The notes beneath the pieces were generated by a model. The model had not been told where the DNA came from, did no database searches, and was given only the letters and a program-made list of their open reading frames with translations. The translations under genes were made by a program, and so were the position numbers. DNA of 64,000 nt from Dictyoglomus turgidum DSM 6724 (GTDB lineage: Bacteria > Dictyoglomota > Dictyoglomia > Dictyoglomales > Dictyoglomaceae), in NCBI RefSeq assembly GCF_000021645.1, contig NC_011661.1, forward strand, positions 1,024,723 through 1,088,722, written 5' to 3'. This document shows positions 1-64,000 of this stretch, piece by piece; the stretch's first letter is position 1, and each line of letters opens with the position of its first letter.

Positions 1-1
1 A

Positions 2-379
2 ACGATTCTGCAGGCAGAGATGTTAGAAAAGTATTTAAAGGAGAAAAATGCAGACATAAAAGTAATTTATCTTGATGCTCCTGATGAGTTAGTAATTAGA
101 AGGCTTTCTGCAAGAAGAGTCTGTAAAAATTGTGGAGCAATATATAATTTAATATCCATGCCTCCTAAGAAAGATGGTATTTGTGATATATGTGGGGGAG
201 AATTATATCAACGAAGCGATGATAAACCCGAAGTTATAAAACAAAGATTAGAAACTTATTATAAAGAAACGCAACCCTTAATTGATTATTACAAGAATAA
301 GGATATTATGTATACTATTAATGCCGAAAAAGAGAGAGAAGAAGTACTAAAAGAAATTCTAAAGGTGATTAACGAATGA
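2..379 (+). CDS. adk: Adenylate kinase, C-terminal part (5' end outside window)
   Basis: Adenylate kinase interconverts ATP + AMP and 2 ADP in the cytoplasm. The reading frame is open from the window edge, so the N-terminal P-loop is missing; about 125 residues are visible. The piece starts near the conserved TxxQAE segment and contains the LID domain with a four-cysteine zinc site (CKNC, 16 residues, CDIC), followed by the QRSDD and RLETYY segments typical of the long-form enzyme. The Cys4 LID is known in Gram-positive and thermophilic adenylate kinases. The stop overlaps the map start by four bases. The adk-map-infA order matches the conserved spc/alpha region, in which secY would lie just upstream. 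Confidence 0.96.
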   Translation, partial: TILQAEMLEKYLKEKNADIKVIYLDAPDELVIRRLSARRVCKNCGAIYNLISMPPKKDGICDICGGELYQRSDDKPEVIKQRLETYYKETQPLIDYYKNKDIMYTINAEKEREEVLKEILKVINE

Positions 380-1128
380 ATATTTTTCTTAAGAATAAGG
401 AAGATATTGAAATAATGAAAGCAGGAGGAAAGATATTAGCAAAAATATTAAAAGATATGGAAAAGGAATTAAAAGAAGGAATGACTACATATGACTTAGC
501 AAGGATTGCAGAAAAACTGATGAAGAATTATGATGTTAAACCTGCCTTTAAAGGATATAGAGGTTATCCTGAAGTTATTTGTGTTTCTATAAATGAAGAG
601 GTAGTTCATGGCATACCAAGTAAAAATAAATATATAAAATCGGGAGACATTGTTAGCATAGACATAGGTATAGAATATGAGGGGTTTTTTTTAGACGCAG
701 CTAAGACTTATCCTATAGGCGAAGTATCTCCTTTAGGATTGAGATTGATTCAAGTTACGGAAGAAGCACTATGGAGAGGTATTACAAAGGCACAAGTAGG
801 TAATAGGCTTTCTGATATTTCCTGGGCAATTCAGGAGTATGTAGAGAAGAACGGGTTTAATGTGATTAGAGATTTTGTTGGACATGGTATAGGTAGAAGT
901 TTACATGAGCCTCCTAATGTATTAAACTATGGTCCTCCTGGAATGGGGCCTATATTAAAAGAGGGACTTGTTATTGCTATTGAGCCTATGGTAGTGACAG
1001 GAAGTTATGAGGTAAAAATCCTTGAAAACGGATGGACTGCAGTTACTAAAGATGGTGGATTGGCAGCTCATTTTGAGCATACTGTAGCAATAACTCCAAG
1101 TGGACCTCTTGTATTAACAATGGAGTAG
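376..1128 (+). CDS. map: Methionine aminopeptidase, type I
   Basis: Removes the initiator methionine from nascent proteins. The 250-residue length fits type I enzymes with no N-terminal extension. Visible signatures are VVHGIPS, the metal-binding region DIVSIDIG...FFLDAAKT (the two Asp ligands), [14 protein letters not shown] (His ligand) and AIEPMV (Glu ligand), with the last Glu in HFEHTV. The ATG start overlaps the adk stop (AACGAATGA), implying translational coupling. It sits between adk and infA, as in many bacterial ribosomal-protein operons. Confidence 0.97.
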
Positions 1129-1144
1129 AAGATTGGAGGGCCAT

Positions 1145-1396
1145 ATGGATAAAAAGGATAGAGAGGTAATTGAGGTGACTGGTACGGTAAAAGAGGCCTT
1201 GCCAAATGCAACTTTTAAAGTACAATTAGATAATGGTTTAGAGATTTTGGCTTATATATCTGGTAAGATGAGAATGAATTTTATAAGGGTAATGCCTGGT
1301 GATAGAGTAAAAGTAGAATTATCCATATATGACCTTTCTAAGGGCAGAATCATATACAGATATACTAATAAGGAGGGTAATAAGGATGAAGGTTAG
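1145..1396 (+). CDS. infA: Translation initiation factor IF-1
   Basis: IF-1 binds the 30S A site during initiation. The 83-residue product is one S1-like OB fold with the family motifs [29 protein letters not shown] and [14 protein letters not shown] at 1133 is in frame, but the ribosome binding site GGAGGG (1135-1140) lies downstream of it and directs initiation at the ATG at 1145. The usual infA Y-R-x (I/T) ending carries a short charged tail (NKEGNKDEG). The last codons overlap the rpmJ start. Confidence 0.96.
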
Positions 1397-1499
1397 ATCC
1401 TCAGTAAAAAAGATATGTGAAAAATGTAAAATAGTAAGAAGAGGCGGTAGAGTCTTTGTAATATGTGAGAATCCAAGACATAAGCAGAAACAAGGATAG
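1386..1499 (+). CDS. rpmJ: Ribosomal protein L36 (bL36, zinc-binding form)
   Basis: A 37-codon gene in the canonical infA-rpmJ-rpsM position. The product begins [14 protein letters not shown] and has the L36 zinc ligands C11, C14, C27 and H32. It is therefore the zinc-containing (C+) form. The ATG at 1386 lies inside the infA coding sequence (11-base overlap), preceded by GGAGGG, so the two genes are likely translationally coupled. The full family length is present. Confidence 0.95.
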
Positions 1500-1513
1500 G
1501 AGGTGTTTAGTAA

Positions 1514-1888
1514 ATGGCACGTATTGCAGGAGTAGACTTACCAAGTAATAAAAAAGTGGAGATTGCTTTAACATACATATACGGTATTGGACGTACCACA
1601 AGTAAGAAGATTCTTCAAGCTACTGGGGTGGATCCAAACAAGAGAGTTAAGGATCTTACTGAAGAAGAAATAAGTAAATTGAGGGAAGAAATTGAGAATA
1701 ACTATAAAGTGGAAGGGGATCTAAGGCAAGAAGTGGCAGCAAATATTAGAAGGCTTATTGAAATAGGTTGTTATAGAGGTATAAGGCATAAGAGAGGACT
1801 TCCAGTTAGGGGACAGAGAACTCGTTGTAATGCCCGTACTAGGAAGGGCCCAAGGAAGACTGTGGGGGCTAAGAGAAAGGAAAAATAA
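1514..1888 (+). CDS. rpsM: Ribosomal protein S13 (uS13)
   Basis: S13 sits in the 30S head and contacts the P-site tRNA and 23S bridge B1. The 124-residue product begins [10 protein letters not shown] and contains the helix-two-turn-helix region, the [16 protein letters not shown] segment and the basic tail [14 protein letters not shown]. It follows rpmJ with an AGGAGGTG binding site and precedes rpsK, the standard alpha-operon order. Confidence 0.98.
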
Positions 1889-1918
1889 AAATTAAGGTTT
1901 AGGAGGGAAATAGGATAA

Positions 1919-2314
1919 ATGGCTAAAAAGAAGAGAACAAGAGGTCCTAAGAAGGAAAAAAGAATAGTTCCTGTTGGAGTTGCACATATCAATTCTACTT
2001 TCAATAATACTATAGTAACCATTACTGATCCTGAGGGAAATGTGTTAACATGGGGAAGTGGTGGGACAGCAGGTTTTAAAGGTACAAAGAAGGGTACTCC
2101 TTTTGCTGCTCAACTTGCTGCGGAAATGGCAGCGAAAAAAGCTATTTCAGAGTATGGAATGAAGAAAGTTGATGTTTTAGTAAAAGGGCCGGGACCTGGA
2201 AGAGAAACAGCTATTAGAGCTTTACAAGCTGCTGGATTGGAGATTTCTCTTATTAAAGATGTTACACCTATTCCTCATAATGGGTGTCGCCCACCACGTA
2301 GAAGAAGAGTGTAG
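1919..2314 (+). CDS. rpsK: Ribosomal protein S11 (uS11)
   Basis: S11 belongs to the 30S platform near the mRNA exit. The 131-residue protein has the conserved [36 protein letters not shown] and [14 protein letters not shown] segments and ends in the basic [13 protein letters not shown] tail. An AGGAGGGA site precedes the ATG. It is co-directional with rpsM and rpsD. Confidence 0.98.
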
Positions 2315-2334
2315 TTTGAAAAGGAGGAGAGACG

Positions 2335-2955
2335 ATGGCAAGATATACAGGACCAGATTGTCGTTTATGTAGAAGAGAAGGTATGAAGTTATTTTTAAAA
2401 GGGACAAAATGTTTTTCCGAAAAGTGTCCCTTTGAAAGAAGACCATTTCCACCTGGTCAACATGGTAGAGCTCAAAGAAAATTAACTGAGTACGGATTAA
2501 GGTTAAGAGAAAAACAAAGAGCAAAAAGAATATACGGAGTATTAGAAAGACAATTTAGGCGATACTTTGAGATAGCCTCTAAGGGTAGAGGTGTTACGGG
2601 AGAAAGGTTATTGCAACTTTTGGAAACAAGACTTGATAATGTAGTGTACAGGCTGGGTTGGGCTTTATCTCGAGCTCAAGCAAGGCAGATTGTGTCTCAT
2701 GGTAAAATTGCTGTGAATGGTAAAAGAGTTAACATACCCTCTTATAATTTAAAGCCAGGAGATGTGGTAGAGCTCCTTGATAAAGATTTAATTCCTGTAC
2801 AAGAAGCCATATCAGTTTTTGGAAATAAGAGTGTTCCAGCCTGGTTAGAATTGGATAGGGAAAACCTTAGAGGAAAAGTTTTGAGATTACCAAAGAGAGA
2901 AGAAATAGATACTCCTGTCCAAGAACAGCTTATTGTAGAGTTCTACTCCAGATAA
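2335..2955 (+). CDS. rpsD: Ribosomal protein S4 (uS4), cysteine-rich zinc form
   Basis: S4 is a primary 16S-binding protein and, in many bacteria, a translational regulator of its operon. The 206-residue product has an N-terminal four-cysteine cluster (C9, C12, C26, C31) typical of the zinc-binding C+ form, the PFPPGQHG motif, and the S4 RNA-binding domain ([19 protein letters not shown] through [14 protein letters not shown]) at about residues 95-160. An inverted repeat lies in its first 35 codons (see separate entry). The start has a strong AAGGAGGAGA site. Confidence 0.98.
2398..2433 (+). repeat. Inverted repeat in the 5' part of rpsD
   Basis: AAAGGGACA (2398-2406) is perfectly complementary to TGTCCCTTT (2425-2433), with an 18-base loop that holds a second small TTTT/AAAA stem. 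It covers the codons for the second cysteine pair of S4. It could form an mRNA hairpin, but a 9-bp arm is not far above chance for this window. Confidence 0.35.
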
Positions 2956-2994
2956 TTTTTGGTGGCCTTTGGGCAGGGTAAGGAGGTAGATAAT

Positions 2995-3960
2995 TTGTTA
3001 GAGGAAAATGTAAGGGTTATTATTGAAAAGAGATCAGATGAATATGGGCGTTTTGTAATAGAGCCCTTAGAGAGAGGATATGGGTGGACCATAGGAAACT
3101 CTCTAAGGAGAATACTACTTTCTTCTATTGAAGGAGCAGCTGTGGTTTCGGTTAAGATTGAGGGAGTAAGACATGAGCTTGAGGTATTACCAGGCTTAAA
3201 AGAAGAGATTTTAGAAATTTTAATGAATCTAAAAAAGCTTGTAGTTAAAATAGAAGATAACAATTCTCATATTTTGGAACTTGATGTGAGAGGGCCTAAA
3301 GTAGTAACAGCAGGTGACTTTATAGTTCCAGCAAATGTTAAAATACTTAATCCAGATCTTGTAATTGCAACTTTGGTGGATGATATTCCATTTCATATGG
3401 AAGTAGAGGTAAGAAAAGGTAAAGGATATGTCAGTGCAGAGGAGAATAAAGATCAAAGTTATCCCATTGGAGTATTAGTATTAGATTCCATATTTTCTCC
3501 TGTAAAAAAGGTAAGTTATACTGTAGAGAAAACAAGGGTTGGTCGAAGAACAGACTTGGATAGATTAATAATAGAGATATGGACTAATAAGTCTGTAACC
3601 CCTGAAGAGGCTTTTAGAGAAGCTTCAAGAATATTAATGGAGTATTTTAAACTTTTAAGTGAAAGGGAGTTTCAACTTCCTCATGAGGAAGTAGGACAAG
3701 AGATTACATCCTTAGAAGAGGAAAAGAAAGGATTAACCCTTGAAGATTTGGGACTTTCTACAAGAGCTTATAATTCTTTGAGGCATGCAGGTATACACAC
3801 TATTGAGGATCTTTTATCAAAAAGTAGAGAGGATTTAATGAAAATCAAAAATTTTGGGCAAAAATCCCTTCAGGAATTGGAAGAGAAATTAAGAGAAAAG
3901 GGACTGAGTTTGAGAGATGGTGGAAATCCTGATACGGAGAAAGGAGAGGGCTTAGAATGA
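2995..3960 (+). CDS. rpoA: RNA polymerase subunit alpha
   Basis: The alpha dimer nucleates RNA polymerase assembly; its C-terminal domain contacts UP elements and activators. The product has the N-terminal assembly domain (GRFVIEPLERGYG, NSLRRILLSS, ending near residue 225) and the C-terminal domain (LTLEDLGLSTRAYNSL, IKNFGQKSLQE; about residues 245-308). An in-frame TTG at 2959 exists, but the strong AAGGAGGT site at 2980-2987 points to initiation at the TTG at 2995, giving 321 residues and a family-like N terminus. The stop overlaps the rplQ start. Confidence 0.97.
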   Translation: MLEENVRVIIEKRSDEYGRFVIEPLERGYGWTIGNSLRRILLSSIEGAAVVSVKIEGVRHELEVLPGLKEEILEILMNLKKLVVKIEDNNSHILELDVRGPKVVTAGDFIVPANVKILNPDLVIATLVDDIPFHMEVEVRKGKGYVSAEENKDQSYPIGVLVLDSIFSPVKKVSYTVEKTRVGRRTDLDRLIIEIWTNKSVTPEEAFREASRILMEYFKLLSEREFQLPHEEVGQEITSLEEEKKGLTLEDLGLSTRAYNSLRHAGIHTIEDLLSKSREDLMKIKNFGQKSLQELEEKLREKGLSLRDGGNPDTEKGEGLE

Positions 3961-4307
3961 GACACCGTAAAGCATATAGAAAATTAAGTAAACCAACTCC
4001 CCAAAGAAAAGCTTTATTTAAAGCTCTTTTGATATCATTATTTAAACATGGAAAGATAGTGACCACTTTACCGAGAGCAAAAGAAGTCACGAGAATTGCA
4101 GAAAAGCTTCTTACTATTGCTAAAGAAGATTCTGTTCATCATAGAAGATTAGTATATGCATGGCTTCAAGATAGGGAGTTAGTTAGGAAAGTTTTTGTAG
4201 AGATTGCTCCTAAATATAAGGATAGAAATGGTGGTTATATCAGAATATTAAAACTGGGTATGAGAAGAGGAGACGCAGCAGAGCAGGCAGTTATTGAATT
4301 CGTATAA
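3957..4307 (+). CDS. rplQ: Ribosomal protein L17 (bL17)
   Basis: L17 lies near the 50S exit tunnel. The 116-residue product begins MRHRKAYRKL and keeps the family segments RKALFKALLISLFKHGKI, TTLPRAKEV and the C-terminal GGYIRILKLGMRRGDAAEQA. The ATG overlaps the rpoA stop and its own stop overlaps the ecfA1 start (TAATG). This places the ECF transporter genes in the ribosomal-protein operon, as in Firmicutes. Confidence 0.98.
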   Translation: MRHRKAYRKLSKPTPQRKALFKALLISLFKHGKIVTTLPRAKEVTRIAEKLLTIAKEDSVHHRRLVYAWLQDRELVRKVFVEIAPKYKDRNGGYIRILKLGMRRGDAAEQAVIEFV

Positions 4308-5125
4308 TGATAAAAGTTGAAAATTTATCTTATATTTATCAACCCGGCACCTCACAGGAGAAGGTAGCTCTTAAGAATATTAATTTAGAGATACCTTCTC
4401 CTTCTTTTTTTTGTATTGTAGGAGCTAATGGTTCAGGCAAGTCTACCTTCGCAAGGCTTCTTAATGGACTTTATACTCCAACTTCTGGTGATGTAATAGT
4501 AGATGGAATGAATACAAAGGATGAGAAAAGAATATGGGAAATAAGAAAAAACGTAGGTTTAGTTTTTCAAAATCCAGATAATCAGATAATAGGAATGACT
4601 GTGGAAGAAGATATAGCTTTTGGTTGTGAGAATTTAGGACTTCCCCCAGAAGAGATTGAAGAAAGGATTAATTTTGCTTTAAAAGCGGTAGGAATGGAAG
4701 AATATAGAAAGTATCCACCTTACTTACTTTCGGGAGGACAAAAACAACGGGTTGCTATAGCAGGAATTTTAGCTATGATGCCTAAGTACATTGTTCTTGA
4801 CGAACCCACTACGATGCTTGATCCTAAGGGTAGAAAAGAGATAATAAATATAATAAGAAGGCTTTACGAAGAGGAAAAGAAAACCATAATTTTGATAACC
4901 CATCATATGGAGGAGGTAATTTGGGCAGAAAAGATTGTGGTCTTTTTTAATGGGGAGATTGTAGATTTAGGAACTCCAAGGGAGATATTTTCTAAAGATG
5001 AAAAATTAAATGAATGGGGATTGAATTTGCCTATAACTACAAGAATATCAAAGTGTCTTTTAGAGAGAGGCTTTAATATACCACATCCTATCTTAACTCC
5101 CGAGGAATTATCTCTATGGCTTTAA
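4307..5125 (+). CDS. ecfA1: ECF transporter ATP-binding subunit A1
   Basis: One of two ATPases of an energy-coupling-factor module that powers vitamin or metal uptake with interchangeable S components. Features in order: Walker A GANGSGKST (about residues 38-46), Q-loop VFQNPDNQI, signature SGGQKQRVAIAG (about 144), Walker B YIVLDEP, and the H-loop ITHHMEE. The FQNPDNQ and SGGQKQRV wording is typical of EcfA rather than other ABC ATPases. Its 3' end overlaps ecfA2 by ten bases. No S component is encoded here. Confidence 0.94.
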   Translation: MIKVENLSYIYQPGTSQEKVALKNINLEIPSPSFFCIVGANGSGKSTFARLLNGLYTPTSGDVIVDGMNTKDEKRIWEIRKNVGLVFQNPDNQIIGMTVEEDIAFGCENLGLPPEEIEERINFALKAVGMEEYRKYPPYLLSGGQKQRVAIAGILAMMPKYIVLDEPTTMLDPKGRKEIINIIRRLYEEEKKTIILITHHMEEVIWAEKIVVFFNGEIVDLGTPREIFSKDEKLNEWGLNLPITTRISKCLLERGFNIPHPILTPEELSLWL

Positions 5126-5979
5126 TTAGTTTGAAGAGTGTATCTTACACATACTTAAAGGATACTCCTTTAGAGAAAGAAGCTCTTCTTAATGTTTCTT
5201 TAAATGTTGAACATGGAGAAAGAATAGGAATTCTTGGGAAGACGGGTTCGGGAAAGTCTACTTTAATTCAACTTATAGGAGGTCTTATTTATCCAACATC
5301 GGGAGAAGTGTATGTAAAAGATAAGGAGATCAGAAAATGGAATTCAAAAGAGCTATGTAAAATCGTGGGAGTAGTATTTCAATATCCCGAATATCAATTT
5401 TTTGCTGAAACAGTATTTGAAGAAGTAGCTTTTGGACCTAAAAATGTTGGTATTTCTGAAGAAAAAATTGAGGATTGTGTGAAGTCTGCTCTTATCTCAG
5501 TAGGTTTATCTTATGAAGAAATCAAAGATAGATCTCCCTTTCATCTCTCTGGGGGAGAGAAAAGAAGGTTAGCTATTGCAAGTATATTGGCCATGGATCC
5601 TGAAGTTCTCATTTTGGATGAGCCTACAGCAAATCTCGATCCAAGAGGTAAATTGCAGATAATGAACTATATAGATAGATGGGTGGATAAAAAACAAAAG
5701 ACTCTTATCATAGTATCTCACGATCTTGATGAGGTTATGAGATTGGTGAGAAGAGTTATAGTTTTGAAAGCAGGAGAAATAATTTTTGATGGTCCCTCTG
5801 AAAGATTATTTATGAGCTATGATAAATTAGAAGAGGCGGAATTGGACTTGCCTGAGATAGTTAGGCTTGTAAAAATACTCCAAGAAAAAGGATATCCTAT
5901 AGAAGGCGCTTTTACTGTTCAGGAGATTGTAGAGAGAATACTTGCTTATAAGGGATATAAGAGTTTATGGAAGTGTTAA
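5116..5979 (+). CDS. ecfA2: ECF transporter ATP-binding subunit A2
   Basis: Second ATPase of the ECF module, 287 residues. Walker A GKTGSGKST (about residues 41-49), Q-loop VFQYPEYQFF, signature SGGEKRRLAIAS, Walker B VLILDEP and H-loop VSHDLDE are all intact. FQYPEYQ is the usual EcfA2 form, against FQNPDNQ in EcfA1, so the pair should form the heterodimer. The start lies within ecfA1 and the end overlaps ecfT, consistent with tight translational coupling. Confidence 0.94.
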   Translation: MALISLKSVSYTYLKDTPLEKEALLNVSLNVEHGERIGILGKTGSGKSTLIQLIGGLIYPTSGEVYVKDKEIRKWNSKELCKIVGVVFQYPEYQFFAETVFEEVAFGPKNVGISEEKIEDCVKSALISVGLSYEEIKDRSPFHLSGGEKRRLAIASILAMDPEVLILDEPTANLDPRGKLQIMNYIDRWVDKKQKTLIIVSHDLDEVMRLVRRVIVLKAGEIIFDGPSERLFMSYDKLEEAELDLPEIVRLVKILQEKGYPIEGAFTVQEIVERILAYKGYKSLWKC

Positions 5980-6770
5980 AAACTTTTCCTATTGGGCAAT
6001 ATATACCTGCAAATTCCATACTTCATGGTTTGGATGCTAAGGCTAAAATTATAGCATCTTTTTGGCTTATCGTATTTATATTTCTAATAAGATTAAACCT
6101 CTCTTATTTGTTTTTCTTTCTTCTTATTATGTTAGGGATCTTTCTTTCTTCTCTACCTTTAAAGTATTTTCTTAGGTCTCTGAAACCTGTTTATTTTCTT
6201 GTTTTATTTACTTTTATTATTCATTTCTTTTTTGGGGAAGAAGGAGGAAGGGTTTTTTGGAGATTTGGAATTATACACATTACGGAATTAGGAATTAAAA
6301 TGGCTATTTTTATGTCTTTGAGGCTCATATTTATAGTTATGATAACTTCTCTGCTTACTTTAACCACATCAGTGTTGGAACTGGCTCAAGCTTTAGAAGA
6401 TCTTCTGAAGCCTCTAAAGTATTTCAAATTTCCTGTGCATGAGTTTTCTATGATGATGACTATAGCTATTAGATTTGTACCAACCCTTTTAGATGAGACA
6501 GATAAAATAATAAAAGCCCAAAAAGCAAGAGGAGCAGAATTTGGTAAAGGTAATATTGTAAATCAGGCTAAGAGTTTACTTCCCGTAATAATTCCTCTCT
6601 TTGTAAATGCTTTTAGAAGAGCAAATGAGCTTGCTGAAGCTATGGAATCAAGGTGTTATAGAGGGGGAGAGGGAAGAACAAGGTATAGAAGGACTTATTG
6701 GACGCTGAAGGAGACTTCTTTTATATTTTTCATAGGAATCTATTCTGCTCTTTTACTTATATTTTTTTGA
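5967..6770 (+). CDS. ecfT: ECF transporter transmembrane subunit T
   Basis: Membrane scaffold of the ECF transporter that couples EcfA1/A2 to the substrate-binding S protein. The 267-residue protein begins GQYIPANSILHGLDAKAK, as in EcfT/CbiQ, and has about five to six hydrophobic segments (from about 29, 45, 73, 110, 135 and 245). Two Ala-Arg-Gly/Ser-Arg coupling-helix motifs are visible: KAQKARGAEF and AMESRCYRGG. It overlaps ecfA2 by 13 bases. Confidence 0.93.
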   Translation: MEVLKTFPIGQYIPANSILHGLDAKAKIIASFWLIVFIFLIRLNLSYLFFFLLIMLGIFLSSLPLKYFLRSLKPVYFLVLFTFIIHFFFGEEGGRVFWRFGIIHITELGIKMAIFMSLRLIFIVMITSLLTLTTSVLELAQALEDLLKPLKYFKFPVHEFSMMMTIAIRFVPTLLDETDKIIKAQKARGAEFGKGNIVNQAKSLLPVIIPLFVNAFRRANELAEAMESRCYRGGEGRTRYRRTYWTLKETSFIFFIGIYSALLLIFF

Positions 6771-6772
6771 TA

Positions 6773-7510
6773 ATGACTAACTGGAAGCTTGAGATCTCAT
6801 ACATTGGTAAAGATTTTTATGGATTTCAAAAACAACCTGGAAAGCGAACTATACAAGGGGAGTTAGAAAAAGTATTGAGTTTCTTATTTGATGAAGAAAT
6901 AAGGGTAATAGGTGCAGGAAGAACCGATACGGGAGTTCACGCTTTGGGTCAGGTGGTTAATTTTAAGAGCAGGGGACATAAAGGTTTTTCCTGTGATAAG
7001 CTTCATAAAGTTTTAAATAGATTACTGCCTGAGGATATAAAGATAAAAAAGGTTGAAATTGTAGATGATAGTTTTCATGCTAGATATTCTGCAAAAAGAA
7101 GATGGTACATTTATGTGGTTTACAATAATGATGAAAGGGATTTGTTTTTAAAAGACTACTCCTGGTGGATAAGTAGAGAAATTAATAGAGAATTATTGAT
7201 TTTTTCTGCAAATCTATTTAAAGGAGTTCACGATTTTAAAAATTTTTGTGTAACAGAGGATGAAGATCAAACGGTTATTGAAGTCTATGAATCTTTTTGG
7301 TATTTTAAGAAAGATCTGTTAATATATTTTATATCAGCCCCATTTTTTTTGAGAAAAATGGTAAGATTTATAGTAGGTAGCATGGTAGAAATAGCTTTAG
7401 GAAGAAAAAGTTTAATTGAGTTAGAAGATTATTTAAAGGAAGAAAGAAAAGAAAGGTTTTCAGTTCCTGCCCCTCCTTGGGGACTTTATCTTTTTAGAGT
7501 AGATTATTGA
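6773..7510 (+). CDS. truA: tRNA pseudouridine(38-40) synthase
   Basis: TruA makes pseudouridine at positions 38-40 of the tRNA anticodon arm. The 245-residue product has the family start ([18 protein letters not shown]), the catalytic motif [15 protein letters not shown] with Asp52, and the C-terminal [19 protein letters not shown] segment. The frame is open upstream, but that part lies inside ecfT and lacks family similarity. The ATG at 6773, three bases after the ecfT stop, fits best. The ecfT-truA-rplM-rpsI order is the classical Gram-positive arrangement. Confidence 0.95.
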
Positions 7511-7536
7511 CATTGTAAATAAAATTATATTAAAAT
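7507..7536 (+). promoter_or_regulatory. Sigma-70 type promoter for rplM-rpsI
   Basis: TTGACA (7507-7512) and TAAAAT (7531-7536) are separated by 18 bases. The -35 box overlaps the truA stop codon, so rplM-rpsI gets its own promoter in addition to any read-through. Confidence 0.65.
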
Positions 7537-7562
7537 GCTACGGGAAAGGAGGAAAAAGAAAA

Positions 7563-7991
7563 ATGAAAACTTTTATGGCAAAAAAAGAAGAGATAAAAAG
7601 AGAGTGGTATGTAGTAGATGCAAAGGGAAAGGTGCTTGGTAGATTGGCTTCTGAAATAGCAAAAATATTAAGAGGAAAGCATAAACCAATTTATACGCCC
7701 CATGTAGATACAGGCGATTTTGTGATTGTTGTAAATGCGAAAGATGTGGTGTTGACTGGAAAGAAAGAGGATCAAAAAATATATTTCTTCCATTCAGGAT
7801 ATCCAGGTGGACATAGACTTATTACTGCAAGAGATATGAGAGCTAAAAGCCCTGAAAAGATGATTTACCTTGCTGTTAAAGGGATGCTTCCGAAGGGTCC
7901 CCTTGGTAGAAAAATGTTAAAAAAATTGAAGATCTATGCTGGACCTGAACATCCTCATCAAGCTCAGAAACCAAAAGAATTGAACATATAG
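7563..7991 (+). CDS. rplM: Ribosomal protein L13 (uL13)
   Basis: 50S assembly protein of 142 residues. Conserved segments are [53 protein letters not shown] and [15 protein letters not shown]. It is preceded by an AAAGGAGG site and a consensus-like promoter, and is followed by rpsI 12 bases downstream, the near-universal L13-S9 pair. Confidence 0.98.
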
Positions 7992-8003
7992 TGGGAGGGA
8001 TAA

Positions 8004-8420
8004 ATGTTGGAATTTACTTCTCAAGATGTAAAAGTGATACATGAAGTTGGTGGAAGAAAGACTTCAAGGGTAAAAGTATGGTTGCGTTTTCCTGGAGAGG
8101 GTAAGATTATTGTTAATGATAAGCCTTTAGAGGAATATTTTGGAGGAAGAATATTTTTCCATAAAATAGCGAAGAAACCTCTAGAACTGACAGGGATGTT
8201 AAATCAGGTAGATGTGATAGCTCAAGCAATTGGTGGAGGAGTGAGTGCTCAAGCACAGGCTCTTGCTCATGGGATTTCAAAAGCTCTTGTAGCATTAAAG
8301 GAAGATTGGAAGACTCTTCTTAAGAAAGAGGGTTTGTTGAAGAGAGATCCAAGAGAAAAAGAAAGAAAGAAATATGGTTTGAAGAGAGCAAGAAGAGCAC
8401 CACAATATTCAAAGCGATAA
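8004..8420 (+). CDS. rpsI: Ribosomal protein S9 (uS9)
   Basis: 30S head protein whose C-terminal tail reaches the P-site tRNA. The 138-residue product has GGRKTSRVKVWL, GEGKIIVNDKPLEEYF, the glycine-rich GGGVSAQAQALAHGI segment and the invariant SKR C terminus after KKYGLKRARRAPQY. It pairs with rplM. A start a few codons further downstream would also be compatible, but the ATG at 8004 has a GGGAGGGA site. Confidence 0.97.
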   Translation: MLEFTSQDVKVIHEVGGRKTSRVKVWLRFPGEGKIIVNDKPLEEYFGGRIFFHKIAKKPLELTGMLNQVDVIAQAIGGGVSAQAQALAHGISKALVALKEDWKTLLKKEGLLKRDPREKERKKYGLKRARRAPQYSKR

Positions 8421-8429
8421 TGGATTTTT

Positions 8430-8954
8430 ATGGATTTAAGAGAATATATTGTGGGGCTTGCTCGTAAAGCCATAGAAACTTATTTAAAGGAGGGGAGAGT
8501 AATAACTCCACCTCCTGATATACCTGATTATCTAAAGAGAAAAGCAGGAACTTTTGTATCTTTGCACAGGAAATCAACAGGTGAGTTAAGAGGATGTATA
8601 GGTACTATAATACCTACTACTTCTAATATTGCTGAAGAAATTATAAGAAATGCTATAAGTGCAGCTACTGAAGATCCCAGATTTCCACCCCTTGATTTAG
8701 ATGAACTTGACGATATAGAAATTTCAGTTGACGTTCTTTCACCTTTAGAAGAAATAAAAGATATTAAAGATCTTGATCCCAAAAAATATGGTGTAGTAGT
8801 AGAGAAGGGATGGAGAAGAGGAGTTCTTCTTCCTGATCTAGAAGGAGTGGACACTATAGAGGAGCAACTTTCTATTGCTTTGGCAAAAGCAGGAATTTCT
8901 CCTTCTGAAAATTTTAAAGTTTATAGATTTTCGGTGGATAGATTTAAGGAATGA
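8430..8954 (+). CDS. AmmeMemoRadiSam system protein A (AMMECR1 domain)
   Basis: A 174-residue AMMECR1-family protein. Visible features are the conserved [18 protein letters not shown] segment (about residues 38-56), with the LRGCIG motif that defines the family, DPRFPPL, and the [13 protein letters not shown] strand. AMMECR1 proteins co-occur with a MEMO1-like protein and a radical SAM enzyme in the so-called AmmeMemoRadiSam system, whose biochemical role is not established. Here the radical SAM gene follows at once (three-base gap). No MEMO1-like gene is in the window. The start has no clear ribosome binding site. Confidence 0.88.
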
Positions 8955-8957
8955 TTA

Positions 8958-9965
8958 ATGAGAGAGGCTTTATATTATCAAAAATTAGAGAATCAGATAG
9001 TTCAATGTTTATTATGTCCTCATCATTGTATTATTCCCTTAGGAAAAAGGGGAATTTGTGGTGTAAGAGAAAATATTGAAGGAACTTTGTATTCTTTAGT
9101 TTATGGTAAGGCAAGCTCTATTGCCTTAGACCCTATTGAAAAAAAACCCCTTTATCATTTTTATCCAGGATCTGCTATTCTTTCCATAGGTACTGTAGGT
9201 TGTAATTTTAAGTGTCCTTTTTGTCAAAATTGGACCATATCTCAAGTTGGACCTGAAGATATTTTTCTTGAAGACGTTGATAAAGAATTGCTTTTGAAAC
9301 TAGCCAAAAAAAATGGTTCTATTGGTATCTCATACACTTATAATGAGCCCTTTATTTGGTATGAATTTGTTTTAGAGGTAGCAAAGCATTTTAAGGAACA
9401 TAATCTTAAGAATGTTTTTGTGACTAATGGTTTTATAGAAGTAGAACCTTTTTTGGAAATAGCTCCGTATATTGATGCTATGAATATTGACCTAAAATCA
9501 ATAAGAGAGGAATTTTATAATAAGTTATGCAAGGGAAGCCTCAAAGGCGTAAAAAGAATAATAGAGTTTGCATATGAGAAGGGAATACATATAGAACTAA
9601 CCAATTTAATTATCCCTGGTTATAATGACAATAAAGAAGAAATTGTAGCTTTAATTGATTATGTAGCAAGTATAAGCCCTAATATCCCTCTACATTTTAC
9701 AAGATATTTTCCTGCATATAAATTCACAGTTCCTCCAACTCCCATAGAGATATTAAAATTTGCTTACAGTGAGGCAAGAAAAAGGTTACATTATGTTTAC
9801 TTAGGAAATATATGGGATACAGAAGGAAGCACTACTTTTTGTCCTAACTGTGGTAATGAGCTTATTGTAAGAGAAGGATATTTTATTAGAAAAAATCTTT
9901 TAAAGAATTCTAATAAGTGTCCCTATTGTGGTACTTCTATCCCAGTACACACAGGGGGAGTTTAA
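8958..9965 (+). CDS. amrS: AmmeMemoRadiSam system radical SAM enzyme
   Basis: A 335-residue radical SAM protein. The [4Fe-4S]-SAM motif CNFKCPFC (C82, C86, C89) is followed by QNW. The N terminus carries a cysteine/histidine cluster (C17, C20, C24, C34 within about 40 residues), and the C terminus has a zinc ribbon (CPNC...CPYC, about residues 293-326). This layout matches the AmrS family, which is sometimes misannotated as pyruvate formate-lyase activase. The substrate is unknown. It is followed directly by the membrane protein gene at 9966 (stop TAA, then ATG), suggesting a common operon. Confidence 0.88.
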   Translation: MREALYYQKLENQIVQCLLCPHHCIIPLGKRGICGVRENIEGTLYSLVYGKASSIALDPIEKKPLYHFYPGSAILSIGTVGCNFKCPFCQNWTISQVGPEDIFLEDVDKELLLKLAKKNGSIGISYTYNEPFIWYEFVLEVAKHFKEHNLKNVFVTNGFIEVEPFLEIAPYIDAMNIDLKSIREEFYNKLCKGSLKGVKRIIEFAYEKGIHIELTNLIIPGYNDNKEEIVALIDYVASISPNIPLHFTRYFPAYKFTVPPTPIEILKFAYSEARKRLHYVYLGNIWDTEGSTTFCPNCGNELIVREGYFIRKNLLKNSNKCPYCGTSIPVHTGGV

Positions 9966-10370
9966 ATGAGAGAGGTATTAAGAAACAAAAAATTGAGAAA
10001 CTATCTTATCCTCTTTTTGACACTATTAATATTTTTAGCTTATAGTTACTATGATTGGTTAAAAGATTCTCCATGGAGAGAAAAATGGAAGAATTTAGAG
10101 AAATATGTAGGAAAAGAAGTTACTTTGAAAGGAGAGGCTGTAAGCCCTTATGGAATATGGGGTAGTATATATTCTGCTTATTCTTTAACTTTTGAAAACT
10201 TTCAAATTACTGTGCTGAGTACTACAGGAATTCCAGCAGAAGGAGAAAATTTGATTGTTACAGGAGAAATTAAGAAAAATTTCGAAGTGGTTGGTTTTTG
10301 GCAAGGAAAGGAAGTAAGAGAAAGTTATCCTATGGTGTTAATTGAGAAAGAAAGGAGAGAAATAAGGTGA
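9966..10370 (+). CDS. Membrane-anchored protein of unknown function, possible OB-like fold
   Basis: I do not recognise this gene. The 134-residue product has one hydrophobic helix at about residues 12-28 after a basic start, then a soluble part rich in alternating beta strands (GKEVTLKGEAVSPYG, ENLIVTGEIKK). That pattern resembles small OB-fold modules, but the assignment is only pattern-based. The basic residues before the helix predict that the soluble part lies outside the cytoplasm. The gene is packed between amrS and glmM, with an overlap at both junctions, so it may be linked to either. Confidence 0.7.
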   Translation: MREVLRNKKLRNYLILFLTLLIFLAYSYYDWLKDSPWREKWKNLEKYVGKEVTLKGEAVSPYGIWGSIYSAYSLTFENFQITVLSTTGIPAEGENLIVTGEIKKNFEVVGFWQGKEVRESYPMVLIEKERREIR

Positions 10371-11710
10371 GAAGATTTTTTGGAACTGACGGAATAAGGG
10401 GAGTGGTAAATGAAGATCTTACTCCTGAACTTGCTTACAAGCTAAGTAGGGCAATAGTTGGATATTTTGGTAATGTTAAGGGAAAAAAAGTTATTATTGG
10501 GAGTGATACAAGAAATTCTAAAGACATGTTGAAATCTGCTCTTGTTGCTGGTTTTACTTCGGGTGGAATGAATGTGTTAGATGTTGGTGTTATTTCGACT
10601 CCTGCTTTGTCTTATTTGGTTAAAAATCAGGATGAGGTTTTATTAGGGGTTATGATTTCTGCTTCTCATAATCCGGTAGAGTATAATGGGATAAAAATAT
10701 TTAAAAACGATGGATTTAAACTTGATGATGATGTTGAGGCAGAGATAGAAAATTACCTTTTAAAGGAGGATAACTATTATAGAGCTAATCCGCGGGAGAT
10801 TGGAGTAATTTATGATTTTTCTCATATAAAAGAAAAGTATAAAAACTATCTTAGAGAGATAATTAATGGAAACTTTGAGGGGTATAAAGTTATGTTAGAT
10901 TGTGCTTTTGGTTCTCTTTCAGAAATAGCACCTGAAGTTTTTAGAGAGTTAGGAGCAGAAGTTGTGGCTTATAATACCAAATATAATGGGTTAAACATTA
11001 ATGAGAATTGTGGAGCAGTTTATCCTGAAACTAGTAAGAAGCTTTTCTTAAACTCGGGGGCTCATATAGGTTTTACTTATGATGGGGATGGAGATAGGGT
11101 AATTGCTTTTTCCGAGAACGGAGAGATAATAGATGGTGATATAATGCTGGGTATTTTGGCAAAATATCTTAAAGAAAAAGGGCTTCTTAAGGGAGATAAA
11201 ATTGTAGGAACAATTATGACTAACTTGGGACTTGAAGAGTATTTAAAGAATATAAATGTGGAACTTATTAGGACTAAAGTTGGGGACAGATATGTGCTGG
11301 ATGAGATTTTAAAATATGGTTTAAATCTTGGAGGTGAAACCTCTGGTCATATAATTCTTTTTGATTATATGTCTACAGGAGATGGTTTGTTGACCTCTTT
11401 ATTTCTGCTTAAGATATTAAAGGAAAAGGGAGTAAAGCTTTCTGAGTTAGCTAAAGATATAAAGATCTTTCCTCAAGTACATGAAAAAGTCTCTGTAAAA
11501 GGACTTAATATTACAGAAGATATGGAGAAAAGATTTATAGAAATAACCGAGGAGGTGATAAATGGAAAAAATATAAGATATATAGTGAGGAAATCGGGTA
11601 CTGAGCCAGTTGTTAGGATAACTTTAGAAGGAGATGTCCCTAAGGAATACCTAAATGAGTTAGTTTTAGAAATTAAAAGTAGAATAATTGATCTTCTTTC
11701 AAATTTTTAA
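10367..11710 (+). CDS. glmM: Phosphoglucosamine mutase
   Basis: Converts glucosamine-6-phosphate to glucosamine-1-phosphate for UDP-GlcNAc and peptidoglycan synthesis. The 447-residue protein begins RRFFGTDGIRG and has the phosphoserine loop ISASHNPVEYNG (catalytic Ser100), the Mg-binding DGDGDR motif, the sugar-binding GGETSGH loop and the C-terminal phosphate-binding RKSGTEPVVR loop. The GTG start overlaps the preceding stop. Its UAA stop codon (11708-11710) abuts the glmS ribozyme, so the predicted self-cleavage leaves a glmM transcript ending exactly at its stop codon. Confidence 0.97.
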   Translation: MRRFFGTDGIRGVVNEDLTPELAYKLSRAIVGYFGNVKGKKVIIGSDTRNSKDMLKSALVAGFTSGGMNVLDVGVISTPALSYLVKNQDEVLLGVMISASHNPVEYNGIKIFKNDGFKLDDDVEAEIENYLLKEDNYYRANPREIGVIYDFSHIKEKYKNYLREIINGNFEGYKVMLDCAFGSLSEIAPEVFRELGAEVVAYNTKYNGLNINENCGAVYPETSKKLFLNSGAHIGFTYDGDGDRVIAFSENGEIIDGDIMLGILAKYLKEKGLLKGDKIVGTIMTNLGLEEYLKNINVELIRTKVGDRYVLDEILKYGLNLGGETSGHIILFDYMSTGDGLLTSLFLLKILKEKGVKLSELAKDIKIFPQVHEKVSVKGLNITEDMEKRFIEITEEVINGKNIRYIVRKSGTEPVVRITLEGDVPKEYLNELVLEIKSRIIDLLSNF

Positions 11711-11851
11711 GCGCCAGGACTTACTCTTTTAGGGAGTAAGTTGACGAGGTGGAGGTTTATCGAGGTTTTCGGCGGGTGCCTCCAGGTAGTTGCTACCTAC
11801 CTTAAGGAGACTCACAAAACTGGTGGGTGACCACCAGGACAAAAGGTCTCC
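11711..11851 (+). ncRNA. glmS ribozyme riboswitch (glucosamine-6-phosphate)
   Basis: Self-cleaving, metabolite-dependent ribozyme that lowers glmS expression when glucosamine-6-phosphate is plentiful. The sequence matches the known core: GCGCCAG at the 5' end, then GTTGACGAGG, TTTATCGAG, TTCGGCGG and TGCCTCC. Visible helices are P1 (ACTTACTC 11719-11726 with GAGTAAGT 11734-11741), P3 (AGGTAG/CTACCT), P4 (GGAGAC 11806-11811 with GTCTCC 11846-11851) and P4.1 (CTGGTGG/CCACCAG). In this class cleavage occurs just 5' of the GCGCC guanosine, here between A11710 and G11711. Confidence 0.95.
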
Positions 11852-11870
11852 AAGTAGCATTAGGGACTAT

Positions 11871-11895
11871 CTCCTTCTCCAAAAGAGAAAAGGAG
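11871..11895 (+). promoter_or_regulatory. Hairpin overlapping the glmS ribosome binding site
   Basis: CTCCTTCTC (11871-11879) can pair with GAGAAAAGGAG (11885-11895), the latter with two extra adenines. The 3' arm contains part of the AAGGAGGAGG ribosome binding site of glmS, so the stem could partly mask it. Confidence 0.45.
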
Positions 11896-11904
11896 GAGGA
11901 GAAA

Positions 11905-13731
11905 ATGTGTGGTATTTTTGGTTATATAGGAAATAAAAACTGTATTCCTTTTATTATTTCAGGATTAGAGAAATTAGAGTATAGAGGCTATGATTCAGCA
12001 GGGATGGCTTATATAAGGAATGATAGTGTTTTGGAAATTAAGAAAGTAGTAGGGAAAGTTCAAAATTTAAAAGAGATATTGGATTTCAGTGATTTTTCAA
12101 AAGTAGGTATAGGTCATACTAGATGGGCAACCCATGGAGGAATATCTGTGGAAAATGCTCATCCACATACTGATTGTAAGGGAAACATTGTGGTGGTTCA
12201 CAACGGGATTATAGAGAACTATAAGGAGTTGAAGGAGCTACTAATAAATAAGGGACATGTTTTTAAAAGCCAAACCGATACAGAAGTAATTCCTCATCTT
12301 CTAGAGGAGATGGTGGATAAAGAAGAGATAGGTTTAGAAGAAGCTGTAAAAGAGCTTTTTAAAAAATTAGAAGGGGCTTTTGCTTTATTGATCATGGATA
12401 AAAGAAATCCCAATATTTTATATGCTCTAAGAAAGCAGAGTCCTCTTATAGTTGGATTTGGAATAGGGGAAAACTTTATTGCCTCAGATATTCCTGCTTT
12501 AGGTGATTATACCGATAGATTTTACTATCTAAAAGACAATCAGATGGCGAAAATTTCTGCTAATGAGATAAAAGTATATGATATGGGAGTAGGCAAATAT
12601 ATAGGCGTAGAGCCCATAAGAATACCTCAGGATAGAATAAGGGCAGAAAAGAACGGATATCCTCACTTTATGTTAAAAGAGATTTTTGAGCAACCGTTAG
12701 TAGTAAGAAGAATTCTTTCTACAGTAAATAAGAATAGAGATGAGCTTCAGATAGAAGATATAAAAAGTATAGATATTTCTTGGGAAAAGATTAAAAAAGT
12801 TTTTATTGTGGCTTGTGGAACTTCTTACCATGCTGGATATTATGCTAAATTTTTGTGGGAAGAAGAGTTGCCATATTTTATAGAAGTTGAACTTGCTTCT
12901 CAGATGCATCATCGAAATTTGAGAGTTCCTGATGAGACTTTGTTTATAACTATAAGTCAATCAGGGGAAACAGCAGATGTGATCTCTACACTAAGGAAAG
13001 TAAAAGAAAAAGGCTTTAAGGTATTGTCCTTAGTTAACAACCCTCAAAGTACAGTGGCTAGAGAAAGTGATTACTTTATTAACCTGAGGGCCGGAATAGA
13101 AATTGGAGTTGCTGCTACAAAAACTTTTATGGCTGAGCTTGTTTATCTGGGACTTCTTAAAGAATATGTTAAAAACAAACTTTATAAGGTAAAAATTGAT
13201 TTAGATAAGTGGAATATGCTACCTACATATTTGGAAAATTACCTTTCTAATATAAAAGATCAAGTGTTTGAGACAGCAAAGAAGTATTATCAAAAGAAGA
13301 ACTTCCTGTATCTCGCAAGAGGAAGAAATTTCCCTCTTGCCCTCGAAGGAGCATTAAAATTGAAAGAAATTTCTTATATTCACGCAGAAGGTATTCCAGC
13401 GGGTGAGATGAAACATGGACCGATAGCATTATTAGATCCTGAAACACCAGTTTTTGGTATAGCGTATAAGGATGATGCTTATTCGAAAATGATAAACAAT
13501 CTTGAGGAAGCAAAAGCAAGAAGAGCACCTATAATTGCTATTGGAAATGAAAAGGATAAAAAATTGGAAAACCTTGTAGATGATTTAATTCCTGTTCCCA
13601 ATATTGATCCTTTTTATTACCCTTATATGGGAGTAATGGTACTTCAACTTTTTGCTTACTATGTAGCTGATCTTCTTGGAAGGGAAATAGATCAACCAAG
13701 AAATTTAGCCAAATCAGTGACAGTGGAATAG
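11905..13731 (+). CDS. glmS: Glutamine-fructose-6-phosphate aminotransferase (isomerizing)
   Basis: First committed step of amino-sugar synthesis: fructose-6-phosphate + glutamine to glucosamine-6-phosphate + glutamate. The 608-residue protein begins MCGIFGYIG, so the processed N-terminal Cys is the glutaminase nucleophile. The frame stays open upstream to 11827, but that part lies in the ribozyme. The glutaminase domain (about 1-240; GHTRWATHG, VHNGIIENY, QTDTEVI) is followed by two SIS isomerase domains (CGTSYHAG, SQSGETADV, then LARGRNFPLALEG) and the C-terminal DQPRNLAKSVTVE. It is controlled by the upstream ribozyme. Confidence 0.98.
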   Translation: MCGIFGYIGNKNCIPFIISGLEKLEYRGYDSAGMAYIRNDSVLEIKKVVGKVQNLKEILDFSDFSKVGIGHTRWATHGGISVENAHPHTDCKGNIVVVHNGIIENYKELKELLINKGHVFKSQTDTEVIPHLLEEMVDKEEIGLEEAVKELFKKLEGAFALLIMDKRNPNILYALRKQSPLIVGFGIGENFIASDIPALGDYTDRFYYLKDNQMAKISANEIKVYDMGVGKYIGVEPIRIPQDRIRAEKNGYPHFMLKEIFEQPLVVRRILSTVNKNRDELQIEDIKSIDISWEKIKKVFIVACGTSYHAGYYAKFLWEEELPYFIEVELASQMHHRNLRVPDETLFITISQSGETADVISTLRKVKEKGFKVLSLVNNPQSTVARESDYFINLRAGIEIGVAATKTFMAELVYLGLLKEYVKNKLYKVKIDLDKWNMLPTYLENYLSNIKDQVFETAKKYYQKKNFLYLARGRNFPLALEGALKLKEISYIHAEGIPAGEMKHGPIALLDPETPVFGIAYKDDAYSKMINNLEEAKARRAPIIAIGNEKDKKLENLVDDLIPVPNIDPFYYPYMGVMVLQLFAYYVADLLGREIDQPRNLAKSVTVE

Positions 13732-13736
13732 AAAAT

Positions 13737-14117
13737 ATGGAAAATATTAGTCTTGAAGTTGGACTTGATATTATAGAGATAGAAAGAATTAAAAATGCTT
13801 GCGAGAAACATAGAAATTTTAAAGAGAGAATATATTCTCACGAAGAACTAAAACAATTGGGCAATAAAAAGGATATTTATGCCTCCTTAGCTGCACGTTT
13901 TGCAGCTAAGGAGGCTTTTATTAAGGCTCTTGGTGGAAAATATGAGGGGTGGCGTTGGAAGGACATAGAGATACTTTATGGACTAAATGGAAAGCCGGAG
14001 ATTAGACTTAAAAATAAAGCGTTAGAGATGGCTCTTCAGAAGGGTGTTAAAGAGATTAAGGTGAGTCTATCTCATACTCATAAATATGCTGTTGCTATTG
14101 TGATACTTGTGAGGTGA
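13737..14117 (+). CDS. acpS: Holo-[acyl-carrier-protein] synthase
   Basis: Transfers 4'-phosphopantetheine from CoA to acyl carrier protein. The 126-residue protein has the two family signatures: GLDIIEIERI, with the Mg-binding Asp, near the start, and ARFAAKEAFIKALG (about residues 50-63). The C-terminal VSLSHTHKYAVA also fits. It starts five bases after the glmS stop. A perfect 15-bp inverted repeat followed by TTTTATT is embedded in the codons of the second signature (separate entry). Confidence 0.95.
   Translation: MENISLEVGLDIIEIERIKNACEKHRNFKERIYSHEELKQLGNKKDIYASLAARFAAKEAFIKALGGKYEGWRWKDIEILYGLNGKPEIRLKNKALEMALQKGVKEIKVSLSHTHKYAVAIVILVR
13881..13922 (+). terminator. Intrinsic-terminator-like hairpin inside acpS
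   Basis: A perfect 15-bp inverted repeat: left arm 13881-13895 (GCCTCCTTAGCTGCA), loop CGTTT, right arm 13901-13915, then TTTTATT. It has the shape of a Rho-independent terminator but lies inside the acpS coding sequence, over the conserved ARFAAKEA codons. It might attenuate transcription of acpS and the downstream TPR gene; that is inference. Confidence 0.55.
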
Positions 14118-14122
14118 GAAGT

Positions 14123-15049
14123 ATGAAAGATTCTCCTATAGAACTTTTAAGGGAAAAAGTAGCTGATTTAAGAAAATTAATTAGTAAAATCTTAGTTCCA
14201 ACCCAATCTGAAAGTAAGAGATATGCTGAAGACTTTATTTTGAAGAGGCAAGAAATTCAGGAATTAGTAGAGGATATTAGAAGGTTAGGTATATCTATAG
14301 AAGCCGAACTTGTGGAACTTAGTGAAATTGACGGAGAAGTGAAAAAGAATTTGGACACTATCTACAAGTTGTTAAAAAATTCTGATCTGAAATCTAAAGG
14401 CAATACCTATCCTAGGGATTATTGGTGGTGGCATATATGGGATATAGTTGAGAAAAAAAGAAAAAGGAAGATTAAAAGGATAACAATTTATTCTTTACTG
14501 ACAGTTTTAATCCTTATAGGGGTAGTAATTTTGTCAAATTATTTTAAGCCTTCCTCTCAAGAGATTATAGAAACTATGGATAGCAGTTATAAGTATTTAT
14601 CTGAAGGCAAAGTAGATATGGCTCAGAGAGTTCTTGAAGAGAAAATAGAAAAGTATAATAATAGTCCTGATTTATGGCTTTCCTTGGGTATTGTTCTTGA
14701 GCATAAAGATGTTAAAAAAGCAAAGGAAGCTTTTGATAAGTCATTGAAGTTATATAAGACTAAAAAAGATTTTCTAATAAACAGAGCTATTCAATACAAG
14801 AAATTAGGATTTTACGAAAAAGCTGAAAGAGATTTGGAAGAAGTCTTAAGTATGGATAAAGATAATTCTCAGGCTCTTTACATTTTAGCTACCATATTTG
14901 AGGAGAAAAAACAGATTGGAGAAGCTATAAAAATTTATAAAAGAATAGAAGAACTAGGTGATAAAGCAGATCCTCAAATACTGGTTATGAGTAAAATGAG
15001 GCTTATTACCCTTTTACAAAGCTCAAATTTACCTTCTGATTCAAAATAA
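14123..15049 (+). CDS. TPR-repeat membrane protein of unknown function
   Basis: The product (308 residues from the ATG at 14123, which has GAGGTGA 7 bases upstream; an alternative GTG at 14114 lies inside that site) has three parts. An N-terminal, mostly helical, charged region (about 1-110) is likely cytoplasmic. A basic stretch KKRKRKIKR is followed by one transmembrane helix at about 120-140. The rest holds tetratricopeptide-like helices (about 155-300; e.g. LWLSLGIVLEHKD, KAERDLEEVLSMDKDNSQALYILA). TPR domains bind protein partners. Its position after acpS gives no clear clue to a job. Confidence 0.75.
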   Translation: MKDSPIELLREKVADLRKLISKILVPTQSESKRYAEDFILKRQEIQELVEDIRRLGISIEAELVELSEIDGEVKKNLDTIYKLLKNSDLKSKGNTYPRDYWWWHIWDIVEKKRKRKIKRITIYSLLTVLILIGVVILSNYFKPSSQEIIETMDSSYKYLSEGKVDMAQRVLEEKIEKYNNSPDLWLSLGIVLEHKDVKKAKEAFDKSLKLYKTKKDFLINRAIQYKKLGFYEKAERDLEEVLSMDKDNSQALYILATIFEEKKQIGEAIKIYKRIEELGDKADPQILVMSKMRLITLLQSSNLPSDSK

Positions 15050-15053
15050 AAAT

Positions 15054-15082
15054 TTGAAAAATCTTTTATTTTGTGCTATATT
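15054..15082 (+). promoter_or_regulatory. Promoter of the structured RNA upstream of alaS
   Basis: TTGAAA (15054-15059), a 17-base spacer and TATATT (15077-15082), with an extended -10 TGC just upstream. Initiation would fall near 15089-15092, a few bases before the RNA's first stem. Confidence 0.65.
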
Positions 15083-15089
15083 CATAATC

Positions 15090-15269
15090 AAAAGCGCCCT
15101 GCCGTGTGCGTGGTGTTTGCTGTGGTCCTGGCTCAACACCTCATTTCGGGAGGCCGATCTCCTGTTTTGGGATTGCGGCTCTTGAAGAGCTACATAACCA
15201 AGCAGGGTAGGCCTCAACTTTTGGGATGGGGCACAAGGACTCACACACCACGGCACGGCGGGGCTTTTT
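15090..15269 (+). ncRNA. ssrS: Structured small RNA, probable 6S RNA
   Basis: A GC-rich island of about 180 bases with its own promoter. The ends pair over about 19 bp: 15096-15116 with 15245-15264, one G-U pair and a small TG/G bulge. A TTTTT run follows, so the closing stem also works as a terminator. Inside are a short GTCCT/AGGAC pair, an open central region, and an apical arm closed by AGGCC/GGCCT with a GCTC/GAGC tip. A long closing stem, central bubble and apical arm at 180-200 nt is the 6S RNA plan, and 6S RNA traps sigma-70 RNA polymerase. It lies upstream of alaS-ruvX. It lacks T-box, tmRNA, SRP and RNase P signature motifs. Family assignment is by architecture only. Confidence 0.58.
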
Positions 15270-15307
15270 GATATTTCATAAAACCTTGCAAGGAGAGGTT
15301 ATAACTT

Positions 15308-17905
15308 ATGAGAAGTAGTGACATAAGGAAAAAATTTATAGATTATTTTGTAAGTAAGGACCATCTACATTTGCCCAGTGCCTCATTAGTGCCATCCGAT
15401 GATCCAACTCTTCTTTTTACCACTGCTGGAATGGTACCTTTTAAACCATATTTCTTAGGTCAGGGCATACCTCCCAAAAGGAGAATTACTACTGTTCAAA
15501 AATGTTTTCGAACCACTGATATAGAAAGGGTAGGTATAACTCCAAGACATCTTACATTTTTGGAGATGCTTGGAAATTTTTCCTTTGGAGACTATTTTAA
15601 GAGGGAGGCAATCGGTTTTGCATATGAATTTTTAACTAAAGAACTTGGAATTCCTATATCCAAATTATGGATTTCAGTTTACGAAGAAGATGATGAGGCT
15701 TATGATATTTGGAATAAAGAGATAGGAATTCCTAAGGAAAGAATTGTAAGATTAGGAAAAGAAGATAATTTCTGGGGTCCCCCAGGACCCACTGGACCTT
15801 GTGGTCCTTGTTCCGAGATTTATTATGATTTTGGACCTAAAAGTAAAGATGAAGAGGATTGTAAGCCTGGAGACCCCTGTGATAGATTTATGGAAATATG
15901 GAATTTAGTATTTATGGCATATTATATGGATGAAGAAGGAAAACTTTCTCCTCTTCCTCAGAAAAATATTGATACAGGTATGGGGCTTGAGCGAATCACC
16001 ACAGTGGTGGAAGGGGTAAGTAATGTTTTTGAAACGGATCTATTTGTTCCTATTATTGAGGAAATCAGGAAGATTGTAAAGGATTCGGATTCTGTTACGG
16101 AAAGATTAATTTCTGATCACATTAGAGGAATTACGTTTTTAATGGGAGACGGTGTAGTACCGACCAACGAAGGCAGAGGTTATGTTTTAAGAAGACTTAT
16201 AAGGAGGTCATTAAGGAGGGCATATAAACATGGTATAGTGAAACCTTTCTTATACAAGTTAGTCCCTATTGTGGTTGATATAATGAAAGATGCTTATCCT
16301 GATTTAATAGAAAAAAAAGATTATATTCAAAAAGTACTCATAAAGGAAGAGGATCAATTTTTAAGGACCTTAGAGCAAGGTCTGTCCCTCTTAGAAGACT
16401 ACTTTAGAAAAGCTCCAAGTAAAACGGTAGGTGGGGAGTTTGCTTTTAAACTTTATGATACTTATGGTTTTCCTATTGAGTTAACAAAAGAGATAGCAGA
16501 GGAAGAAGGATTCGTCGTAGATGTAGACGGTTTTAACAAATATATGGAGGAGCAAAGAGAAAAAGCAAGAGCCTCTATGGAGGCGAAGCTTGAAGAAAGT
16601 TTTATTTCTCTTTCCGATGATGAGGTCTATCTTATGAAATCTCTCCCTAAATCTGAGTTTGTTGGATATGAAGTTTTGGAAAGTGAAAGTAAGGTACTCT
16701 TCTTCATTGGAGGAAAACATGGGAAAAAGATTTCCAATGGAGAAGAAGTTTACTTTTTAATGGATAAAACCCCCTTTTATCCCGAAGGAGGAGGTCAAGT
16801 CTCTGATACAGGTAAGGTTTATAATTCGGAAGTTGAAGTAATGGTTTTGGAGGTCAAAAGATTAGGAGAAGATTTCATTATTCATAGAGGAAAGGTTTTA
16901 AAAGGAGAGTTTGAAGAAGGCCAAATAGTTAGGGCAGAAGTTGATAAGGAGAAAAGATATCACACTATGAGACATCATACCGCAACTCATCTTCTCCATG
17001 CAGCACTAAGGGAATATTTAGGTACCCATGTTATGCAGTCGGGATCCTTAGTGTCTCCCGAATTTTTAAGATTTGATTTTACCCATCATTCTCCCCTAAC
17101 CTATGAAGATTTAAAGATAATAGAAAGAAAAGTAAATGAAAATATTTTAGCGAACCATAAGGTAGAGAAATTCTGGACTAATTTAGAAGAAGCAAAAAGG
17201 ATGGGAGCTATTGCTCTGTTTACGGAAAAATACCAAAAAAATGTGAGAATTATTAAAATTAATAATGTAAGTATGGAACTTTGTGGTGGTACTCATGTGG
17301 ATTGTACTGGAGAAATAGGAAGTTTTTACATAGTGAAAGAAGAAGGAATAGGAAGTGGGATAAGGAGAATTTTTGCTGTCTGTGGGTTAAAGGCTTGGGA
17401 GTTTCAAAAGAGAAGAGAAGAAATTCTAAATAAAATCTCTTTCGTACTTAAGTCTTCTCCCGATGAGATTTATGTGAAACTGGAAAAGTTAATTGATGAA
17501 ATGAAAGAAAAAGAAAAGAAGATAAAAGATCTTGAAGAAAGAATAATTGAGAAAGAGTTGGAAGTTTTGGCTAATAAGATTGAAAATTGGGGTGAGTTTT
17601 CCTTTATTTGTACTTATGTAGATATGGAGAATGAAGCCATAAAAAAGCTTGGCGATCACTTAAAGAGTAAAAATGATAATCTAATTATGGTTTTCTTTAA
17701 GCCCTCAGATAATAAGCTTTTAGGAACAATTATGGTGAGCAAAAAAGTAAATTTGAAGGGAATAACTGCTAAAAAGATTGTGGAAATAATTGGAGAAAGA
17801 TTTAATGGTAAAGGAGGAGGAAAGGATACCTTAGCCCAGATTAGTTTACCTAAGACTGATATAGAGGACATAAAGAGAGCCTTAAAAGAGACACTTTTGA
17901 AATGA
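15308..17905 (+). CDS. alaS: Alanyl-tRNA synthetase
   Basis: Charges tRNA-Ala, recognising the G3:U70 pair (present in the tRNA-Ala at 59653). The 865-residue protein has class II catalytic motifs (TTAGMVPFKPYFLG, LGNFSFGDYFK, DTGMGLERI), the editing domain with zinc ligands HHTATHLLH and CGGTHVDCTG, and the C-terminal DHHA1/C-Ala region (GGGKDTLAQ). Its ATG has an AAGGAGAGG site. No promoter is obvious between the upstream RNA terminator (15269) and the start, so transcription may depend on read-through. Confidence 0.98.
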   Translation: MRSSDIRKKFIDYFVSKDHLHLPSASLVPSDDPTLLFTTAGMVPFKPYFLGQGIPPKRRITTVQKCFRTTDIERVGITPRHLTFLEMLGNFSFGDYFKREAIGFAYEFLTKELGIPISKLWISVYEEDDEAYDIWNKEIGIPKERIVRLGKEDNFWGPPGPTGPCGPCSEIYYDFGPKSKDEEDCKPGDPCDRFMEIWNLVFMAYYMDEEGKLSPLPQKNIDTGMGLERITTVVEGVSNVFETDLFVPIIEEIRKIVKDSDSVTERLISDHIRGITFLMGDGVVPTNEGRGYVLRRLIRRSLRRAYKHGIVKPFLYKLVPIVVDIMKDAYPDLIEKKDYIQKVLIKEEDQFLRTLEQGLSLLEDYFRKAPSKTVGGEFAFKLYDTYGFPIELTKEIAEEEGFVVDVDGFNKYMEEQREKARASMEAKLEESFISLSDDEVYLMKSLPKSEFVGYEVLESESKVLFFIGGKHGKKISNGEEVYFLMDKTPFYPEGGGQVSDTGKVYNSEVEVMVLEVKRLGEDFIIHRGKVLKGEFEEGQIVRAEVDKEKRYHTMRHHTATHLLHAALREYLGTHVMQSGSLVSPEFLRFDFTHHSPLTYEDLKIIERKVNENILANHKVEKFWTNLEEAKRMGAIALFTEKYQKNVRIIKINNVSMELCGGTHVDCTGEIGSFYIVKEEGIGSGIRRIFAVCGLKAWEFQKRREEILNKISFVLKSSPDEIYVKLEKLIDEMKEKEKKIKDLEERIIEKELEVLANKIENWGEFSFICTYVDMENEAIKKLGDHLKSKNDNLIMVFFKPSDNKLLGTIMVSKKVNLKGITAKKIVEIIGERFNGKGGGKDTLAQISLPKTDIEDIKRALKETLLK

Positions 17906-18327
17906 GAGTCCTTGCTATTGATTGGGGAGAAAAATATATAGGGCTTGCTATATCGGATCCTTTAAGGATAATTGCTCAGGGATTAGATGTTTGGGAAATT
18001 AAAGATGAAGAAGATTTTGTAAATAGATTAAAAAAGTTGATAAAGGAATACAATGTTAGTGAAATAGTCTTAGGATATCCTATAAGTCTGAGAGGACATG
18101 AAAATGAGAAGACAAAAAAAATAGAGTATGTTGCAGAGAGAATAAAAACTGTCGTAAATCTGCCTATAAAATTTGTGGATGAAAGATTTACTACTATGGA
18201 GGCTGAAAGAGTTCTTTTAGAGGGTGACATAAAAAGAAGAGATCGAAAACTTTTGAAAAATAAACAGGCAGCAGTAATAATTTTACAGAAGTATCTTGAT
18301 TCTTTATCTCTTGACACAAAAATATAA
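17902..18327 (+). CDS. ruvX: RuvX/YqgF family RNase H-like protein
   Basis: RNase H-fold protein implicated in pre-16S rRNA 5' end maturation (YqgF) and annotated as a putative Holliday-junction resolvase. The 141-residue product starts with the catalytic strand LAIDWGEKYIGLAISD (first Asp) and retains IVLGYPISLRG, VDERFTTMEAERVL and the DxxAA-like NKQAAVIILQKYLD end. It overlaps alaS by four bases (ATGA). The alaS-ruvX pair is common in Firmicutes. Confidence 0.93.
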   Translation: MRVLAIDWGEKYIGLAISDPLRIIAQGLDVWEIKDEEDFVNRLKKLIKEYNVSEIVLGYPISLRGHENEKTKKIEYVAERIKTVVNLPIKFVDERFTTMEAERVLLEGDIKRRDRKLLKNKQAAVIILQKYLDSLSLDTKI

Positions 18328-18340
18328 ATAAGATTATAAT
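18311..18340 (+). promoter_or_regulatory. Consensus sigma-70 promoter for tRNA-Val and the thrS leader
   Basis: TTGACA (18311-18316), 18-base spacer, TATAAT (18335-18340): both hexamers perfect. The -35 box lies in the last codons of ruvX. Initiation near 18347 leaves only a few bases before tRNA-Val. Confidence 0.85.
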
Positions 18341-18352
18341 TCTCTAAGGCAT

Positions 18353-18427
18353 GGGCGCGTAGCTCAGTGGGAGAGCACTATCTTGACGCGGTAGGGGTCG
18401 GTGGTTCAATCCCACCCGCGCCCACCA
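18353..18427 (+). tRNA. tRNA-Val (anticodon GAC)
   Basis: Acceptor GGGCGCG pairs with CGCGCCC. The D arm is GCTC/GAGC, the anticodon stem CTATC/GGTAG with loop TTGACGC (anticodon GAC, valine), and the T arm GGTGG-TTCAATC-CCACC. Discriminator A and CCA are encoded. The thrS T-box leader begins directly after the CCA. Confidence 0.96.
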
Positions 18428-18672
18428 TAAATTAAGGGCAAAGAAGAGGAGAGTAGCCTTTTTCTTGACTTCCAGAGAGGAAAGCCTAAGGCTGAGAGGC
18501 TTTCTAAGTCGAGAAAAGGTGAACACCACCTTGGAGCTCCATGCTGAAATTCCTAAGTGGAAGAGTAAGCATTGGCGGTTGATCCCGTTATAGATCAAGA
18601 GAAAGTCCCTTTGGGGACTTATTAAGGTGGAACCGCGGGAACTCCCGTCCTTTACTGGGCGGGAGTTTTTTT
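18428..18672 (+). ncRNA. T-box leader (threonine-specific) of thrS
   Basis: tRNA-sensing transcription-attenuation riboswitch. The T-box motif AAGGTGGAACCGCGGG starts at 18624; its TGGA bulge would pair with the NCCA end of an uncharged tRNA whose discriminator is U. The specifier loop reads GAAC-ACC-A with ACC (threonine) at 18525-18527, and AGAGAGGAAAG upstream fits stem I. The competing terminator follows at 18641-18672. No separate promoter is visible between tRNA-Val and the leader, so both probably share one transcript. Confidence 0.95.
18641..18672 (+). terminator. T-box terminator hairpin
   Basis: ACTCCCGTCC (18641-18650) and GGGCGGGAGT (18657-18666) pair around a TTTACT loop, with a long T run after. 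The 5' arm overlaps the bases needed for the antiterminator, as expected for a T-box switch. Confidence 0.9.
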
Positions 18673-18710
18673 ATTTTTTTAAAAATATCAGCTAAGGGAG
18701 GAGATAAAAA

Positions 18711-20627
18711 ATGGGTTGGAAGATGCAATATAAAGATAAAGTATGGGAAAAAGAAGGAAACCTTTTGGAAGTGATCAAAAAGGAGGGACTTGAAGGTAGA
18801 GTTTTTGGGGCTAAAATTAATGGGGTTTTTTCGGATTTAAATGTCTATCCTCCAGATGGGAGTTTAGTAGAACTCCTTGATTGGGAGAATGAAGAAGGAA
18901 GAAACATATATAGGCATACATCTGCCCACATTCTTGCGCATGCTGTAAAAGAGTTATTTCCTGAGGTAAAACTTGGAATTGGTCCTGCAATTGAGGATGG
19001 GTTTTACTATGATTTTTACAGAAAGGAACCTTTTTCTCAAGAAGATCTTGAAAAGATTGAAAATAAAATGAAGGAGATAATAAATCGCAATTTACCTATT
19101 GAAAGAATTGAAGTTACCAGGGAAGAGGCTATAAAGATTCTAAGGGATTTGAAAGAGGATTTTAAATTAGAACTTCTTGAAGAGATACCAGAGGGAGAAA
19201 AAATATCCTTTTATAAACAAGGTAGTTTTATGGATCTTTGTAGAGGACCTCATTTACCATCCACAAGTTGGGTAAAAGCTTTTAAACTGTTAAGTGTTTC
19301 TGGTGCTTATTGGAGAGGTGATGAGAAAAATCCTATGTTTCAAAGAATATATGGAACCTCTTTTCCCTCAGAAGAGGAGTTAAAAAAATATTTAGAGGAA
19401 AGAGAGGAGGCTCAAAGAAGAGATCACAGAAAATTAGGGAGGGAACTTGAGATATTTAACACTTTTGAAGAGGCAGGTCCAGGATTGATATTTTATCCTC
19501 CTAAAGGGGCTATGTTAAGACTTATAATTGAGGAGTTTGAAAGAAAAGAGCATTTAAAAAGAGGCTATTTTCCAGTAATAACTCCTCATTTAATGCAGGC
19601 AGAGTTATGGAAAAGATCTGGACATTGGGATAATTACCGAGAGAACATGTTTTTCTTACAGGTGGAGGATAAGGATTATGCGGTAAAACCTATGAATTGT
19701 CCTGGGCATATTTTGATTTACAATTCCAAGGTGAGAAGCTATAGAGATTTACCATTAAGATTTTTTGAGATGGGTACGGTTTATAGGTATGAAAGATCAG
19801 GAGTACTTTATGGTCTTGAAAGAGCTAGAGGTTTTACTCAAGATGATGCTCATATATTTTGTACTCAAGAGCAGTTAGAAGATGAAATAAAGGGGGTTTT
19901 AGATTTTGTATTCTATATGTTAGATAGTTTTGGTTTAAAAGAGTATGTGGTAACCCTCTCTACGAAACCTGAAAAGTATATAGGCTCAGATGAGATTTGG
20001 GAAAAAGCGACTCAAGCTTTAAAGAATGCTTTAGAAAGTACTGGTATTGAATATAGAATTGCCGAAGGAGAAGGTGCTTTTTATGGTCCAAAGATTGATG
20101 TAGGATTAAAAGGACTTCTTGGGAAGATGTGGCAAGGACCTACTATACAGGTAGATTTTAATTTACCTGAGAGGTTTGATCTCACATATGATGCCCCTGA
20201 TGGAACAAAAAGAAGGCCTGTTATGATTCATAGAGCTATACTTGGGTCTTATGAAAGATTTATAGGTATTCTTGTTGAGCATTATGGCGGAAGATTTCCT
20301 TTATGGCTTGCTCCAGAGCAAGTAAGGATACTTCCTATATCTGAGAGACATAATGAATATGCCGAATATGTATTACGTAATCTAAGAAATAATGATATAA
20401 GGGCAGAAATTGATAAAGATCAGGCTAAGTTGAATTACAAATTAAGAAAAGCTATAGCTGAAAAAGTACCATACATATTTATTGTGGGGGATAAAGAAAA
20501 GGAGGAAAATAAGGTAAGTGTAAGGGTGCATAATAAGGACTTGGGAATGTTTGACCTAGCTTATGTGGTAACCAAACTTCTTGAAGAGATAAGAAGCAAA
20601 AAAGTATTTAGCGGGGGTTTTGACTAA
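18711..20627 (+). CDS. thrS: Threonyl-tRNA synthetase
   Basis: Charges tRNA-Thr. The 638-residue protein has an N-terminal TGS domain (about 1-60), the editing domain with HTSAHILAHAVKELFP and the DLCRGPH zinc-type motif, the class II catalytic core (MNCPGHILIY with the zinc Cys, FEMGTVYRYERSG, RGFTQDDAHIF) and an anticodon-binding domain (PEQVRILPISERHNEYA). It is controlled by the T-box leader. The stop overlaps the pilD start (TAATG), so the pilus genes may share this transcript. Confidence 0.98.
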   Translation: MGWKMQYKDKVWEKEGNLLEVIKKEGLEGRVFGAKINGVFSDLNVYPPDGSLVELLDWENEEGRNIYRHTSAHILAHAVKELFPEVKLGIGPAIEDGFYYDFYRKEPFSQEDLEKIENKMKEIINRNLPIERIEVTREEAIKILRDLKEDFKLELLEEIPEGEKISFYKQGSFMDLCRGPHLPSTSWVKAFKLLSVSGAYWRGDEKNPMFQRIYGTSFPSEEELKKYLEEREEAQRRDHRKLGRELEIFNTFEEAGPGLIFYPPKGAMLRLIIEEFERKEHLKRGYFPVITPHLMQAELWKRSGHWDNYRENMFFLQVEDKDYAVKPMNCPGHILIYNSKVRSYRDLPLRFFEMGTVYRYERSGVLYGLERARGFTQDDAHIFCTQEQLEDEIKGVLDFVFYMLDSFGLKEYVVTLSTKPEKYIGSDEIWEKATQALKNALESTGIEYRIAEGEGAFYGPKIDVGLKGLLGKMWQGPTIQVDFNLPERFDLTYDAPDGTKRRPVMIHRAILGSYERFIGILVEHYGGRFPLWLAPEQVRILPISERHNEYAEYVLRNLRNNDIRAEIDKDQAKLNYKLRKAIAEKVPYIFIVGDKEKEENKVSVRVHNKDLGMFDLAYVVTKLLEEIRSKKVFSGGFD

Positions 20628-21391
20628 TGATAAAGATATTGTTAACTTTTTGGTTTTTCCTTCTTGGAAGTGCTGTGGGAAGTTTTCTTAATGTAGTGAT
20701 ATATAGGCTTCCTCGAAGAGAGTCTATAGTTTTTCCTCCTTCTCATTGTCCCTTTTGTGGACATAAGTTGTCTGCAAAAGATCTTATTCCTATATTAAGC
20801 TATATTATCCTTAAAGGTAAGTGTAGGTACTGTGGAGCAAAGATTTCGTCAAGATATCCCATAGTAGAATTTCTTACTGCTATTTTTTATGCATTAGTAT
20901 TCTGGCTATATGGGTTTTCTTTTTCTACTTTAAAACTTCTTATTTTGTTTTCTATGCTTCTTCCTGTTTTTTTCATTGATCTCGAACATATGTTAATACC
21001 TGATGTGATTACTATTCCTGGAACAGGAGTAGGATTAATTATTTCTTTGTTTGAAGGAAGGTTAGCTCAAGGTATTTTAGGAAGTTTAATTTTTGGTGGA
21101 ATTCTCTTACTGATTTATGTGATAGCCTTGTTGATATTAAAAGAGGAAGGTATGGGACAAGGTGACATAAAACTCGGTTTTATGCTGGGAAGTTTTCTTG
21201 GAATAAAATTATCCCTTCTTTCTTTATTTCTGAGTTATTTTATAGGTGGTTTATTCTCTCTACTGATAATATTGATAAAAGGTAAAGATTTAAAAACAGC
21301 CATTCCCTTTGGTCCCTTCCTAATAATTGGAGCATTAATATCACTATTCTTTGGTAAAACATTAATTAACCTATATCTTTCTCTTTTTTAA
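20627..21391 (+). CDS. pilD: Prepilin peptidase / N-methyltransferase
   Basis: Inner-membrane aspartyl protease that cleaves and N-methylates type IV prepilins and pseudopilins. The 254-residue protein has an N-terminal cytoplasmic zinc-type domain with two CxxC pairs (CPFC, CRYC), the first catalytic motif FIDLEHMLIPD, the second GxGD motif (GQGDIKLG) and about seven or eight hydrophobic segments. It is the expected processing enzyme for the four pilin-like proteins encoded just downstream, and is translationally coupled to thrS. Confidence 0.95.
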   Translation: MIKILLTFWFFLLGSAVGSFLNVVIYRLPRRESIVFPPSHCPFCGHKLSAKDLIPILSYIILKGKCRYCGAKISSRYPIVEFLTAIFYALVFWLYGFSFSTLKLLILFSMLLPVFFIDLEHMLIPDVITIPGTGVGLIISLFEGRLAQGILGSLIFGGILLLIYVIALLILKEEGMGQGDIKLGFMLGSFLGIKLSLLSLFLSYFIGGLFSLLIILIKGKDLKTAIPFGPFLIIGALISLFFGKTLINLYLSLF

Positions 21392-21398
21392 ATGTATA

Positions 21399-21878
21399 AT
21401 GTATAATAGAGGCTTTACTCTAATTGAGTTGCTTCTGACTTTTGTAATTTTGGGTATTATTGCAACTATTACTTTGAATTTTAGCCTTGCCATAATTGAT
21501 GAGAGAAAAATGCTACAAAAGTCTTATGAGATAATGCAATGTCTTGTTGAGGTCAGGGGTGGTGCTTTTACAAAAGAGGAAGATTATCCTGATTTAGTTT
21601 GTTTTTACCCATTCTCTGATTTAATTTTAGTAAAAACTTTTGATAGAGTTAAAAACATGTATAAAGTTATAAAAAAAATTGATTTATCACAGGAAAATAT
21701 AGATTTAACATCGGCAGTTTTTGGTACTAACAATTATGTTTACTTTAACAAGTTAGGCATTCCTTCTTCTGGAGGAACTATTGCAATTTCATATAAAAGT
21801 GTGAGAAAATACATTATAGTAACTCCTGCAACAGGGAGGATATATGTAAGTAATGAAATGCCAAAAAGTTGGGACTGA
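21399..21878 (+). CDS. Minor pilin / pseudopilin (GspH/FimT-like)
   Basis: 159 residues with a type III (class) signal peptide: MYNRG then FTLIELLLTFVILGI. PilD would cut after Gly5, leaving methylated Phe and the conserved Glu at +5, followed by a hydrophobic helix to about residue 29. The C-terminal domain is mostly beta-strand and has no further recognisable motif. Size and position first in the pilin set resemble FimT/GspH tip pilins. The ATG at 21399 is the only start that keeps the short leader. Confidence 0.82.
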   Translation: MYNRGFTLIELLLTFVILGIIATITLNFSLAIIDERKMLQKSYEIMQCLVEVRGGAFTKEEDYPDLVCFYPFSDLILVKTFDRVKNMYKVIKKIDLSQENIDLTSAVFGTNNYVYFNKLGIPSSGGTIAISYKSVRKYIIVTPATGRIYVSNEMPKSWD

Positions 21879-22242
21879 AAGGGGATTTAGTTTATTAGAG
21901 GCTCTTGTAGTGGGTGTATTACTTTTAATAAGTATCATAGGCATACTTCAAATGTATTCTGTTACTTTTTATAATGCGCCTAAGGTAGATAATTTAATGA
22001 TGGCGAATTATATATTAACAAAGGAAGTGGAAATAGTTTTAGCCCAAACATATACCACATTGGATAATTTTCTTTCATCTAATTATCCTAAAATTGTAAA
22101 CTATGGAAATGTAAATTATACTATAACGTATACTTTATTAGACAATATTAACTGGGGGAAATATATTAGAATAATCAACTCTTGGAGGGAAGGAAAAGAA
22201 AATAAAAATTTGAGTATTGAGTTATTTAAGGCGAAATTATGA
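21853..22242 (+). CDS. Minor pilin (PilV/GspI-like)
   Basis: 129 residues. The short leader MKCQKVGTERG precedes FSLLEALVVGVLLL, a prepilin cleavage site (G/F, Glu+5) and N-terminal helix. The start is inside the end of the preceding pilin gene (26-base overlap) and the end overlaps the next gene. Length and the SLLEAL wording resemble PilV/GspI pseudopilins; the class is inferred. Confidence 0.75.
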   Translation: MKCQKVGTERGFSLLEALVVGVLLLISIIGILQMYSVTFYNAPKVDNLMMANYILTKEVEIVLAQTYTTLDNFLSSNYPKIVNYGNVNYTITYTLLDNINWGKYIRIINSWREGKENKNLSIELFKAKL

Positions 22243-22793
22243 GAAAAGGTTATACCTTAGTTGAGCTTTTAATAAGTATTTCTATAGTGCTAATAGTAAT
22301 AGCATTGGTAGTTAATTTTCTTATTACTGGTTCTTTAGGATATCAGTTTATCAATAAAAAAGTTCAATATCAGAGAAATGCAAGGCTTGTGGCTGAAAGA
22401 ATGATAAGAGAAGTAAAAAAAGCTTCTCTAATTGATAGTGCTTCGGATGGAAGTAATTTGATTTTTAGTTACACCTATTATGACTTTTCAACAAACCCTA
22501 TAAGTTCAACTTTGTCTACAGTTAAATATTATGTAGATTCTAATGGGATTTTAAGAAGACAGGTAAAACAGGGGAGTTTATGGGTAGGTAATAACCCTTT
22601 GACGGAAAGCGATTTTAAAATTTTGACTCCCATTTTTTATTATTATAATTCAGCAAGACGATTGGTATCTCCCCAAAATGCAGAATTAATTGAAATAGTT
22701 TTAAAATTTGATGGGGATAAGAACAATATACCAGACTATACTTTGACCTTTAATATTTTCTTACCAGTAAGGAGTGTCTATTATGTTAAATAA
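22239..22793 (+). CDS. Minor pilin (PilW/GspJ-like)
   Basis: 184 residues beginning MRKGYTLVELLISISIVL: leader of four residues, cleavage before Tyr, Glu at +5, and a hydrophobic helix to about residue 30. The remainder contains AERMIREVKKASLI, a segment typical of PilW/GspJ-like minor pilins, and beta-rich sequence. Overlaps its neighbours on both sides. Confidence 0.78.
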   Translation: MRKGYTLVELLISISIVLIVIALVVNFLITGSLGYQFINKKVQYQRNARLVAERMIREVKKASLIDSASDGSNLIFSYTYYDFSTNPISSTLSTVKYYVDSNGILRRQVKQGSLWVGNNPLTESDFKILTPIFYYYNSARRLVSPQNAELIEIVLKFDGDKNNIPDYTLTFNIFLPVRSVYYVK

Positions 22794-23976
22794 AGAGAAG
22801 GGACAATTAATTTTTGCTGTGCTGATTGTCCTTTTTGTGTTTTTACTTGGGATGATTATTATACAACTTATGCCCTCCGAATACGCCATAACTAAAAGAA
22901 CAGTAGAGAGTAATCAAGCTTTCTATCTTGCCCAATCAGGGCTTCAGCAAGCTATATATTTTATCAATAATAATCCTGATTTAGCTTTCCTTGAGTTGTC
23001 TTTAAGAAAATCAGGTCAGAGTAATCTTTTATCTTATACTTTAACATATACTTATGGAGGTAATAAAAAGGAAAATATAAATTTAAATAGTATATCCTTA
23101 GGTGAATATTCTGTTAATGTAACCTATTCTCTTTCTAATATGTCCTCAGGAGGTATTATTGTTAGTTTTCCCATATATAAGATTGTAAGTATCGGATATA
23201 TTCCTTCAATTGCTAATCCAAGGGTTGTAAGAAGTATAGAGATATATGGAAATAATACAGATATCTCTTTAGACCCTTTTAAATTTGCGGTTTATGCAGG
23301 GAAATCTGTTAGTTTTTCTGGAAAATCTGCAGTAATTGAAGGTGAAAGACTCCCTGATGGTTCTTTTGATACTGCTATATATTCCAATGGTCCTGTGGAT
23401 TTAAGAAACCCTCCTTTGATTAATGGTACTTATTCTCCAATTCTTGGAAAAGATGTTATAGCTAATGACAGTACTCTAACTATGCCTGTTTTAAATGATA
23501 GTTATCTTAAAAGCATTTCTCAGTCTCAAGGATTATATAGGTCTGGCAATAACATAGACATAGGTAATATTGTAAGTTATGCCAAATCTAATCCCAACTG
23601 GTATAATTCAGCTACAAAAACGTGGCTTACCTGGTCTCTTGTAATATATATAGAAGGCTCTGCTAAAATGGCAGGAAATGTGGAATTTCAAGGGATGGTT
23701 ATAGTAAAAGGTGATGTTAAGATTACGGGAACAGGAAATAAGATAAGAGGCATTTTATATGCAGCTGAAGTAGACACTGCAGTGCAAGATTTATCTATTT
23801 ATGGTGATCCCATAATTGAGGGAACCAGTATAGGTGAGGACGTAAGTATAGGAGGAAACAGTACTGTAAGACATAATAAACAATATATTGAAAACATATT
23901 TAAAACTCATAGTATAACGAACATTGTAAAAGCTGTAAAAACTAAGTTAAAAATTCTTGCTTGGCAAGAAAGATAG
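22783..23976 (+). CDS. PilX/GspK-like pilus protein with a long beta-helix-like C-terminal domain
   Basis: 397 residues from the ATG at 22783, which sits 8 bases after TAAGGAG (an in-frame GTG at 22774 is part of that site). The N terminus (NKEKGQLIFAVLIVLFVFLLG) is a PilX-type leader and helix lacking the usual Glu+5. The segment SNQAFYLAQSGLQQAIYFI matches PilX/GspK proteins, which often have A-E/Q-SGL here. From about residue 165 the protein is rich in short G/N/V-containing repeats that look like a right-handed beta-helix or polymer-forming fold. Last of four pilin-like genes. Confidence 0.75.
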   Translation: MLNKEKGQLIFAVLIVLFVFLLGMIIIQLMPSEYAITKRTVESNQAFYLAQSGLQQAIYFINNNPDLAFLELSLRKSGQSNLLSYTLTYTYGGNKKENINLNSISLGEYSVNVTYSLSNMSSGGIIVSFPIYKIVSIGYIPSIANPRVVRSIEIYGNNTDISLDPFKFAVYAGKSVSFSGKSAVIEGERLPDGSFDTAIYSNGPVDLRNPPLINGTYSPILGKDVIANDSTLTMPVLNDSYLKSISQSQGLYRSGNNIDIGNIVSYAKSNPNWYNSATKTWLTWSLVIYIEGSAKMAGNVEFQGMVIVKGDVKITGTGNKIRGILYAAEVDTAVQDLSIYGDPIIEGTSIGEDVSIGGNSTVRHNKQYIENIFKTHSITNIVKAVKTKLKILAWQER

Positions 23977-23980
23977 AGTA

Positions 23981-24009
23981 TTGTATTTTTTTTAAGTTTG
24001 TATTAAAAT
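23981..24009 (+). promoter_or_regulatory. Candidate promoter for pilMNOPQ
   Basis: TTGTAT (23981-23986), 17-base spacer, TAAAAT (24004-24009) in the 69-base gap before pilM. Confidence 0.5.
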
Positions 24010-24045
24010 AAAATCCAATCAGGGAGAGGTTGAAAGAAAGGAAAA

Positions 24046-25041
24046 ATGGGGATGAGTTTATTTTCTTCTGAGGTTCCAATTCTAAGTATTGAATTTGGTA
24101 ATCCGTTAAGGGTCATTTTTGGGGGGAAGAGGAAAGATAAGAAGGTTGTAATTAAAAATTTTGCATTAGAAACTCTTCCACCAGAAATTATTCAAGGTGG
24201 TCAATTAAACAATTCAGATTATCTTTTAGAAGTGCTCAAGAGTATTTTAAAGAGGTTTAAATTAAAATCGGGAAAAACTTTAATATCCATACCAGCCCAA
24301 AATGTAATTGTGAGGTTCTTTAATTTTCCTTACATGCCTGAAGAAGAACTTAGGGAGTCAATAAAGTGGGAGCTTGAAAGATATGTTCCTCTTTCACCTG
24401 AGGATATAAATTATGATATACAGGTTGTATCTTTGGTAGAGAGAGGAGATATAAAAGAAAGTAGAGTGATGCTTGTGGCGGTTCCTAAGGAAGTTTTAAG
24501 TCCTTATCTTGATGTGGTTAAAAAACTGAATCTTGATCCTGATTTAGTAGATGTTAGTGTTTTTTCAGCGGTGAGAACAGTGATTATGAATAGAAAAGAC
24601 ATTCCTAAGGGAAATACTATATACCTTTATACTCATGATAATGTGGCAGAATTTGTGGTGGCAAAAGAGAATCAGCCTTTATTTTTCAGAAGCACTGTTA
24701 TGGAGGAATGGAATCCACAAGAAGAAGTAGATGATTTGACCAAGTCTTTTATGCTTGAGGATTTTGTTAGAAAGATACAGGAGGCGGTAAATTTCTTCTA
24801 TATGCAATTTCCTGAAGAACACATAGATCAAGCCATAGTTACAGGGAGTAATGCTAAAAATAAGGACTTTATAGATCTTTTAGAGGCAATTCTCAATGTT
24901 AATACTGAAGTTTCTCCAGGTTCTTCGGTTAATATAAATGACTTATTAGTGTTGAATTTAAAAAAGCAGGATAAAGAGTTTTTAGGTGATATTTACTCCT
25001 GGGTTGTTCCCATCGGATTATTCTTCTGGGAGAGGTTATGA
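24046..25041 (+). CDS. pilM: Type IV pilus assembly protein PilM
   Basis: Actin-like cytoplasmic protein that binds the N-terminal tail of PilN and links the motor to the inner-membrane alignment complex. The 331-residue product has the PilM sequence pattern: LSIEFGNPLRVI near the start, LISIPAQNVIVRFFNFPYMPEEEL, IKWELERYVPLSPEDI and AVNFFYMQFP. It begins the pilM-N-O-P-Q run behind its own promoter. Confidence 0.92.
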   Translation: MGMSLFSSEVPILSIEFGNPLRVIFGGKRKDKKVVIKNFALETLPPEIIQGGQLNNSDYLLEVLKSILKRFKLKSGKTLISIPAQNVIVRFFNFPYMPEEELRESIKWELERYVPLSPEDINYDIQVVSLVERGDIKESRVMLVAVPKEVLSPYLDVVKKLNLDPDLVDVSVFSAVRTVIMNRKDIPKGNTIYLYTHDNVAEFVVAKENQPLFFRSTVMEEWNPQEEVDDLTKSFMLEDFVRKIQEAVNFFYMQFPEEHIDQAIVTGSNAKNKDFIDLLEAILNVNTEVSPGSSVNINDLLVLNLKKQDKEFLGDIYSWVVPIGLFFWERL

Positions 25042-25044
25042 ACC

Positions 25045-25599
25045 ATGTTTAGGATCAATTTACTGCCAAAAGAGGTTAAGAAAAAAGAGCCTATAAGATT
25101 ACCTTTTCTGGGCATATTAATTACAGTAGTAGGTTTAATTCTACTTCTTGGAGAAGTTATACTCTATTTTAATCTTTCTTCAGAGGTTACTAATTTGAGA
25201 AATGAAAATACGTCCTTGGAGTTTCAAATTAATGATCTTAAATCTAAGATCAATGAGCTTCAAAGGTTGCAGAGTATAAAGACCCAGTATGAGGAAAAGT
25301 TGAGGCTTGTAGATGAGATATCCAAAAGAGAAATATCTTGGCTTGATCTTTTTGAAACTTTGAATAGGATAACTCCTAAAAATTTATGGGTTAAGAGCTT
25401 TAATTTAGATTCCTCTGATAATATTAATATTGAAGGCTTCGCACTAAATTATAAAGAGATCGCTATATTTTTGGATCAACTTGATAAGAGTGATCTTGTG
25501 AAAAATGTTTCTTTGGGTTTTGCTCAAAAAGTAGGAGAACCACCTTTGGTTTCTATAAATTTTAGAATTGTGGCTCAATATAAGAGGGGTGAGCAATGA
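25045..25599 (+). CDS. pilN: Type IV pilus assembly protein PilN
   Basis: Bitopic inner-membrane protein. The 184-residue sequence starts with the conserved cytoplasmic INLLPKE motif that docks in PilM, followed by a transmembrane helix (about residues 20-43), a coiled coil (about 45-90) and a small ferredoxin-like periplasmic domain (ISWLDLFETLNRITPKNLWV onward). Starts three bases after pilM and overlaps pilO. Confidence 0.92.
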   Translation: MFRINLLPKEVKKKEPIRLPFLGILITVVGLILLLGEVILYFNLSSEVTNLRNENTSLEFQINDLKSKINELQRLQSIKTQYEEKLRLVDEISKREISWLDLFETLNRITPKNLWVKSFNLDSSDNINIEGFALNYKEIAIFLDQLDKSDLVKNVSLGFAQKVGEPPLVSINFRIVAQYKRGEQ

Positions 25600-26177
25600 A
25601 GATAAGTATAAACAAATGGGTTATAATTGGTATTATAATCTTTATAATCGCAATTGGTTTCTATTTTGTTTTCTACAAAGCTTTAGAGAATGAAAAAGTG
25701 GCTCTTACAGAGAGCATTGAAACTAACAGACAAATGCTTTTAAAATACCAACTTAGTTATAAGAAAAGTTTAGAGGAGTGGGAGAAATTTAAAGATTCTC
25801 TCCAAAGATTTGCCGAAATTCAACAAAAACTTCCTACTAAAGAAGATTTGCCAACTCTTTTAGCTTTTATTGAATCCATAGCTAAGAATTCTAAGCTCTC
25901 TATTAATAGCTTTAAACCATTACCTCCTGCGACTAAACAGGAAACTACAACTCAACAACAGGGAAAACAACCTCAACAAGAGCAAAAATCAACTTATGAG
26001 GAGAGATCTTATAGTCTTGATCTTCAGGGAAATTATGGTGGGTTTCTATTATTCTTGGCAAAATTAAAAACTGCACCGAGATTGATTCTTATGAAAGATC
26101 TAAAGATAGATCCTGTGGATGTAAGTGCAAAAGAGTTGAAATTTTCTTTTATTCTTTCAACTTTTATAACTAAATAG
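25596..26177 (+). CDS. pilO: Type IV pilus assembly protein PilO
   Basis: Partner of PilN in the alignment complex. The 193-residue protein has a short cytoplasmic start, one transmembrane helix at about 9-29, a coiled-coil region (about 35-80) and a periplasmic ferredoxin-like domain (LPTLLAFIESIAKNSKLSI, LDLQGNYGGFLLFLAKL). A Gln/Thr/Lys-rich linker (about residues 110-130) interrupts it. The ATG overlaps the pilN stop. Confidence 0.9.
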   Translation: MKISINKWVIIGIIIFIIAIGFYFVFYKALENEKVALTESIETNRQMLLKYQLSYKKSLEEWEKFKDSLQRFAEIQQKLPTKEDLPTLLAFIESIAKNSKLSINSFKPLPPATKQETTTQQQGKQPQQEQKSTYEERSYSLDLQGNYGGFLLFLAKLKTAPRLILMKDLKIDPVDVSAKELKFSFILSTFITK

Positions 26178-26190
26178 GTGGGAAAGAAAA

Positions 26191-26775
26191 ATGGATTTAA
26201 AAAGTTTGTTTAATAATCCAAAACAAAGAATGATGTTTTTAGTTATTCTTCTTGTTTTAGTTGGTCTTATTGGAGGATATTACGTCATCACCAATTATAT
26301 ATTACCACCATCGGAAGAAACTGTGGTGACAACTCCTAAGCGAGTGAGAACTACTCAGGAAACTTATACTTTAGCTCAAGTGCTTGAGACATTAACCCAA
26401 CAAACTGCAGTAGTATTTACTTATTCAACAGTAGAGCTCGGTAGGAGTAATCCATTTATTCCTGTTATTGATCTTACTCCTAAAAAACCCTCACTGGTTC
26501 AATCTTCACCAGCTGCCTCCAGCAGTGTTAATATTTCTGTGACTCCTAAGGTGTCTTCAGAACCAATTAAAACATGGTACAGTGGTTTTAAGTTAACGGG
26601 AATTGTAAGGGGGAGAGATCGAAGTTATGCTATTATTGAAGAGGGAGAGAGAGGATATGTATTGAGGGAAGGAGATCTTTTAAGAAGTGACATTTATGTT
26701 TCTAAAATTAATGATAATTCGGTGATTTTAAAGAGGGGTAATGCTTACGCCACATTAAAATTGGGAGGTGAATGA
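26191..26775 (+). CDS. pilP: Probable PilP-like pilus assembly protein
   Basis: 194 residues between pilO and the secretin gene. It has an N-terminal transmembrane helix (about 14-34), a Pro/Ser/Thr-rich linker and a C-terminal beta domain (FKLTGIVRGRDRSYAIIEEGERGYVLREGDLL) resembling the PilP/GspC homology-region domain that contacts secretin N-domains. Classical PilP is a lipoprotein; here no lipobox cysteine is present, so the anchor is a helix, as in GspC. Family assignment rests on order plus the C-terminal pattern. Confidence 0.8.
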   Translation: MDLKSLFNNPKQRMMFLVILLVLVGLIGGYYVITNYILPPSEETVVTTPKRVRTTQETYTLAQVLETLTQQTAVVFTYSTVELGRSNPFIPVIDLTPKKPSLVQSSPAASSSVNISVTPKVSSEPIKTWYSGFKLTGIVRGRDRSYAIIEEGERGYVLREGDLLRSDIYVSKINDNSVILKRGNAYATLKLGGE

Positions 26776-26776
26776 T

Positions 26777-29700
26777 TTGATATTTAAAAAGGGAAAGGAC
26801 TTGGTTTTTTATTGTGTTATTTTAGTTTTTCTTTTTACACTATTATATGCTCAAACAGGAAATCTTAGCTTAGTAGGAGTACAAGTAGATGAAGTAGGTG
26901 CAAGTTTCAACATTGGATTTTATTTTTCTCCTGCAAGTTCGGCTCCTAAATTTGATATACAACAGAAAGACAATAAATTAGTTATTACTTTTTTTAATAC
27001 AAATATTAAGATGCCCTCTAAATCTATAGATATAAATAAGGCTTTTCTTACTAATATTGAACTCGTTCAAAGTGGGAGTAATGCCGTTGCCAATATAAAT
27101 TTCGTAGGTATTATACCTACTTATGTCTATAATTCAGGGTTAGGAACTTTAAAATTGGTATTAAATCCTTCAACATCCACCGTTTCAGCCATATCCTCTA
27201 CTGAACCGAGCACTAAAACAGCCGAAGTAAATCTATTAAGTGTAAATATTGATAAAAATTATAGGCCAAATTTAATTATTTTGAATTTTTCTGATAATGT
27301 GCCTGAATATAAAGTATCTTTGCTTAAAAATCCTTTAAGACTTGTCATTGATGTTAATAACACAATAAATAAAGTGGCAACAAAAAGTATTTCTGTAAAT
27401 TCAAGTCCAATTCTTGATGTCAGAGTCTCTCAGTTTACTATTAAACCTTATGTTACAAGAATAGTAGTAGACTTAAAAACATCCTATCCTCAATTGTTAG
27501 TTAAAGATTATCAAAATAAATTATACATTGGGACTTCTGAGGTATTGGCGAAAGTAGTGCCTGCTTCTCAAAAGGTAGTAGCAGAAATACCTAAAACCGA
27601 AGAGGCGCCAAAGGTAACAGAGGTTAAAACTACTACCATGGAAGAAAAACCTATAGAGAAGCCCCAGGAGACAGTAAGTAAACCCGTAGAGGTAAAGGAT
27701 AAATTTCAACAGAGGATATCAGTCTCTTTTGATAGGGCAGAGATAAGGGATGTATTAAAAGCAATGGGACAACTTGTAGGATTGAATATTATTACCGATA
27801 TAGGAGTACAGGGAAGGATAAGTGTTTACCTTAAAGATATTCCTTTTAAAGATGCTTTTTATGCCTTACTCGCTTCCTCAGATTTAGGGTATATTCAGCA
27901 AGGTGAGATAATCATTGTAGCTAATCTTGATAAGCTACAAAAAATAGAAAGTAGAGATTTGATGACAAAAGTTTATCAATTGAAGTATTTTGAAAGTCAA
28001 AAAGCGAAAGACATTTTAAGTAAAATCTCTAAGACTGCGATCTTTGATTCTGACGATTCAAGAAATTGGCTTATAGTTTCTGCTCCACCGTCAGAATTTG
28101 CAAAAATAGAGAATACAATTAAAACCTTGGATATCCCGTCAGAAAGTATAGCAGGAGCTAAAAATTTAGGAAAAGTTATATTAGAAAAAAGTGAAGATAC
28201 CTATCTTGTGACTTTAACTGCAAAGGGCGACGATATAAAAGATATTCTTCAAGAAATAGTTCAAAAGTCCGGTAAGAATATTATCTTTTCAAAAGATGTC
28301 TCGGGAGGGGTTTATTTAACCCTTAACAGAGTTCCTCTTGATAGGGCTGTCGATTTGATAGTAAGGAGTACTGGATATATTTATGAGGTTAGAGAGGGAG
28401 GAGTAATATTGGTGAGTGCTCCTAAGGCTGAGGGAGTTCCTTCACCTATAATTGAGATTAAAGAGCTTGTTAAGGTTGAAAAAATTGGGGATGTATTTTA
28501 TGTTACTGCAAGTCTTAAGAAGTCAGATATTAGAGATGTTTTGCAGGAAATTGCAAGTAAAACAGATTTGAATTTTATTATAGATCCTAAGGTTTCTGGT
28601 ACAGTAGATCTGTTTGTTAATAAAGTACCTCTTGATGAGGTTTTGACCATAATTCAGAGACTTGCTAATTTTGATATGGAAAAAGTTGGCAAGACTTATT
28701 ATATAAAACCTAAGGAAGTACAGACAGCAACAGTTCCTCAAATAATAAGTACTAAGTTATATGTGTTGAGATATATAACTCTCCAAGATATTTTGAGGGT
28801 AGGGGGGAGTTTAGTAAAGAACTTAAGTTTGAGCTATGATGATAAGACTAAGCTGCTAATTGCGCAAGGTAAGGAAGATGACTTGAAGGTATTGGATGAC
28901 CTAATAAGTAGGATAGATGTAGAGAAGAAGGAAGCGGTAGTTGCGAAGGAGCTACTTACAGTAGAGAGGGAAGGGGATAAGGTATATGTGAGTTGTGATT
29001 TAAGGAGTGCAGATATAAGGGAAGTATTGAGGGAACTTGGGAAGAAGGCAGATATAAACTTTGTAATAGATCAGAAGGTGACAGGGCAGATTGATCTCTA
29101 TCTAAATAGGGTGGAACTTCCTGAGGTATTGAACATAATTCAAAGGGTAGGGAAGTTAAGCATAACTACTGAAGATAAAGTGACTTATGTGAAGCCATAT
29201 GAAGAGAAGGTAACAGTACCTGTAGAGGTAGCAAAGACCAAGATATATGCATTAAAATACATTACCTTATCTGATATAGAGAGGGTAGGAGGGAGTTTAG
29301 TAAAGAACTTAAGTTTGAGCTATGATGATAAGACTAAGCTGCTAATTGCGCAAGGTAAGGAAGATGACTTGAAGGTATTGGATGACCTAATAAGTAGGAT
29401 AGATGTAGAGAAGAAGGAAGCGGTAGTTGCGAAGGAGCTACTTACAGTAGAGAGGGAAGGGGATAAGGTATATGTGAGTTGTGATTTAAGGAGTGCAGAT
29501 ATAAGGGAAGTATTGAGGGAACTTGGGAAGAAGGCAGATATAAACTTTGTAATAGATCAGAAGGTGACAGGGCAGATTGATCTCTATCTAAATAGGGTGG
29601 AACTTCCTGAGGTATTGAACATAATTCAAAAGGTAGGGAAGTTAAGCATAACTACTGAAGATAAAGTGACTTATGTGAAGCCATATGAAGAGAAGGTAAC

Positions 29701-31042
29701 AGTACCTGTAGAGGTAGCAAAGACCAAGATATATGCATTAAAATACATTACCTTATCTGATATAGAGAGGGTAGGAGGGAGTTTAGTAAAGAACTTAAGT
29801 TTGAGCTATGATGATAAGACTAAGCTGCTAATTGCGCAAGGTAAGGAAGATGACTTGAAGGTATTGGATGACCTAATAAGTAGGATAGATGTAGAGAAGA
29901 AGGAAGCGGTAGTTGCGAAGGAGCTGCTTACAGTAGAGAGGGAAGGGGATAAGGTATATGTGAGTTGTGATTTAAGGAGTGCAGATATAAGGGAAGTATT
30001 GAGGGAACTTGGGAAGAAGGCAGATATAAACTTTGTAATAGATCAGAAGGTGACAGGGCAGATCGATCTCTATCTAAATAGGGTGGAACTTCCTGAGACT
30101 CTTGAGATATTAAGTAGAATCACTAATATTTCCTTTGAGAAAGTTGGTTCCGCAACCTTTGTCAAACCCTTAAATACAACTGTAACTACAGCAAAAGAGG
30201 GCACTCCTACTGTTACAAAAGAATACAAGCTAAAGTATATATCCTTGGATACTTTAAAATCTGTAGTATCAGGAATAGCAAAGGATGTAAGCTTCTATTA
30301 TGATCAAACTTCAGGTCTTTTGTTGGTACAAGGGCCAGCAGATCAAGTTTCCTCTGTAGAAAGTATGATAGCGAAGCTTGATAAGCCTACTCCTCAAGTA
30401 AAAATTGATGTACAGGTAATTGAAGTATCAAGAGAAAATGTTAAGGATATTGGTATAGAGTGGAGTACAGGTAGTATTTCTACTGGATTACAAATTACAG
30501 CTAACCTGGGGTGGCAGGATCTCAGGGTAAGTATTGTGAATCCAGGACAAATTAGTGCTAACATTAGGGCATTAGAAACTCAAAATAAAGCTAGAATACT
30601 TGCTCAACCCAGTATGACTACTTTAAGTGGTAAGGCTACAAGGATCATGATTGGTGATAGAGTTCCATTAATCTCCTATGATGCTCAAGGTAATAGACAA
30701 GTAAGTTTTGTGGATGTAGGTATCATCTTAAATGTCACTCCTACAGTAAATGCTGATGGAACCATAACAGCTAATATAAATCCTCAGGTTAGTACAATTC
30801 AAGGCTATGTAAGTGATGTGCCTATAATTTCTACTCGTGAGGCTCAGACAATTGTCAATCTAAAAAATGGTGAAACTCTTGCTCTTGGAGGTTTGTTGAG
30901 ACAAGAGGAAATAGATAGTATGTCAAAAGTACCACTTCTTGGAGATATACCTATACTAGGAGAACTGTTTAAGGCAAGAAAGACTCAGAAAGTGGAAAGA
31001 GAGCTTATTATACTAATTACACCAAAACTTATTGAGCAATAA
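26777..31042 (+). CDS. pilQ: Type IV pilus secretin PilQ, extra long with repeated N-domains
   Basis: Outer-membrane channel for the pilus, 1421 residues, where PilQ is usually 450-900. Order: signal peptide (about 1-25), two AMIN-like domains (about 30-145 and 155-265), a Pro/Glu/Lys linker, alternating STN (N0) and secretin N1-type domains (about 315-1180), and the C-terminal secretin gate (about 1208-1421; VPLLGDIPILGELF, ELIILITPKLIE). Residues 677-1107 are encoded by 486-bp near-identical tandem DNA repeats. Start: TTG at 26777 after GGGAGGTGA; an in-frame GTG at 26768 overlaps that site. Confidence 0.93.
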   Translation: MIFKKGKDLVFYCVILVFLFTLLYAQTGNLSLVGVQVDEVGASFNIGFYFSPASSAPKFDIQQKDNKLVITFFNTNIKMPSKSIDINKAFLTNIELVQSGSNAVANINFVGIIPTYVYNSGLGTLKLVLNPSTSTVSAISSTEPSTKTAEVNLLSVNIDKNYRPNLIILNFSDNVPEYKVSLLKNPLRLVIDVNNTINKVATKSISVNSSPILDVRVSQFTIKPYVTRIVVDLKTSYPQLLVKDYQNKLYIGTSEVLAKVVPASQKVVAEIPKTEEAPKVTEVKTTTMEEKPIEKPQETVSKPVEVKDKFQQRISVSFDRAEIRDVLKAMGQLVGLNIITDIGVQGRISVYLKDIPFKDAFYALLASSDLGYIQQGEIIIVANLDKLQKIESRDLMTKVYQLKYFESQKAKDILSKISKTAIFDSDDSRNWLIVSAPPSEFAKIENTIKTLDIPSESIAGAKNLGKVILEKSEDTYLVTLTAKGDDIKDILQEIVQKSGKNIIFSKDVSGGVYLTLNRVPLDRAVDLIVRSTGYIYEVREGGVILVSAPKAEGVPSPIIEIKELVKVEKIGDVFYVTASLKKSDIRDVLQEIASKTDLNFIIDPKVSGTVDLFVNKVPLDEVLTIIQRLANFDMEKVGKTYYIKPKEVQTATVPQIISTKLYVLRYITLQDILRVGGSLVKNLSLSYDDKTKLLIAQGKEDDLKVLDDLISRIDVEKKEAVVAKELLTVEREGDKVYVSCDLRSADIREVLRELGKKADINFVIDQKVTGQIDLYLNRVELPEVLNIIQRVGKLSITTEDKVTYVKPYEEKVTVPVEVAKTKIYALKYITLSDIERVGGSLVKNLSLSYDDKTKLLIAQGKEDDLKVLDDLISRIDVEKKEAVVAKELLTVEREGDKVYVSCDLRSADIREVLRELGKKADINFVIDQKVTGQIDLYLNRVELPEVLNIIQKVGKLSITTEDKVTYVKPYEEKVTVPVEVAKTKIYALKYITLSDIERVGGSLVKNLSLSYDDKTKLLIAQGKEDDLKVLDDLISRIDVEKKEAVVAKELLTVEREGDKVYVSCDLRSADIREVLRELGKKADINFVIDQKVTGQIDLYLNRVELPETLEILSRITNISFEKVGSATFVKPLNTTVTTAKEGTPTVTKEYKLKYISLDTLKSVVSGIAKDVSFYYDQTSGLLLVQGPADQVSSVESMIAKLDKPTPQVKIDVQVIEVSRENVKDIGIEWSTGSISTGLQITANLGWQDLRVSIVNPGQISANIRALETQNKARILAQPSMTTLSGKATRIMIGDRVPLISYDAQGNRQVSFVDVGIILNVTPTVNADGTITANINPQVSTIQGYVSDVPIISTREAQTIVNLKNGETLALGGLLRQEEIDSMSKVPLLGDIPILGELFKARKTQKVERELIILITPKLIEQ
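28805..30097 (+). repeat. 486-bp tandem repeat array within pilQ (2.66 copies)
   Basis: Copies begin at 28805, 29291 and 29777; the third stops matching after 30097 (321 bases). Copies differ at only a few positions, e.g. AGG at 29144-29146 versus AAG at 29630-29632 (Arg/Lys) and a silent A/G change at 29440 versus 29926. Each 162-residue unit encodes one N1-type and one N0/STN-type secretin domain. More diverged relatives of the unit flank the array, so it grew from an older domain series. Confidence 0.97.
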
Positions 31043-31047
31043 GAGCT

Positions 31048-32112
31048 ATGATAGAGAAAATCCAGGAGAGATTAAAGAAAGAAGATATAGATGCTATATG
31101 GATAAGCAATATAATAAATATTAGATATCTCACTGGTTTTACTGGATCTACAGCAGATTTGCTTGTTCTCAAGGAGGGGGGGTATATATTAGTAGACTCA
31201 AGATACTGGGAACAAGTAAATCACGAAGTTAGAAAAGTCAAACCAATATTAGTAGATGGAGACCTTAACTTATTTACTTTTCTGAAGGAATTGGAGAATA
31301 AAGATGGTTTAAAAAAAATTGGATTTGAAAGCTCAAATGTGGTTTATAGTACTTGGGTAAAATTAAGGGAGCTCCTTCAAAATATTGAATTAATTCCTTT
31401 AAGCCATTGGGTTGAAGAATTACGTATGGTTAAAACAGAAGATGAGATAGAAAAAATAAAGAAAGCATTAATGATAGCAGAACAAGCTTTTGAAAAAATA
31501 CTACCTTTAATAAAGGTGGGAATAACGGAAAAAGATATTGCTATTGAGTTGGAATATCAAATGGCTAAATTAGGAAGTGAGAGACCTGCTTTTGATACTA
31601 TAGTGGCTTCAGGTGAAAGAGGGGCTTTACCACATGGAAAAGCGAGCAATAAAAAGCTTATGGGTAATGAATTTATAGTTTTTGATTTTGGGGCGGTTTA
31701 TGAAGGCTATCATTCTGATATTACTCGTACTATTTACTTTGGTAATCCTGGTGAAGAAGAAATTTTAATTTACAATATAGTTTTAGAAGCTCAAAAGAAA
31801 GCAGAAGAGGTTATTGAAGAAGGTATTCAATGTAATTTTGTAGATAAGGTTGCTCGTGATATAATTCAGGAGAATGGTTTTGGAAATTATTTTGGACATG
31901 GTTTGGGTCATGGTGTTGGACTTGAGATTCATGAGTTGCCAAGAGTCTCTCCGAAGAGTGAAACGGTTCTTAAAAAAGGAATGGTTATTACGGTGGAACC
32001 AGGAATTTATATACCTGGAAAATTTGGTATAAGGGTGGAGGATATGGTAGTAGTAGATAGCCATTGCTCAAAAATATTAAATAAACTTACTAACGATTTA
32101 ATAATTATTTAA
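31048..32112 (+). CDS. pepP: Xaa-Pro aminopeptidase family (M24B) peptidase
   Basis: Cleaves N-terminal residues preceding proline. The 354-residue protein has a creatinase-like N domain (WISNIINIRYLTGFTGS) and a pita-bread catalytic domain with metal ligands in FDFGAVYEGYHSDITRT (two Asp), FGHGLGHGVGLEIHE (His), TVEPGIY (Glu) and GIRVEDMV (Glu). It is the gene directly upstream of efp, as in Bacillus. Whether it acts on dipeptides (PepQ) or longer peptides is not determined by sequence. Confidence 0.93.
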   Translation: MIEKIQERLKKEDIDAIWISNIINIRYLTGFTGSTADLLVLKEGGYILVDSRYWEQVNHEVRKVKPILVDGDLNLFTFLKELENKDGLKKIGFESSNVVYSTWVKLRELLQNIELIPLSHWVEELRMVKTEDEIEKIKKALMIAEQAFEKILPLIKVGITEKDIAIELEYQMAKLGSERPAFDTIVASGERGALPHGKASNKKLMGNEFIVFDFGAVYEGYHSDITRTIYFGNPGEEEILIYNIVLEAQKKAEEVIEEGIQCNFVDKVARDIIQENGFGNYFGHGLGHGVGLEIHELPRVSPKSETVLKKGMVITVEPGIYIPGKFGIRVEDMVVVDSHCSKILNKLTNDLIII

Positions 32113-32134
32113 AGTAAAGGAGGTAAAAAGATAG

Positions 32135-32692
32135 ATGATTTCTGTAAATGATTTTTATCCTGGATTAACTATTGAATTAGAAGGAGAAATATATATAGTT
32201 CTTGAATATCAACATGTTCATATGGCTCAAGGACAAGCAACGGTTAGAGTGAAGCTTAAAAATCTAAAAACAGGCAACGTAATAAGGAAAACTTTTAAAT
32301 CTGATGAATATGTCCCTCAAGCTTTCATCAATAAGAGAGAGGCAGAATACTTATATAAACAGGGTGATGAATATTATTTCATTGATAATGAGAGTTTCGA
32401 GCAATATATTCTTACAGAAGAGCAATTAGGAGATGCCATAAAATATTTAAAAGAAGGGAATACAGTTAGTGTGTTATTTTACGAAGGAAATCCTATTGGA
32501 ATCGAATTACCAACTACTGTGGTTTTAGAAGTTGTGGAAACAGATCCAGGTTTGAGAGGAGATACAGTCTCGGGCGGATCTAAACCTGCAAAACTTGAAA
32601 CGGGTCTTGTAATTCAAGTTCCTTTATTCATACAGATAGGCGATAAGGTTGTTGTAGATACCAGATATGCTAAATATGTGGAGAGGGCATAG
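32135..32692 (+). CDS. efp: Elongation factor P (unusual Gln at the modification site)
   Basis: EF-P rescues ribosomes stalled at polyproline. The 185-residue, three-domain protein is normal in length and has the C-terminal ETDPGLRGDTVSGGSKPAKLETG signature. The domain I loop, usually PGKG or PGRG, here reads MAQG, putting Gln32 where the modified Lys (or rhamnosylated Arg) sits. It therefore cannot use the known lysine or arginine modifications. It has an AAAGGAGG site and sits between pepP and accB. Confidence 0.96.
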   Translation: MISVNDFYPGLTIELEGEIYIVLEYQHVHMAQGQATVRVKLKNLKTGNVIRKTFKSDEYVPQAFINKREAEYLYKQGDEYYFIDNESFEQYILTEEQLGDAIKYLKEGNTVSVLFYEGNPIGIELPTTVVLEVVETDPGLRGDTVSGGSKPAKLETGLVIQVPLFIQIGDKVVVDTRYAKYVERA

Positions 32693-32696
32693 TAAT

Positions 32697-33140
32697 ATGA
32701 GAGAATGGAATTTAGAAGATTTAAAAGAGATTATAAATCTGTTCTCAAAGAGTAACCTATCAGAGTTAATAATAGAAAATGGGGAAAATAAATTAATATT
32801 GAAAAGAGGAGATAATGTAGTAAATATAATTTCAGATCAAGAAATCAAAAAAGAGCAAGAAACAAAGGGAATCTCTACCAGAGAGGAAGAAGGAGTATAT
32901 ATTACAGCTCCTCTTGTAGGAGTCTTTTATAGGTCTCCAGCTCCTGGAGCGCCTCCTTTTGTAGAAGAAGGAGATCTTGTTGAACCAGGACAGACAGTAT
33001 GTATAATAGAAGCAATGAAATTAATGAATGAGATTAAGAGTCATGTAAGGGGAAGAGTAAAAAAGGTATTGGTAGAAAATGGTCAAGCAGTAGAATTTGG
33101 GCAAAAACTATTTTTAATAGAAACCGAAAGCAATGTTTAA
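32697..33140 (+). CDS. accB: Acetyl-CoA carboxylase biotin carboxyl carrier protein
   Basis: Carries the biotin of acetyl-CoA carboxylase. The 147-residue product has an N-terminal helical region ([21 protein letters not shown]), a short linker and the C-terminal biotinyl domain with the EAMKLMNEI biotinylation site and the BCCP-type thumb region ([15 protein letters not shown]). An in-frame ATG at 32667 exists inside efp, but the ATG at 32697 gives the family N terminus. The gene overlaps accC by eight bases. Confidence 0.95.
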
Positions 33141-34476
33141 GAAAATACTTATTGCTAATCGTGGCGAAATTGCGGTAAGAGTAATAAGAGCTTGCAGAGA
33201 ATTGGGAATAAAAACAGTTGCGATCTATTCTGAAGCAGATAAAGAATCTCTTCATGTATATATGGCTGATGAAGCAATATGTATTGGCCCCCCACCAGCA
33301 TCTCAAAGTTATTTAAATATACCTAATATAATAAGTGCAGCTTTGGTGACTAATGCAGAAGCTATACATCCTGGATATGGGTTTTTAGCAGAATCTGCAA
33401 GATTTGCTGAGATATGTCAGGATCATGGTATAGTTTTTATAGGACCTAAAAAAGAAGTAATAGAAAACTTAGGAGACAAAGCCAGAGCCAAAAAGCTAAT
33501 GAAGGAAGCAGGAGTTCCTCTACTCCCTGGATCTGAGGGGCTAATTGAAGATGAAAAACAAGCTTTAAAGGTTGCAAAAGAAATAGGCTTTCCTGTTTTA
33601 ATCAAGGCTACCGCAGGCGGCGGCGGGAAAGGAATGAGAGTATCCTATAGTCCTGAAGAGCTTGTGAAAAATATTCGACTTGCTAAAATGGAGGCAGAGA
33701 AGAACTTTGGAAATCCTGGAGTTTACATAGAGAAATTTATTGAAGAGCCAAGACATGTAGAGATTCAGATTTTAGGAGATCAGTATGGAAATATTATCTC
33801 TTTGGGCGAAAGAGACTGTACAATTCAAAGAAGATATCAAAAACTAATTGAAGAATCTCCGTCTCCTGTGGTCAATAATAGAATAAGAGAAGCTATGAGT
33901 AGAGCTGCTATAAGGGGAGCCTATAAAGTGGGTTATGTGGGACCTGGAACTTTTGAGTTTTTATTAGACAAGGATGGAAAGTTCTACTTTATGGAAGTGA
34001 ATACCAGAATTCAAGTAGAGCATACTGTTACTGAGATGGTGACTGGTATTGATCTTGTAAAATGGCAGATTTTGATTGCTGCTGGAGAAAAGCTTGATTT
34101 GAAGGATGTAACCTTAAGAGGGCATGCTATCGAGTGTAGAATTAATGCAGAAGATCCCGATAATAATTTCTCACCTTCCATAGGAAAAATTGAAAAATAT
34201 ATACCACCGGGTGGTCCTTTTGTGAGGATAGATACTCATATTTATGAAGGGTATGAGATGGTACCCTTTTATGATTCTTTACTTGCTAAGGTTATCACAT
34301 GGGGTAAGGATAGAGAAGAGGCTATAATAAGAATGAGACGAGCCTTGAATGAGTTTATTGTGAGAGGACTTAAAACTACTATACCACTTCATCTTAAGAT
34401 TTTAGAAAACAGCTCTTTTATTAAAGGTGATTATTCTACTAATTTCCTTGCAAGGAGGATTTTAGTTGAAGATTAA
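33133..34476 (+). CDS. accC: Acetyl-CoA carboxylase, biotin carboxylase subunit
   Basis: ATP-dependent carboxylation of biotin on AccB. The 447-residue protein starts [22 protein letters not shown]-like (split here: [21 protein letters not shown]), has the ATP-grasp glycine loop [37 protein letters not shown] and the catalytic [16 protein letters not shown] region. No accA/accD genes are in the window, so the carboxyltransferase is encoded elsewhere. Confidence 0.97.
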
Positions 34477-34504
34477 ATTTGATAAAATAGTATAGGTGAA
34501 TATT

Positions 34505-34873
34505 ATGAAAGAAGAATTATCTTATGGTTCTGTTAATATCTCAAAGGAAGTAATTGCAATTATTGCAGGGATAGCAGCTCAAGAAATTGAGGGAGTTGCT
34601 CAAGTTGGGGAAAGTATAGCGTCTTTTGTAAAACTTGTTTCGGGAATACCTATAGGTAGGGGATTAAAAGTAGAATTGATAGACAAAGACGTTTATATAA
34701 AGATTCCTGTCTATGTTAAACAAAATGTATTTTTTCCTGACGTAGCAAGAGATATTCAAACTCATGTTAAGGAAGTTGTTGAAAGTATGACAGGACTGAA
34801 TGTTCGTGAAGTTAATGTCATAATTAAAGGGGTAATTTTAGGTAAAAAGCGTGAGGAGGAAAAGGTTAAATGA
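34505..34873 (+). CDS. Asp23/Gls24 family envelope-associated protein
   Basis: 122 residues from the ATG at 34505 (AGGTGA just upstream; an in-frame GTG at 34496 overlaps that site). Family features are YGSVNISKEVIAIIAGIAAQEIEGVA at the start (split: YGSVNISKEV, AAQEIEGVAQVG), VYIKIPVYVKQN, and VKEVVESMTGLNVREVNVII. Gls24/Asp23 proteins form membrane-proximal assemblies anchored by AmaP, whose likely gene is next. This is the YqhY position of Firmicutes, between accC and nusB. Confidence 0.9.
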   Translation: MKEELSYGSVNISKEVIAIIAGIAAQEIEGVAQVGESIASFVKLVSGIPIGRGLKVELIDKDVYIKIPVYVKQNVFFPDVARDIQTHVKEVVESMTGLNVREVNVIIKGVILGKKREEEKVK

Positions 34874-35403
34874 GAATAAATAAGTCTGAAAGAATAACAA
34901 CTTTTTTACTTCTCTTTATTTCTGCTTTAATATATGTCATTCTTATCCTTGCCTTATTAAAATGGTCTCCTGCTTTGAGCTTTTTAGGTTGGGCATCTCA
35001 TCAAGGATTTCTTTTTGTCTTAATTTTCTTAATTGTTTTATTTGTTGTGTCTTTCAGCATGAGCTTTTTCTATCTTTTATTTAGAGAAAAAACCACTATT
35101 AGTTTGGGGAATACCTCAGGGCTTGGAGAGATAAGTATATCTCTAAATGGTATTAAAAATGCTATAAGAGAGATTGCTGCATATTTTTCTGAGATTCAGG
35201 AAATTAGACCCGAGATAGAAAATCTAAGGGGAAAGATTATATTAACTTTGAGAATAAAAGTTCCCTCTGGTAGTGATATAACAAGAGTGGTGAATGAGTT
35301 GCAGCATAGGGTGAAGGTTTATTTTGAAAATGTCTTAACTTTAAATCTTGAAAATATTAATATAATTATTGAAGATGTAGTGCCTGCAAAGAAGGGTAAA
35401 TAG
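34870..35403 (+). CDS. amaP: AmaP-like membrane anchor of Asp23/Gls24
   Basis: 177 residues with two N-terminal transmembrane helices (about 11-31 and 45-66) and a cytoplasmic Gls24-like domain that ends ENINIIIEDVVPA, resembling the end of the Asp23 domain. In staphylococci AmaP anchors Asp23 to the membrane. The ATG overlaps the asp23-like stop, so the two are likely made together. Confidence 0.8.
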   Translation: MRINKSERITTFLLLFISALIYVILILALLKWSPALSFLGWASHQGFLFVLIFLIVLFVVSFSMSFFYLLFREKTTISLGNTSGLGEISISLNGIKNAIREIAAYFSEIQEIRPEIENLRGKIILTLRIKVPSGSDITRVVNELQHRVKVYFENVLTLNLENINIIIEDVVPAKKGK

Positions 35404-35404
35404 G

Positions 35405-35629
35405 ATGAATTTCAAAATTCCAAACTTAAGAGAGTATAGATATAGAATAATCTTTTCTTTTGTATTTCTGATTATTGGAATTTTGATTCTTTTAATTGGA
35501 TTTTGGAAGACTCTTTTTCTTGTTTTCTGTTTTTTAGTTGGGTATTTGGTAGGACTGGCAATTGATAAGAACTTTATTTTAGAGGTTATTGAGAAGATAA
35601 AAGAAATATTTTATATAGGAAGGGAATAA
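35405..35629 (+). CDS. Small membrane protein, DUF2273-like
   Basis: 74 residues with two hydrophobic helices (about 13-33 and 37-55), the second carrying VGYLVGLAIDKN, the glycine-rich turn usual in DUF2273 proteins. These small proteins accompany Asp23 and AmaP genes in Firmicutes. It starts one base after the amaP stop with no spacing and is followed by nusB. Confidence 0.75.
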   Translation: MNFKIPNLREYRYRIIFSFVFLIIGILILLIGFWKTLFLVFCFLVGYLVGLAIDKNFILEVIEKIKEIFYIGRE

Positions 35630-35632
35630 GGA

Positions 35633-36067
35633 ATGAGTAAGGAAAGAACAAGGTGTCGTGAAAAAGTTTTAGAATTTCTTTTTCAAAAAGACTTGGGACA
35701 GGAGATTGAAGTAGATTTCAGTGATTTTTCTCCTCAGGGGCAGGTTTTTGCATATAAGTTGTACGATGGTGCTCTTTACTATAAAGATTTGGCTGATGAA
35801 ATAATTAGTAAATTCAGTAAAAATTGGAAGCTTGAGAGAATTGGAACCATTGAAAAGAACATTTTGAGAATGGCAATTGCGGAGATGTTTACTTTTTCTG
35901 ACATTCCTCAGGGAGTAACTGTGAATGAGGCGGTGGAACTTGCTAAAAAATATGTGAGTCCAGAAGCAGGAAGATTTATAAATGGCATTTTGAGAAACAT
36001 TGTTAGAAATTGGGATGAGGTAAAAAAATTAAAAGAGGGTTTTGTGGATGTTACTTCAGAAAATTGA
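35633..36067 (+). CDS. nusB: Transcription antitermination factor NusB
   Basis: Binds boxA RNA with S10 in rRNA antitermination. The 144-residue all-helical protein has the family start RTRCREKVLEFLFQKDL, the KNWKLERIGTIEKNILRMAIAEM region (in pieces: LERIGTIEKNILRMA) and the C-terminal TVNEAVELAKKYVSPEAGRF-NGIL motif. Overlaps the dxs start. Confidence 0.95.
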   Translation: MSKERTRCREKVLEFLFQKDLGQEIEVDFSDFSPQGQVFAYKLYDGALYYKDLADEIISKFSKNWKLERIGTIEKNILRMAIAEMFTFSDIPQGVTVNEAVELAKKYVSPEAGRFINGILRNIVRNWDEVKKLKEGFVDVTSEN

Positions 36068-37904
36068 GTCTCCAAAGGATCTTAAAAAACTCTCTATAGA
36101 GGAATTAAAAAAGCTTTCCTCTGAAATAAGAGAAATTATTATAAATACTGTAGAAAATAATGGTGGACATTTAGCATCCAATTTGGGTACAGTAGAACTA
36201 ACCTTAGCACTTCATTATGTCTTTGATGCTCCTAAGGATAAAATTATATGGGATGTAGGACATCAAGCCTATACTCATAAATTAATAACAGGAAGAGCAA
36301 AAGATTTTCATACTCTACGTCAATATGGAGGAATTAGTGGATACATTGCTCCTTGGGAAAGTGAATATGACCATTTTGCTGTGGGGCATGCGGGCACATC
36401 TCTTTCTGCTGCTTTGGGTTTTGCAAAGGCAAGAGATTTAAAGGGAGAAAAATATAAAGTTGTGGCTGTAATAGGAGATGGAGCATTGACATCAGGTATG
36501 GCATTAGAGGCGTTGAACCAAATTGGTTATTTAAATACTGATCTTATTGTGATTTTAAATGATAATGAGCATTCTATATCTCCTAATGTGGGGGCTATGG
36601 CTTTATATTTAGCAAAGCTTCGTAAACATCCCCTATATAGATTTTTTAAACAGACGACTCAAAACTTATTAAAAAATTCATCCATAGGAAAAGGTTTATT
36701 GGCTTTTGATTTAAAGTTAGAGAGGAGCTTAAAAAGTTTGCTTCTTGAGAATCCTATGTTTGAATATTTAGGATTTAAATATTTTGGTCCCTTTGATGGA
36801 CATGATATTCCTTTACTCATCTCAGTTTTTAAGGGAATAAAGGATAATTTGTCTTGTCCTGTGTTGATCCATGTTACCACTAAGAAGGGTATTGGACATA
36901 AAGATGCAGAGGCAACTCCATCTAAATTTCATAGTATAGGCTCGAAATCTGAAAAAGAGAAAAAGGTACCAACTTATACGGAAGTGTTTGGTAAAGCTTT
37001 AGTAGAGCTTGGAGGAATGTATCCTGAGGTTGTGGCAATAACAGCTGCTATGCCTGAAGGGACAGGACTCTCTTATTTTGCACAAAGGTTTCCTGAAAGG
37101 TTTTTTGATGTAGGAATTGCAGAACAACACGCAGTAACTTTTGCAGCAGGTCTTGCAAAAAACGGCTTAAAACCTGTAGTTGCTATATATTCAACTTTCC
37201 TACAAAGATCTTTTGATCAAATAATACACGATGTATGTCTACAAAAGTTACCTATAACATTTGTTTTGGATAGGGCAGGTATAGTAAGCGATGATGGTCC
37301 CACTCATCAGGGGATTTTTGATCTCTCATATTTGCGTTTAATTCCTAATATGGTTATCGCTGCTCCAAAAGATGAATCAGAACTTAGAGATCTCTTGTAT
37401 ACTGCAATCAATTATCCCGGACCCTTTGCTATAAGGTATCCCAAAGGTAAAGGAGTAGGAGTTGAATTAAAAAATAGATTTGAAAAAATTGAAATTGGAA
37501 AAAGTGAAATAGTGAAACAAGGAAGGGATGTATTGATTCTTGCTATTGGTTCAATGGTTTATCCTGCTGTTGAAGCTGGGAATATTTTGAGATCAGAAGG
37601 TATTTATCCTACGGTAGTTAATGTTAGATTTCTAAAGCCCTTAGACATATTAACTTTAGAGGAGCTAATTTTATCTCATAATACTATAATAACTGTTGAA
37701 GAAAATGTGATTACAGGAGGACTTTTTGGGGCTATAGCAGAACTAATTAACATCTTAAAAATTAATAAAAAAGTTATTCCTATTGGACTTCCTGATAAAT
37801 TTATTGAGCAAGGAAATGTACAACTCTTAAGAGACATATATGGCCTTAATGAATACAAAATAGCTGAAAAAATCATAAGTGTTTTGGAAGATATTAAGGT
37901 GTAA
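36048..37904 (+). CDS. dxs: 1-deoxy-D-xylulose-5-phosphate synthase
   Basis: First enzyme of the MEP isoprenoid pathway: pyruvate + glyceraldehyde-3-phosphate to DXP, using thiamine diphosphate. The 618-residue protein starts MLLQKIESPKDLKKLS (ATG at 36048; a TTG at 36042 is in frame but less likely). It has GGHLASNLG, WDVGHQAYTHK, the ThDP motif GDGALTSGMALEALN, the GIAEQHAVTFAAGLA catalytic Glu region and the transketolase C domain. The start lies in nusB. Confidence 0.97.
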   Translation: MLLQKIESPKDLKKLSIEELKKLSSEIREIIINTVENNGGHLASNLGTVELTLALHYVFDAPKDKIIWDVGHQAYTHKLITGRAKDFHTLRQYGGISGYIAPWESEYDHFAVGHAGTSLSAALGFAKARDLKGEKYKVVAVIGDGALTSGMALEALNQIGYLNTDLIVILNDNEHSISPNVGAMALYLAKLRKHPLYRFFKQTTQNLLKNSSIGKGLLAFDLKLERSLKSLLLENPMFEYLGFKYFGPFDGHDIPLLISVFKGIKDNLSCPVLIHVTTKKGIGHKDAEATPSKFHSIGSKSEKEKKVPTYTEVFGKALVELGGMYPEVVAITAAMPEGTGLSYFAQRFPERFFDVGIAEQHAVTFAAGLAKNGLKPVVAIYSTFLQRSFDQIIHDVCLQKLPITFVLDRAGIVSDDGPTHQGIFDLSYLRLIPNMVIAAPKDESELRDLLYTAINYPGPFAIRYPKGKGVGVELKNRFEKIEIGKSEIVKQGRDVLILAIGSMVYPAVEAGNILRSEGIYPTVVNVRFLKPLDILTLEELILSHNTIITVEENVITGGLFGAIAELINILKINKKVIPIGLPDKFIEQGNVQLLRDIYGLNEYKIAEKIISVLEDIKV

Positions 37905-37907
37905 GGC

Positions 37908-38723
37908 TTGAAGGAAAAGGAAAGATTAGATGTATTATTAGTAAAAAGGGGCTTTTTTGAGAGTAGGGAAAAGGCGAGAGCTGCTGTTATAGCTGGCATA
38001 GTGAAAGTAAATGGTAACGTTGTAATTAAACCTGATTTAAAAATTCCTATCGACTCTCTGATTGAAATAAAAGAGAATATACCCTATGTTAGTAAGGGCG
38101 GTTTTAAATTAAAGAAAGCAATTGATACTTTTGAAGTTGATGTCAAAGGAAAGATTGCAGTAGATATAGGAGCAAGCACGGGGGGATTTACGGATTGTCT
38201 TCTTCAAGAGGGAGCTTTAAGGGTATATGCTGTCGATGTAGGAAAAGGACAACTTCATGAGAAATTGAGAAGAGATTCAAGAGTAATATTGAAAGAAGGG
38301 ATAAATGCGAGGTATTTGAAAGAAGGCGATATTCCAGAAAAGGTGGATATTGTGACTATTGATGTTTCTTTCATATCTGTTTTAAAGATATTTCCATCTA
38401 TAAAAAGTTTTTTGCATGGTGAAAGTATAATTATACCCCTAATAAAACCTCAATTTGAAGCCTCTCCTAAGGAAGTAAGCAGAGGAGGAATAGTAAAAAA
38501 TATTGACGTACATATAAAAATATTAGAGAATATTAAAGAAACTTTAAAAGAGCAAGGTTTTTACATGCAAAAATTAACTTATTATTTGAGCAAAGAAGGT
38601 AAAGGAAATATTGAGTATCCCTCATTATTTACTTTAAAACCAGAGCGAGAAATAGAAGAAGTTGAGATAGAAAAAGTAGTTCAGGAGGCATTTTCAAATT
38701 GGAAATTAAGCTCCAAAAAATAG
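37908..38723 (+). CDS. tlyA: TlyA family rRNA (cytidine-2'-O)-methyltransferase
   Basis: 271 residues: an N-terminal S4 RNA-binding domain (RLDVLLVKRGFFESREKARA), then an FtsJ/RrmJ-like methyltransferase domain with the SAM motif AVDIGASTGGFTDCLL and the catalytic K-D-K-E-type residues (TIDVSFISV, LIKPQFEA). TlyA methylates 16S C1409 and sometimes 23S C1920. The start is TTG at 37908 with AAGGTG six bases upstream. It occupies the Firmicutes position between dxs and nadK/recN. Confidence 0.92.
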   Translation: MKEKERLDVLLVKRGFFESREKARAAVIAGIVKVNGNVVIKPDLKIPIDSLIEIKENIPYVSKGGFKLKKAIDTFEVDVKGKIAVDIGASTGGFTDCLLQEGALRVYAVDVGKGQLHEKLRRDSRVILKEGINARYLKEGDIPEKVDIVTIDVSFISVLKIFPSIKSFLHGESIIIPLIKPQFEASPKEVSRGGIVKNIDVHIKILENIKETLKEQGFYMQKLTYYLSKEGKGNIEYPSLFTLKPEREIEEVEIEKVVQEAFSNWKLSSKK

Positions 38724-39493
38724 GAGTTTTTTATAATCCCAAAAAAAGAGAGGCAAAAAAGGGAATAGATATATTAAAGGATTGGGCTGAAAGAAGAGGA
38801 ATAGAGGTTATTCCAGAGGGGTCTAATGTGGATCTTGGAGTAGCAATTGGAGGAGATGGAACTGTTCTTTATACTCTTCAAAAGCTTTCCATATATAACA
38901 TACCTGTAGTCGGTATTAATACAGGAAGACTCGGATTCTTGACTACTGTGGAGTTTAAGGATATTGATGTACTTCTTGATTCCATAGAAAAGGGGAATTT
39001 TTTTATTGAAAAGCATCCAGTGATAAAGCTTACTATTGATCAAAATGTATTTTATGCATTCAATGAGGTGGTTTTTTTAAAATCAGAAAATACCCCTCTA
39101 ATTTCTATAAATTTTATCTTTAACAATGGTTCCATATTAACTCCCCCGGCGGATGGAGTAATTGTAGCCACTTCAGCAGGATCTACCGCTTATGCTCTTT
39201 CGGCTGGTGGTGCAATTATTTTCCCTGAGTTAGAAGTTACAGAGGTGATTCCTATATGTGCTCATTCTTTATCTTCAAGGCCGTTGGTTTTAGATCTGAA
39301 TAATATTAATATACAAGTAAAATTTCAGAGGAAGTCAACCCAAGTTGAGATATGGATTGATGGTAAGGAAATTGATATTGTAAGTAATAAGAATGAAATT
39401 ACCATTAGTAAAGCAGATTTTTATGGAAGATTAATTTTCCTGCCTGGATGGGATTTTGTAAATAGACTTAAAAAGAAACTACATTGGAGGTAG
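38699..39493 (+). CDS. nadK: NAD kinase
   Basis: Phosphorylates NAD to NADP. The 264-residue protein has the GGDGT motif (VAIGGDGTVLYTL), GINTGRLGFLT, NEVV and the conserved TPPADGVIVATSAGSTAY, whose central part binds NAD. The TTG start at 38699 follows CAGGAGG and overlaps tlyA by 25 bases, suggesting translational coupling. Confidence 0.95.
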   Translation: MEIKLQKIGVFYNPKKREAKKGIDILKDWAERRGIEVIPEGSNVDLGVAIGGDGTVLYTLQKLSIYNIPVVGINTGRLGFLTTVEFKDIDVLLDSIEKGNFFIEKHPVIKLTIDQNVFYAFNEVVFLKSENTPLISINFIFNNGSILTPPADGVIVATSAGSTAYALSAGGAIIFPELEVTEVIPICAHSLSSRPLVLDLNNINIQVKFQRKSTQVEIWIDGKEIDIVSNKNEITISKADFYGRLIFLPGWDFVNRLKKKLHWR

Positions 39494-39499
39494 AGAAGA

Positions 39500-41242
39500 A
39501 TGTTATTAGCGTTAAGAGTAAAAGATTTTGCAATCATAGATGAGATTACCTTGGATTTTCATGATGGTCTGAATGTTATAACGGGTGAGACAGGTGCTGG
39601 AAAATCTCTTTTGGTAGATGCTCTTGCTTTTCTTTTAGGAGAGAGAGCCTCGACGGATATTATTAGGTCAGGAAGTAATAGGAGTGTAGTTGAAGCCATG
39701 TTTACCATGAATGAAGAGGTAGAAAGATTACTTGATGAATGGGAAATTCCAAAAGAAAAAGATGGTACTCTTTTAGTTTCTAGAGAGCTAAATAAGAGTG
39801 GAAGAAGCAAATGTAGAGTTAATGGTGAACTTGTTACAGTAGGAATGTTGGAAAGACTTCTTTCAAATATTGTTGAAATTCATGGACAACATGAACATCA
39901 GAAAATACTTCATAGGGATTTTCAACTTGAGGTTTTTGATAGGCTTGGTGGAGAAGAATTATTAGATCAAAAGAATAAGGTGAAGGAGTTATTTCTGAAG
40001 CTGAGAAATCTCTATTCTGAAAGGGACGAGATATATGGTAAGGAAAAAGAAAGACAACAAAGGATTGATCTTTTATCTTTTCAGATAGAGGAAATTGAGA
40101 AAGCAAATTTAAGAATAGGTGAAGAAGAAGAATTATTAGAGGAAAGACAGAAATTGCAAAATTACGAAAAAGTAAGAGTAGGCATAGAAGAAGCTATTAA
40201 GTTTTTATATGAAAATCCAGAGGGGATGTCAGCTTTTGAACAATTAGGAGAAGGTTTAGATATTATTAGATCTCTTTCCTCTATGGATGAAAATGTGGGA
40301 AATATTGTTAGTCTACTTGAAAATGCAAAGGTTTACCTTGGAGAGGCGGTGGACAATCTCATTAGATATAAAGATAGTATGAGTTTTGAGCCATCCACAA
40401 TTGAGGAAATTGAAGAGAGACTATATCGAATCTCACAACTCAAGAGAAAATATGGGAAAAATATTGAGGAGATATTGAATTATAAAGAAAAAGCAAAAGA
40501 AGAACTTGATATGCTCTCTAATATGGAGGCGCGATTGGAAAATATTGAAGCTGAAATAAGTGCTGTTGAAGAGAAACTTCTCTATGAAAGCGAAAAACTC
40601 TCTGAGATGAGAAGGAATATGGTAGAAGATTTTGTTAAGAGAGTGGAAGAAGAGCTTTCCGAGCTTGGAATGGAACATGCAAAATTTGCTGTTGAATTTA
40701 TGGAGCCGTCTTCGGGATTGAATATAAATGGAGTAAAAATAAGTGAAAAAGGTAGGGAAGTGATAGAGTTTATGTTGTCTTCCAATCCTGGAGAGTTATT
40801 TAAGCCATTAAGGCACGTAGCATCTGGAGGAGAATTATCCAGGGTCATGTTGGCTTTGAAGACTATTTTGAATGAGGTGGATAACACTCCTGTGCTTGTT
40901 TTTGATGAAATTGATGCTGGAATAGGGGGAGAGACTGCTTATCTTCTTGCACAAAAGTTGTGGAATATATCAAAAAAGAGACAAATTTTCTGTGTGACCC
41001 ATCTGCCTCAGATAGCTGCTTGGGCAGATTATCATTTCCATGTAGAAAAAAAGGTAGTGAATGATCAGACTCGAATTAGAGTTTCCATGCTTGAGGATAA
41101 ATCAAGAATTCTTGAACTTTCAAGGATGCTTGGCGGAAGTATAGTTTCTGATGTTAGTCAACAGCATGCAAAGGAATTATTAGTTAAAGCATCAGAACTT
41201 AAGAGTAGAGGAGCTTTAAATGATAGAGGAGGTGAAAATTGA
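39500..41242 (+). CDS. recN: DNA repair protein RecN
   Basis: SMC-like ATPase for double-strand-break repair. The 580-residue protein has Walker A GETGAGKSLLVDALAFLLG near the N terminus, a long central coiled coil (about 155-370), the signature HVASGGELSRVMLALK and Walker B PVLVFDEIDAGIGG near the C terminus, followed by the H-loop VTHLPQIAAWAD. Full family length. Its end overlaps or abuts nudF. Confidence 0.97.
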   Translation: MLLALRVKDFAIIDEITLDFHDGLNVITGETGAGKSLLVDALAFLLGERASTDIIRSGSNRSVVEAMFTMNEEVERLLDEWEIPKEKDGTLLVSRELNKSGRSKCRVNGELVTVGMLERLLSNIVEIHGQHEHQKILHRDFQLEVFDRLGGEELLDQKNKVKELFLKLRNLYSERDEIYGKEKERQQRIDLLSFQIEEIEKANLRIGEEEELLEERQKLQNYEKVRVGIEEAIKFLYENPEGMSAFEQLGEGLDIIRSLSSMDENVGNIVSLLENAKVYLGEAVDNLIRYKDSMSFEPSTIEEIEERLYRISQLKRKYGKNIEEILNYKEKAKEELDMLSNMEARLENIEAEISAVEEKLLYESEKLSEMRRNMVEDFVKRVEEELSELGMEHAKFAVEFMEPSSGLNINGVKISEKGREVIEFMLSSNPGELFKPLRHVASGGELSRVMLALKTILNEVDNTPVLVFDEIDAGIGGETAYLLAQKLWNISKKRQIFCVTHLPQIAAWADYHFHVEKKVVNDQTRIRVSMLEDKSRILELSRMLGGSIVSDVSQQHAKELLVKASELKSRGALNDRGGEN

Positions 41243-41243
41243 A

Positions 41244-41774
41244 TTGGAAGAAAAAATAATAGAAGAGAGTGAAAAATATAAAGGAAGGATAATTACAGTT
41301 AAGGAGTACAGAGTTGTACTTATAAACGGGAAAGAGACTAAGAGAGAAGTAGTGCATCATCCTGGAGCTGTGGCAATTTTGCCAATTTTAGAAGATGGAT
41401 CTTTATTTTTTGTGAAGCAATATCGCTTACCAGCAAAAAAAATTCTTCTTGAGATTCCGGCTGGAAAATTAGATCAAGGAGAAAATCCTGAGGAATGTGC
41501 TTATCGGGAATTGGAAGAGGAGATAGGTTATGTTCCTGGAAATTTAAGGCTTATTCATACCTTTTATCCATCTCCAGGAATAAGCAATGAGATTTTATAT
41601 CTTTTTGAGGCAACCAACTTAAGAAAAACAAAGAATAACCCTGACGAAGACGAGTTTTTAGAGGTTATAACTTTAAATAAAGAAGAGGTTAAAAGGTATC
41701 TTTTTGAAAATAGGTTTGAAGACTCTAAAACCTTAATTGGAGTTTATTATTATTTATACTCAAGGGGGAGTTAA
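41244..41774 (+). CDS. nudF: ADP-ribose pyrophosphatase (Nudix)
   Basis: Hydrolyses ADP-ribose to AMP and ribose-5-phosphate. The full Nudix box is visible (GKLDQGENPEECAY then RELEEEIGY), with the family segments HHPGAVAILPI and FVKQYRLP. Two starts are possible. The TTG at 41244, right after the recN stop and 8 bases after AGGAGGTGA, gives 176 residues and the usual N terminus. An ATG at 41220 inside recN adds eight residues. I favour the TTG. Confidence 0.92.
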   Translation: MEEKIIEESEKYKGRIITVKEYRVVLINGKETKREVVHHPGAVAILPILEDGSLFFVKQYRLPAKKILLEIPAGKLDQGENPEECAYRELEEEIGYVPGNLRLIHTFYPSPGISNEILYLFEATNLRKTKNNPDEDEFLEVITLNKEEVKRYLFENRFEDSKTLIGVYYYLYSRGS

Positions 41775-41777
41775 ATT

Positions 41778-42902
41778 ATGATAATTGGAATTCCTAAGGA
41801 AATTAAACCTGAAGAGAATAGGGTAGCTATTGTTCCTGGAGGAGTGGAGACTTTAGTTAAAAGAGGGCATAAAGTTCTTATAGAAAAAGGAGCAGGATTT
41901 GGAAGTGGTTTTTCAGACGAGGAATTTGCTAAAGCCGGAGCTGTGATTGTGGAAAGACATGAAGATGTTTTTTATGAGGCAGAACTCATATTGAAAGTTA
42001 AGGAGCCATTACCTGAAGAGTACAATCTTCTTTCTGAAGGCAAAATTCTTTTTACTTACTTGCATCTTGCAGCGTCACAAGATTTAACTATGAACCTTTT
42101 AAAAAGAAAAATTATTGGTATAGCTTATGAGACTGTTCAAACTGACGATGGTTTTTTACCTCTTTTAGCTCCCATGAGTGAAATAGCTGGGAGGATGGCT
42201 CCTCAAGAGGGTGCTAAGTATTTAGAAAAAACCTTTGGAGGAAGAGGAATTTTACTTGGAGGAGTTCCTGGAGTTCCTCCAGCAAATGTGGTGATAATTG
42301 GAGCTGGAAATGTAGGATTTAATTCAGCAAGAATTGCTTATGGAATGGGTGCTTCAGTTACAGTTCTTGATATAAATCCCAGGAAATTACGATTTATTGA
42401 TGATTACTTTCAGGGTAAAGTTATAACTATGTTTGCTGACGAATACAATGTAAGAATGGCTATTGAATATGCTGATCTTGTTATTGGAGCAGTTTTGGTT
42501 CCAGGTGCAAAGGCCCCTAAGATTATTACAAGAGAGCTTCTTAAAAACATGAAAAAGGGTTCGGTACTTGTGGATGTGGCTATAGATCAGGGTGGTTGTG
42601 CGGAGACTTCTCGTCCTACCACTCACAGAGATCCCATATATGAGGAGGAAGGAGTAATACATTATACCGTAGCAAATATGCCTGGTGCTGTACCAAGAAC
42701 TTCTACAAGAGCTTTGACTTTAAATACCTTGCCTTATGTGATAGAAATTGCGGATAAAGGATGGAAAAGAGCAGTAATGGAGAATAGAAGTTTATCAAGG
42801 GGAGTTAATATAGCATATGGAAAGATAACTCATGAAGAAGTAGCAAAGGCTTTTGATCTCCCATATGTACCTTTAGAAGAGGTTATTAAAGGGGGAGCCT
42901 AA
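41778..42902 (+). CDS. ald: Alanine dehydrogenase
   Basis: NAD-dependent interconversion of alanine and pyruvate + ammonia. The 374-residue protein starts IIGIPKEIKPEENRVAI, has the catalytic Lys/His region (LKVKEPLPEEY, TYLHLAASQDL), the Rossmann loop IGAGNVGFNSARIAYGMGA and VLVDVAIDQGGCAETSRPTT. Three bases separate it from nudF. A hairpin and T-rich tract at its end probably terminate the long upstream operon. Confidence 0.97.
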   Translation: MIIGIPKEIKPEENRVAIVPGGVETLVKRGHKVLIEKGAGFGSGFSDEEFAKAGAVIVERHEDVFYEAELILKVKEPLPEEYNLLSEGKILFTYLHLAASQDLTMNLLKRKIIGIAYETVQTDDGFLPLLAPMSEIAGRMAPQEGAKYLEKTFGGRGILLGGVPGVPPANVVIIGAGNVGFNSARIAYGMGASVTVLDINPRKLRFIDDYFQGKVITMFADEYNVRMAIEYADLVIGAVLVPGAKAPKIITRELLKNMKKGSVLVDVAIDQGGCAETSRPTTHRDPIYEEEGVIHYTVANMPGAVPRTSTRALTLNTLPYVIEIADKGWKRAVMENRSLSRGVNIAYGKITHEEVAKAFDLPYVPLEEVIKGGA

Positions 42903-42930
42903 TCATGGGCTCCCTTATGTTTTGTTTTTT
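42889..42930 (+). terminator. Terminator after ald
   Basis: AGGGGGAGCC (42890-42899) pairs with GGGCTCCCTT (42907-42916, with a C/G slip) around the ald stop codon. T-rich sequence (TTATGTTTTGTTTTTT) follows on the + strand. The T tract lies inside the 3' end of convergent hslO. Confidence 0.7.
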
Positions 42931-43802
42931 AGTTGGTTTATTATTTCTTCTATATTATTTTTGTTAAAAATATAAATTTTACCACAGAATTCACACTTAA
43001 CCTCAATAGATTTTTCCTTTTCAATTAGTTCTTCTAATTCTTTAATCCCCAATGCTATAAGAGTATTTTCTGCCCTCTCTCTATTACATCTACAGGAATA
43101 TTTTAAGTACTCCCTTGAGAATTGTTCATAGTCAATATCTTTGAAAATTTTACTCATTATTTCCTCAGGGGTTTTACCTTCAAGAATCATTTTGCTTGGA
43201 GGATCAAGATTTTTAATATTACTTTCCAGAATATCAACCATATCATTATCAGCATTTTCTATTATTTGAACAATATATCCTCCTGCAGAAATTACTCTGC
43301 CATCTTTGTTTACGTATACTCCAGCAGCTACTGCCGAAGGCAATTGCTCTGAATAGGTAAAATAATAAGCTAAATCCTTGGCTATACCCCCAGAAATAAG
43401 AGGTACAACTCCTCTATAAGGCTCTTTTAAACCTAAATCTCTTATTACACTAAGAGTTCCATCTTTACCAACAGCTGATGGCACATCTAATTTTCCATCA
43501 GGAGTTGGCGGTAAATCAATATATGCTCTTTTGATAAACCCTCTTACGTTTCCTTTAGGATCTGCTTCTGCAAAAATATTTCCCAAAGGACCATTTCCAG
43601 TTATCTGTAAACTTATTCTTTCCTCGTCTTTTTTAAGCATTTTTCCCATGATTGCAGCAAGGGTAAGGGTTCTGCCAAGGGCTGCAATAGCTGTAGGAGA
43701 AGCTTTATGGATTTTTCTTGCTTGTTCCACAAGATCAGTTGTTCTTGCTACATATGCTACAATTCTTTTGTCCATTGAGATTCCTCTTATTAAATAATCC
43801 AT
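42915..43802 (-). CDS. hslO: Hsp33 redox-regulated chaperone
   Basis: Oxidation-activated holdase. The 295-residue protein starts MDYLIRGI and has the family segments GRTLTLAAIMGKML, GNGPLGNIFAEAD and YFTYSEQLPSAVAAGV. The C-terminal zinc/redox switch is present (CRC about 236-238 and CEFC about 270-273). GGAGGTG precedes the ATG. It is convergent with ald and divergent from the amino-acid transporter. In anaerobes it would serve under oxygen stress. Confidence 0.95.
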   Translation of the reverse strand: MDYLIRGISMDKRIVAYVARTTDLVEQARKIHKASPTAIAALGRTLTLAAIMGKMLKKDEERISLQITGNGPLGNIFAEADPKGNVRGFIKRAYIDLPPTPDGKLDVPSAVGKDGTLSVIRDLGLKEPYRGVVPLISGGIAKDLAYYFTYSEQLPSAVAAGVYVNKDGRVISAGGYIVQIIENADNDMVDILESNIKNLDPPSKMILEGKTPEEIMSKIFKDIDYEQFSREYLKYSCRCNRERAENTLIALGIKELEELIEKEKSIEVKCEFCGKIYIFNKNNIEEIINQLKNKT

Positions 43803-43829
43803 TTTTTCACCTCCATTTAGATATTATAC

Positions 43830-43859
43830 TTGACTTTTTAAAAGTTTTGTTCTTATACT
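43830..43859 (+). promoter_or_regulatory. Promoter of the amino-acid ABC transporter operon
   Basis: TTGACT (43830-43835), 18-base spacer, TATACT (43854-43859). A palindrome, ACTTTTTAAAAGT (43833-43845), overlaps the -35 box and spacer. On the minus strand a TATAAT (43828-43823) could serve hslO, but no good -35 is visible for it. Confidence 0.6.
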
Positions 43860-43890
43860 TTTAAAAATTATGCAGTCAGGAGGCAAAAAT

Positions 43891-44664
43891 ATGCGGAAAG
43901 GTATAATTATAAGTTTTTTGTTTTTTCTTTTGGTGCTATATCCTGTTTTAGGGGCTGGTGCTGTTGAGAGGATTAAAAAAGTAGGAGTATTAAAGGTAGG
44001 AAGCGATGTGGCATATGCTCCCTTTGAATTTATGGAGGGTGATAAACCTGTAGGTTTTGATATTGATATTGCTCAGGAAATTGCAAAAGCTCTTGGGGTT
44101 AAATTACAGGTTATAAATACATCTTTTGATGGTATAATTGCAGCCCTAAAGGCTAAAAAGTTTGACATCATAATTTCTGCCATGACTATAACCGAAGAAA
44201 GAAAAAAAGAAATTGATTTTTCCATTCCTTATTATGATTCGGGACAGATTATTGTGGTGAGAAGTGAAAATAAAGATATTAAGTCGGAAAAAGATTTAAA
44301 GGATAAAGTAGTTGGGGTACAACTTGGAACAACCGGAGAACTTACTGCAAAGAAATTAAAAGATCAGATAGGGATAAAAGAGATTAGAAGTTATGAAACT
44401 ATTCCTGAAGCCTTTATGGATCTTGAGTTAGGAAGATTGGATGCGGTTATTAACGATCTGCCAGTTTCTCTTTATTATTCTAAGAATAATCCAAAACTAA
44501 AATGTGTTGGAAAGCCTTTTACTATAGAGCAATATGGGATAGCAGTGAGAAAGGAAGATAAAGATCTTTTAAAGAAAATAAATGAGATATTGATTAATCT
44601 AAAGAAAACTGGTAAATATAATCAGATATACAAAAAGTGGTTTGGTGTAGAACCACCTAAGTAA
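43891..44664 (+). CDS. Amino-acid ABC transporter, substrate-binding protein
   Basis: Extracytoplasmic receptor of a polar amino-acid uptake system (SBP family 3). 257 residues from the ATG at 43891, which has AGGAGG 7 bases upstream (an upstream in-frame ATG at 43870 lacks a site). A signal peptide (about 1-24) is followed by GVLKVGSDVAYAPFEF, GFDIDIAQEIAKALGV and DFSIPYYDSGQIIVV. There is no lipobox cysteine, so it is not a lipoprotein. The exact ligand (Gln, Arg, Lys, His or other) cannot be told. Confidence 0.93.
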   Translation: MRKGIIISFLFFLLVLYPVLGAGAVERIKKVGVLKVGSDVAYAPFEFMEGDKPVGFDIDIAQEIAKALGVKLQVINTSFDGIIAALKAKKFDIIISAMTITEERKKEIDFSIPYYDSGQIIVVRSENKDIKSEKDLKDKVVGVQLGTTGELTAKKLKDQIGIKEIRSYETIPEAFMDLELGRLDAVINDLPVSLYYSKNNPKLKCVGKPFTIEQYGIAVRKEDKDLLKKINEILINLKKTGKYNQIYKKWFGVEPPK

Positions 44665-44678
44665 TAAGAGGTGAGAAG

Positions 44679-45335
44679 TTGGATTTTAATATAAATATAT
44701 TTATCGAAAGTATACCTTATTTACTGAAAGGCGCAGTGGTTACATTGCGCCTTTCAGTAATTTCGGTAGCTTTTGGGATAATTCTTGGCTTATTTTTAGG
44801 ACTTGCTCGTATATCCAAAAACTACCTATTAAGAATTCCCTCTACCATATATGTAGAAGTAATAAGAGGCACTCCTCTCTTAATGCAACTTCTGATCATC
44901 TATTATGCTCTGCCTTCTTTTGGAATAAATTTAGGGGCTATAACTGCTGCAATTGTAGGTTTATCTTTAAATAGTGCTGCATACACTGGAGAAATATTTA
45001 GGAGTGGAATACAGTCTATTGATAAAGGGCAAATGGAAGCTGCAAGATCTCTTGGCATGACCTATTTTCAAGCTATGAGATATATAATTCTTCCTCAAGC
45101 CTTTAGAAGGATTCTTCCACCTTTAACTAACGAGTTTGTCTCTATGTTAAAGGAAAGCTCTTTAGCCTCTACTCTTGCAGTTACAGAGCTTCTTAGAGCA
45201 GGAAGGGAGATCGTGGCTTGGAAGGCAAATGTATTTAGTCCATTTTTAGGAGTAACGTTAATATATTTATTAATGACCTTACCTTTAACAAGACTTTCAG
45301 TATGGTTAGAAAAGAGGTTGAAGACAGGTGATTAA
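44679..45335 (+). CDS. Amino-acid ABC transporter, permease
   Basis: HisM/GlnP-type inner-membrane subunit, 218 residues with about five transmembrane helices. The family segments [21 protein letters not shown] and [23 protein letters not shown] (EAA loop) are present (each longer than quoted motifs elsewhere: [22 protein letters not shown]). Start is TTG at 44679 after GAGGTGA. A perfect 15-bp inverted repeat sits in codons 15-27 (separate entry). Overlaps the ATPase gene. Confidence 0.94.
44721..44760 (+). repeat. Perfect 15-bp inverted repeat inside the permease gene
   Basis: Left arm 44721-44735 (TTACTGAAAGGCGCA), 10-base loop, right arm 44746-44760, fully complementary. It begins about 42 bases after the TTG start codon and encodes [13 protein letters not shown]. 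No U run follows, so it is not a standard terminator. It could be an mRNA stability or attenuation hairpin between the receptor and permease cistrons, or a DNA site. Confidence 0.85.
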
Positions 45336-46056
45336 AGTAGTTAATTTACACAAGAAATTTAAACATCTTCATGTTTTAAAAGGAATAAATTTAGAGGTTA
45401 AAAAAGGTGAAGTACTTGTGATCATAGGTCCCAGTGGAGGAGGAAAAAGTACTCTTCTTCGGTGTATAAATAGACTGGAAGAGCCTACTGAAGGAGAGAT
45501 TTACATTGATGGGATAAAAATAACTGATTCTTCCGTAGATATAAATAAGGTTAGGCAAAAAGTTGGTATGGTTTTTCAACTTTTTTATCTTTTCCCACAT
45601 CTTACGGTACTTGACAATATAACTCTTGCTCCTATAAAGGTTAAGAAAATGGATCCTAAAATTGCTACAGAAAAAGCATATGAACTTTTAAAAAGAGTTG
45701 GTCTTGTAGACAAAGCAAAGAGTTATCCATCTCAACTTTCAGGGGGACAACAACAGAGAATTGCTATAGCAAGAGCTCTTGCCATGGAACCAGAAGTAAT
45801 GCTGTTTGATGAGCCTACCTCCTCTATAGATCCCGAAATGACAAAAGAGGTTTTAGATGTTATGAGAGAACTTGCCCACGAAGGTATGACCATGATAATT
45901 GCAACTCATGAGATGGGGTTTGCTAAAGAGGTAGCAAATAGGGTGATCTTTTTGGATCAAGGGAGAATTGTTGAAGAAGGTACTCCTAAGGAGATTTTTG
46001 AACACCCAAAAGAGGAAAGAACCATTGAGTTTTTAAGTAAGATACTTTCGGTTTGA
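45328..46056 (+). CDS. Amino-acid ABC transporter, ATP-binding protein
   Basis: GlnQ/HisP-type ATPase of 242 residues: Walker [10 protein letters not shown] (about 34-42), Q-loop [10 protein letters not shown], signature [16 protein letters not shown], Walker B VMLFDEP and H-loop ATHEMGF. The common family wording is VFQQFNLFPH and DEPTSALDPE; here [10 protein letters not shown] and [10 protein letters not shown], which leaves catalytic residues intact. The GTG start overlaps the permease stop. Confidence 0.95.
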
Positions 46057-46081
46057 CAAGATAAATCTTTTTTGATAAATT
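46053..46081 (+). promoter_or_regulatory. Candidate promoter for the aromatic operon
   Basis: A perfect TTGACA (46053-46058) overlaps the stop codon of the ABC ATPase gene. A weak -10 such as TAAATT (46076-46081) lies 17 bases on. The 60 bases to aroE contain GAGAGGTGA as ribosome binding site. Confidence 0.4.
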
Positions 46082-46140
46082 AACCTTTAAATTTACCTCA
46101 ATGGGGAGAGGATTAAAAGAAAGAGAGGTGATTAATTTCT

Positions 46141-46968
46141 TTGATTTCTCCATCGACAAAGTTATATGGACTTATAGGTTACCCATTAGGGCATTCCATA
46201 TCTTTTTACATTCACAATGCCGCTTTTAGGGCATTATCTATTGATGCTTTATACTTAAACATCCCTATTGAACCAGAATTTTTCTCCAAAGCAATTTTAG
46301 GAATTAAATACCTTCCTATTTATGGCTTAAATGTTACTATACCTCATAAAGAAAGTATAATAGAGTTTTTGGATGAAATATCAGAGATTTCTAATATTCT
46401 TGGAGCAGTAAACACAGTTTATAGGGAAAACCATAAATGGAAAGGGGACAATACTGATTTTGGCGGATTTTTAAAGACTCTTGAGGATTTAAATCTAAGT
46501 AGTGATTTTTCTTGTTTAATTTTAGGAGCAGGAGGCGCAGCAAGGGCAGTAATTTATGCTGTACTTGAATATGGATTTAAAGAGGTTTATTTAACTAACA
46601 GAACTTACGAAAGAGCAGAAAAAATTGCTGTCGAGGTAAAGAAAAACAAGAATTTTGAAATAAAAGTTATACCTTGGGAGGATAGGGAAAAAATTAGTGA
46701 AAAAGTAATTTTGATAAATACCACTTCTATTGGTCTTGATGGAAAAGAAACTCCATGGAATGGAGACTTTAAAAAATTAGTTTTTGTATATGACATCATA
46801 TACAATCCCAAAGAGACTCCTTTATTAAAACTCGCAAAAGAAAATAATGTGCCTTACAAAAATGGACTTGATATGCTCATATATCAAGCATGTCTTTCTT
46901 GGGAAAAATGGTTTGGTTTTGTGGGACCCTTTGAGGTAATGAAAAGGGAGGCTGAAAAGTTATTATGA
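46141..46968 (+). CDS. aroE: Shikimate dehydrogenase
   Basis: NADPH-dependent reduction of 3-dehydroshikimate. The 275-residue protein has the substrate motif GYPLGHSIS with HNAAF, the catalytic Lys in NVTIPHKESI, the Asp in DNTDFGGF, the NADP loop LGAGGAARAVIYAV and the NRT motif. The start is TTG at 46141, nine bases after GAGAGGTGA; no ATG is in a better position. First gene of the aro operon. It overlaps aroC by four bases. Confidence 0.95.
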   Translation: MISPSTKLYGLIGYPLGHSISFYIHNAAFRALSIDALYLNIPIEPEFFSKAILGIKYLPIYGLNVTIPHKESIIEFLDEISEISNILGAVNTVYRENHKWKGDNTDFGGFLKTLEDLNLSSDFSCLILGAGGAARAVIYAVLEYGFKEVYLTNRTYERAEKIAVEVKKNKNFEIKVIPWEDREKISEKVILINTTSIGLDGKETPWNGDFKKLVFVYDIIYNPKETPLLKLAKENNVPYKNGLDMLIYQACLSWEKWFGFVGPFEVMKREAEKLL

Positions 46969-48131
46969 GATTTTTGACCTCTGGAGAATCCCATGGAAAG
47001 GCTCTTATGGCGATTTTAGAGGGGGTACCTGCAGGTCTTCATATAACATCGGAGTATATAAATAAAGAGTTGAGAAGAAGGCAGATAGGATATGGACGTG
47101 GTAAGAGAATGGAAATAGAAAGAGACGAAGTAGAAATAATTTCTGGAGTAAGGGGAGGATACACTCTTGGAACTCCCATTGGAATTGTTATAAAAAATAG
47201 GGATTGGGAGAATTGGAAGAATGTAATGGACCCTGAAGAAATTTTGGAAGAAAAAATGGTTACAAAGCCAAGGTCTGGTCATGCGGATTTTGCTGGAGCA
47301 ATTAAGTATCACTTTGAAGACATAAGAAATGTTCTTGAGAGAGCCAGTGCAAGAGAAACAGCGGCAAGAGTTGCAGTAGGCGCTATTGCTAAGGCTTTTC
47401 TTTCCGAGTTTGGTATTGAGATTATAAGCTTCGTAGAAGCCATAGATAGTATTGAAAACAGATTTGATATTAACAATTTTGAATGGGATGTTCTAAAGAG
47501 GAAAGCAGAAAAATCAGATTTGAGGATGATTGATGAAGAAAAGGAAAGACAGGCAAAAGAATTAATAGATAAAGCTAAGGAAGAAGGAGATACCCTTGGG
47601 GGAAGGTTTGTTCTTCTTGCAAGAGGAGTACCTATTGGGCTTGGAAGTCATGTTCATTGGGACAAAAGACTTGATGCTCTTATCTCTCATGCCATTATGA
47701 GTATACCCTCGGTTAAGGGGGTGGAGATTGGAGAAGCCCTTTATGCGAGCTTAAATAAGGGTTCAAAAGTTCATGACGAGTTTTATTTTGGAGAAAATAG
47801 ACTTAGAAAGACAAATTATGCTGGTGGGATTGAGGGTGGAATTTCGAACGGTGAGATTATTATGGTTAGGGCCTTTGTTAAACCTATACCTACTTTGAGA
47901 AGACCTCTTAAAACTTTTGATATCAAAGAAAAGAAGATTACTGATGGATATTATGAGAGAAGTGATGTTTGTGTAGTGCCTGCTGCTGGGGTAGTAGGAG
48001 AGTCAATGTTGGCTTTTGTTCTGGCAAAAGAGTTTTTGAATAAATTTTCAGGGGATCATATAAGTGAAATAAAAGAAAGTTTTGAAAAATACAAAAAGTA
48101 TGTTTATGAGAGGTTAGGATGGAAGAGTTAA
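46965..48131 (+). CDS. aroC: Chorismate synthase
   Basis: Flavin-dependent conversion of EPSP to chorismate. The 388-residue protein starts MRFLTSGESHGKAL and has RRQIGYGRGKRMEIE, the PRSGHADFAGAIKY motif, ERASARETAARVA and GGIEGGISNGE. Overlaps aroE and aroB, so aroE-aroC-aroB are translationally coupled. Confidence 0.98.
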   Translation: MRFLTSGESHGKALMAILEGVPAGLHITSEYINKELRRRQIGYGRGKRMEIERDEVEIISGVRGGYTLGTPIGIVIKNRDWENWKNVMDPEEILEEKMVTKPRSGHADFAGAIKYHFEDIRNVLERASARETAARVAVGAIAKAFLSEFGIEIISFVEAIDSIENRFDINNFEWDVLKRKAEKSDLRMIDEEKERQAKELIDKAKEEGDTLGGRFVLLARGVPIGLGSHVHWDKRLDALISHAIMSIPSVKGVEIGEALYASLNKGSKVHDEFYFGENRLRKTNYAGGIEGGISNGEIIMVRAFVKPIPTLRRPLKTFDIKEKKITDGYYERSDVCVVPAAGVVGESMLAFVLAKEFLNKFSGDHISEIKESFEKYKKYVYERLGWKS

Positions 48132-49186
48132 CTATTGATTTGAAGGATAAAAAATACCCCATATATATTGGTTATAACATATTGAGAAGGCTTATAAAGG
48201 AATATTGGGATAAATATTCTTCATCTTTTCTTATAACTCATCCTTTTCTACGGGAGATTTATAAGGAGGATTTATCTATTCCTGAGGAAAATGTTATTTA
48301 CGTTCCTGTAGGAGAAAAAAGTAAATCTTTTCAAGAGGTAATAAAAATCTCCAAAGAGCTTGCGAAGAGAATGGCTGATAGGAGAAGTGCTCTTTTTGCT
48401 TTTGGTGGTGGTGTTGTGGGAGATCTTACTGGTTTTATAGCCTCCATTTATATGAGAGGTATAAAATATATTCAAATTCCTACAACTTTACTTTCTCAGG
48501 TGGATAGTTCCATAGGTGGAAAGACAGGAATAAACATAAGGGAAGGGAAAAACTTGATAGGAACTTTTTATCATCCTGATGCAGTAATCATAGATATAAA
48601 GACTCTGGATACTCTTTCTGAGAGAGAGTATAAAAGTGGCATCGCAGAAGTTATAAAGTATGGAATGATCATGAATTATGAATTCTTTAAGTTTCTTGAA
48701 AAGAACGTTGATTCTATATTGAGCAAGGATGTTGATAAACTTCTGTATGTTATAAAGGAAAGCCTTCTTTGTAAGAAGTATGTGGTTGAGAAAGATGAAA
48801 AAGAATCGTCTTTGAGAATGATTTTAAACTTTGGTCATACTTTTGGACATGCTATAGAGGCGAAAGGAGGATATAGGAGGTTTCTACATGGTGAAGCTGT
48901 AGCAATTGGTATGCTTTTGGCTACTTATTTAGGATATAAGCTTGGATTTTGCAATTATGAGGTTTTAGAAAGATTAAAAGAATTACTAATGCTTTTTGGA
49001 TTTAAAATTAAAAGTCCATATAGAATTGAGGATTTAATGGAGTATATAAAAAGGGACAAAAAAGCATATGGAGGAAAACTTAGACTTATTCTACCAAGAG
49101 AAATAGGAAGGGTAGAGATTGTAGAAGATATAGAGGAAAAGGATATAATAAAGATCTTAAAGGAAGGTGATGATTATGGAAAGTGA
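48119..49186 (+). CDS. aroB: 3-dehydroquinate synthase
   Basis: Converts DAHP to 3-dehydroquinate with NAD and a divalent metal. The 355-residue protein has FGGGVVGDLTGFIAS, QIPTTLLSQVDSSIGGKTGI (motif PTTLLSQVDSS), the metal ligands in AEVIKYG (Glu) and in LNFGHTFGHA and LHGEAVAIGM (His). It overlaps aroC by 13 bases and contains the start of a short ORF at its end. Confidence 0.97.
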   Translation: MEELTIDLKDKKYPIYIGYNILRRLIKEYWDKYSSSFLITHPFLREIYKEDLSIPEENVIYVPVGEKSKSFQEVIKISKELAKRMADRRSALFAFGGGVVGDLTGFIASIYMRGIKYIQIPTTLLSQVDSSIGGKTGINIREGKNLIGTFYHPDAVIIDIKTLDTLSEREYKSGIAEVIKYGMIMNYEFFKFLEKNVDSILSKDVDKLLYVIKESLLCKKYVVEKDEKESSLRMILNFGHTFGHAIEAKGGYRRFLHGEAVAIGMLLATYLGYKLGFCNYEVLERLKELLMLFGFKIKSPYRIEDLMEYIKRDKKAYGGKLRLILPREIGRVEIVEDIEEKDIIKILKEGDDYGK

Positions 49187-49262
49187 TTTTTATGAGTTTA
49201 GGATTCATATTTTACTGGTAAATCATTTAAATTTTACGCTTAGGGAGGAAAGAAAAGTATGA
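49176..49262 (+). CDS. Possible 28-residue translationally coupled peptide
   Basis: ATG at 49176 with AAGGAAGGTG six bases upstream, and 28 codons ending at TGA 49260-49262, which overlaps the aroF ATG as ATGA. The peptide starts MESDFYEFRIHILLV and shows no domain. It could be a leader that delivers ribosomes to aroF, or spurious. The good ribosome binding site and exact coupling at both ends are the only support. Confidence 0.4.
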   Translation: MESDFYEFRIHILLVNHLNFTLREERKV

Positions 49263-50284
49263 TTATTGTGCTTAAGTCTGGTGCTACTGAGGAGGATATA
49301 CAAAAAGTAATAGATAAATTAAAGGAATATAATTATGGGGCTCATATATCAAGAGGGGAAAATAAAGTTGTCATAGGGGCAATTGGTGAGAAAAGAATGG
49401 AAGAAAAGATTCTTATAATGGAGCAGATAAGCTCTTTTCCTTTTGTAGAGCAAGTTATTCCTATTTTAACACCTTATAAATTAGTTACAAAGGAATTTAA
49501 CCCTCAGGGGACTAGGATAAAAGTAAACCAAGTAGAAATTGGAAATGAAGAGATAGTTGTCATGGCCGGACCTTGTGCCGTAGAAAGCAGAGAACAACTT
49601 CGTGAGATTGCAGGATTTGTTAAAGAAGTAGGAGCTAAGGTTTTAAGAGGAGGGGTATTTAAGCCTCGTACATCTCCTTATAGTTTCCAAGGATTAGGAA
49701 TAGAAGGGTTAAAGCTCCTTTATGAAGTAAAAAATGAGTTTGATATACCTGTAATAACAGAGGTTATGGATCCAAGAGATTTGGACATAGTTGCAGAATA
49801 TGTAGACATTATCCAAATAGGGGCAAGAAATATGCAGAACTTTACTTTATTAAAGGAGGTTGGAAAATTAAGAAAACCAGTTCTTCTTAAGAGAGGGCTT
49901 TCGGCAACTTTAGAGGAATTCTTGTTTGCAGCAGAGTATATTTTGCTCGGAGGAAATTCTGAAGTTATCCTTTGTGAAAGAGGAATAAGAACTTTTTCTG
50001 ATTTTTCTAGAAATACTTTAGATCTTTCTATTATTCCTGCCTTAAAGGAGAAGACGCACCTTCCAGTATTTGTAGATCCGAGTCATGGTACTGGAAATTA
50101 TAGGTATGTACCCAGTATGGCAAAGGCTGCTATTGCTGCAGGGGCAGATGGATTAATAATAGAAGTACACCCACATCCTGAGAAAGCTCTTTCTGATGGA
50201 CCCCAATCTCTTACCTTTTCTGATTTTAGAAGGTTAATGAATGAATTGAAAGCTATAGCGAGTGCTGTAGGGAGAAGGTTATGA
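49259..50284 (+). CDS. aroF: 3-deoxy-7-phosphoheptulonate (DAHP) synthase with N-terminal regulatory domain
   Basis: First step of the shikimate pathway. The 341-residue protein has an N-terminal ferredoxin-like domain (about 1-70), as in the Thermotoga type I-beta enzyme, where it mediates feedback inhibition. The barrel carries MAGPCAVESREQL, GGVFKPRTSPYSFQG, LKRGL, ERGIRTF and FVDPSHGTG. The GGGAGGAAAG site lies within the preceding small ORF. The start is coupled to that ORF's stop. Confidence 0.96.
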   Translation: MIIVLKSGATEEDIQKVIDKLKEYNYGAHISRGENKVVIGAIGEKRMEEKILIMEQISSFPFVEQVIPILTPYKLVTKEFNPQGTRIKVNQVEIGNEEIVVMAGPCAVESREQLREIAGFVKEVGAKVLRGGVFKPRTSPYSFQGLGIEGLKLLYEVKNEFDIPVITEVMDPRDLDIVAEYVDIIQIGARNMQNFTLLKEVGKLRKPVLLKRGLSATLEEFLFAAEYILLGGNSEVILCERGIRTFSDFSRNTLDLSIIPALKEKTHLPVFVDPSHGTGNYRYVPSMAKAAIAAGADGLIIEVHPHPEKALSDGPQSLTFSDFRRLMNELKAIASAVGRRL

Positions 50285-51126
50285 TAATAGGTATTGTAGG
50301 ACTCGGATTAATAGGTACTTCCTTAGCCCTTTCCCTTAAAAAAGGATTTGGTGATCTTTATCTTTGGGGGGTGGATAATGATTGTGAAGTTTTAGGGTAT
50401 CTCTCAGAAAAAAAGATCTTTGATGTCTTAGAAAAAAGATTAGATCGTTTTAAAGATCTAATTAGGGAGACAGATTGTGTATTTATATCTGTACATCCTT
50501 CGTCAGTCATGGATGTGGTTAAGAATATTGAAAGCTATGTAAAGGAAGGAGTCATTATAACTGATACGGCAAGTACAAAATCTAAAATTATGAGTTATGT
50601 AAATAATGATGAATTTTTAAGAAAGATTTTTATAGGGGGGCATCCCCTTGCAGGAAGAGAGATATCGGGCCCTTTAGGGGCTGTGGATAATCTTTTCGAC
50701 GGAAAGATTTATTTCTTATGTCCTGCTATAGAAGTTTCTAAGGAGAAAATTGGGAGTTTAGAAAAGCTACTAAAGAAAATAAATGCAACTCCTCTTATTA
50801 TTGATCCTGAGGTGCATGATGAAATTCTTGCTTTTACAAGTCATCTTCCTCAAATTATTGCTTATTTGTTATCTTATGTAGCTATAAATGAAAATAACAT
50901 AGACTTTTTTGGAAGTGGGTTTAAAGATATAACAAGAATAGCCAAAAGTGATTATAATTTATGGGTTGATATTGTGAAAGAGAATAATATAAAAATAAAG
51001 AAAGCTTTAGGCGAATTTGAGAAGACTTTAAGAGATCTAGTTGAAAAATTAGAAAAGGAGGATTTTGTAAGTATAGAAAAATTATTCAAAGAATCTAAAG
51101 AAAAAAGGTTAAAGTTGAGGGATTAA
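50281..51126 (+). CDS. tyrA: Prephenate dehydrogenase
   Basis: NAD(P)-dependent oxidative decarboxylation of prephenate for tyrosine synthesis. The 281-residue protein has the Rossmann motif GIVGLGLIGTSLALSL, TDTASTKSKI, GGHPLAGREISGP (catalytic His) and the FTSHLPQIIAYLLS helix. No ACT domain or chorismate mutase domain is attached. Overlaps aroF by four bases. Confidence 0.94.
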   Translation: MIIGIVGLGLIGTSLALSLKKGFGDLYLWGVDNDCEVLGYLSEKKIFDVLEKRLDRFKDLIRETDCVFISVHPSSVMDVVKNIESYVKEGVIITDTASTKSKIMSYVNNDEFLRKIFIGGHPLAGREISGPLGAVDNLFDGKIYFLCPAIEVSKEKIGSLEKLLKKINATPLIIDPEVHDEILAFTSHLPQIIAYLLSYVAINENNIDFFGSGFKDITRIAKSDYNLWVDIVKENNIKIKKALGEFEKTLRDLVEKLEKEDFVSIEKLFKESKEKRLKLRD

Positions 51127-51127
51127 A

Positions 51128-52429
51128 ATGGGAAAATTGATGATTAAGAAAAGTAGGAGTTTAATGGGAGAGATAAAGATTCCTGGAGACAAATCTATCT
51201 CTCATAGAGCTTTAATATTTTCCTCTATGGGTGAAGGGGAAAGTATTATAAAGAATTTTCTTTTCTCTCAGGATTGTATTTCTACAATGAACTGTTTAAG
51301 AGCTCTTGGAACAAGTATTGAAATCTGTGAGAATGTGATCAAAGTGAAAGGAAATGGCATAAATGGATTTAGAGAGCCTGAAAATGTTCTGGATGCTGGA
51401 AATTCAGGGACTACTATTAGACTATTTACTGGCCTTTTAAGTGGCCTTCCGGGAATATTCTCGGTAATCACGGGAGATGATTCTTTAAGAAGAAGACCAA
51501 TGAAGAGGGTTGTGGAACCTCTTTTAGGGATGGGAGCAAAGATATGGGGAAGAAACGGTGGTAATAATCCTCCTCTTGCTATAAAAGGAGAAAAACTCAA
51601 AGGAAGAGATCATACATTGAGTGTAGCAAGCGCTCAAGTAAAATCTGCACTGCTTATTGCGGGTCTTCTTGCTGATGGGGAAACTTCTGTTACAGAACCA
51701 TCTTTATCAAGGGATCATACCGAGCGAATATTTCAATATTTGGGATTACCTCTTATAAGAAATGGTTTGACATTAAAGACTCATGGTATAGAAGGCTTTA
51801 AAAATAAAGATTTTAACATTCCTGGAGATTTCTCTTCGGCAGCTTTTATTATTGCTGCAGGACTATTAGTAGAAGGATCTAAGATTGTTATTAAAAATGT
51901 TGGGATTAATCCGACAAGAATAGGCATGTTAAGTGTACTTAAAGAAGCTGGTGCCAAAATTCAGATTCTTAATCAGTGGGAAGAAGGGGGAGAGCCTATT
52001 GGGGATTTAATAGTAGAATTCTCAATATTAGAATCCTTTGAGGTAAGGGGAGAGATTGTACCAAAGCTTATTGACGAAGTTCCTATTTTGGCAATAATAG
52101 CAACTCAAGCAAAAGGAAAGAGTGTTTTTAAAGACGTAGGAGAATTGAAAGTGAAGGAGTCTGATAGAATTAAGGCAGTGGTTGATGGAATAAATAAAAT
52201 GGGGGGAAAGGCAGAGATAATTGATGAGGGATTTGCAGTATATGGTCCTACAAAATTAAATGGAAATGAAATAGAAACCTATAATGATCATAGAATTGCT
52301 ATGTCTTTTGCTATTGCAGGACTTCTTGCTGACGGAGAAACGATAGTAGAGAGTAATAGTATAAGTATATCTTTTCCAAATTTTGGTGAGACTATCAAAA
52401 AATTAGGGGGGAATATTATTGAGTTATAA
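51128..52429 (+). CDS. aroA: 3-phosphoshikimate 1-carboxyvinyltransferase (EPSP synthase)
   Basis: Transfers enolpyruvate from PEP to shikimate-3-phosphate. The 433-residue protein has IPGDKSISHRALIFSS, LDAGNSGTTIRLFTGLL, RRRPMKRVVEPL, SAQVKSALLIAGL, PGDFSSAAFIIAAG, LKVKESDRI and NDHRIAMSFA. LDAGNSGTT has the small residue after the Gly-Asn pair usual in class II enzymes; I do not infer glyphosate response. Starts one base after tyrA. Confidence 0.97.
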   Translation: MGKLMIKKSRSLMGEIKIPGDKSISHRALIFSSMGEGESIIKNFLFSQDCISTMNCLRALGTSIEICENVIKVKGNGINGFREPENVLDAGNSGTTIRLFTGLLSGLPGIFSVITGDDSLRRRPMKRVVEPLLGMGAKIWGRNGGNNPPLAIKGEKLKGRDHTLSVASAQVKSALLIAGLLADGETSVTEPSLSRDHTERIFQYLGLPLIRNGLTLKTHGIEGFKNKDFNIPGDFSSAAFIIAAGLLVEGSKIVIKNVGINPTRIGMLSVLKEAGAKIQILNQWEEGGEPIGDLIVEFSILESFEVRGEIVPKLIDEVPILAIIATQAKGKSVFKDVGELKVKESDRIKAVVDGINKMGGKAEIIDEGFAVYGPTKLNGNEIETYNDHRIAMSFAIAGLLADGETIVESNSISISFPNFGETIKKLGGNIIEL

Positions 52430-52718
52430 TCCTAAGTGGATAGATGATGATATTTACTTTCTCGTAAAGGCTTTACTTACTCTCAAAAATGAGGAAGAAG
52501 TTTTGAGGTTTCTTGAAGACATCTGTACTATCACAGAAATAAAAGAATTATCTCAGAGATTAAAGGTTGCTAAAATGCTATATGAAGGAAAATCTTATGA
52601 GGAGATTGAGAGAGAAACAGGAACAAGTTCTGCCACTATAAGCAGAGTCAAAAAGTTTTTGCTTTATGGTGCTGAAGGATATAAAACCGTTTTAGATAGA
52701 TTAATAAAAAAGGGGTAA
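52419..52718 (+). CDS. TrpR-like (YerC/YecD family) transcriptional regulator
   Basis: 99 residues with the TrpR-superfamily helix-turn-helix: LCTITEIKELSQRLKVA-type first half (here DICTITEIKELSQRLKVAKM, read as ITEIKELSQRLKV) and recognition region GKSYEEIERETGTSSATISRV. It starts at TTG 52419 after AGGGGGG, inside aroA. Its place as last gene of an aromatic operon fits a Trp/Tyr-type repressor role, but YerC proteins have no proven ligand. Confidence 0.9.
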   Translation: MSYNPKWIDDDIYFLVKALLTLKNEEEVLRFLEDICTITEIKELSQRLKVAKMLYEGKSYEEIERETGTSSATISRVKKFLLYGAEGYKTVLDRLIKKG

Positions 52719-52740
52719 GCTTAAACGCTTACCCCTTTTT
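52706..52740. terminator. Bidirectional terminator between the aro and opp operons
   Basis: AAAAAAGGGGTAAGC (52706-52720) and GCTTACCCCTTTTT (52727-52740) form a perfect stem around TTAAAC, with a U run on either strand. The stop codons of both converging genes lie in the stem. Confidence 0.9.
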
Positions 52741-53718
52741 ATATAACCAACATTTAACCCAGTGTTCTTTTGATACTTCAATCTCTTCTGGTTCTTTCTC
52801 TTTACATATATCCATAACATATTGACAACGAGGATGAAATCTGCACCCTGATGGTGGATTAATTAGGTTTGGTGGCTCTCCTGGTGGAACTTCCCTTAGT
52901 TTGAAGCGGTTTTGAGGATCAGGATCTGGTATTGCAGAAAGAAGGGCTTTTGTATAAGGATGCAATGGATTATTTAATAATTCTTCTGTTCTTGCTCTTT
53001 CTACTAAATTTCCTGCATACATTATGAAGATCCAGTTTGAGAAAGCTCTTACTGTAGCAAGGTCATGGGTGATATATATCATACTCATATGGTGGCTTTC
53101 TTGAAGATCTCTTAGGAGTTCAAGGATCTCTATCCTTACCGAGGCATCAAGCATGGATACTGGTTCATCTGCTATTACAAGTTTTGGTTTCATAATTAAT
53201 GCTCTTGCTATGACCACCCTTTGCATTTGCCCCCCTGATATCATGTGAGGATATTTTCCAATAAAATCGGTTACTGGTGTAAGCTTAACTTCCTCTAAAG
53301 CTTTGAAGATCATTTCTCTTCTTTCTCCGGGAGTTCCAATTTTGTTTATTAAAAGAGGTTCTTCTAAAATTCTATATATGGTAAAATGGGGAACTAAAGC
53401 ACCAAAAGGATCTTGCTGAACAAATCCAGTTTCCTTTCGATACCAATTTAGCTCTTTGTAATCAGCTTTTGTTATATCTTTGTCTTCAAAGACAATTTTT
53501 CCATCTGTGGGTTCATATAGTCTTAATATAGTTCTTCCTAAGGTGGTTTTTCCTGAGCCACTTTCTCCAACTAAGGATATGGATTCTCCCTTTTTAAGCT
53601 CAAAATTTACCCCATCTACAGCTTTTACATACATGGGCTTTGCTAAAATGTTTTTTCTTATTTCAAACCAAACTTTTAAGTTCTCAACCCTTAATAAAAT
53701 ATTATTATTGTTACTCAT
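52729..53718 (-). CDS. oppF: Opp-type ABC transporter ATP-binding protein (OppF-like)
   Basis: Second ATPase of the peptide/oligosaccharide transporter. 329 residues from the ATG at 53718 (AGGTGA just upstream; an in-frame GTG at 53727 is within it). Walker A GESGSGKTTLG, Q-loop FVQQDPFGALVP, signature ISGGQMQRVVIARAL, Walker B LVIADEPVSMLD, and the C-terminal OppF extension with four Cys (CRFHPRC, C, C) that binds an Fe-S cluster in some homologues. Its C-terminal codons share 73 bp with oppD. Confidence 0.93.
   Translation of the reverse strand: MSNNNNILLRVENLKVWFEIRKNILAKPMYVKAVDGVNFELKKGESISLVGESGSGKTTLGRTILRLYEPTDGKIVFEDKDITKADYKELNWYRKETGFVQQDPFGALVPHFTIYRILEEPLLINKIGTPGERREMIFKALEEVKLTPVTDFIGKYPHMISGGQMQRVVIARALIMKPKLVIADEPVSMLDASVRIEILELLRDLQESHHMSMIYITHDLATVRAFSNWIFIMYAGNLVERARTEELLNNPLHPYTKALLSAIPDPDPQNRFKLREVPPGEPPNLINPPSGCRFHPRCQYVMDICKEKEPEEIEVSKEHWVKCWLYKKG
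52803..52875 (-). repeat. 73-bp near-identical segment shared by oppF and oppD (oppF copy)
   Basis: Matches 53788-53860 at 71 of 73 positions. Encodes the NPPSGCRFHPRCQYVMDIC part of the C-terminal cysteine-rich extension. The two genes are otherwise clearly diverged. Confidence 0.9.
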
Positions 53719-54679
53719 GGCTCTCACCTATATAACATTTTGCATAATGTTCTTCGTCTTTTTTAAACATGGGAGGTTCTTTTTCTCTACATATATCCAT
53801 AACATATTGACAACGAGGATGAAATCTGCATCCTGATGGTGGATTAATTAGGCTTGGTGGAGATCCTGGAATGGATTTTAGCTTTTTTGTAGTCTTAAGA
53901 GTGGGAACGCTATTTAAAAGCATCATAGTATAGCCATGGGCTGGTGAATTGTAGAATTTTTCCGATGGACTTATTTCTACAATTTCTCCCGCATACATAA
54001 CTGCAACCCTATCTGCAAGTTCACTAGCTGTAGCTATATCATGAGTAATGAAAATGTAACTTAGATTGAGTTCCTTCTTTAAAACTTTTAAAAGATTCAT
54101 TATATTTGCTTGGGTGATCACATCGAGAGCTGATGTAGGTTCATCTAATATTACAATATTAGGGCGGGTTACAAGGGCCATAGCTATCACTACCCGTTGT
54201 TTCATACCTCCCGAAAGCTCAAAAGGATATCTTTCTGCGAAAGACTCGGAAATACCCACTAAATTCAGTATTTCTTTTGCTCTTTTGTAGGCAGATGTCT
54301 TTTCCATTCCAAAGTGTACTATCAATGGTTCTGCTACTTGATGGACTATCTTTAATATGGGATTTAGTGAATTCATTGCTCCTTGAAATACCATAGATAT
54401 TTTGCTCCATCTTATATTCTTTCGGAAGTCTTCCTCTTTTAAAGAAAGTACCTCCGTTTCATTGATATATATTTCTCCACTTGCTTTTTCTAAATTTCTT
54501 GGGAATAGTCTTAATATTCCCCTTGCAAGGGAGCTTTTTCCACAACCTGACTCTCCTACGATGGCAAGAGTTTCTCCCTCTTTGAGCTCAAAACTTACAT
54601 TTCTTACTGCCTCTAAAGGCCCCTGTTGGGTCTTATAAACTACCGTGAAATTATTTAACTTAAGAACTGTGTTTGCCAT
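53711..54679 (-). CDS. oppD: Opp-type ABC transporter ATP-binding protein (OppD-like)
   Basis: First ATPase, 322 residues. Walker A GESGCGKSSLARGIL, Q-loop MVFQGAMNSLNPI (the OppD/DppD type), signature LSGGMKQRVVIAMAL, Walker B IVILDEPTSALD, H-loop ITHDIAT, and the cysteine-rich C-terminal extension (CRFHPRC...C...C). Overlaps oppF by 8 bases at its 3' end. oppC lies 10 bases upstream. Confidence 0.93.
   Translation of the reverse strand: MANTVLKLNNFTVVYKTQQGPLEAVRNVSFELKEGETLAIVGESGCGKSSLARGILRLFPRNLEKASGEIYINETEVLSLKEEDFRKNIRWSKISMVFQGAMNSLNPILKIVHQVAEPLIVHFGMEKTSAYKRAKEILNLVGISESFAERYPFELSGGMKQRVVIAMALVTRPNIVILDEPTSALDVITQANIMNLLKVLKKELNLSYIFITHDIATASELADRVAVMYAGEIVEISPSEKFYNSPAHGYTMMLLNSVPTLKTTKKLKSIPGSPPSLINPPSGCRFHPRCQYVMDICREKEPPMFKKDEEHYAKCYIGESHE
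53788..53860 (-). repeat. 73-bp near-identical segment shared by oppF and oppD (oppD copy)
   Basis: Pairs with 52803-52875, two mismatches. Same frame in both genes; see the oppF copy. Confidence 0.9.
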
Positions 54680-54689
54680 GTTACCACTC

Positions 54690-56072
54690 CTATACTTCTT
54701 TAAGTCTTGGATTAACTATTCTATCTATGACAAAGCCTAAAAGTGCAAAAGATATAGCTAATAATACAATGATTAATGAAGGTTCAATTACCCAGTAATA
54801 AAAGCCTTTATACAAAGCACCATTTTGAAAGGCTTCTTCAATTATCCTTCCGAGAGTTGGCTCTGTGGGGTCAAGTACGCCAAAAAGGGATAAAATTGCT
54901 TCTAAAAATATATAAGCAGGTATACTAATAATTAACCCTGGGATTACCGGGGGTAATATCTTAGGAATAATGTATAGGAAAACTATCCTCATATTGCTTG
55001 CTCCATAAGTTCTTGCAGCTTCTATATAAGGTAGTGTTTTTACTTGAAGAACCATGGCTCTTTGGGTCTTTATTCCAGAACCAAAAAGGCTTAGGATTAT
55101 TAATACTACTAATAGTTGCCAAATGGTTAATTTATAGAATAAGGAAATCATAATCATGAGAGGCAGAAATGGAAGTAACATGTATATCTCAGTTAATCTT
55201 TGTATAAGATTGTCTACCCATCCCCCATACCAACCACTTACAGTAGCTAATATTAATTGTATTACAGTAATACTTAAAGAAGCTCCAAGCCCAAAGGCAA
55301 GGTCAATAGGAGTTCCGTATAAAATTCCAAGTTCTAAAGGTCTTCTTAGATGATCTGTTCCTGCGACTCCATAAACTTTTCCGTAAATTATGGGCTCTAT
55401 CTCGATGGTATCACTTTTATCAGTAAATTGAACTTCTATTTCGAGTTTGTAGTTTCCTTTATTAACCTTTGGATTTTCTGTTTCTCCAAAGAGTCCACGC
55501 ATGACTGTAACAGGGAAATTGGGATAAAAACCTAATTTTTCCTTATAATACTCTATGAATTTTTGTTCTATAGAAGATTCATTTCCAATATAAAAAATAT
55601 CTTTCTCTGCTCTTTGAACTTTTTCAAAGAGCAATATTCTATCTCCATATGGATTTATCCAGTAGATTCTTAGATTAGGAGGATTGTTTTTAAAAGTACT
55701 ATTTAGAAATATGTTAAATTCACTGGGAAAATCATCATAAGTATAGTTTATGTCATACACATATTTTACTATTTTAGGAGTTTCAGAGACGCTTTCTATC
55801 TTTGGATCTTTTAGATATATGTTCTTAGGTAGGTTTTTCCCTGTAAAAAATGCTAACCATGTGGGTATGGCATTTCTTGGGTACTTTAGCCAAGCTTGGC
55901 TATCGTTCCAAAGTTCTTTTGCCTTATCATAAGGCATGCTCAAATAAGCATAGACAGATAAAAGAATAAGTATAGCAAATATTAAAAGAGAGAAAACTCC
56001 TGTTTTATATCTTAAAACTTCTCTTAATATTCCTTTTAAACTATAGGATGACGTAAATTCCATGTTATCCAT
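54690..56072 (-). CDS. oppC: Opp-type ABC permease (OppC-like) with a large extracytoplasmic insertion
   Basis: 460 residues from the ATG at 56072 (GAGGTGA upstream; the in-frame GTG at 56081 overlaps it), against about 300 for ordinary OppC. TM1 (about 25-45) is followed by roughly 200 extracytoplasmic residues before GVAGTDHLRRPLELGILYG and the remaining helices (from about 260). The EAA loop EAARTYGASNMRIVFLYIIP is intact. The insertion has no motif I recognise; it may contact the binding protein or a large sugar ligand. Confidence 0.9.
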   Translation of the reverse strand: MDNMEFTSSYSLKGILREVLRYKTGVFSLLIFAILILLSVYAYLSMPYDKAKELWNDSQAWLKYPRNAIPTWLAFFTGKNLPKNIYLKDPKIESVSETPKIVKYVYDINYTYDDFPSEFNIFLNSTFKNNPPNLRIYWINPYGDRILLFEKVQRAEKDIFYIGNESSIEQKFIEYYKEKLGFYPNFPVTVMRGLFGETENPKVNKGNYKLEIEVQFTDKSDTIEIEPIIYGKVYGVAGTDHLRRPLELGILYGTPIDLAFGLGASLSITVIQLILATVSGWYGGWVDNLIQRLTEIYMLLPFLPLMIMISLFYKLTIWQLLVVLIILSLFGSGIKTQRAMVLQVKTLPYIEAARTYGASNMRIVFLYIIPKILPPVIPGLIISIPAYIFLEAILSLFGVLDPTEPTLGRIIEEAFQNGALYKGFYYWVIEPSLIIVLLAISFALLGFVIDRIVNPRLKEV

Positions 56073-56082
56073 GTCTATCACC

Positions 56083-57147
56083 TCATACTCTCACTCGAGG
56101 ATCAATAAGGGCATATATAAAATCTAAAAGCAGTACTGTTGCTCCAAGTAGATAGGCATAAATTACTGTGACTCCAACTATGACTGGTGCATCAAAGCTT
56201 CCTATAGCTCTACTTAGGACCATGCCAAGGCCAGGCCAGTTAAATACTGCTTCTGTTACGATTGCACCCATCCATGAAGAGATAAGAGCAAGGGCAAAAG
56301 AAGTAATAATAGGAGGTAGAGCAGGTCTTAGGATATATCTTCTTTCTATGATTTTATCTGGGAGTCCCTTCGCCTTTGCTACCTCCACATAGTCTTCAGT
56401 AGAATAAATTAAAAAGAAATTCCTTTCACTATAGGTACTCAAGAAAATAGAACTTATAAACCAAGAAAGAATGGGTAAAATCATGTGTTTAGCAATATTT
56501 AATATCCTCCCTAATAAAGTTGGTGGGGGAGGAAAGTCAATAAAACCTCCTGGAGGCAATATATGAAGCCATGAATAAAAAATCATTATGAGAAATATAC
56601 CATAAAACCATCCAGGAATGGTAGAAAGAGGAGAAAGATAAACTATTAATTTGTCAAGGAAGGATCCATATCTTCTGGAAAGTTTTAACCCTAAATATAA
56701 TGCAGAGAAAAAGTTAATTAAAGTTATGGTGGTAAAAAGAAGTATAGAGAGGGGAATTCTCTCTAAGATGATATTTTTTACAAGCATAGAGCCACTATCA
56801 CTGGTCATAGAGGAGGCAGTACCAAGATCAAGCAAAAGTGCCCTTTTTAAATGGTAAATACTTCTTATTATGAATGGTTGATCAAGACCTCTTCTTCTCA
56901 TTTCATTTTTTACTCTGTTTTCTATTATTTTTTGTTTTTGTTCATCGGTAAAACCTCTTACTGTGGGATCATTTCTTATAGCCATGGCTACATTCATTCT
57001 TATCTCATCCTCTATGATTTTATCCACGTATCCTCCAGCATTAGCTATAACAATGGTTAGATAAATTGCTATTGCAATAGTAATAAATACGGCAACAGCT
57101 CTTTTTAAAAAATAAGTGAGAATTTTTTTAATTCCTTCTATGTTCAT
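56083..57147 (-). CDS. oppB: Opp-type ABC permease (OppB-like)
   Basis: 354 residues with an N-terminal helix (about 17-38), an extracytoplasmic stretch of about 90 residues containing a charged helix (TDEQKQKIIENRVKNEMRRR, about 70-90), then about five helices. The segment EVAKAKGLPDKIIERRYILRPALPP is the EAA loop. It starts at ATG 57147 with AAAGGAGG close upstream (an adjacent TTG at 57150 is possible). The strong terminator at 57171-57202 separates it from the binding-protein gene. Confidence 0.92.
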   Translation of the reverse strand: MNIEGIKKILTYFLKRAVAVFITIAIAIYLTIVIANAGGYVDKIIEDEIRMNVAMAIRNDPTVRGFTDEQKQKIIENRVKNEMRRRGLDQPFIIRSIYHLKRALLLDLGTASSMTSDSGSMLVKNIILERIPLSILLFTTITLINFFSALYLGLKLSRRYGSFLDKLIVYLSPLSTIPGWFYGIFLIMIFYSWLHILPPGGFIDFPPPPTLLGRILNIAKHMILPILSWFISSIFLSTYSERNFFLIYSTEDYVEVAKAKGLPDKIIERRYILRPALPPIITSFALALISSWMGAIVTEAVFNWPGLGMVLSRAIGSFDAPVIVGVTVIYAYLLGATVLLLDFIYALIDPRVRV

Positions 57148-57170
57148 CAACCTCCTTTGTTATTATTTCA

Positions 57171-57202
57171 AAAAAAAACCCAGGGGGAATTACCCCCTGG
57201 GT
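57171..57202 (-). terminator. Strong hairpin terminator between the binding-protein gene and oppB
   Basis: CCCAGGGGG and CCCCCTGGG (57201-57193 and 57187-57179 on the minus strand) form a perfect 9-bp GC-rich stem around TAATT, followed by eight T. It would end most transcripts after the binding protein, leaving permease genes to read-through. Confidence 0.92.
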
Positions 57203-57218
57203 ATATATTATACAACAA

Positions 57219-59324
57219 TTACTTCAAAAATTTAGCATTCTTTAAGAGAATTGTATGAGCTACAGTGTCTGCCTTTTCTAAGTAGTATGGACCATTGCTT
57301 ACCCAGAAGTGTTTGAACCTGTTGTACCAGTTGGAGAGGGCATTATATCTTTCCTTGATTTCTCCTTCTTTCACATATTTTCCTACAAAGTTCTTGAATG
57401 GTACATAGTTATCTTTCTGGGATTTATCAAGCATCTCTTTCAATATTCCAAGGCTTGGTCCGCCAATATAGTTCATCCATTCCACCTTTGTAGCTTCTGC
57501 TTTATCTGCAGAGAATGCAAGTTTTCCTTCTTCTTCTGCTCTAATTCCTATGGCAAGAGCATGCCATGGGAAGAGTACTGAAGTTGTAGGCCATAATGCG
57601 GTAAGTTCTGCGTCAAGCTCAGCATAGTTAGTGTAATATTCAATTACTAATGGATGTTCTTTTACAATCTTCCATGCTACAAAGGATTCTCTCCAGGAAT
57701 TAAAGTAATCAACATAGCTTTCATCATAGAGTTTACTGTCTTTGCTTGCTCTTTCAAAGCCGACAATGAAGTCTACAAGATAGTCAGCAAGACTTTGGAC
57801 TGTCCCATCGTGATACTTCTTCTTTCCAAGAACATCTCCATAGTTGATTACTACTTTAACCTTTGCCTCTTTAACTCCTGCTTCTTTTGCTGTTACCATG
57901 GTTTGTTTCTTGGCATCCCAGCCATACCAGGCATCGTCAGGAACAGTTATGCTCTTTACTCTCTTCACTTTTAGCCAATTTTCAGATCCCTTGTTGGGGA
58001 AGGTAGGTACATCAGAGGTGACAGTTAAATCTGCACTTTCTATTCCAAAAAGAACTGGAAGTCCAGTGTAAGGATGGTAGATCCATGTTCTCCCAAAGGT
58101 TGCTTCCCAGAATATGGTATCGTATACCCAGTTAGAACCAGCTATAGGGTTCCATGGGTCTATGATTACTTCAGACATTCCAGCCTTTACACTTCCACCC
58201 TCTTTTCCAGCAATTCTTAAAGTGTAGGGCCAAGCCCTTGAAGAGTTTCCACCAGCATAATCTACTGCTATATCAATGTCCTTTCTTCTTGCCCATGCTG
58301 CTTTTTGGTCAATTAGGAATATCCTTACAGAGTCTTTTAAGCAAAGTTCCAATGCTTTTCTCATTAAGTAGTTTCTCTCTGCCATGGATTTAAAGGTTCT
58401 TTGAGCAAGCTTATTAGCTATATCCCTAAACTCTTTATCTGGTTTATAAGCTCTCCAGAGAGGTGAATAGGACATTTCTGAATCTGGAGTATAGAAGAAT
58501 CTAAAATTATCAGCCATATCTCTTGCAAGAACAGTAGTTATCCATCCACCTGTATATATATCCCATTGACCATCCTCAGGATTTCCTCTCACCCAAAGAG
58601 GAGAAGCTTCTCTTGAAGTCTTATACATTCTTTCTACTGTAAATCCTAACTTTTCAAGCTGATTTGCCACATAGTCTCCAATTTGCTTTCTTCTATCTTC
58701 AGTTCTTATAATGAATTTAACTACCACTGGATTTCCTTTATAATACCATTTATTTCCTTTAAGTTCCGCACCCATTTTCTTCATTTCTGTTGTAATTATC
58801 TGTTTCCCTTTATTAAAGTCATACTTATAAAGTTTCTCTAAATTAGCTATTGTGTCTTTGTATCTTTCATACTCTGGAAAACCTTTGTTAAGGGGTAATA
58901 ACTTAACTTCTGCAAGTCCTCCCATTATTTCGTCCACTATATATTGTCTATCAACAACCATGTTCATTGCTTCTCTGATCTTTTTATTGCTAAAGGGATT
59001 AAGTCTGCCATCTTTATAGGTAGGTCCTACTGGGTTAAAGGTTAATTCATAGTAAAGTCCAAAGGAGGTCCCATAGGTTAAATTTGGATCTTCTTTTACT
59101 CTTCTAAAAAGTTGTGGATCATTAATTTCATTAAAGTAGATGTCAATATCTCCTTTAGACATCATTTCTACAGCTTTTGCCATGTCTTTTTCAGGTATAA
59201 ATGCTACCTGATCGAGCCATCCATTAGGGTTGACGCTTAGGGTTTGCGCTGGAGCAGAGAAGAGAGAAAATAGCATTAAGAATAGGATTATTAGAATTAT
59301 TCTGTGGATACCCTTTTTAAACAT
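57219..59324 (-). CDS. oppA: Opp-type ABC transporter substrate-binding protein (SBP family 5)
   Basis: 701 residues with a signal peptide (about 1-27, ending SAPAQ, no lipobox Cys) and the SBP_bac_5 fold: FNPVGPTYKDGRLNPFSNKKIREAMNMVVDR matches the LNP.....D.RVRQAL pattern (LNPFSNKKIREAMN). The length is at the upper end of the family, as for archaeal and Thermotogales receptors, many of which bind oligosaccharides rather than peptides; the ligand is not predictable. First gene of the operon, behind its own promoter. Confidence 0.92.
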   Translation of the reverse strand: MFKKGIHRIILIILFLMLFSLFSAPAQTLSVNPNGWLDQVAFIPEKDMAKAVEMMSKGDIDIYFNEINDPQLFRRVKEDPNLTYGTSFGLYYELTFNPVGPTYKDGRLNPFSNKKIREAMNMVVDRQYIVDEIMGGLAEVKLLPLNKGFPEYERYKDTIANLEKLYKYDFNKGKQIITTEMKKMGAELKGNKWYYKGNPVVVKFIIRTEDRRKQIGDYVANQLEKLGFTVERMYKTSREASPLWVRGNPEDGQWDIYTGGWITTVLARDMADNFRFFYTPDSEMSYSPLWRAYKPDKEFRDIANKLAQRTFKSMAERNYLMRKALELCLKDSVRIFLIDQKAAWARRKDIDIAVDYAGGNSSRAWPYTLRIAGKEGGSVKAGMSEVIIDPWNPIAGSNWVYDTIFWEATFGRTWIYHPYTGLPVLFGIESADLTVTSDVPTFPNKGSENWLKVKRVKSITVPDDAWYGWDAKKQTMVTAKEAGVKEAKVKVVINYGDVLGKKKYHDGTVQSLADYLVDFIVGFERASKDSKLYDESYVDYFNSWRESFVAWKIVKEHPLVIEYYTNYAELDAELTALWPTTSVLFPWHALAIGIRAEEEGKLAFSADKAEATKVEWMNYIGGPSLGILKEMLDKSQKDNYVPFKNFVGKYVKEGEIKERYNALSNWYNRFKHFWVSNGPYYLEKADTVAHTILLKNAKFLK

Positions 59325-59357
59325 ATTGCACCTCCCACCTGAAAGATTTTAGTATTT

Positions 59358-59386
59358 ATGATAAAAATAATTTTTTTTATTGTCAA
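59358..59386 (-). promoter_or_regulatory. Promoter of the opp operon
   Basis: Minus strand TTGACA (59386-59381), 17-base spacer, TATCAT (59363-59358), about 30 bases before the binding-protein start. Confidence 0.7.
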
Positions 59387-59420
59387 CTTAAATAATTTTT
59401 CTTTACTGCAATAAAAAATC

Positions 59421-59449
59421 TTGACAATCCATTAAAAAAATCATATTCT
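59421..59449 (+). promoter_or_regulatory. Promoter of the tRNA-Gly/Cys/Ala cluster
   Basis: TTGACA (59421-59426), 17-base spacer, TATTCT (59444-59449), about 21 bases before tRNA-Gly. Divergent from the opp promoter. Confidence 0.7.
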
Positions 59450-59470
59450 AAAAAAGTAGTTCTTGGGAAG

Positions 59471-59545
59471 GCGGGTGTAGCTCAGAGGTAGAGCATCGGC
59501 TTCCCAAGCCGAGGGTCGCGGGTTCAAATCCCGTCGCCCGCTCCA
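59471..59545 (+). tRNA. tRNA-Gly (anticodon CCC)
   Basis: Acceptor GCGGGTG/CGCCCGC (one G-U), D arm GCTC/GAGC, anticodon stem TCGGC/GCCGA with loop TTCCCAA (CCC, glycine), T arm GCGGG-TTCAAAT-CCCGT, encoded CCA. The nine bases just 5' of it (CTTGGGAAG, 59462-59470) are an exact complement of its anticodon region 59500-59508. Confidence 0.96.
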
Positions 59546-59557
59546 TGATGATAGTGG

Positions 59558-59633
59558 GGCGGCATCGCCAAGCGGCTAAGGCAGGAGATTGCAAATCTCC
59601 CATTCCCCGGTTCGAGTCCGGGTGCCGCCTCCA
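59558..59633 (+). tRNA. tRNA-Cys (anticodon GCA)
   Basis: Acceptor GGCGGCA/TGCCGCC, D-arm GCC/GGC, anticodon stem GGAGA/TCTCC with loop TTGCAAA (GCA, cysteine), T arm CCCGG-TTCGAGT-CCGGG, discriminator T and encoded CCA. It follows tRNA-Gly after 12 bases. Confidence 0.96.
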
Positions 59634-59652
59634 AAAATTAAAATTAATTGGT

Positions 59653-59727
59653 GGGGCTGTGGCGCAGAGGGAGCGCGCTTCCATGGCACGGAAGAGGTCG
59701 GGGGTTCAAGTCCCCCCAGCTCCACCA
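59653..59727 (+). tRNA. tRNA-Ala (anticodon GGC)
   Basis: Acceptor GGGGCTG/CAGCTCC contains the G3:U70 alanine identity pair. Anticodon stem CTTCC/GGAAG with loop ATGGCAC (GGC, alanine), T arm GGGGG-TTCAAGT-CCCCC, discriminator A, encoded CCA. A T-rich tract follows directly. Confidence 0.96.
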
Positions 59728-59748
59728 AATTTTTTATTTTTAAAAGTA

Positions 59749-60447
59749 ATGTTTAAGTTTTTAAAATATTTTCTTTTTATTTCATTAATAGGATTATTTA
59801 TTCTTACCTTTGTTTTGGGTGGGGAAGAAGACTTATTACTAAAATTAGCAAAAGAAAACGAGGAAAAATATTTAAAAAATCCCGATAAAAGCTATATTTC
59901 TTGGAATATAGCTGTGGATTATTACACTAAACTTTATCAGGTCTACGGCTATACGGAACTAAGAGAGAAATTAATTAAGCTACACATTGATGGGGCGTTG
60001 ATAAACAGCAAAAATCTTAATTTTTTTAATTTTCATTATGGCTATTCATCTAAATATCCTATTAAAATCACTGTTTTGAATTTGACAAATTATCCTAAAT
60101 TTGATTATTACATATTCGATAAAGTTCTACCTCTATTTATTACAATCTATAACAATGGTGATAAAAATATTGACCTCTCAAAAGCAATAATTAATTTGGA
60201 AAACATATCTAATATTCCTGAAAAGACTCTTAACAATGAGGATATATTTAGAAGAGTACTTGGTGATGATTTAGTTTATTATCCCATAAGCAAAGTATTA
60301 AAATCTCAAGAAAATTTTTCTTTTATTCTCCTTTTTACTTATAATAGCCCGCCTAAAATCTTTAGGTTTACATACCAAGATGTAGAAGTAAATGTAATAT
60401 TTTTTGAGAATATTCCCCTTATTGAATCTTCCTCTCCTAAAGCTTAA
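59749..60447 (+). CDS. Secreted or membrane-anchored protein of unknown function
   Basis: I do not recognise this gene. The 232-residue product has a hydrophobic N terminus (about 4-24, a signal peptide or anchor) and then a charged, Asn- and aromatic-rich beta-type region with no motif or cysteine pattern. The frame runs upstream through the tRNAs, but that part is not coding. The ATG at 59749 gives the signal sequence; no ribosome binding site is visible before it. It lies 22 bases after tRNA-Ala and may share that transcript. Confidence 0.6.
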   Translation: MFKFLKYFLFISLIGLFILTFVLGGEEDLLLKLAKENEEKYLKNPDKSYISWNIAVDYYTKLYQVYGYTELREKLIKLHIDGALINSKNLNFFNFHYGYSSKYPIKITVLNLTNYPKFDYYIFDKVLPLFITIYNNGDKNIDLSKAIINLENISNIPEKTLNNEDIFRRVLGDDLVYYPISKVLKSQENFSFILLFTYNSPPKIFRFTYQDVEVNVIFFENIPLIESSSPKA

Positions 60448-60456
60448 TAGGTTTAA

Positions 60457-60485
60457 TTTACATCTTTTTGTGTTAATGTTATAAT
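60457..60485 (+). promoter_or_regulatory. Promoter of nfnA-nfnB
   Basis: TTTACA (60457-60462), 17-base spacer, TATAAT (60480-60485), 27 bases before the nfnA start. Confidence 0.72.
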
Positions 60486-60511
60486 TTTCAACCAAAAAGG
60501 AGGGATTTTTA

Positions 60512-62729
<2,218 letters not shown>

Positions 62730-62735
62730 AATTCT

Positions 62736-62981
62736 TTGGACAAGAAAGAGTATTTGGTTGCTTTGAGAAGGATTGAAGGACAAGTAAGAGGGCTTCAAAG
62801 AATGATAGAGGAGGAGAGGGATTGTAAAGAGATAATTTCTCAAATTGCCGCAGTAAGATCTGCCTTGAAAAGAGTTGGTATATTAATAGTTGAGGAATAC
62901 GCTAAGAAGTGTATCATAGGTGGGGAAAATGCAGAAAGTGAGATAAGTGAACTTTTGAAAGATTTACAGTCTCTTTTCTAA
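62736..62981 (+). CDS. CsoR/CstR-family transcriptional repressor, CstR-like
   Basis: 81-residue all-helical DUF156 protein (RRIEGQVRGLQRMIEEERDC, split: RIEGQVRGLQRMI and EERDCKEI). It keeps Cys30 and Cys59, but the residue four before Cys59, His in copper-sensing CsoR, is Tyr. Two Cys without the His is the pattern of the persulfide sensor CstR. Start is TTG at 62736 after GAGGAG, six bases after nfnB, so it may regulate that operon. Confidence 0.85.
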   Translation: MDKKEYLVALRRIEGQVRGLQRMIEEERDCKEIISQIAAVRSALKRVGILIVEEYAKKCIIGGENAESEISELLKDLQSLF

Positions 62982-63003
62982 CATTACTTAATTTTCTTAT
63001 AAT

Positions 63004-63033
63004 TTGACTTAAGTCTAAAAAACAAGATATAAT
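63004..63033 (+). promoter_or_regulatory. Promoter of tRNA-Arg
   Basis: TTGACT (63004-63009), 18-base spacer, TATAAT (63028-63033), about 12 bases before the tRNA. Confidence 0.8.
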
Positions 63034-63045
63034 CTCATAAAGAGT

Positions 63046-63122
63046 GCGCCCATAGCTCAACAGGATAGAGCGGCGGACTACGAATCCGTAGGTTGGAGGT
63101 TCAAGTCCTCCTGGGCGCACCA
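63046..63122 (+). tRNA. tRNA-Arg (anticodon ACG)
   Basis: Acceptor GCGCCCA/TGGGCGC, D arm GCTC/GAGC, anticodon stem GCGGA/TCCGT with loop CTACGAA (ACG; A34 normally becomes inosine), T arm GGAGG-TTCAAGT-CCTCC, discriminator A, encoded CCA. Confidence 0.96.
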
Positions 63123-63145
63123 AGAAATTTGAGGGGAGAGGGTTT

Positions 63146-63970
63146 ATGCCATTAACAGGAAATTTAAAGGAGTTTGATCTCGTATCTCTGCTCCAAATAC
63201 TCTCAGGTAAGTTTTCCACAGGAAGGCTTATTATCACTAAACCCTTTAAAAAGGGTATTCTTTATCTGAAAGAGGGGAAAGTAATTAATTCAGAGGTTGG
63301 AAAGTTGAAAGGGATGCCAGGCTTTTTAGAGCTTTTTACTTGGGAAGAGGGGAATTTTGAGTTTGTAGATGAAGACGTATCTAATATTTCTGTTGCGATA
63401 AGTATGTCTTCTGAGGCATTGATCCTTGAGGCTGCGAGAATTATGGACGAGTGGCATGAAAAAAGGAAAAAATTAGGATCATTAACTTGTGTGCCCTTTT
63501 TTCCAGATCCATCACGTGCTATCCCATCCTCAGTACAAGTACTACTTTTAAGAAAAGATCCTGAAAGTATGACCCCAGAAGAAAAGGAAAGATTTATTTT
63601 ATCTAATATTGATGGTAGAAGAGATTTTGCAACTATAGCAAGAATAAGTGGCTTAGGGACTTTGCTTGCTATTGATGTGGTCTTAAATAGTTTAGAAGAA
63701 GGAAGAATAGCTTTAAAGGATCTTGTAAATTTACAACATGTGGTTCCCGAAAAGGTTGGAAATGTAAGTTCTAATGATCCTGCAGTGCAGAAAATGCTAA
63801 GGATTATGGATGGAAAGATGAATATGGAAAAAATCCTCTTGGAAATTGAAGAAGAAAGAGGTAAAATTATACCGGAGTTGGTCAAGCTGGTTAAAGCAGG
63901 AAGAGTAAGATTAAAAGAAGGAGTTGAATATCTGCCAAGACTATCACAGGAGAATTTATATCCGTCATGA
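63146..63970 (+). CDS. DUF4388 (PatA/GspE-N-like) domain protein
   Basis: 274 residues. The N-terminal part (about 1-90) matches DUF4388: LTGNLKEFDLVSLLQIL, STGRLIITKPFKKGILYL, GKVINSEVG and ELFTWEEGNFEF. DUF4388 occurs in PatA-type response regulators, gliding and type IV pilus signalling proteins. The rest has two similar segments (about 150-195 and 210-260) with IDGRRDFATIARISG and MDGKMNMEKILLEIE, resembling winged-helix repeats. No receiver domain is attached. It follows tRNA-Arg and overlaps the next start. Confidence 0.82.
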   Translation: MPLTGNLKEFDLVSLLQILSGKFSTGRLIITKPFKKGILYLKEGKVINSEVGKLKGMPGFLELFTWEEGNFEFVDEDVSNISVAISMSSEALILEAARIMDEWHEKRKKLGSLTCVPFFPDPSRAIPSSVQVLLLRKDPESMTPEEKERFILSNIDGRRDFATIARISGLGTLLAIDVVLNSLEEGRIALKDLVNLQHVVPEKVGNVSSNDPAVQKMLRIMDGKMNMEKILLEIEEERGKIIPELVKLVKAGRVRLKEGVEYLPRLSQENLYPS

Positions 63971-64000
63971 GATATGATGTAATCATAATTGGCGGTGGTC
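63967..64000 (+). CDS. Start of a Rossmann-fold flavoprotein gene (3' end outside window)
   Basis: ATG at 63967 overlaps the previous stop (ATGA). Eleven codons are visible, MRYDVIIIGGG, the start of an FAD/NAD-binding GxGxxG fold. MnmG, TrmFO, a dihydrolipoamide dehydrogenase or another flavoprotein would all begin this way; the piece is too short to choose. Confidence 0.75.
   Translation, partial: MRYDVIIIGGG

Follow-up and report, generated by a model that had tools for sequence, protein, structure and literature searches.

The number of rings in a secretin is usually regarded as fixed for a given system. In the Dictyoglomaceae, the type IV pilus secretin PilQ carries ring-type domain pairs that are homogenised and apparently recombining, and its gene opens two testable questions: what sets the length of a channel that spans the cell envelope, and does secretin length follow the width of the periplasm? 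Here we describe the array of domain pairs in Dictyoglomus turgidum DSM 6724, its evolution among relatives and the readings that may account for it.

The pilQ locus and its 486-bp array

The D. turgidum genome is a single contig of 1,855,560 bp, from which we analysed a stretch of 64 kb (the window, to which coordinates refer unless otherwise given; all window features described lie on the forward strand). We identified pilQ (26768..31042) as an ORF of 1424 amino acids with a GTG start, matching the type IV pilus secretin profile TIGR02515 at 380 bits (cut-off 284) and containing Pfam domains in the order AMIN, N0/STN, Secretin_N (N1) and C-terminal Secretin. Upstream of it lie a pilM-like gene (24046-25041), whose match to the PilM profile TIGR01175 (99.9 bits) falls under the cut-off of 133, genes at the pilN (25045-25599) and pilO (25596-26177) positions, both named by size and order only, and a gene at the pilP position (26191-26775) with a weak GspC-like match. 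The gene at the pilO position also contains a short, glutamine-rich 21-bp tandem repeat (25936-25993).

PilQ has the sole secretin domain found across the D. turgidum genome, in which we also identified four matches to T2SSE-type ATPases and 15 to pilin-type leaders. The presence of these ATPases and leaders makes a working pilus system likely as far as sequence can indicate, and with four such ATPases to one secretin, PilQ may serve two or more pilus-type assembly sets. Two pilin-type leaders (genome coordinates 905472-905552 and 906062-906142) lie 590 bp apart with equal scores, in frames both 143 long, and are possibly a recent tandem pilin duplication.

Eleven N-type domains, six N0-like and five N1-like, were assigned in PilQ from Pfam matches and sequence. 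The first N0-N1 pair (pair 1, 27692..28150; PF21305 and PF03958) is followed by a lone STN/N0-like domain (28151..28462; PF07660) and by pair 3 (28463..28930), which has a diverged N0 and an N1 mostly within the array. Pair 4 (28931..29416) is a full 162-codon unit, as is pair 5 (29417..29902, placed by coordinates), and the two are the same save for single-base differences. Pair 6 (29903..30394) has an N0 whose first part lies within the array and a diverged N1 adjoining the secretin, or outer-membrane channel, domain (30569..31033, amino acids 1268-1422; PF00263).

The only long-period tandem repeat that TRF reports in the window is the pilQ array (28795..30097), with a period of 486 bp, 2.7 copies and 99% matches. 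Comparison of the sequence with itself at a lag of 486 gave mismatches at 4 of 817 positions (28795 to 29611), namely 28804, 29145, 29440 and 29578. The extent of this identity defines a homogenised 331-nt tract present in three copies (28795..29125, 29281..29611 and 29767..30097), the first of which covers most of the pair-3 N1 and the first part of the pair-4 N0. The near-identical block starts within the pair-3 N1 and stops within the pair-6 N0, its reading frame is open throughout, and every unit codes for an N0/STN-like domain and an N1-like domain. Diverged copies flank it on both sides, reaching up to ~65% DNA identity upstream and dropping to ~20-50% per 50-nt block downstream. The first-pass annotation of this DNA had described near-identical in-frame 486-bp repeats in pilQ, a 162-codon unit of one N1-type and one N0/STN-type domain and more diverged flanking copies of that pair, all in agreement with the TRF, Pfam and lag analyses; of the borders it placed at 28805 and 30097 the end is exact, while the start falls 10 bases inside the true border at 28795.

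Structure prediction of the unit, which the same annotation had proposed, returned N0-like and N1-like folds. An AlphaFold2 model of two units (mean pLDDT 75) has a repeated N0-like to N1-like pattern, with an inter-domain arrangement that is unreliable at its pTM of 0.36, and the best PDB matches of the repeat unit in Foldseek were the secretin N-domains of PulD, XcpQ, Neisseria PilQ and GspD. A structure prediction of amino acids 309-1424 had a mean pLDDT of 36 and this model was set aside.

Copy number and concerted evolution in the Dictyoglomaceae

We compared pilQ among relatives, with one genome per species. The complete genome of a congener (G002, 1,959,987 bp), which we take to be that of D. 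thermophilum, encodes a PilQ with exactly one 162-codon unit fewer in the array region, so that the two complete genomes hold three tracts in D. turgidum and two in G002. The metagenome-assembled genome RSWP16 (G001) has its own 495-bp repeat, which runs off the contig end and includes two internal connectors, indicating at least three tracts. In a second genus (g2), G004 carries N1 in three copies of 98-99% DNA identity, split over two contigs whose assembly breaks off within the array. The two N1 copies of G005 share 96% identity along 165 nt, rising to 99% in the best 150-nt stretch; a further relative, G006, has a run of N within the array. Counts in these drafts are minima, and those of G005 and G006 may be collapsed. 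The repeat period in five Dictyoglomaceae genomes is 486 bp (D. turgidum), 486, 495, 489 and 492 bp, and the array is present in every Dictyoglomaceae pilQ assembled through it, in two genera. The tract borders have the same position in D. turgidum and G002 and a different one in genus g2. A scan of genome contigs for relatives returned one, a Dictyoglomaceae MAG, and none were found in a scan of viral contigs.

Copy number therefore differs between species by a unit that, at the level of sequence, is an in-frame domain pair, and it appears to differ at least once within each of the two genera. Comparison of pilQ among relatives had been suggested in the first-pass annotation, which held that the number of periplasmic rings, and hence the length of the vestibule, could change by recombination between repeats; the tract counts (three in D. 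turgidum, two in G002, at least three in each of two draft relatives) show variation in the number of repeats between species. Genus g2 pilQ also has an extra N1 directly behind another N1 without an intervening N0, indicating that domain order, besides domain number, differs between genera. Assemblies that end or carry N inside the array include G001 (contigs C128 and C32), G003 (C42), G004 (C14 and C12) and G006, and in short-read assemblies of Dictyoglomaceae pilQ is likely to be broken, short or collapsed.

Repeats of such lengths assemble poorly, and the breaks and runs of N in several draft relatives illustrate this, which raises the question of whether the extra D. turgidum unit, or the identity of its copies, results from misassembly. 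The D. turgidum genome was however finished, with repeat correction, from Sanger reads at 20x drawn from 3-kb and 8-kb libraries together with 454 data (PMC5167688), its copies bear private differences, and G002, an independent complete genome, carries a near-identical array of its own in which residues specific to that species occur. On these three grounds we rejected an assembly artefact, which we regard as very improbable.

The copies are far more alike within a species than between species. Over a 109-codon tract, dS is 0.015-0.045 among the copies within D. turgidum and 0.015 within G002, with dN of 0 in both, whereas between D. turgidum and G002 the same tract has a dS of 0.60-0.67 and a dN of 0.033; the remainder of pilQ has a dS of 1.0-1.2 between the two. 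Selection on the protein sequence alone is ruled out as the source of this identity, since silent sites are homogenised too, and identity of the copies predating the species split is ruled out by the dS of ~0.6 between species in the same tract. The first-pass annotation had attributed the array to recent duplication or gene conversion beyond protein-level selection, and the small within-species dS bears this out. Species-specific residues occur in all copies of a species, for example DDKTK in one and DDKTR in the other, and a 3-codon insertion is common to both sequenced G001 tracts, placing homogenisation after the species split. Grouping the copies by species in a tree improves the log-likelihood by 237 units over grouping them by position (AU p 1.2e-4); as recombination breaks the assumptions of the tree, this serves as supporting evidence only. 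The minute dS within species beside a dS of ~0.6 between them establishes, so far as sequences record it, that the array evolves in concert and has been homogenised independently in each lineage after the species split.

A proposed mechanism and its bearing on PilQ length

We propose that copy number would change through recombination between copies of the shared 331-nt tract, which spans most of an N1 and the beginning of the N0 behind it. It follows from the sequence that each equal-register exchange would gain or lose exactly 162 codons, one unit, with the frame, the domain boundaries and the end pieces left intact, such that every product would keep N0-N1 pair 1 at one end and, at the other, the final N1 adjoining the secretin domain. 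Gene conversion or unequal exchange would hold the copies alike within each species.

Because N-domains stack as rings in known secretins (PMC5745081), each N0-N1 pair would add two stacked periplasmic rings, for a putative count of ~11 rings in D. turgidum PilQ and 9 in G002 PilQ. Taking Thermus PilQ as a guide (350 A with six rings) and allowing roughly 25-40 A per ring, we estimate a length of ~40-55 nm for D. turgidum PilQ and a change of ~5-8 nm with every unit gained or lost. Ring formation is thus predicted, and the array would set the length of PilQ. Dictyoglomales are reported, in a review that draws on Hoppert et al. 2012, to have an outer membrane kept at a distance by ~80 nm pegs and to form rotund bodies (PMC7203096); pegs of the length given there would suit a long PilQ, much as has been argued for Thermus. 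With less certainty, the array may be retained because PilQ needs to reach across an exceptionally wide periplasm, with the repeat number acting as a length setting for it. Overall we consider it probable that this type IVa PilQ contains a concertedly evolving, copy-number-variable N0-N1 block that is exchanged by way of the 331-nt tract and perhaps kept for the length it gives PilQ. A more tentative proposal, which we hold to be doubtful, is that the array is a recombination-tuned molecular ruler in which unequal exchange of identical N0-N1 units fits the channel, in two-ring steps, to a periplasm tens of nm wide, and which possibly varies within populations.

The hypothesis of an adaptive length role has as its main rival neutral turnover, whereby recombination among duplicated in-frame units enlarges, shrinks and evens out the array, any number is tolerated and length has no adaptive meaning. 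Homogenisation alone requires no selection on length, and copy number changes between close relatives that have no known difference in their envelopes; the one-unit difference between D. turgidum and the presumed D. thermophilum, accompanied by no known difference in envelope spacing, fits neutral turnover equally well. Turnover of this kind is less easily reconciled with the retention of the array in all Dictyoglomaceae assembled through it, across two genera, always in frame, always as whole domain pairs and with very low dN, or with an N-domain stack that is old though its copies are young, and we judge it a possible, if rather unlikely, full account.

The extra N0 domains might instead be added docking sites for PilP or another partner and not length elements. 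PilP binds the N0 domain of Neisseria meningitidis PilQ (PMC3441751), and there are six N0-like domains in D. turgidum PilQ. The N0 of pair 1 is however the most conserved between genera, at 73-79% DNA identity, against 50-57% when the array N0s are compared with those of genus g2, which may not be their true orthologues; with that uncertainty over orthology, such divergence is unlike one shared binding surface. We regard docking as improbable.

Comparison with other secretins

Over the best 150 nt, ungapped self-identity reaches 0.99-1.00 in five Dictyoglomaceae genomes, with D. turgidum at 1.00, and is at most 0.61 in 29 distinct secretin loci from outside the family, many of which have only ~1.5 kb of flank and hence include some incomplete N-terminal regions. 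The self-identity scan found no near-identical array in any of these 29 loci, and their low values exclude chance as the source of the array. Using an N0 model on 117 genomes, four or more matches per frame occurred only in Dictyoglomaceae among the matches listed. Many N1 domains in one frame also occur outside the family, with five in G035; what is unusual is therefore that N0 and N1 alternate in a homogenised array. That G035 frame (L040:1232-7918, reverse strand) spans 2229 codons and combines its five Secretin_N domains with a secretin domain and C-terminal helix-hairpin-helix motifs in an unusual fusion, and G024 has a 1647-codon secretin frame (L041:957-5897, forward strand) with AMIN, three Secretin_N domains and a helix-hairpin-helix behind the secretin domain. 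No earlier account of PilQ repeats in Dictyoglomus or of tandem N-domain arrays in secretins turned up in the literature searched. The array is a real variant within a known protein family.

Among known systems the closest in architecture to D. turgidum PilQ include Thermus thermophilus PilQ, likewise a type IV pilus secretin with N-domains above the usual number in a wide-periplasm thermophile. Its rings N0 to N5 stack and span the periplasm, and its six rings were termed unusual and tied by the authors to a wide periplasm (PMC5745081). The 757 residues of Thermus PilQ hold a single N0 and five N1-type rings, whereas D. turgidum PilQ has alternating N0-like and N1-like domains (6 + 5) in 1424 residues, and the near-identical DNA of some pairs, varying in number, is a trait of D. 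turgidum PilQ unlike Thermus PilQ. The type II secretins GspD and PulD (N0-N1-N2-N3) also stack their N-domains ahead of the channel and are among the top fold matches of the repeat unit, but have one N0 and fixed N1-N3 without near-identical copies. The known repeats of N. meningitidis PilQ are short basic peptides rather than folded domain pairs. This T4aP secretin resembles D. turgidum PilQ in its order of two N-terminal beta (AMIN-type) domains, N0, N1 and secretin domain (PMC3441751). It differs in having a single N0 and a single N1. Intragenic tandem repeats that evolve in concert are in general more alike within species than between them and shift in copy number; what sets the pilQ array apart is a unit made up of a folded domain pair that probably forms rings and belongs to a channel crossing the cell envelope.
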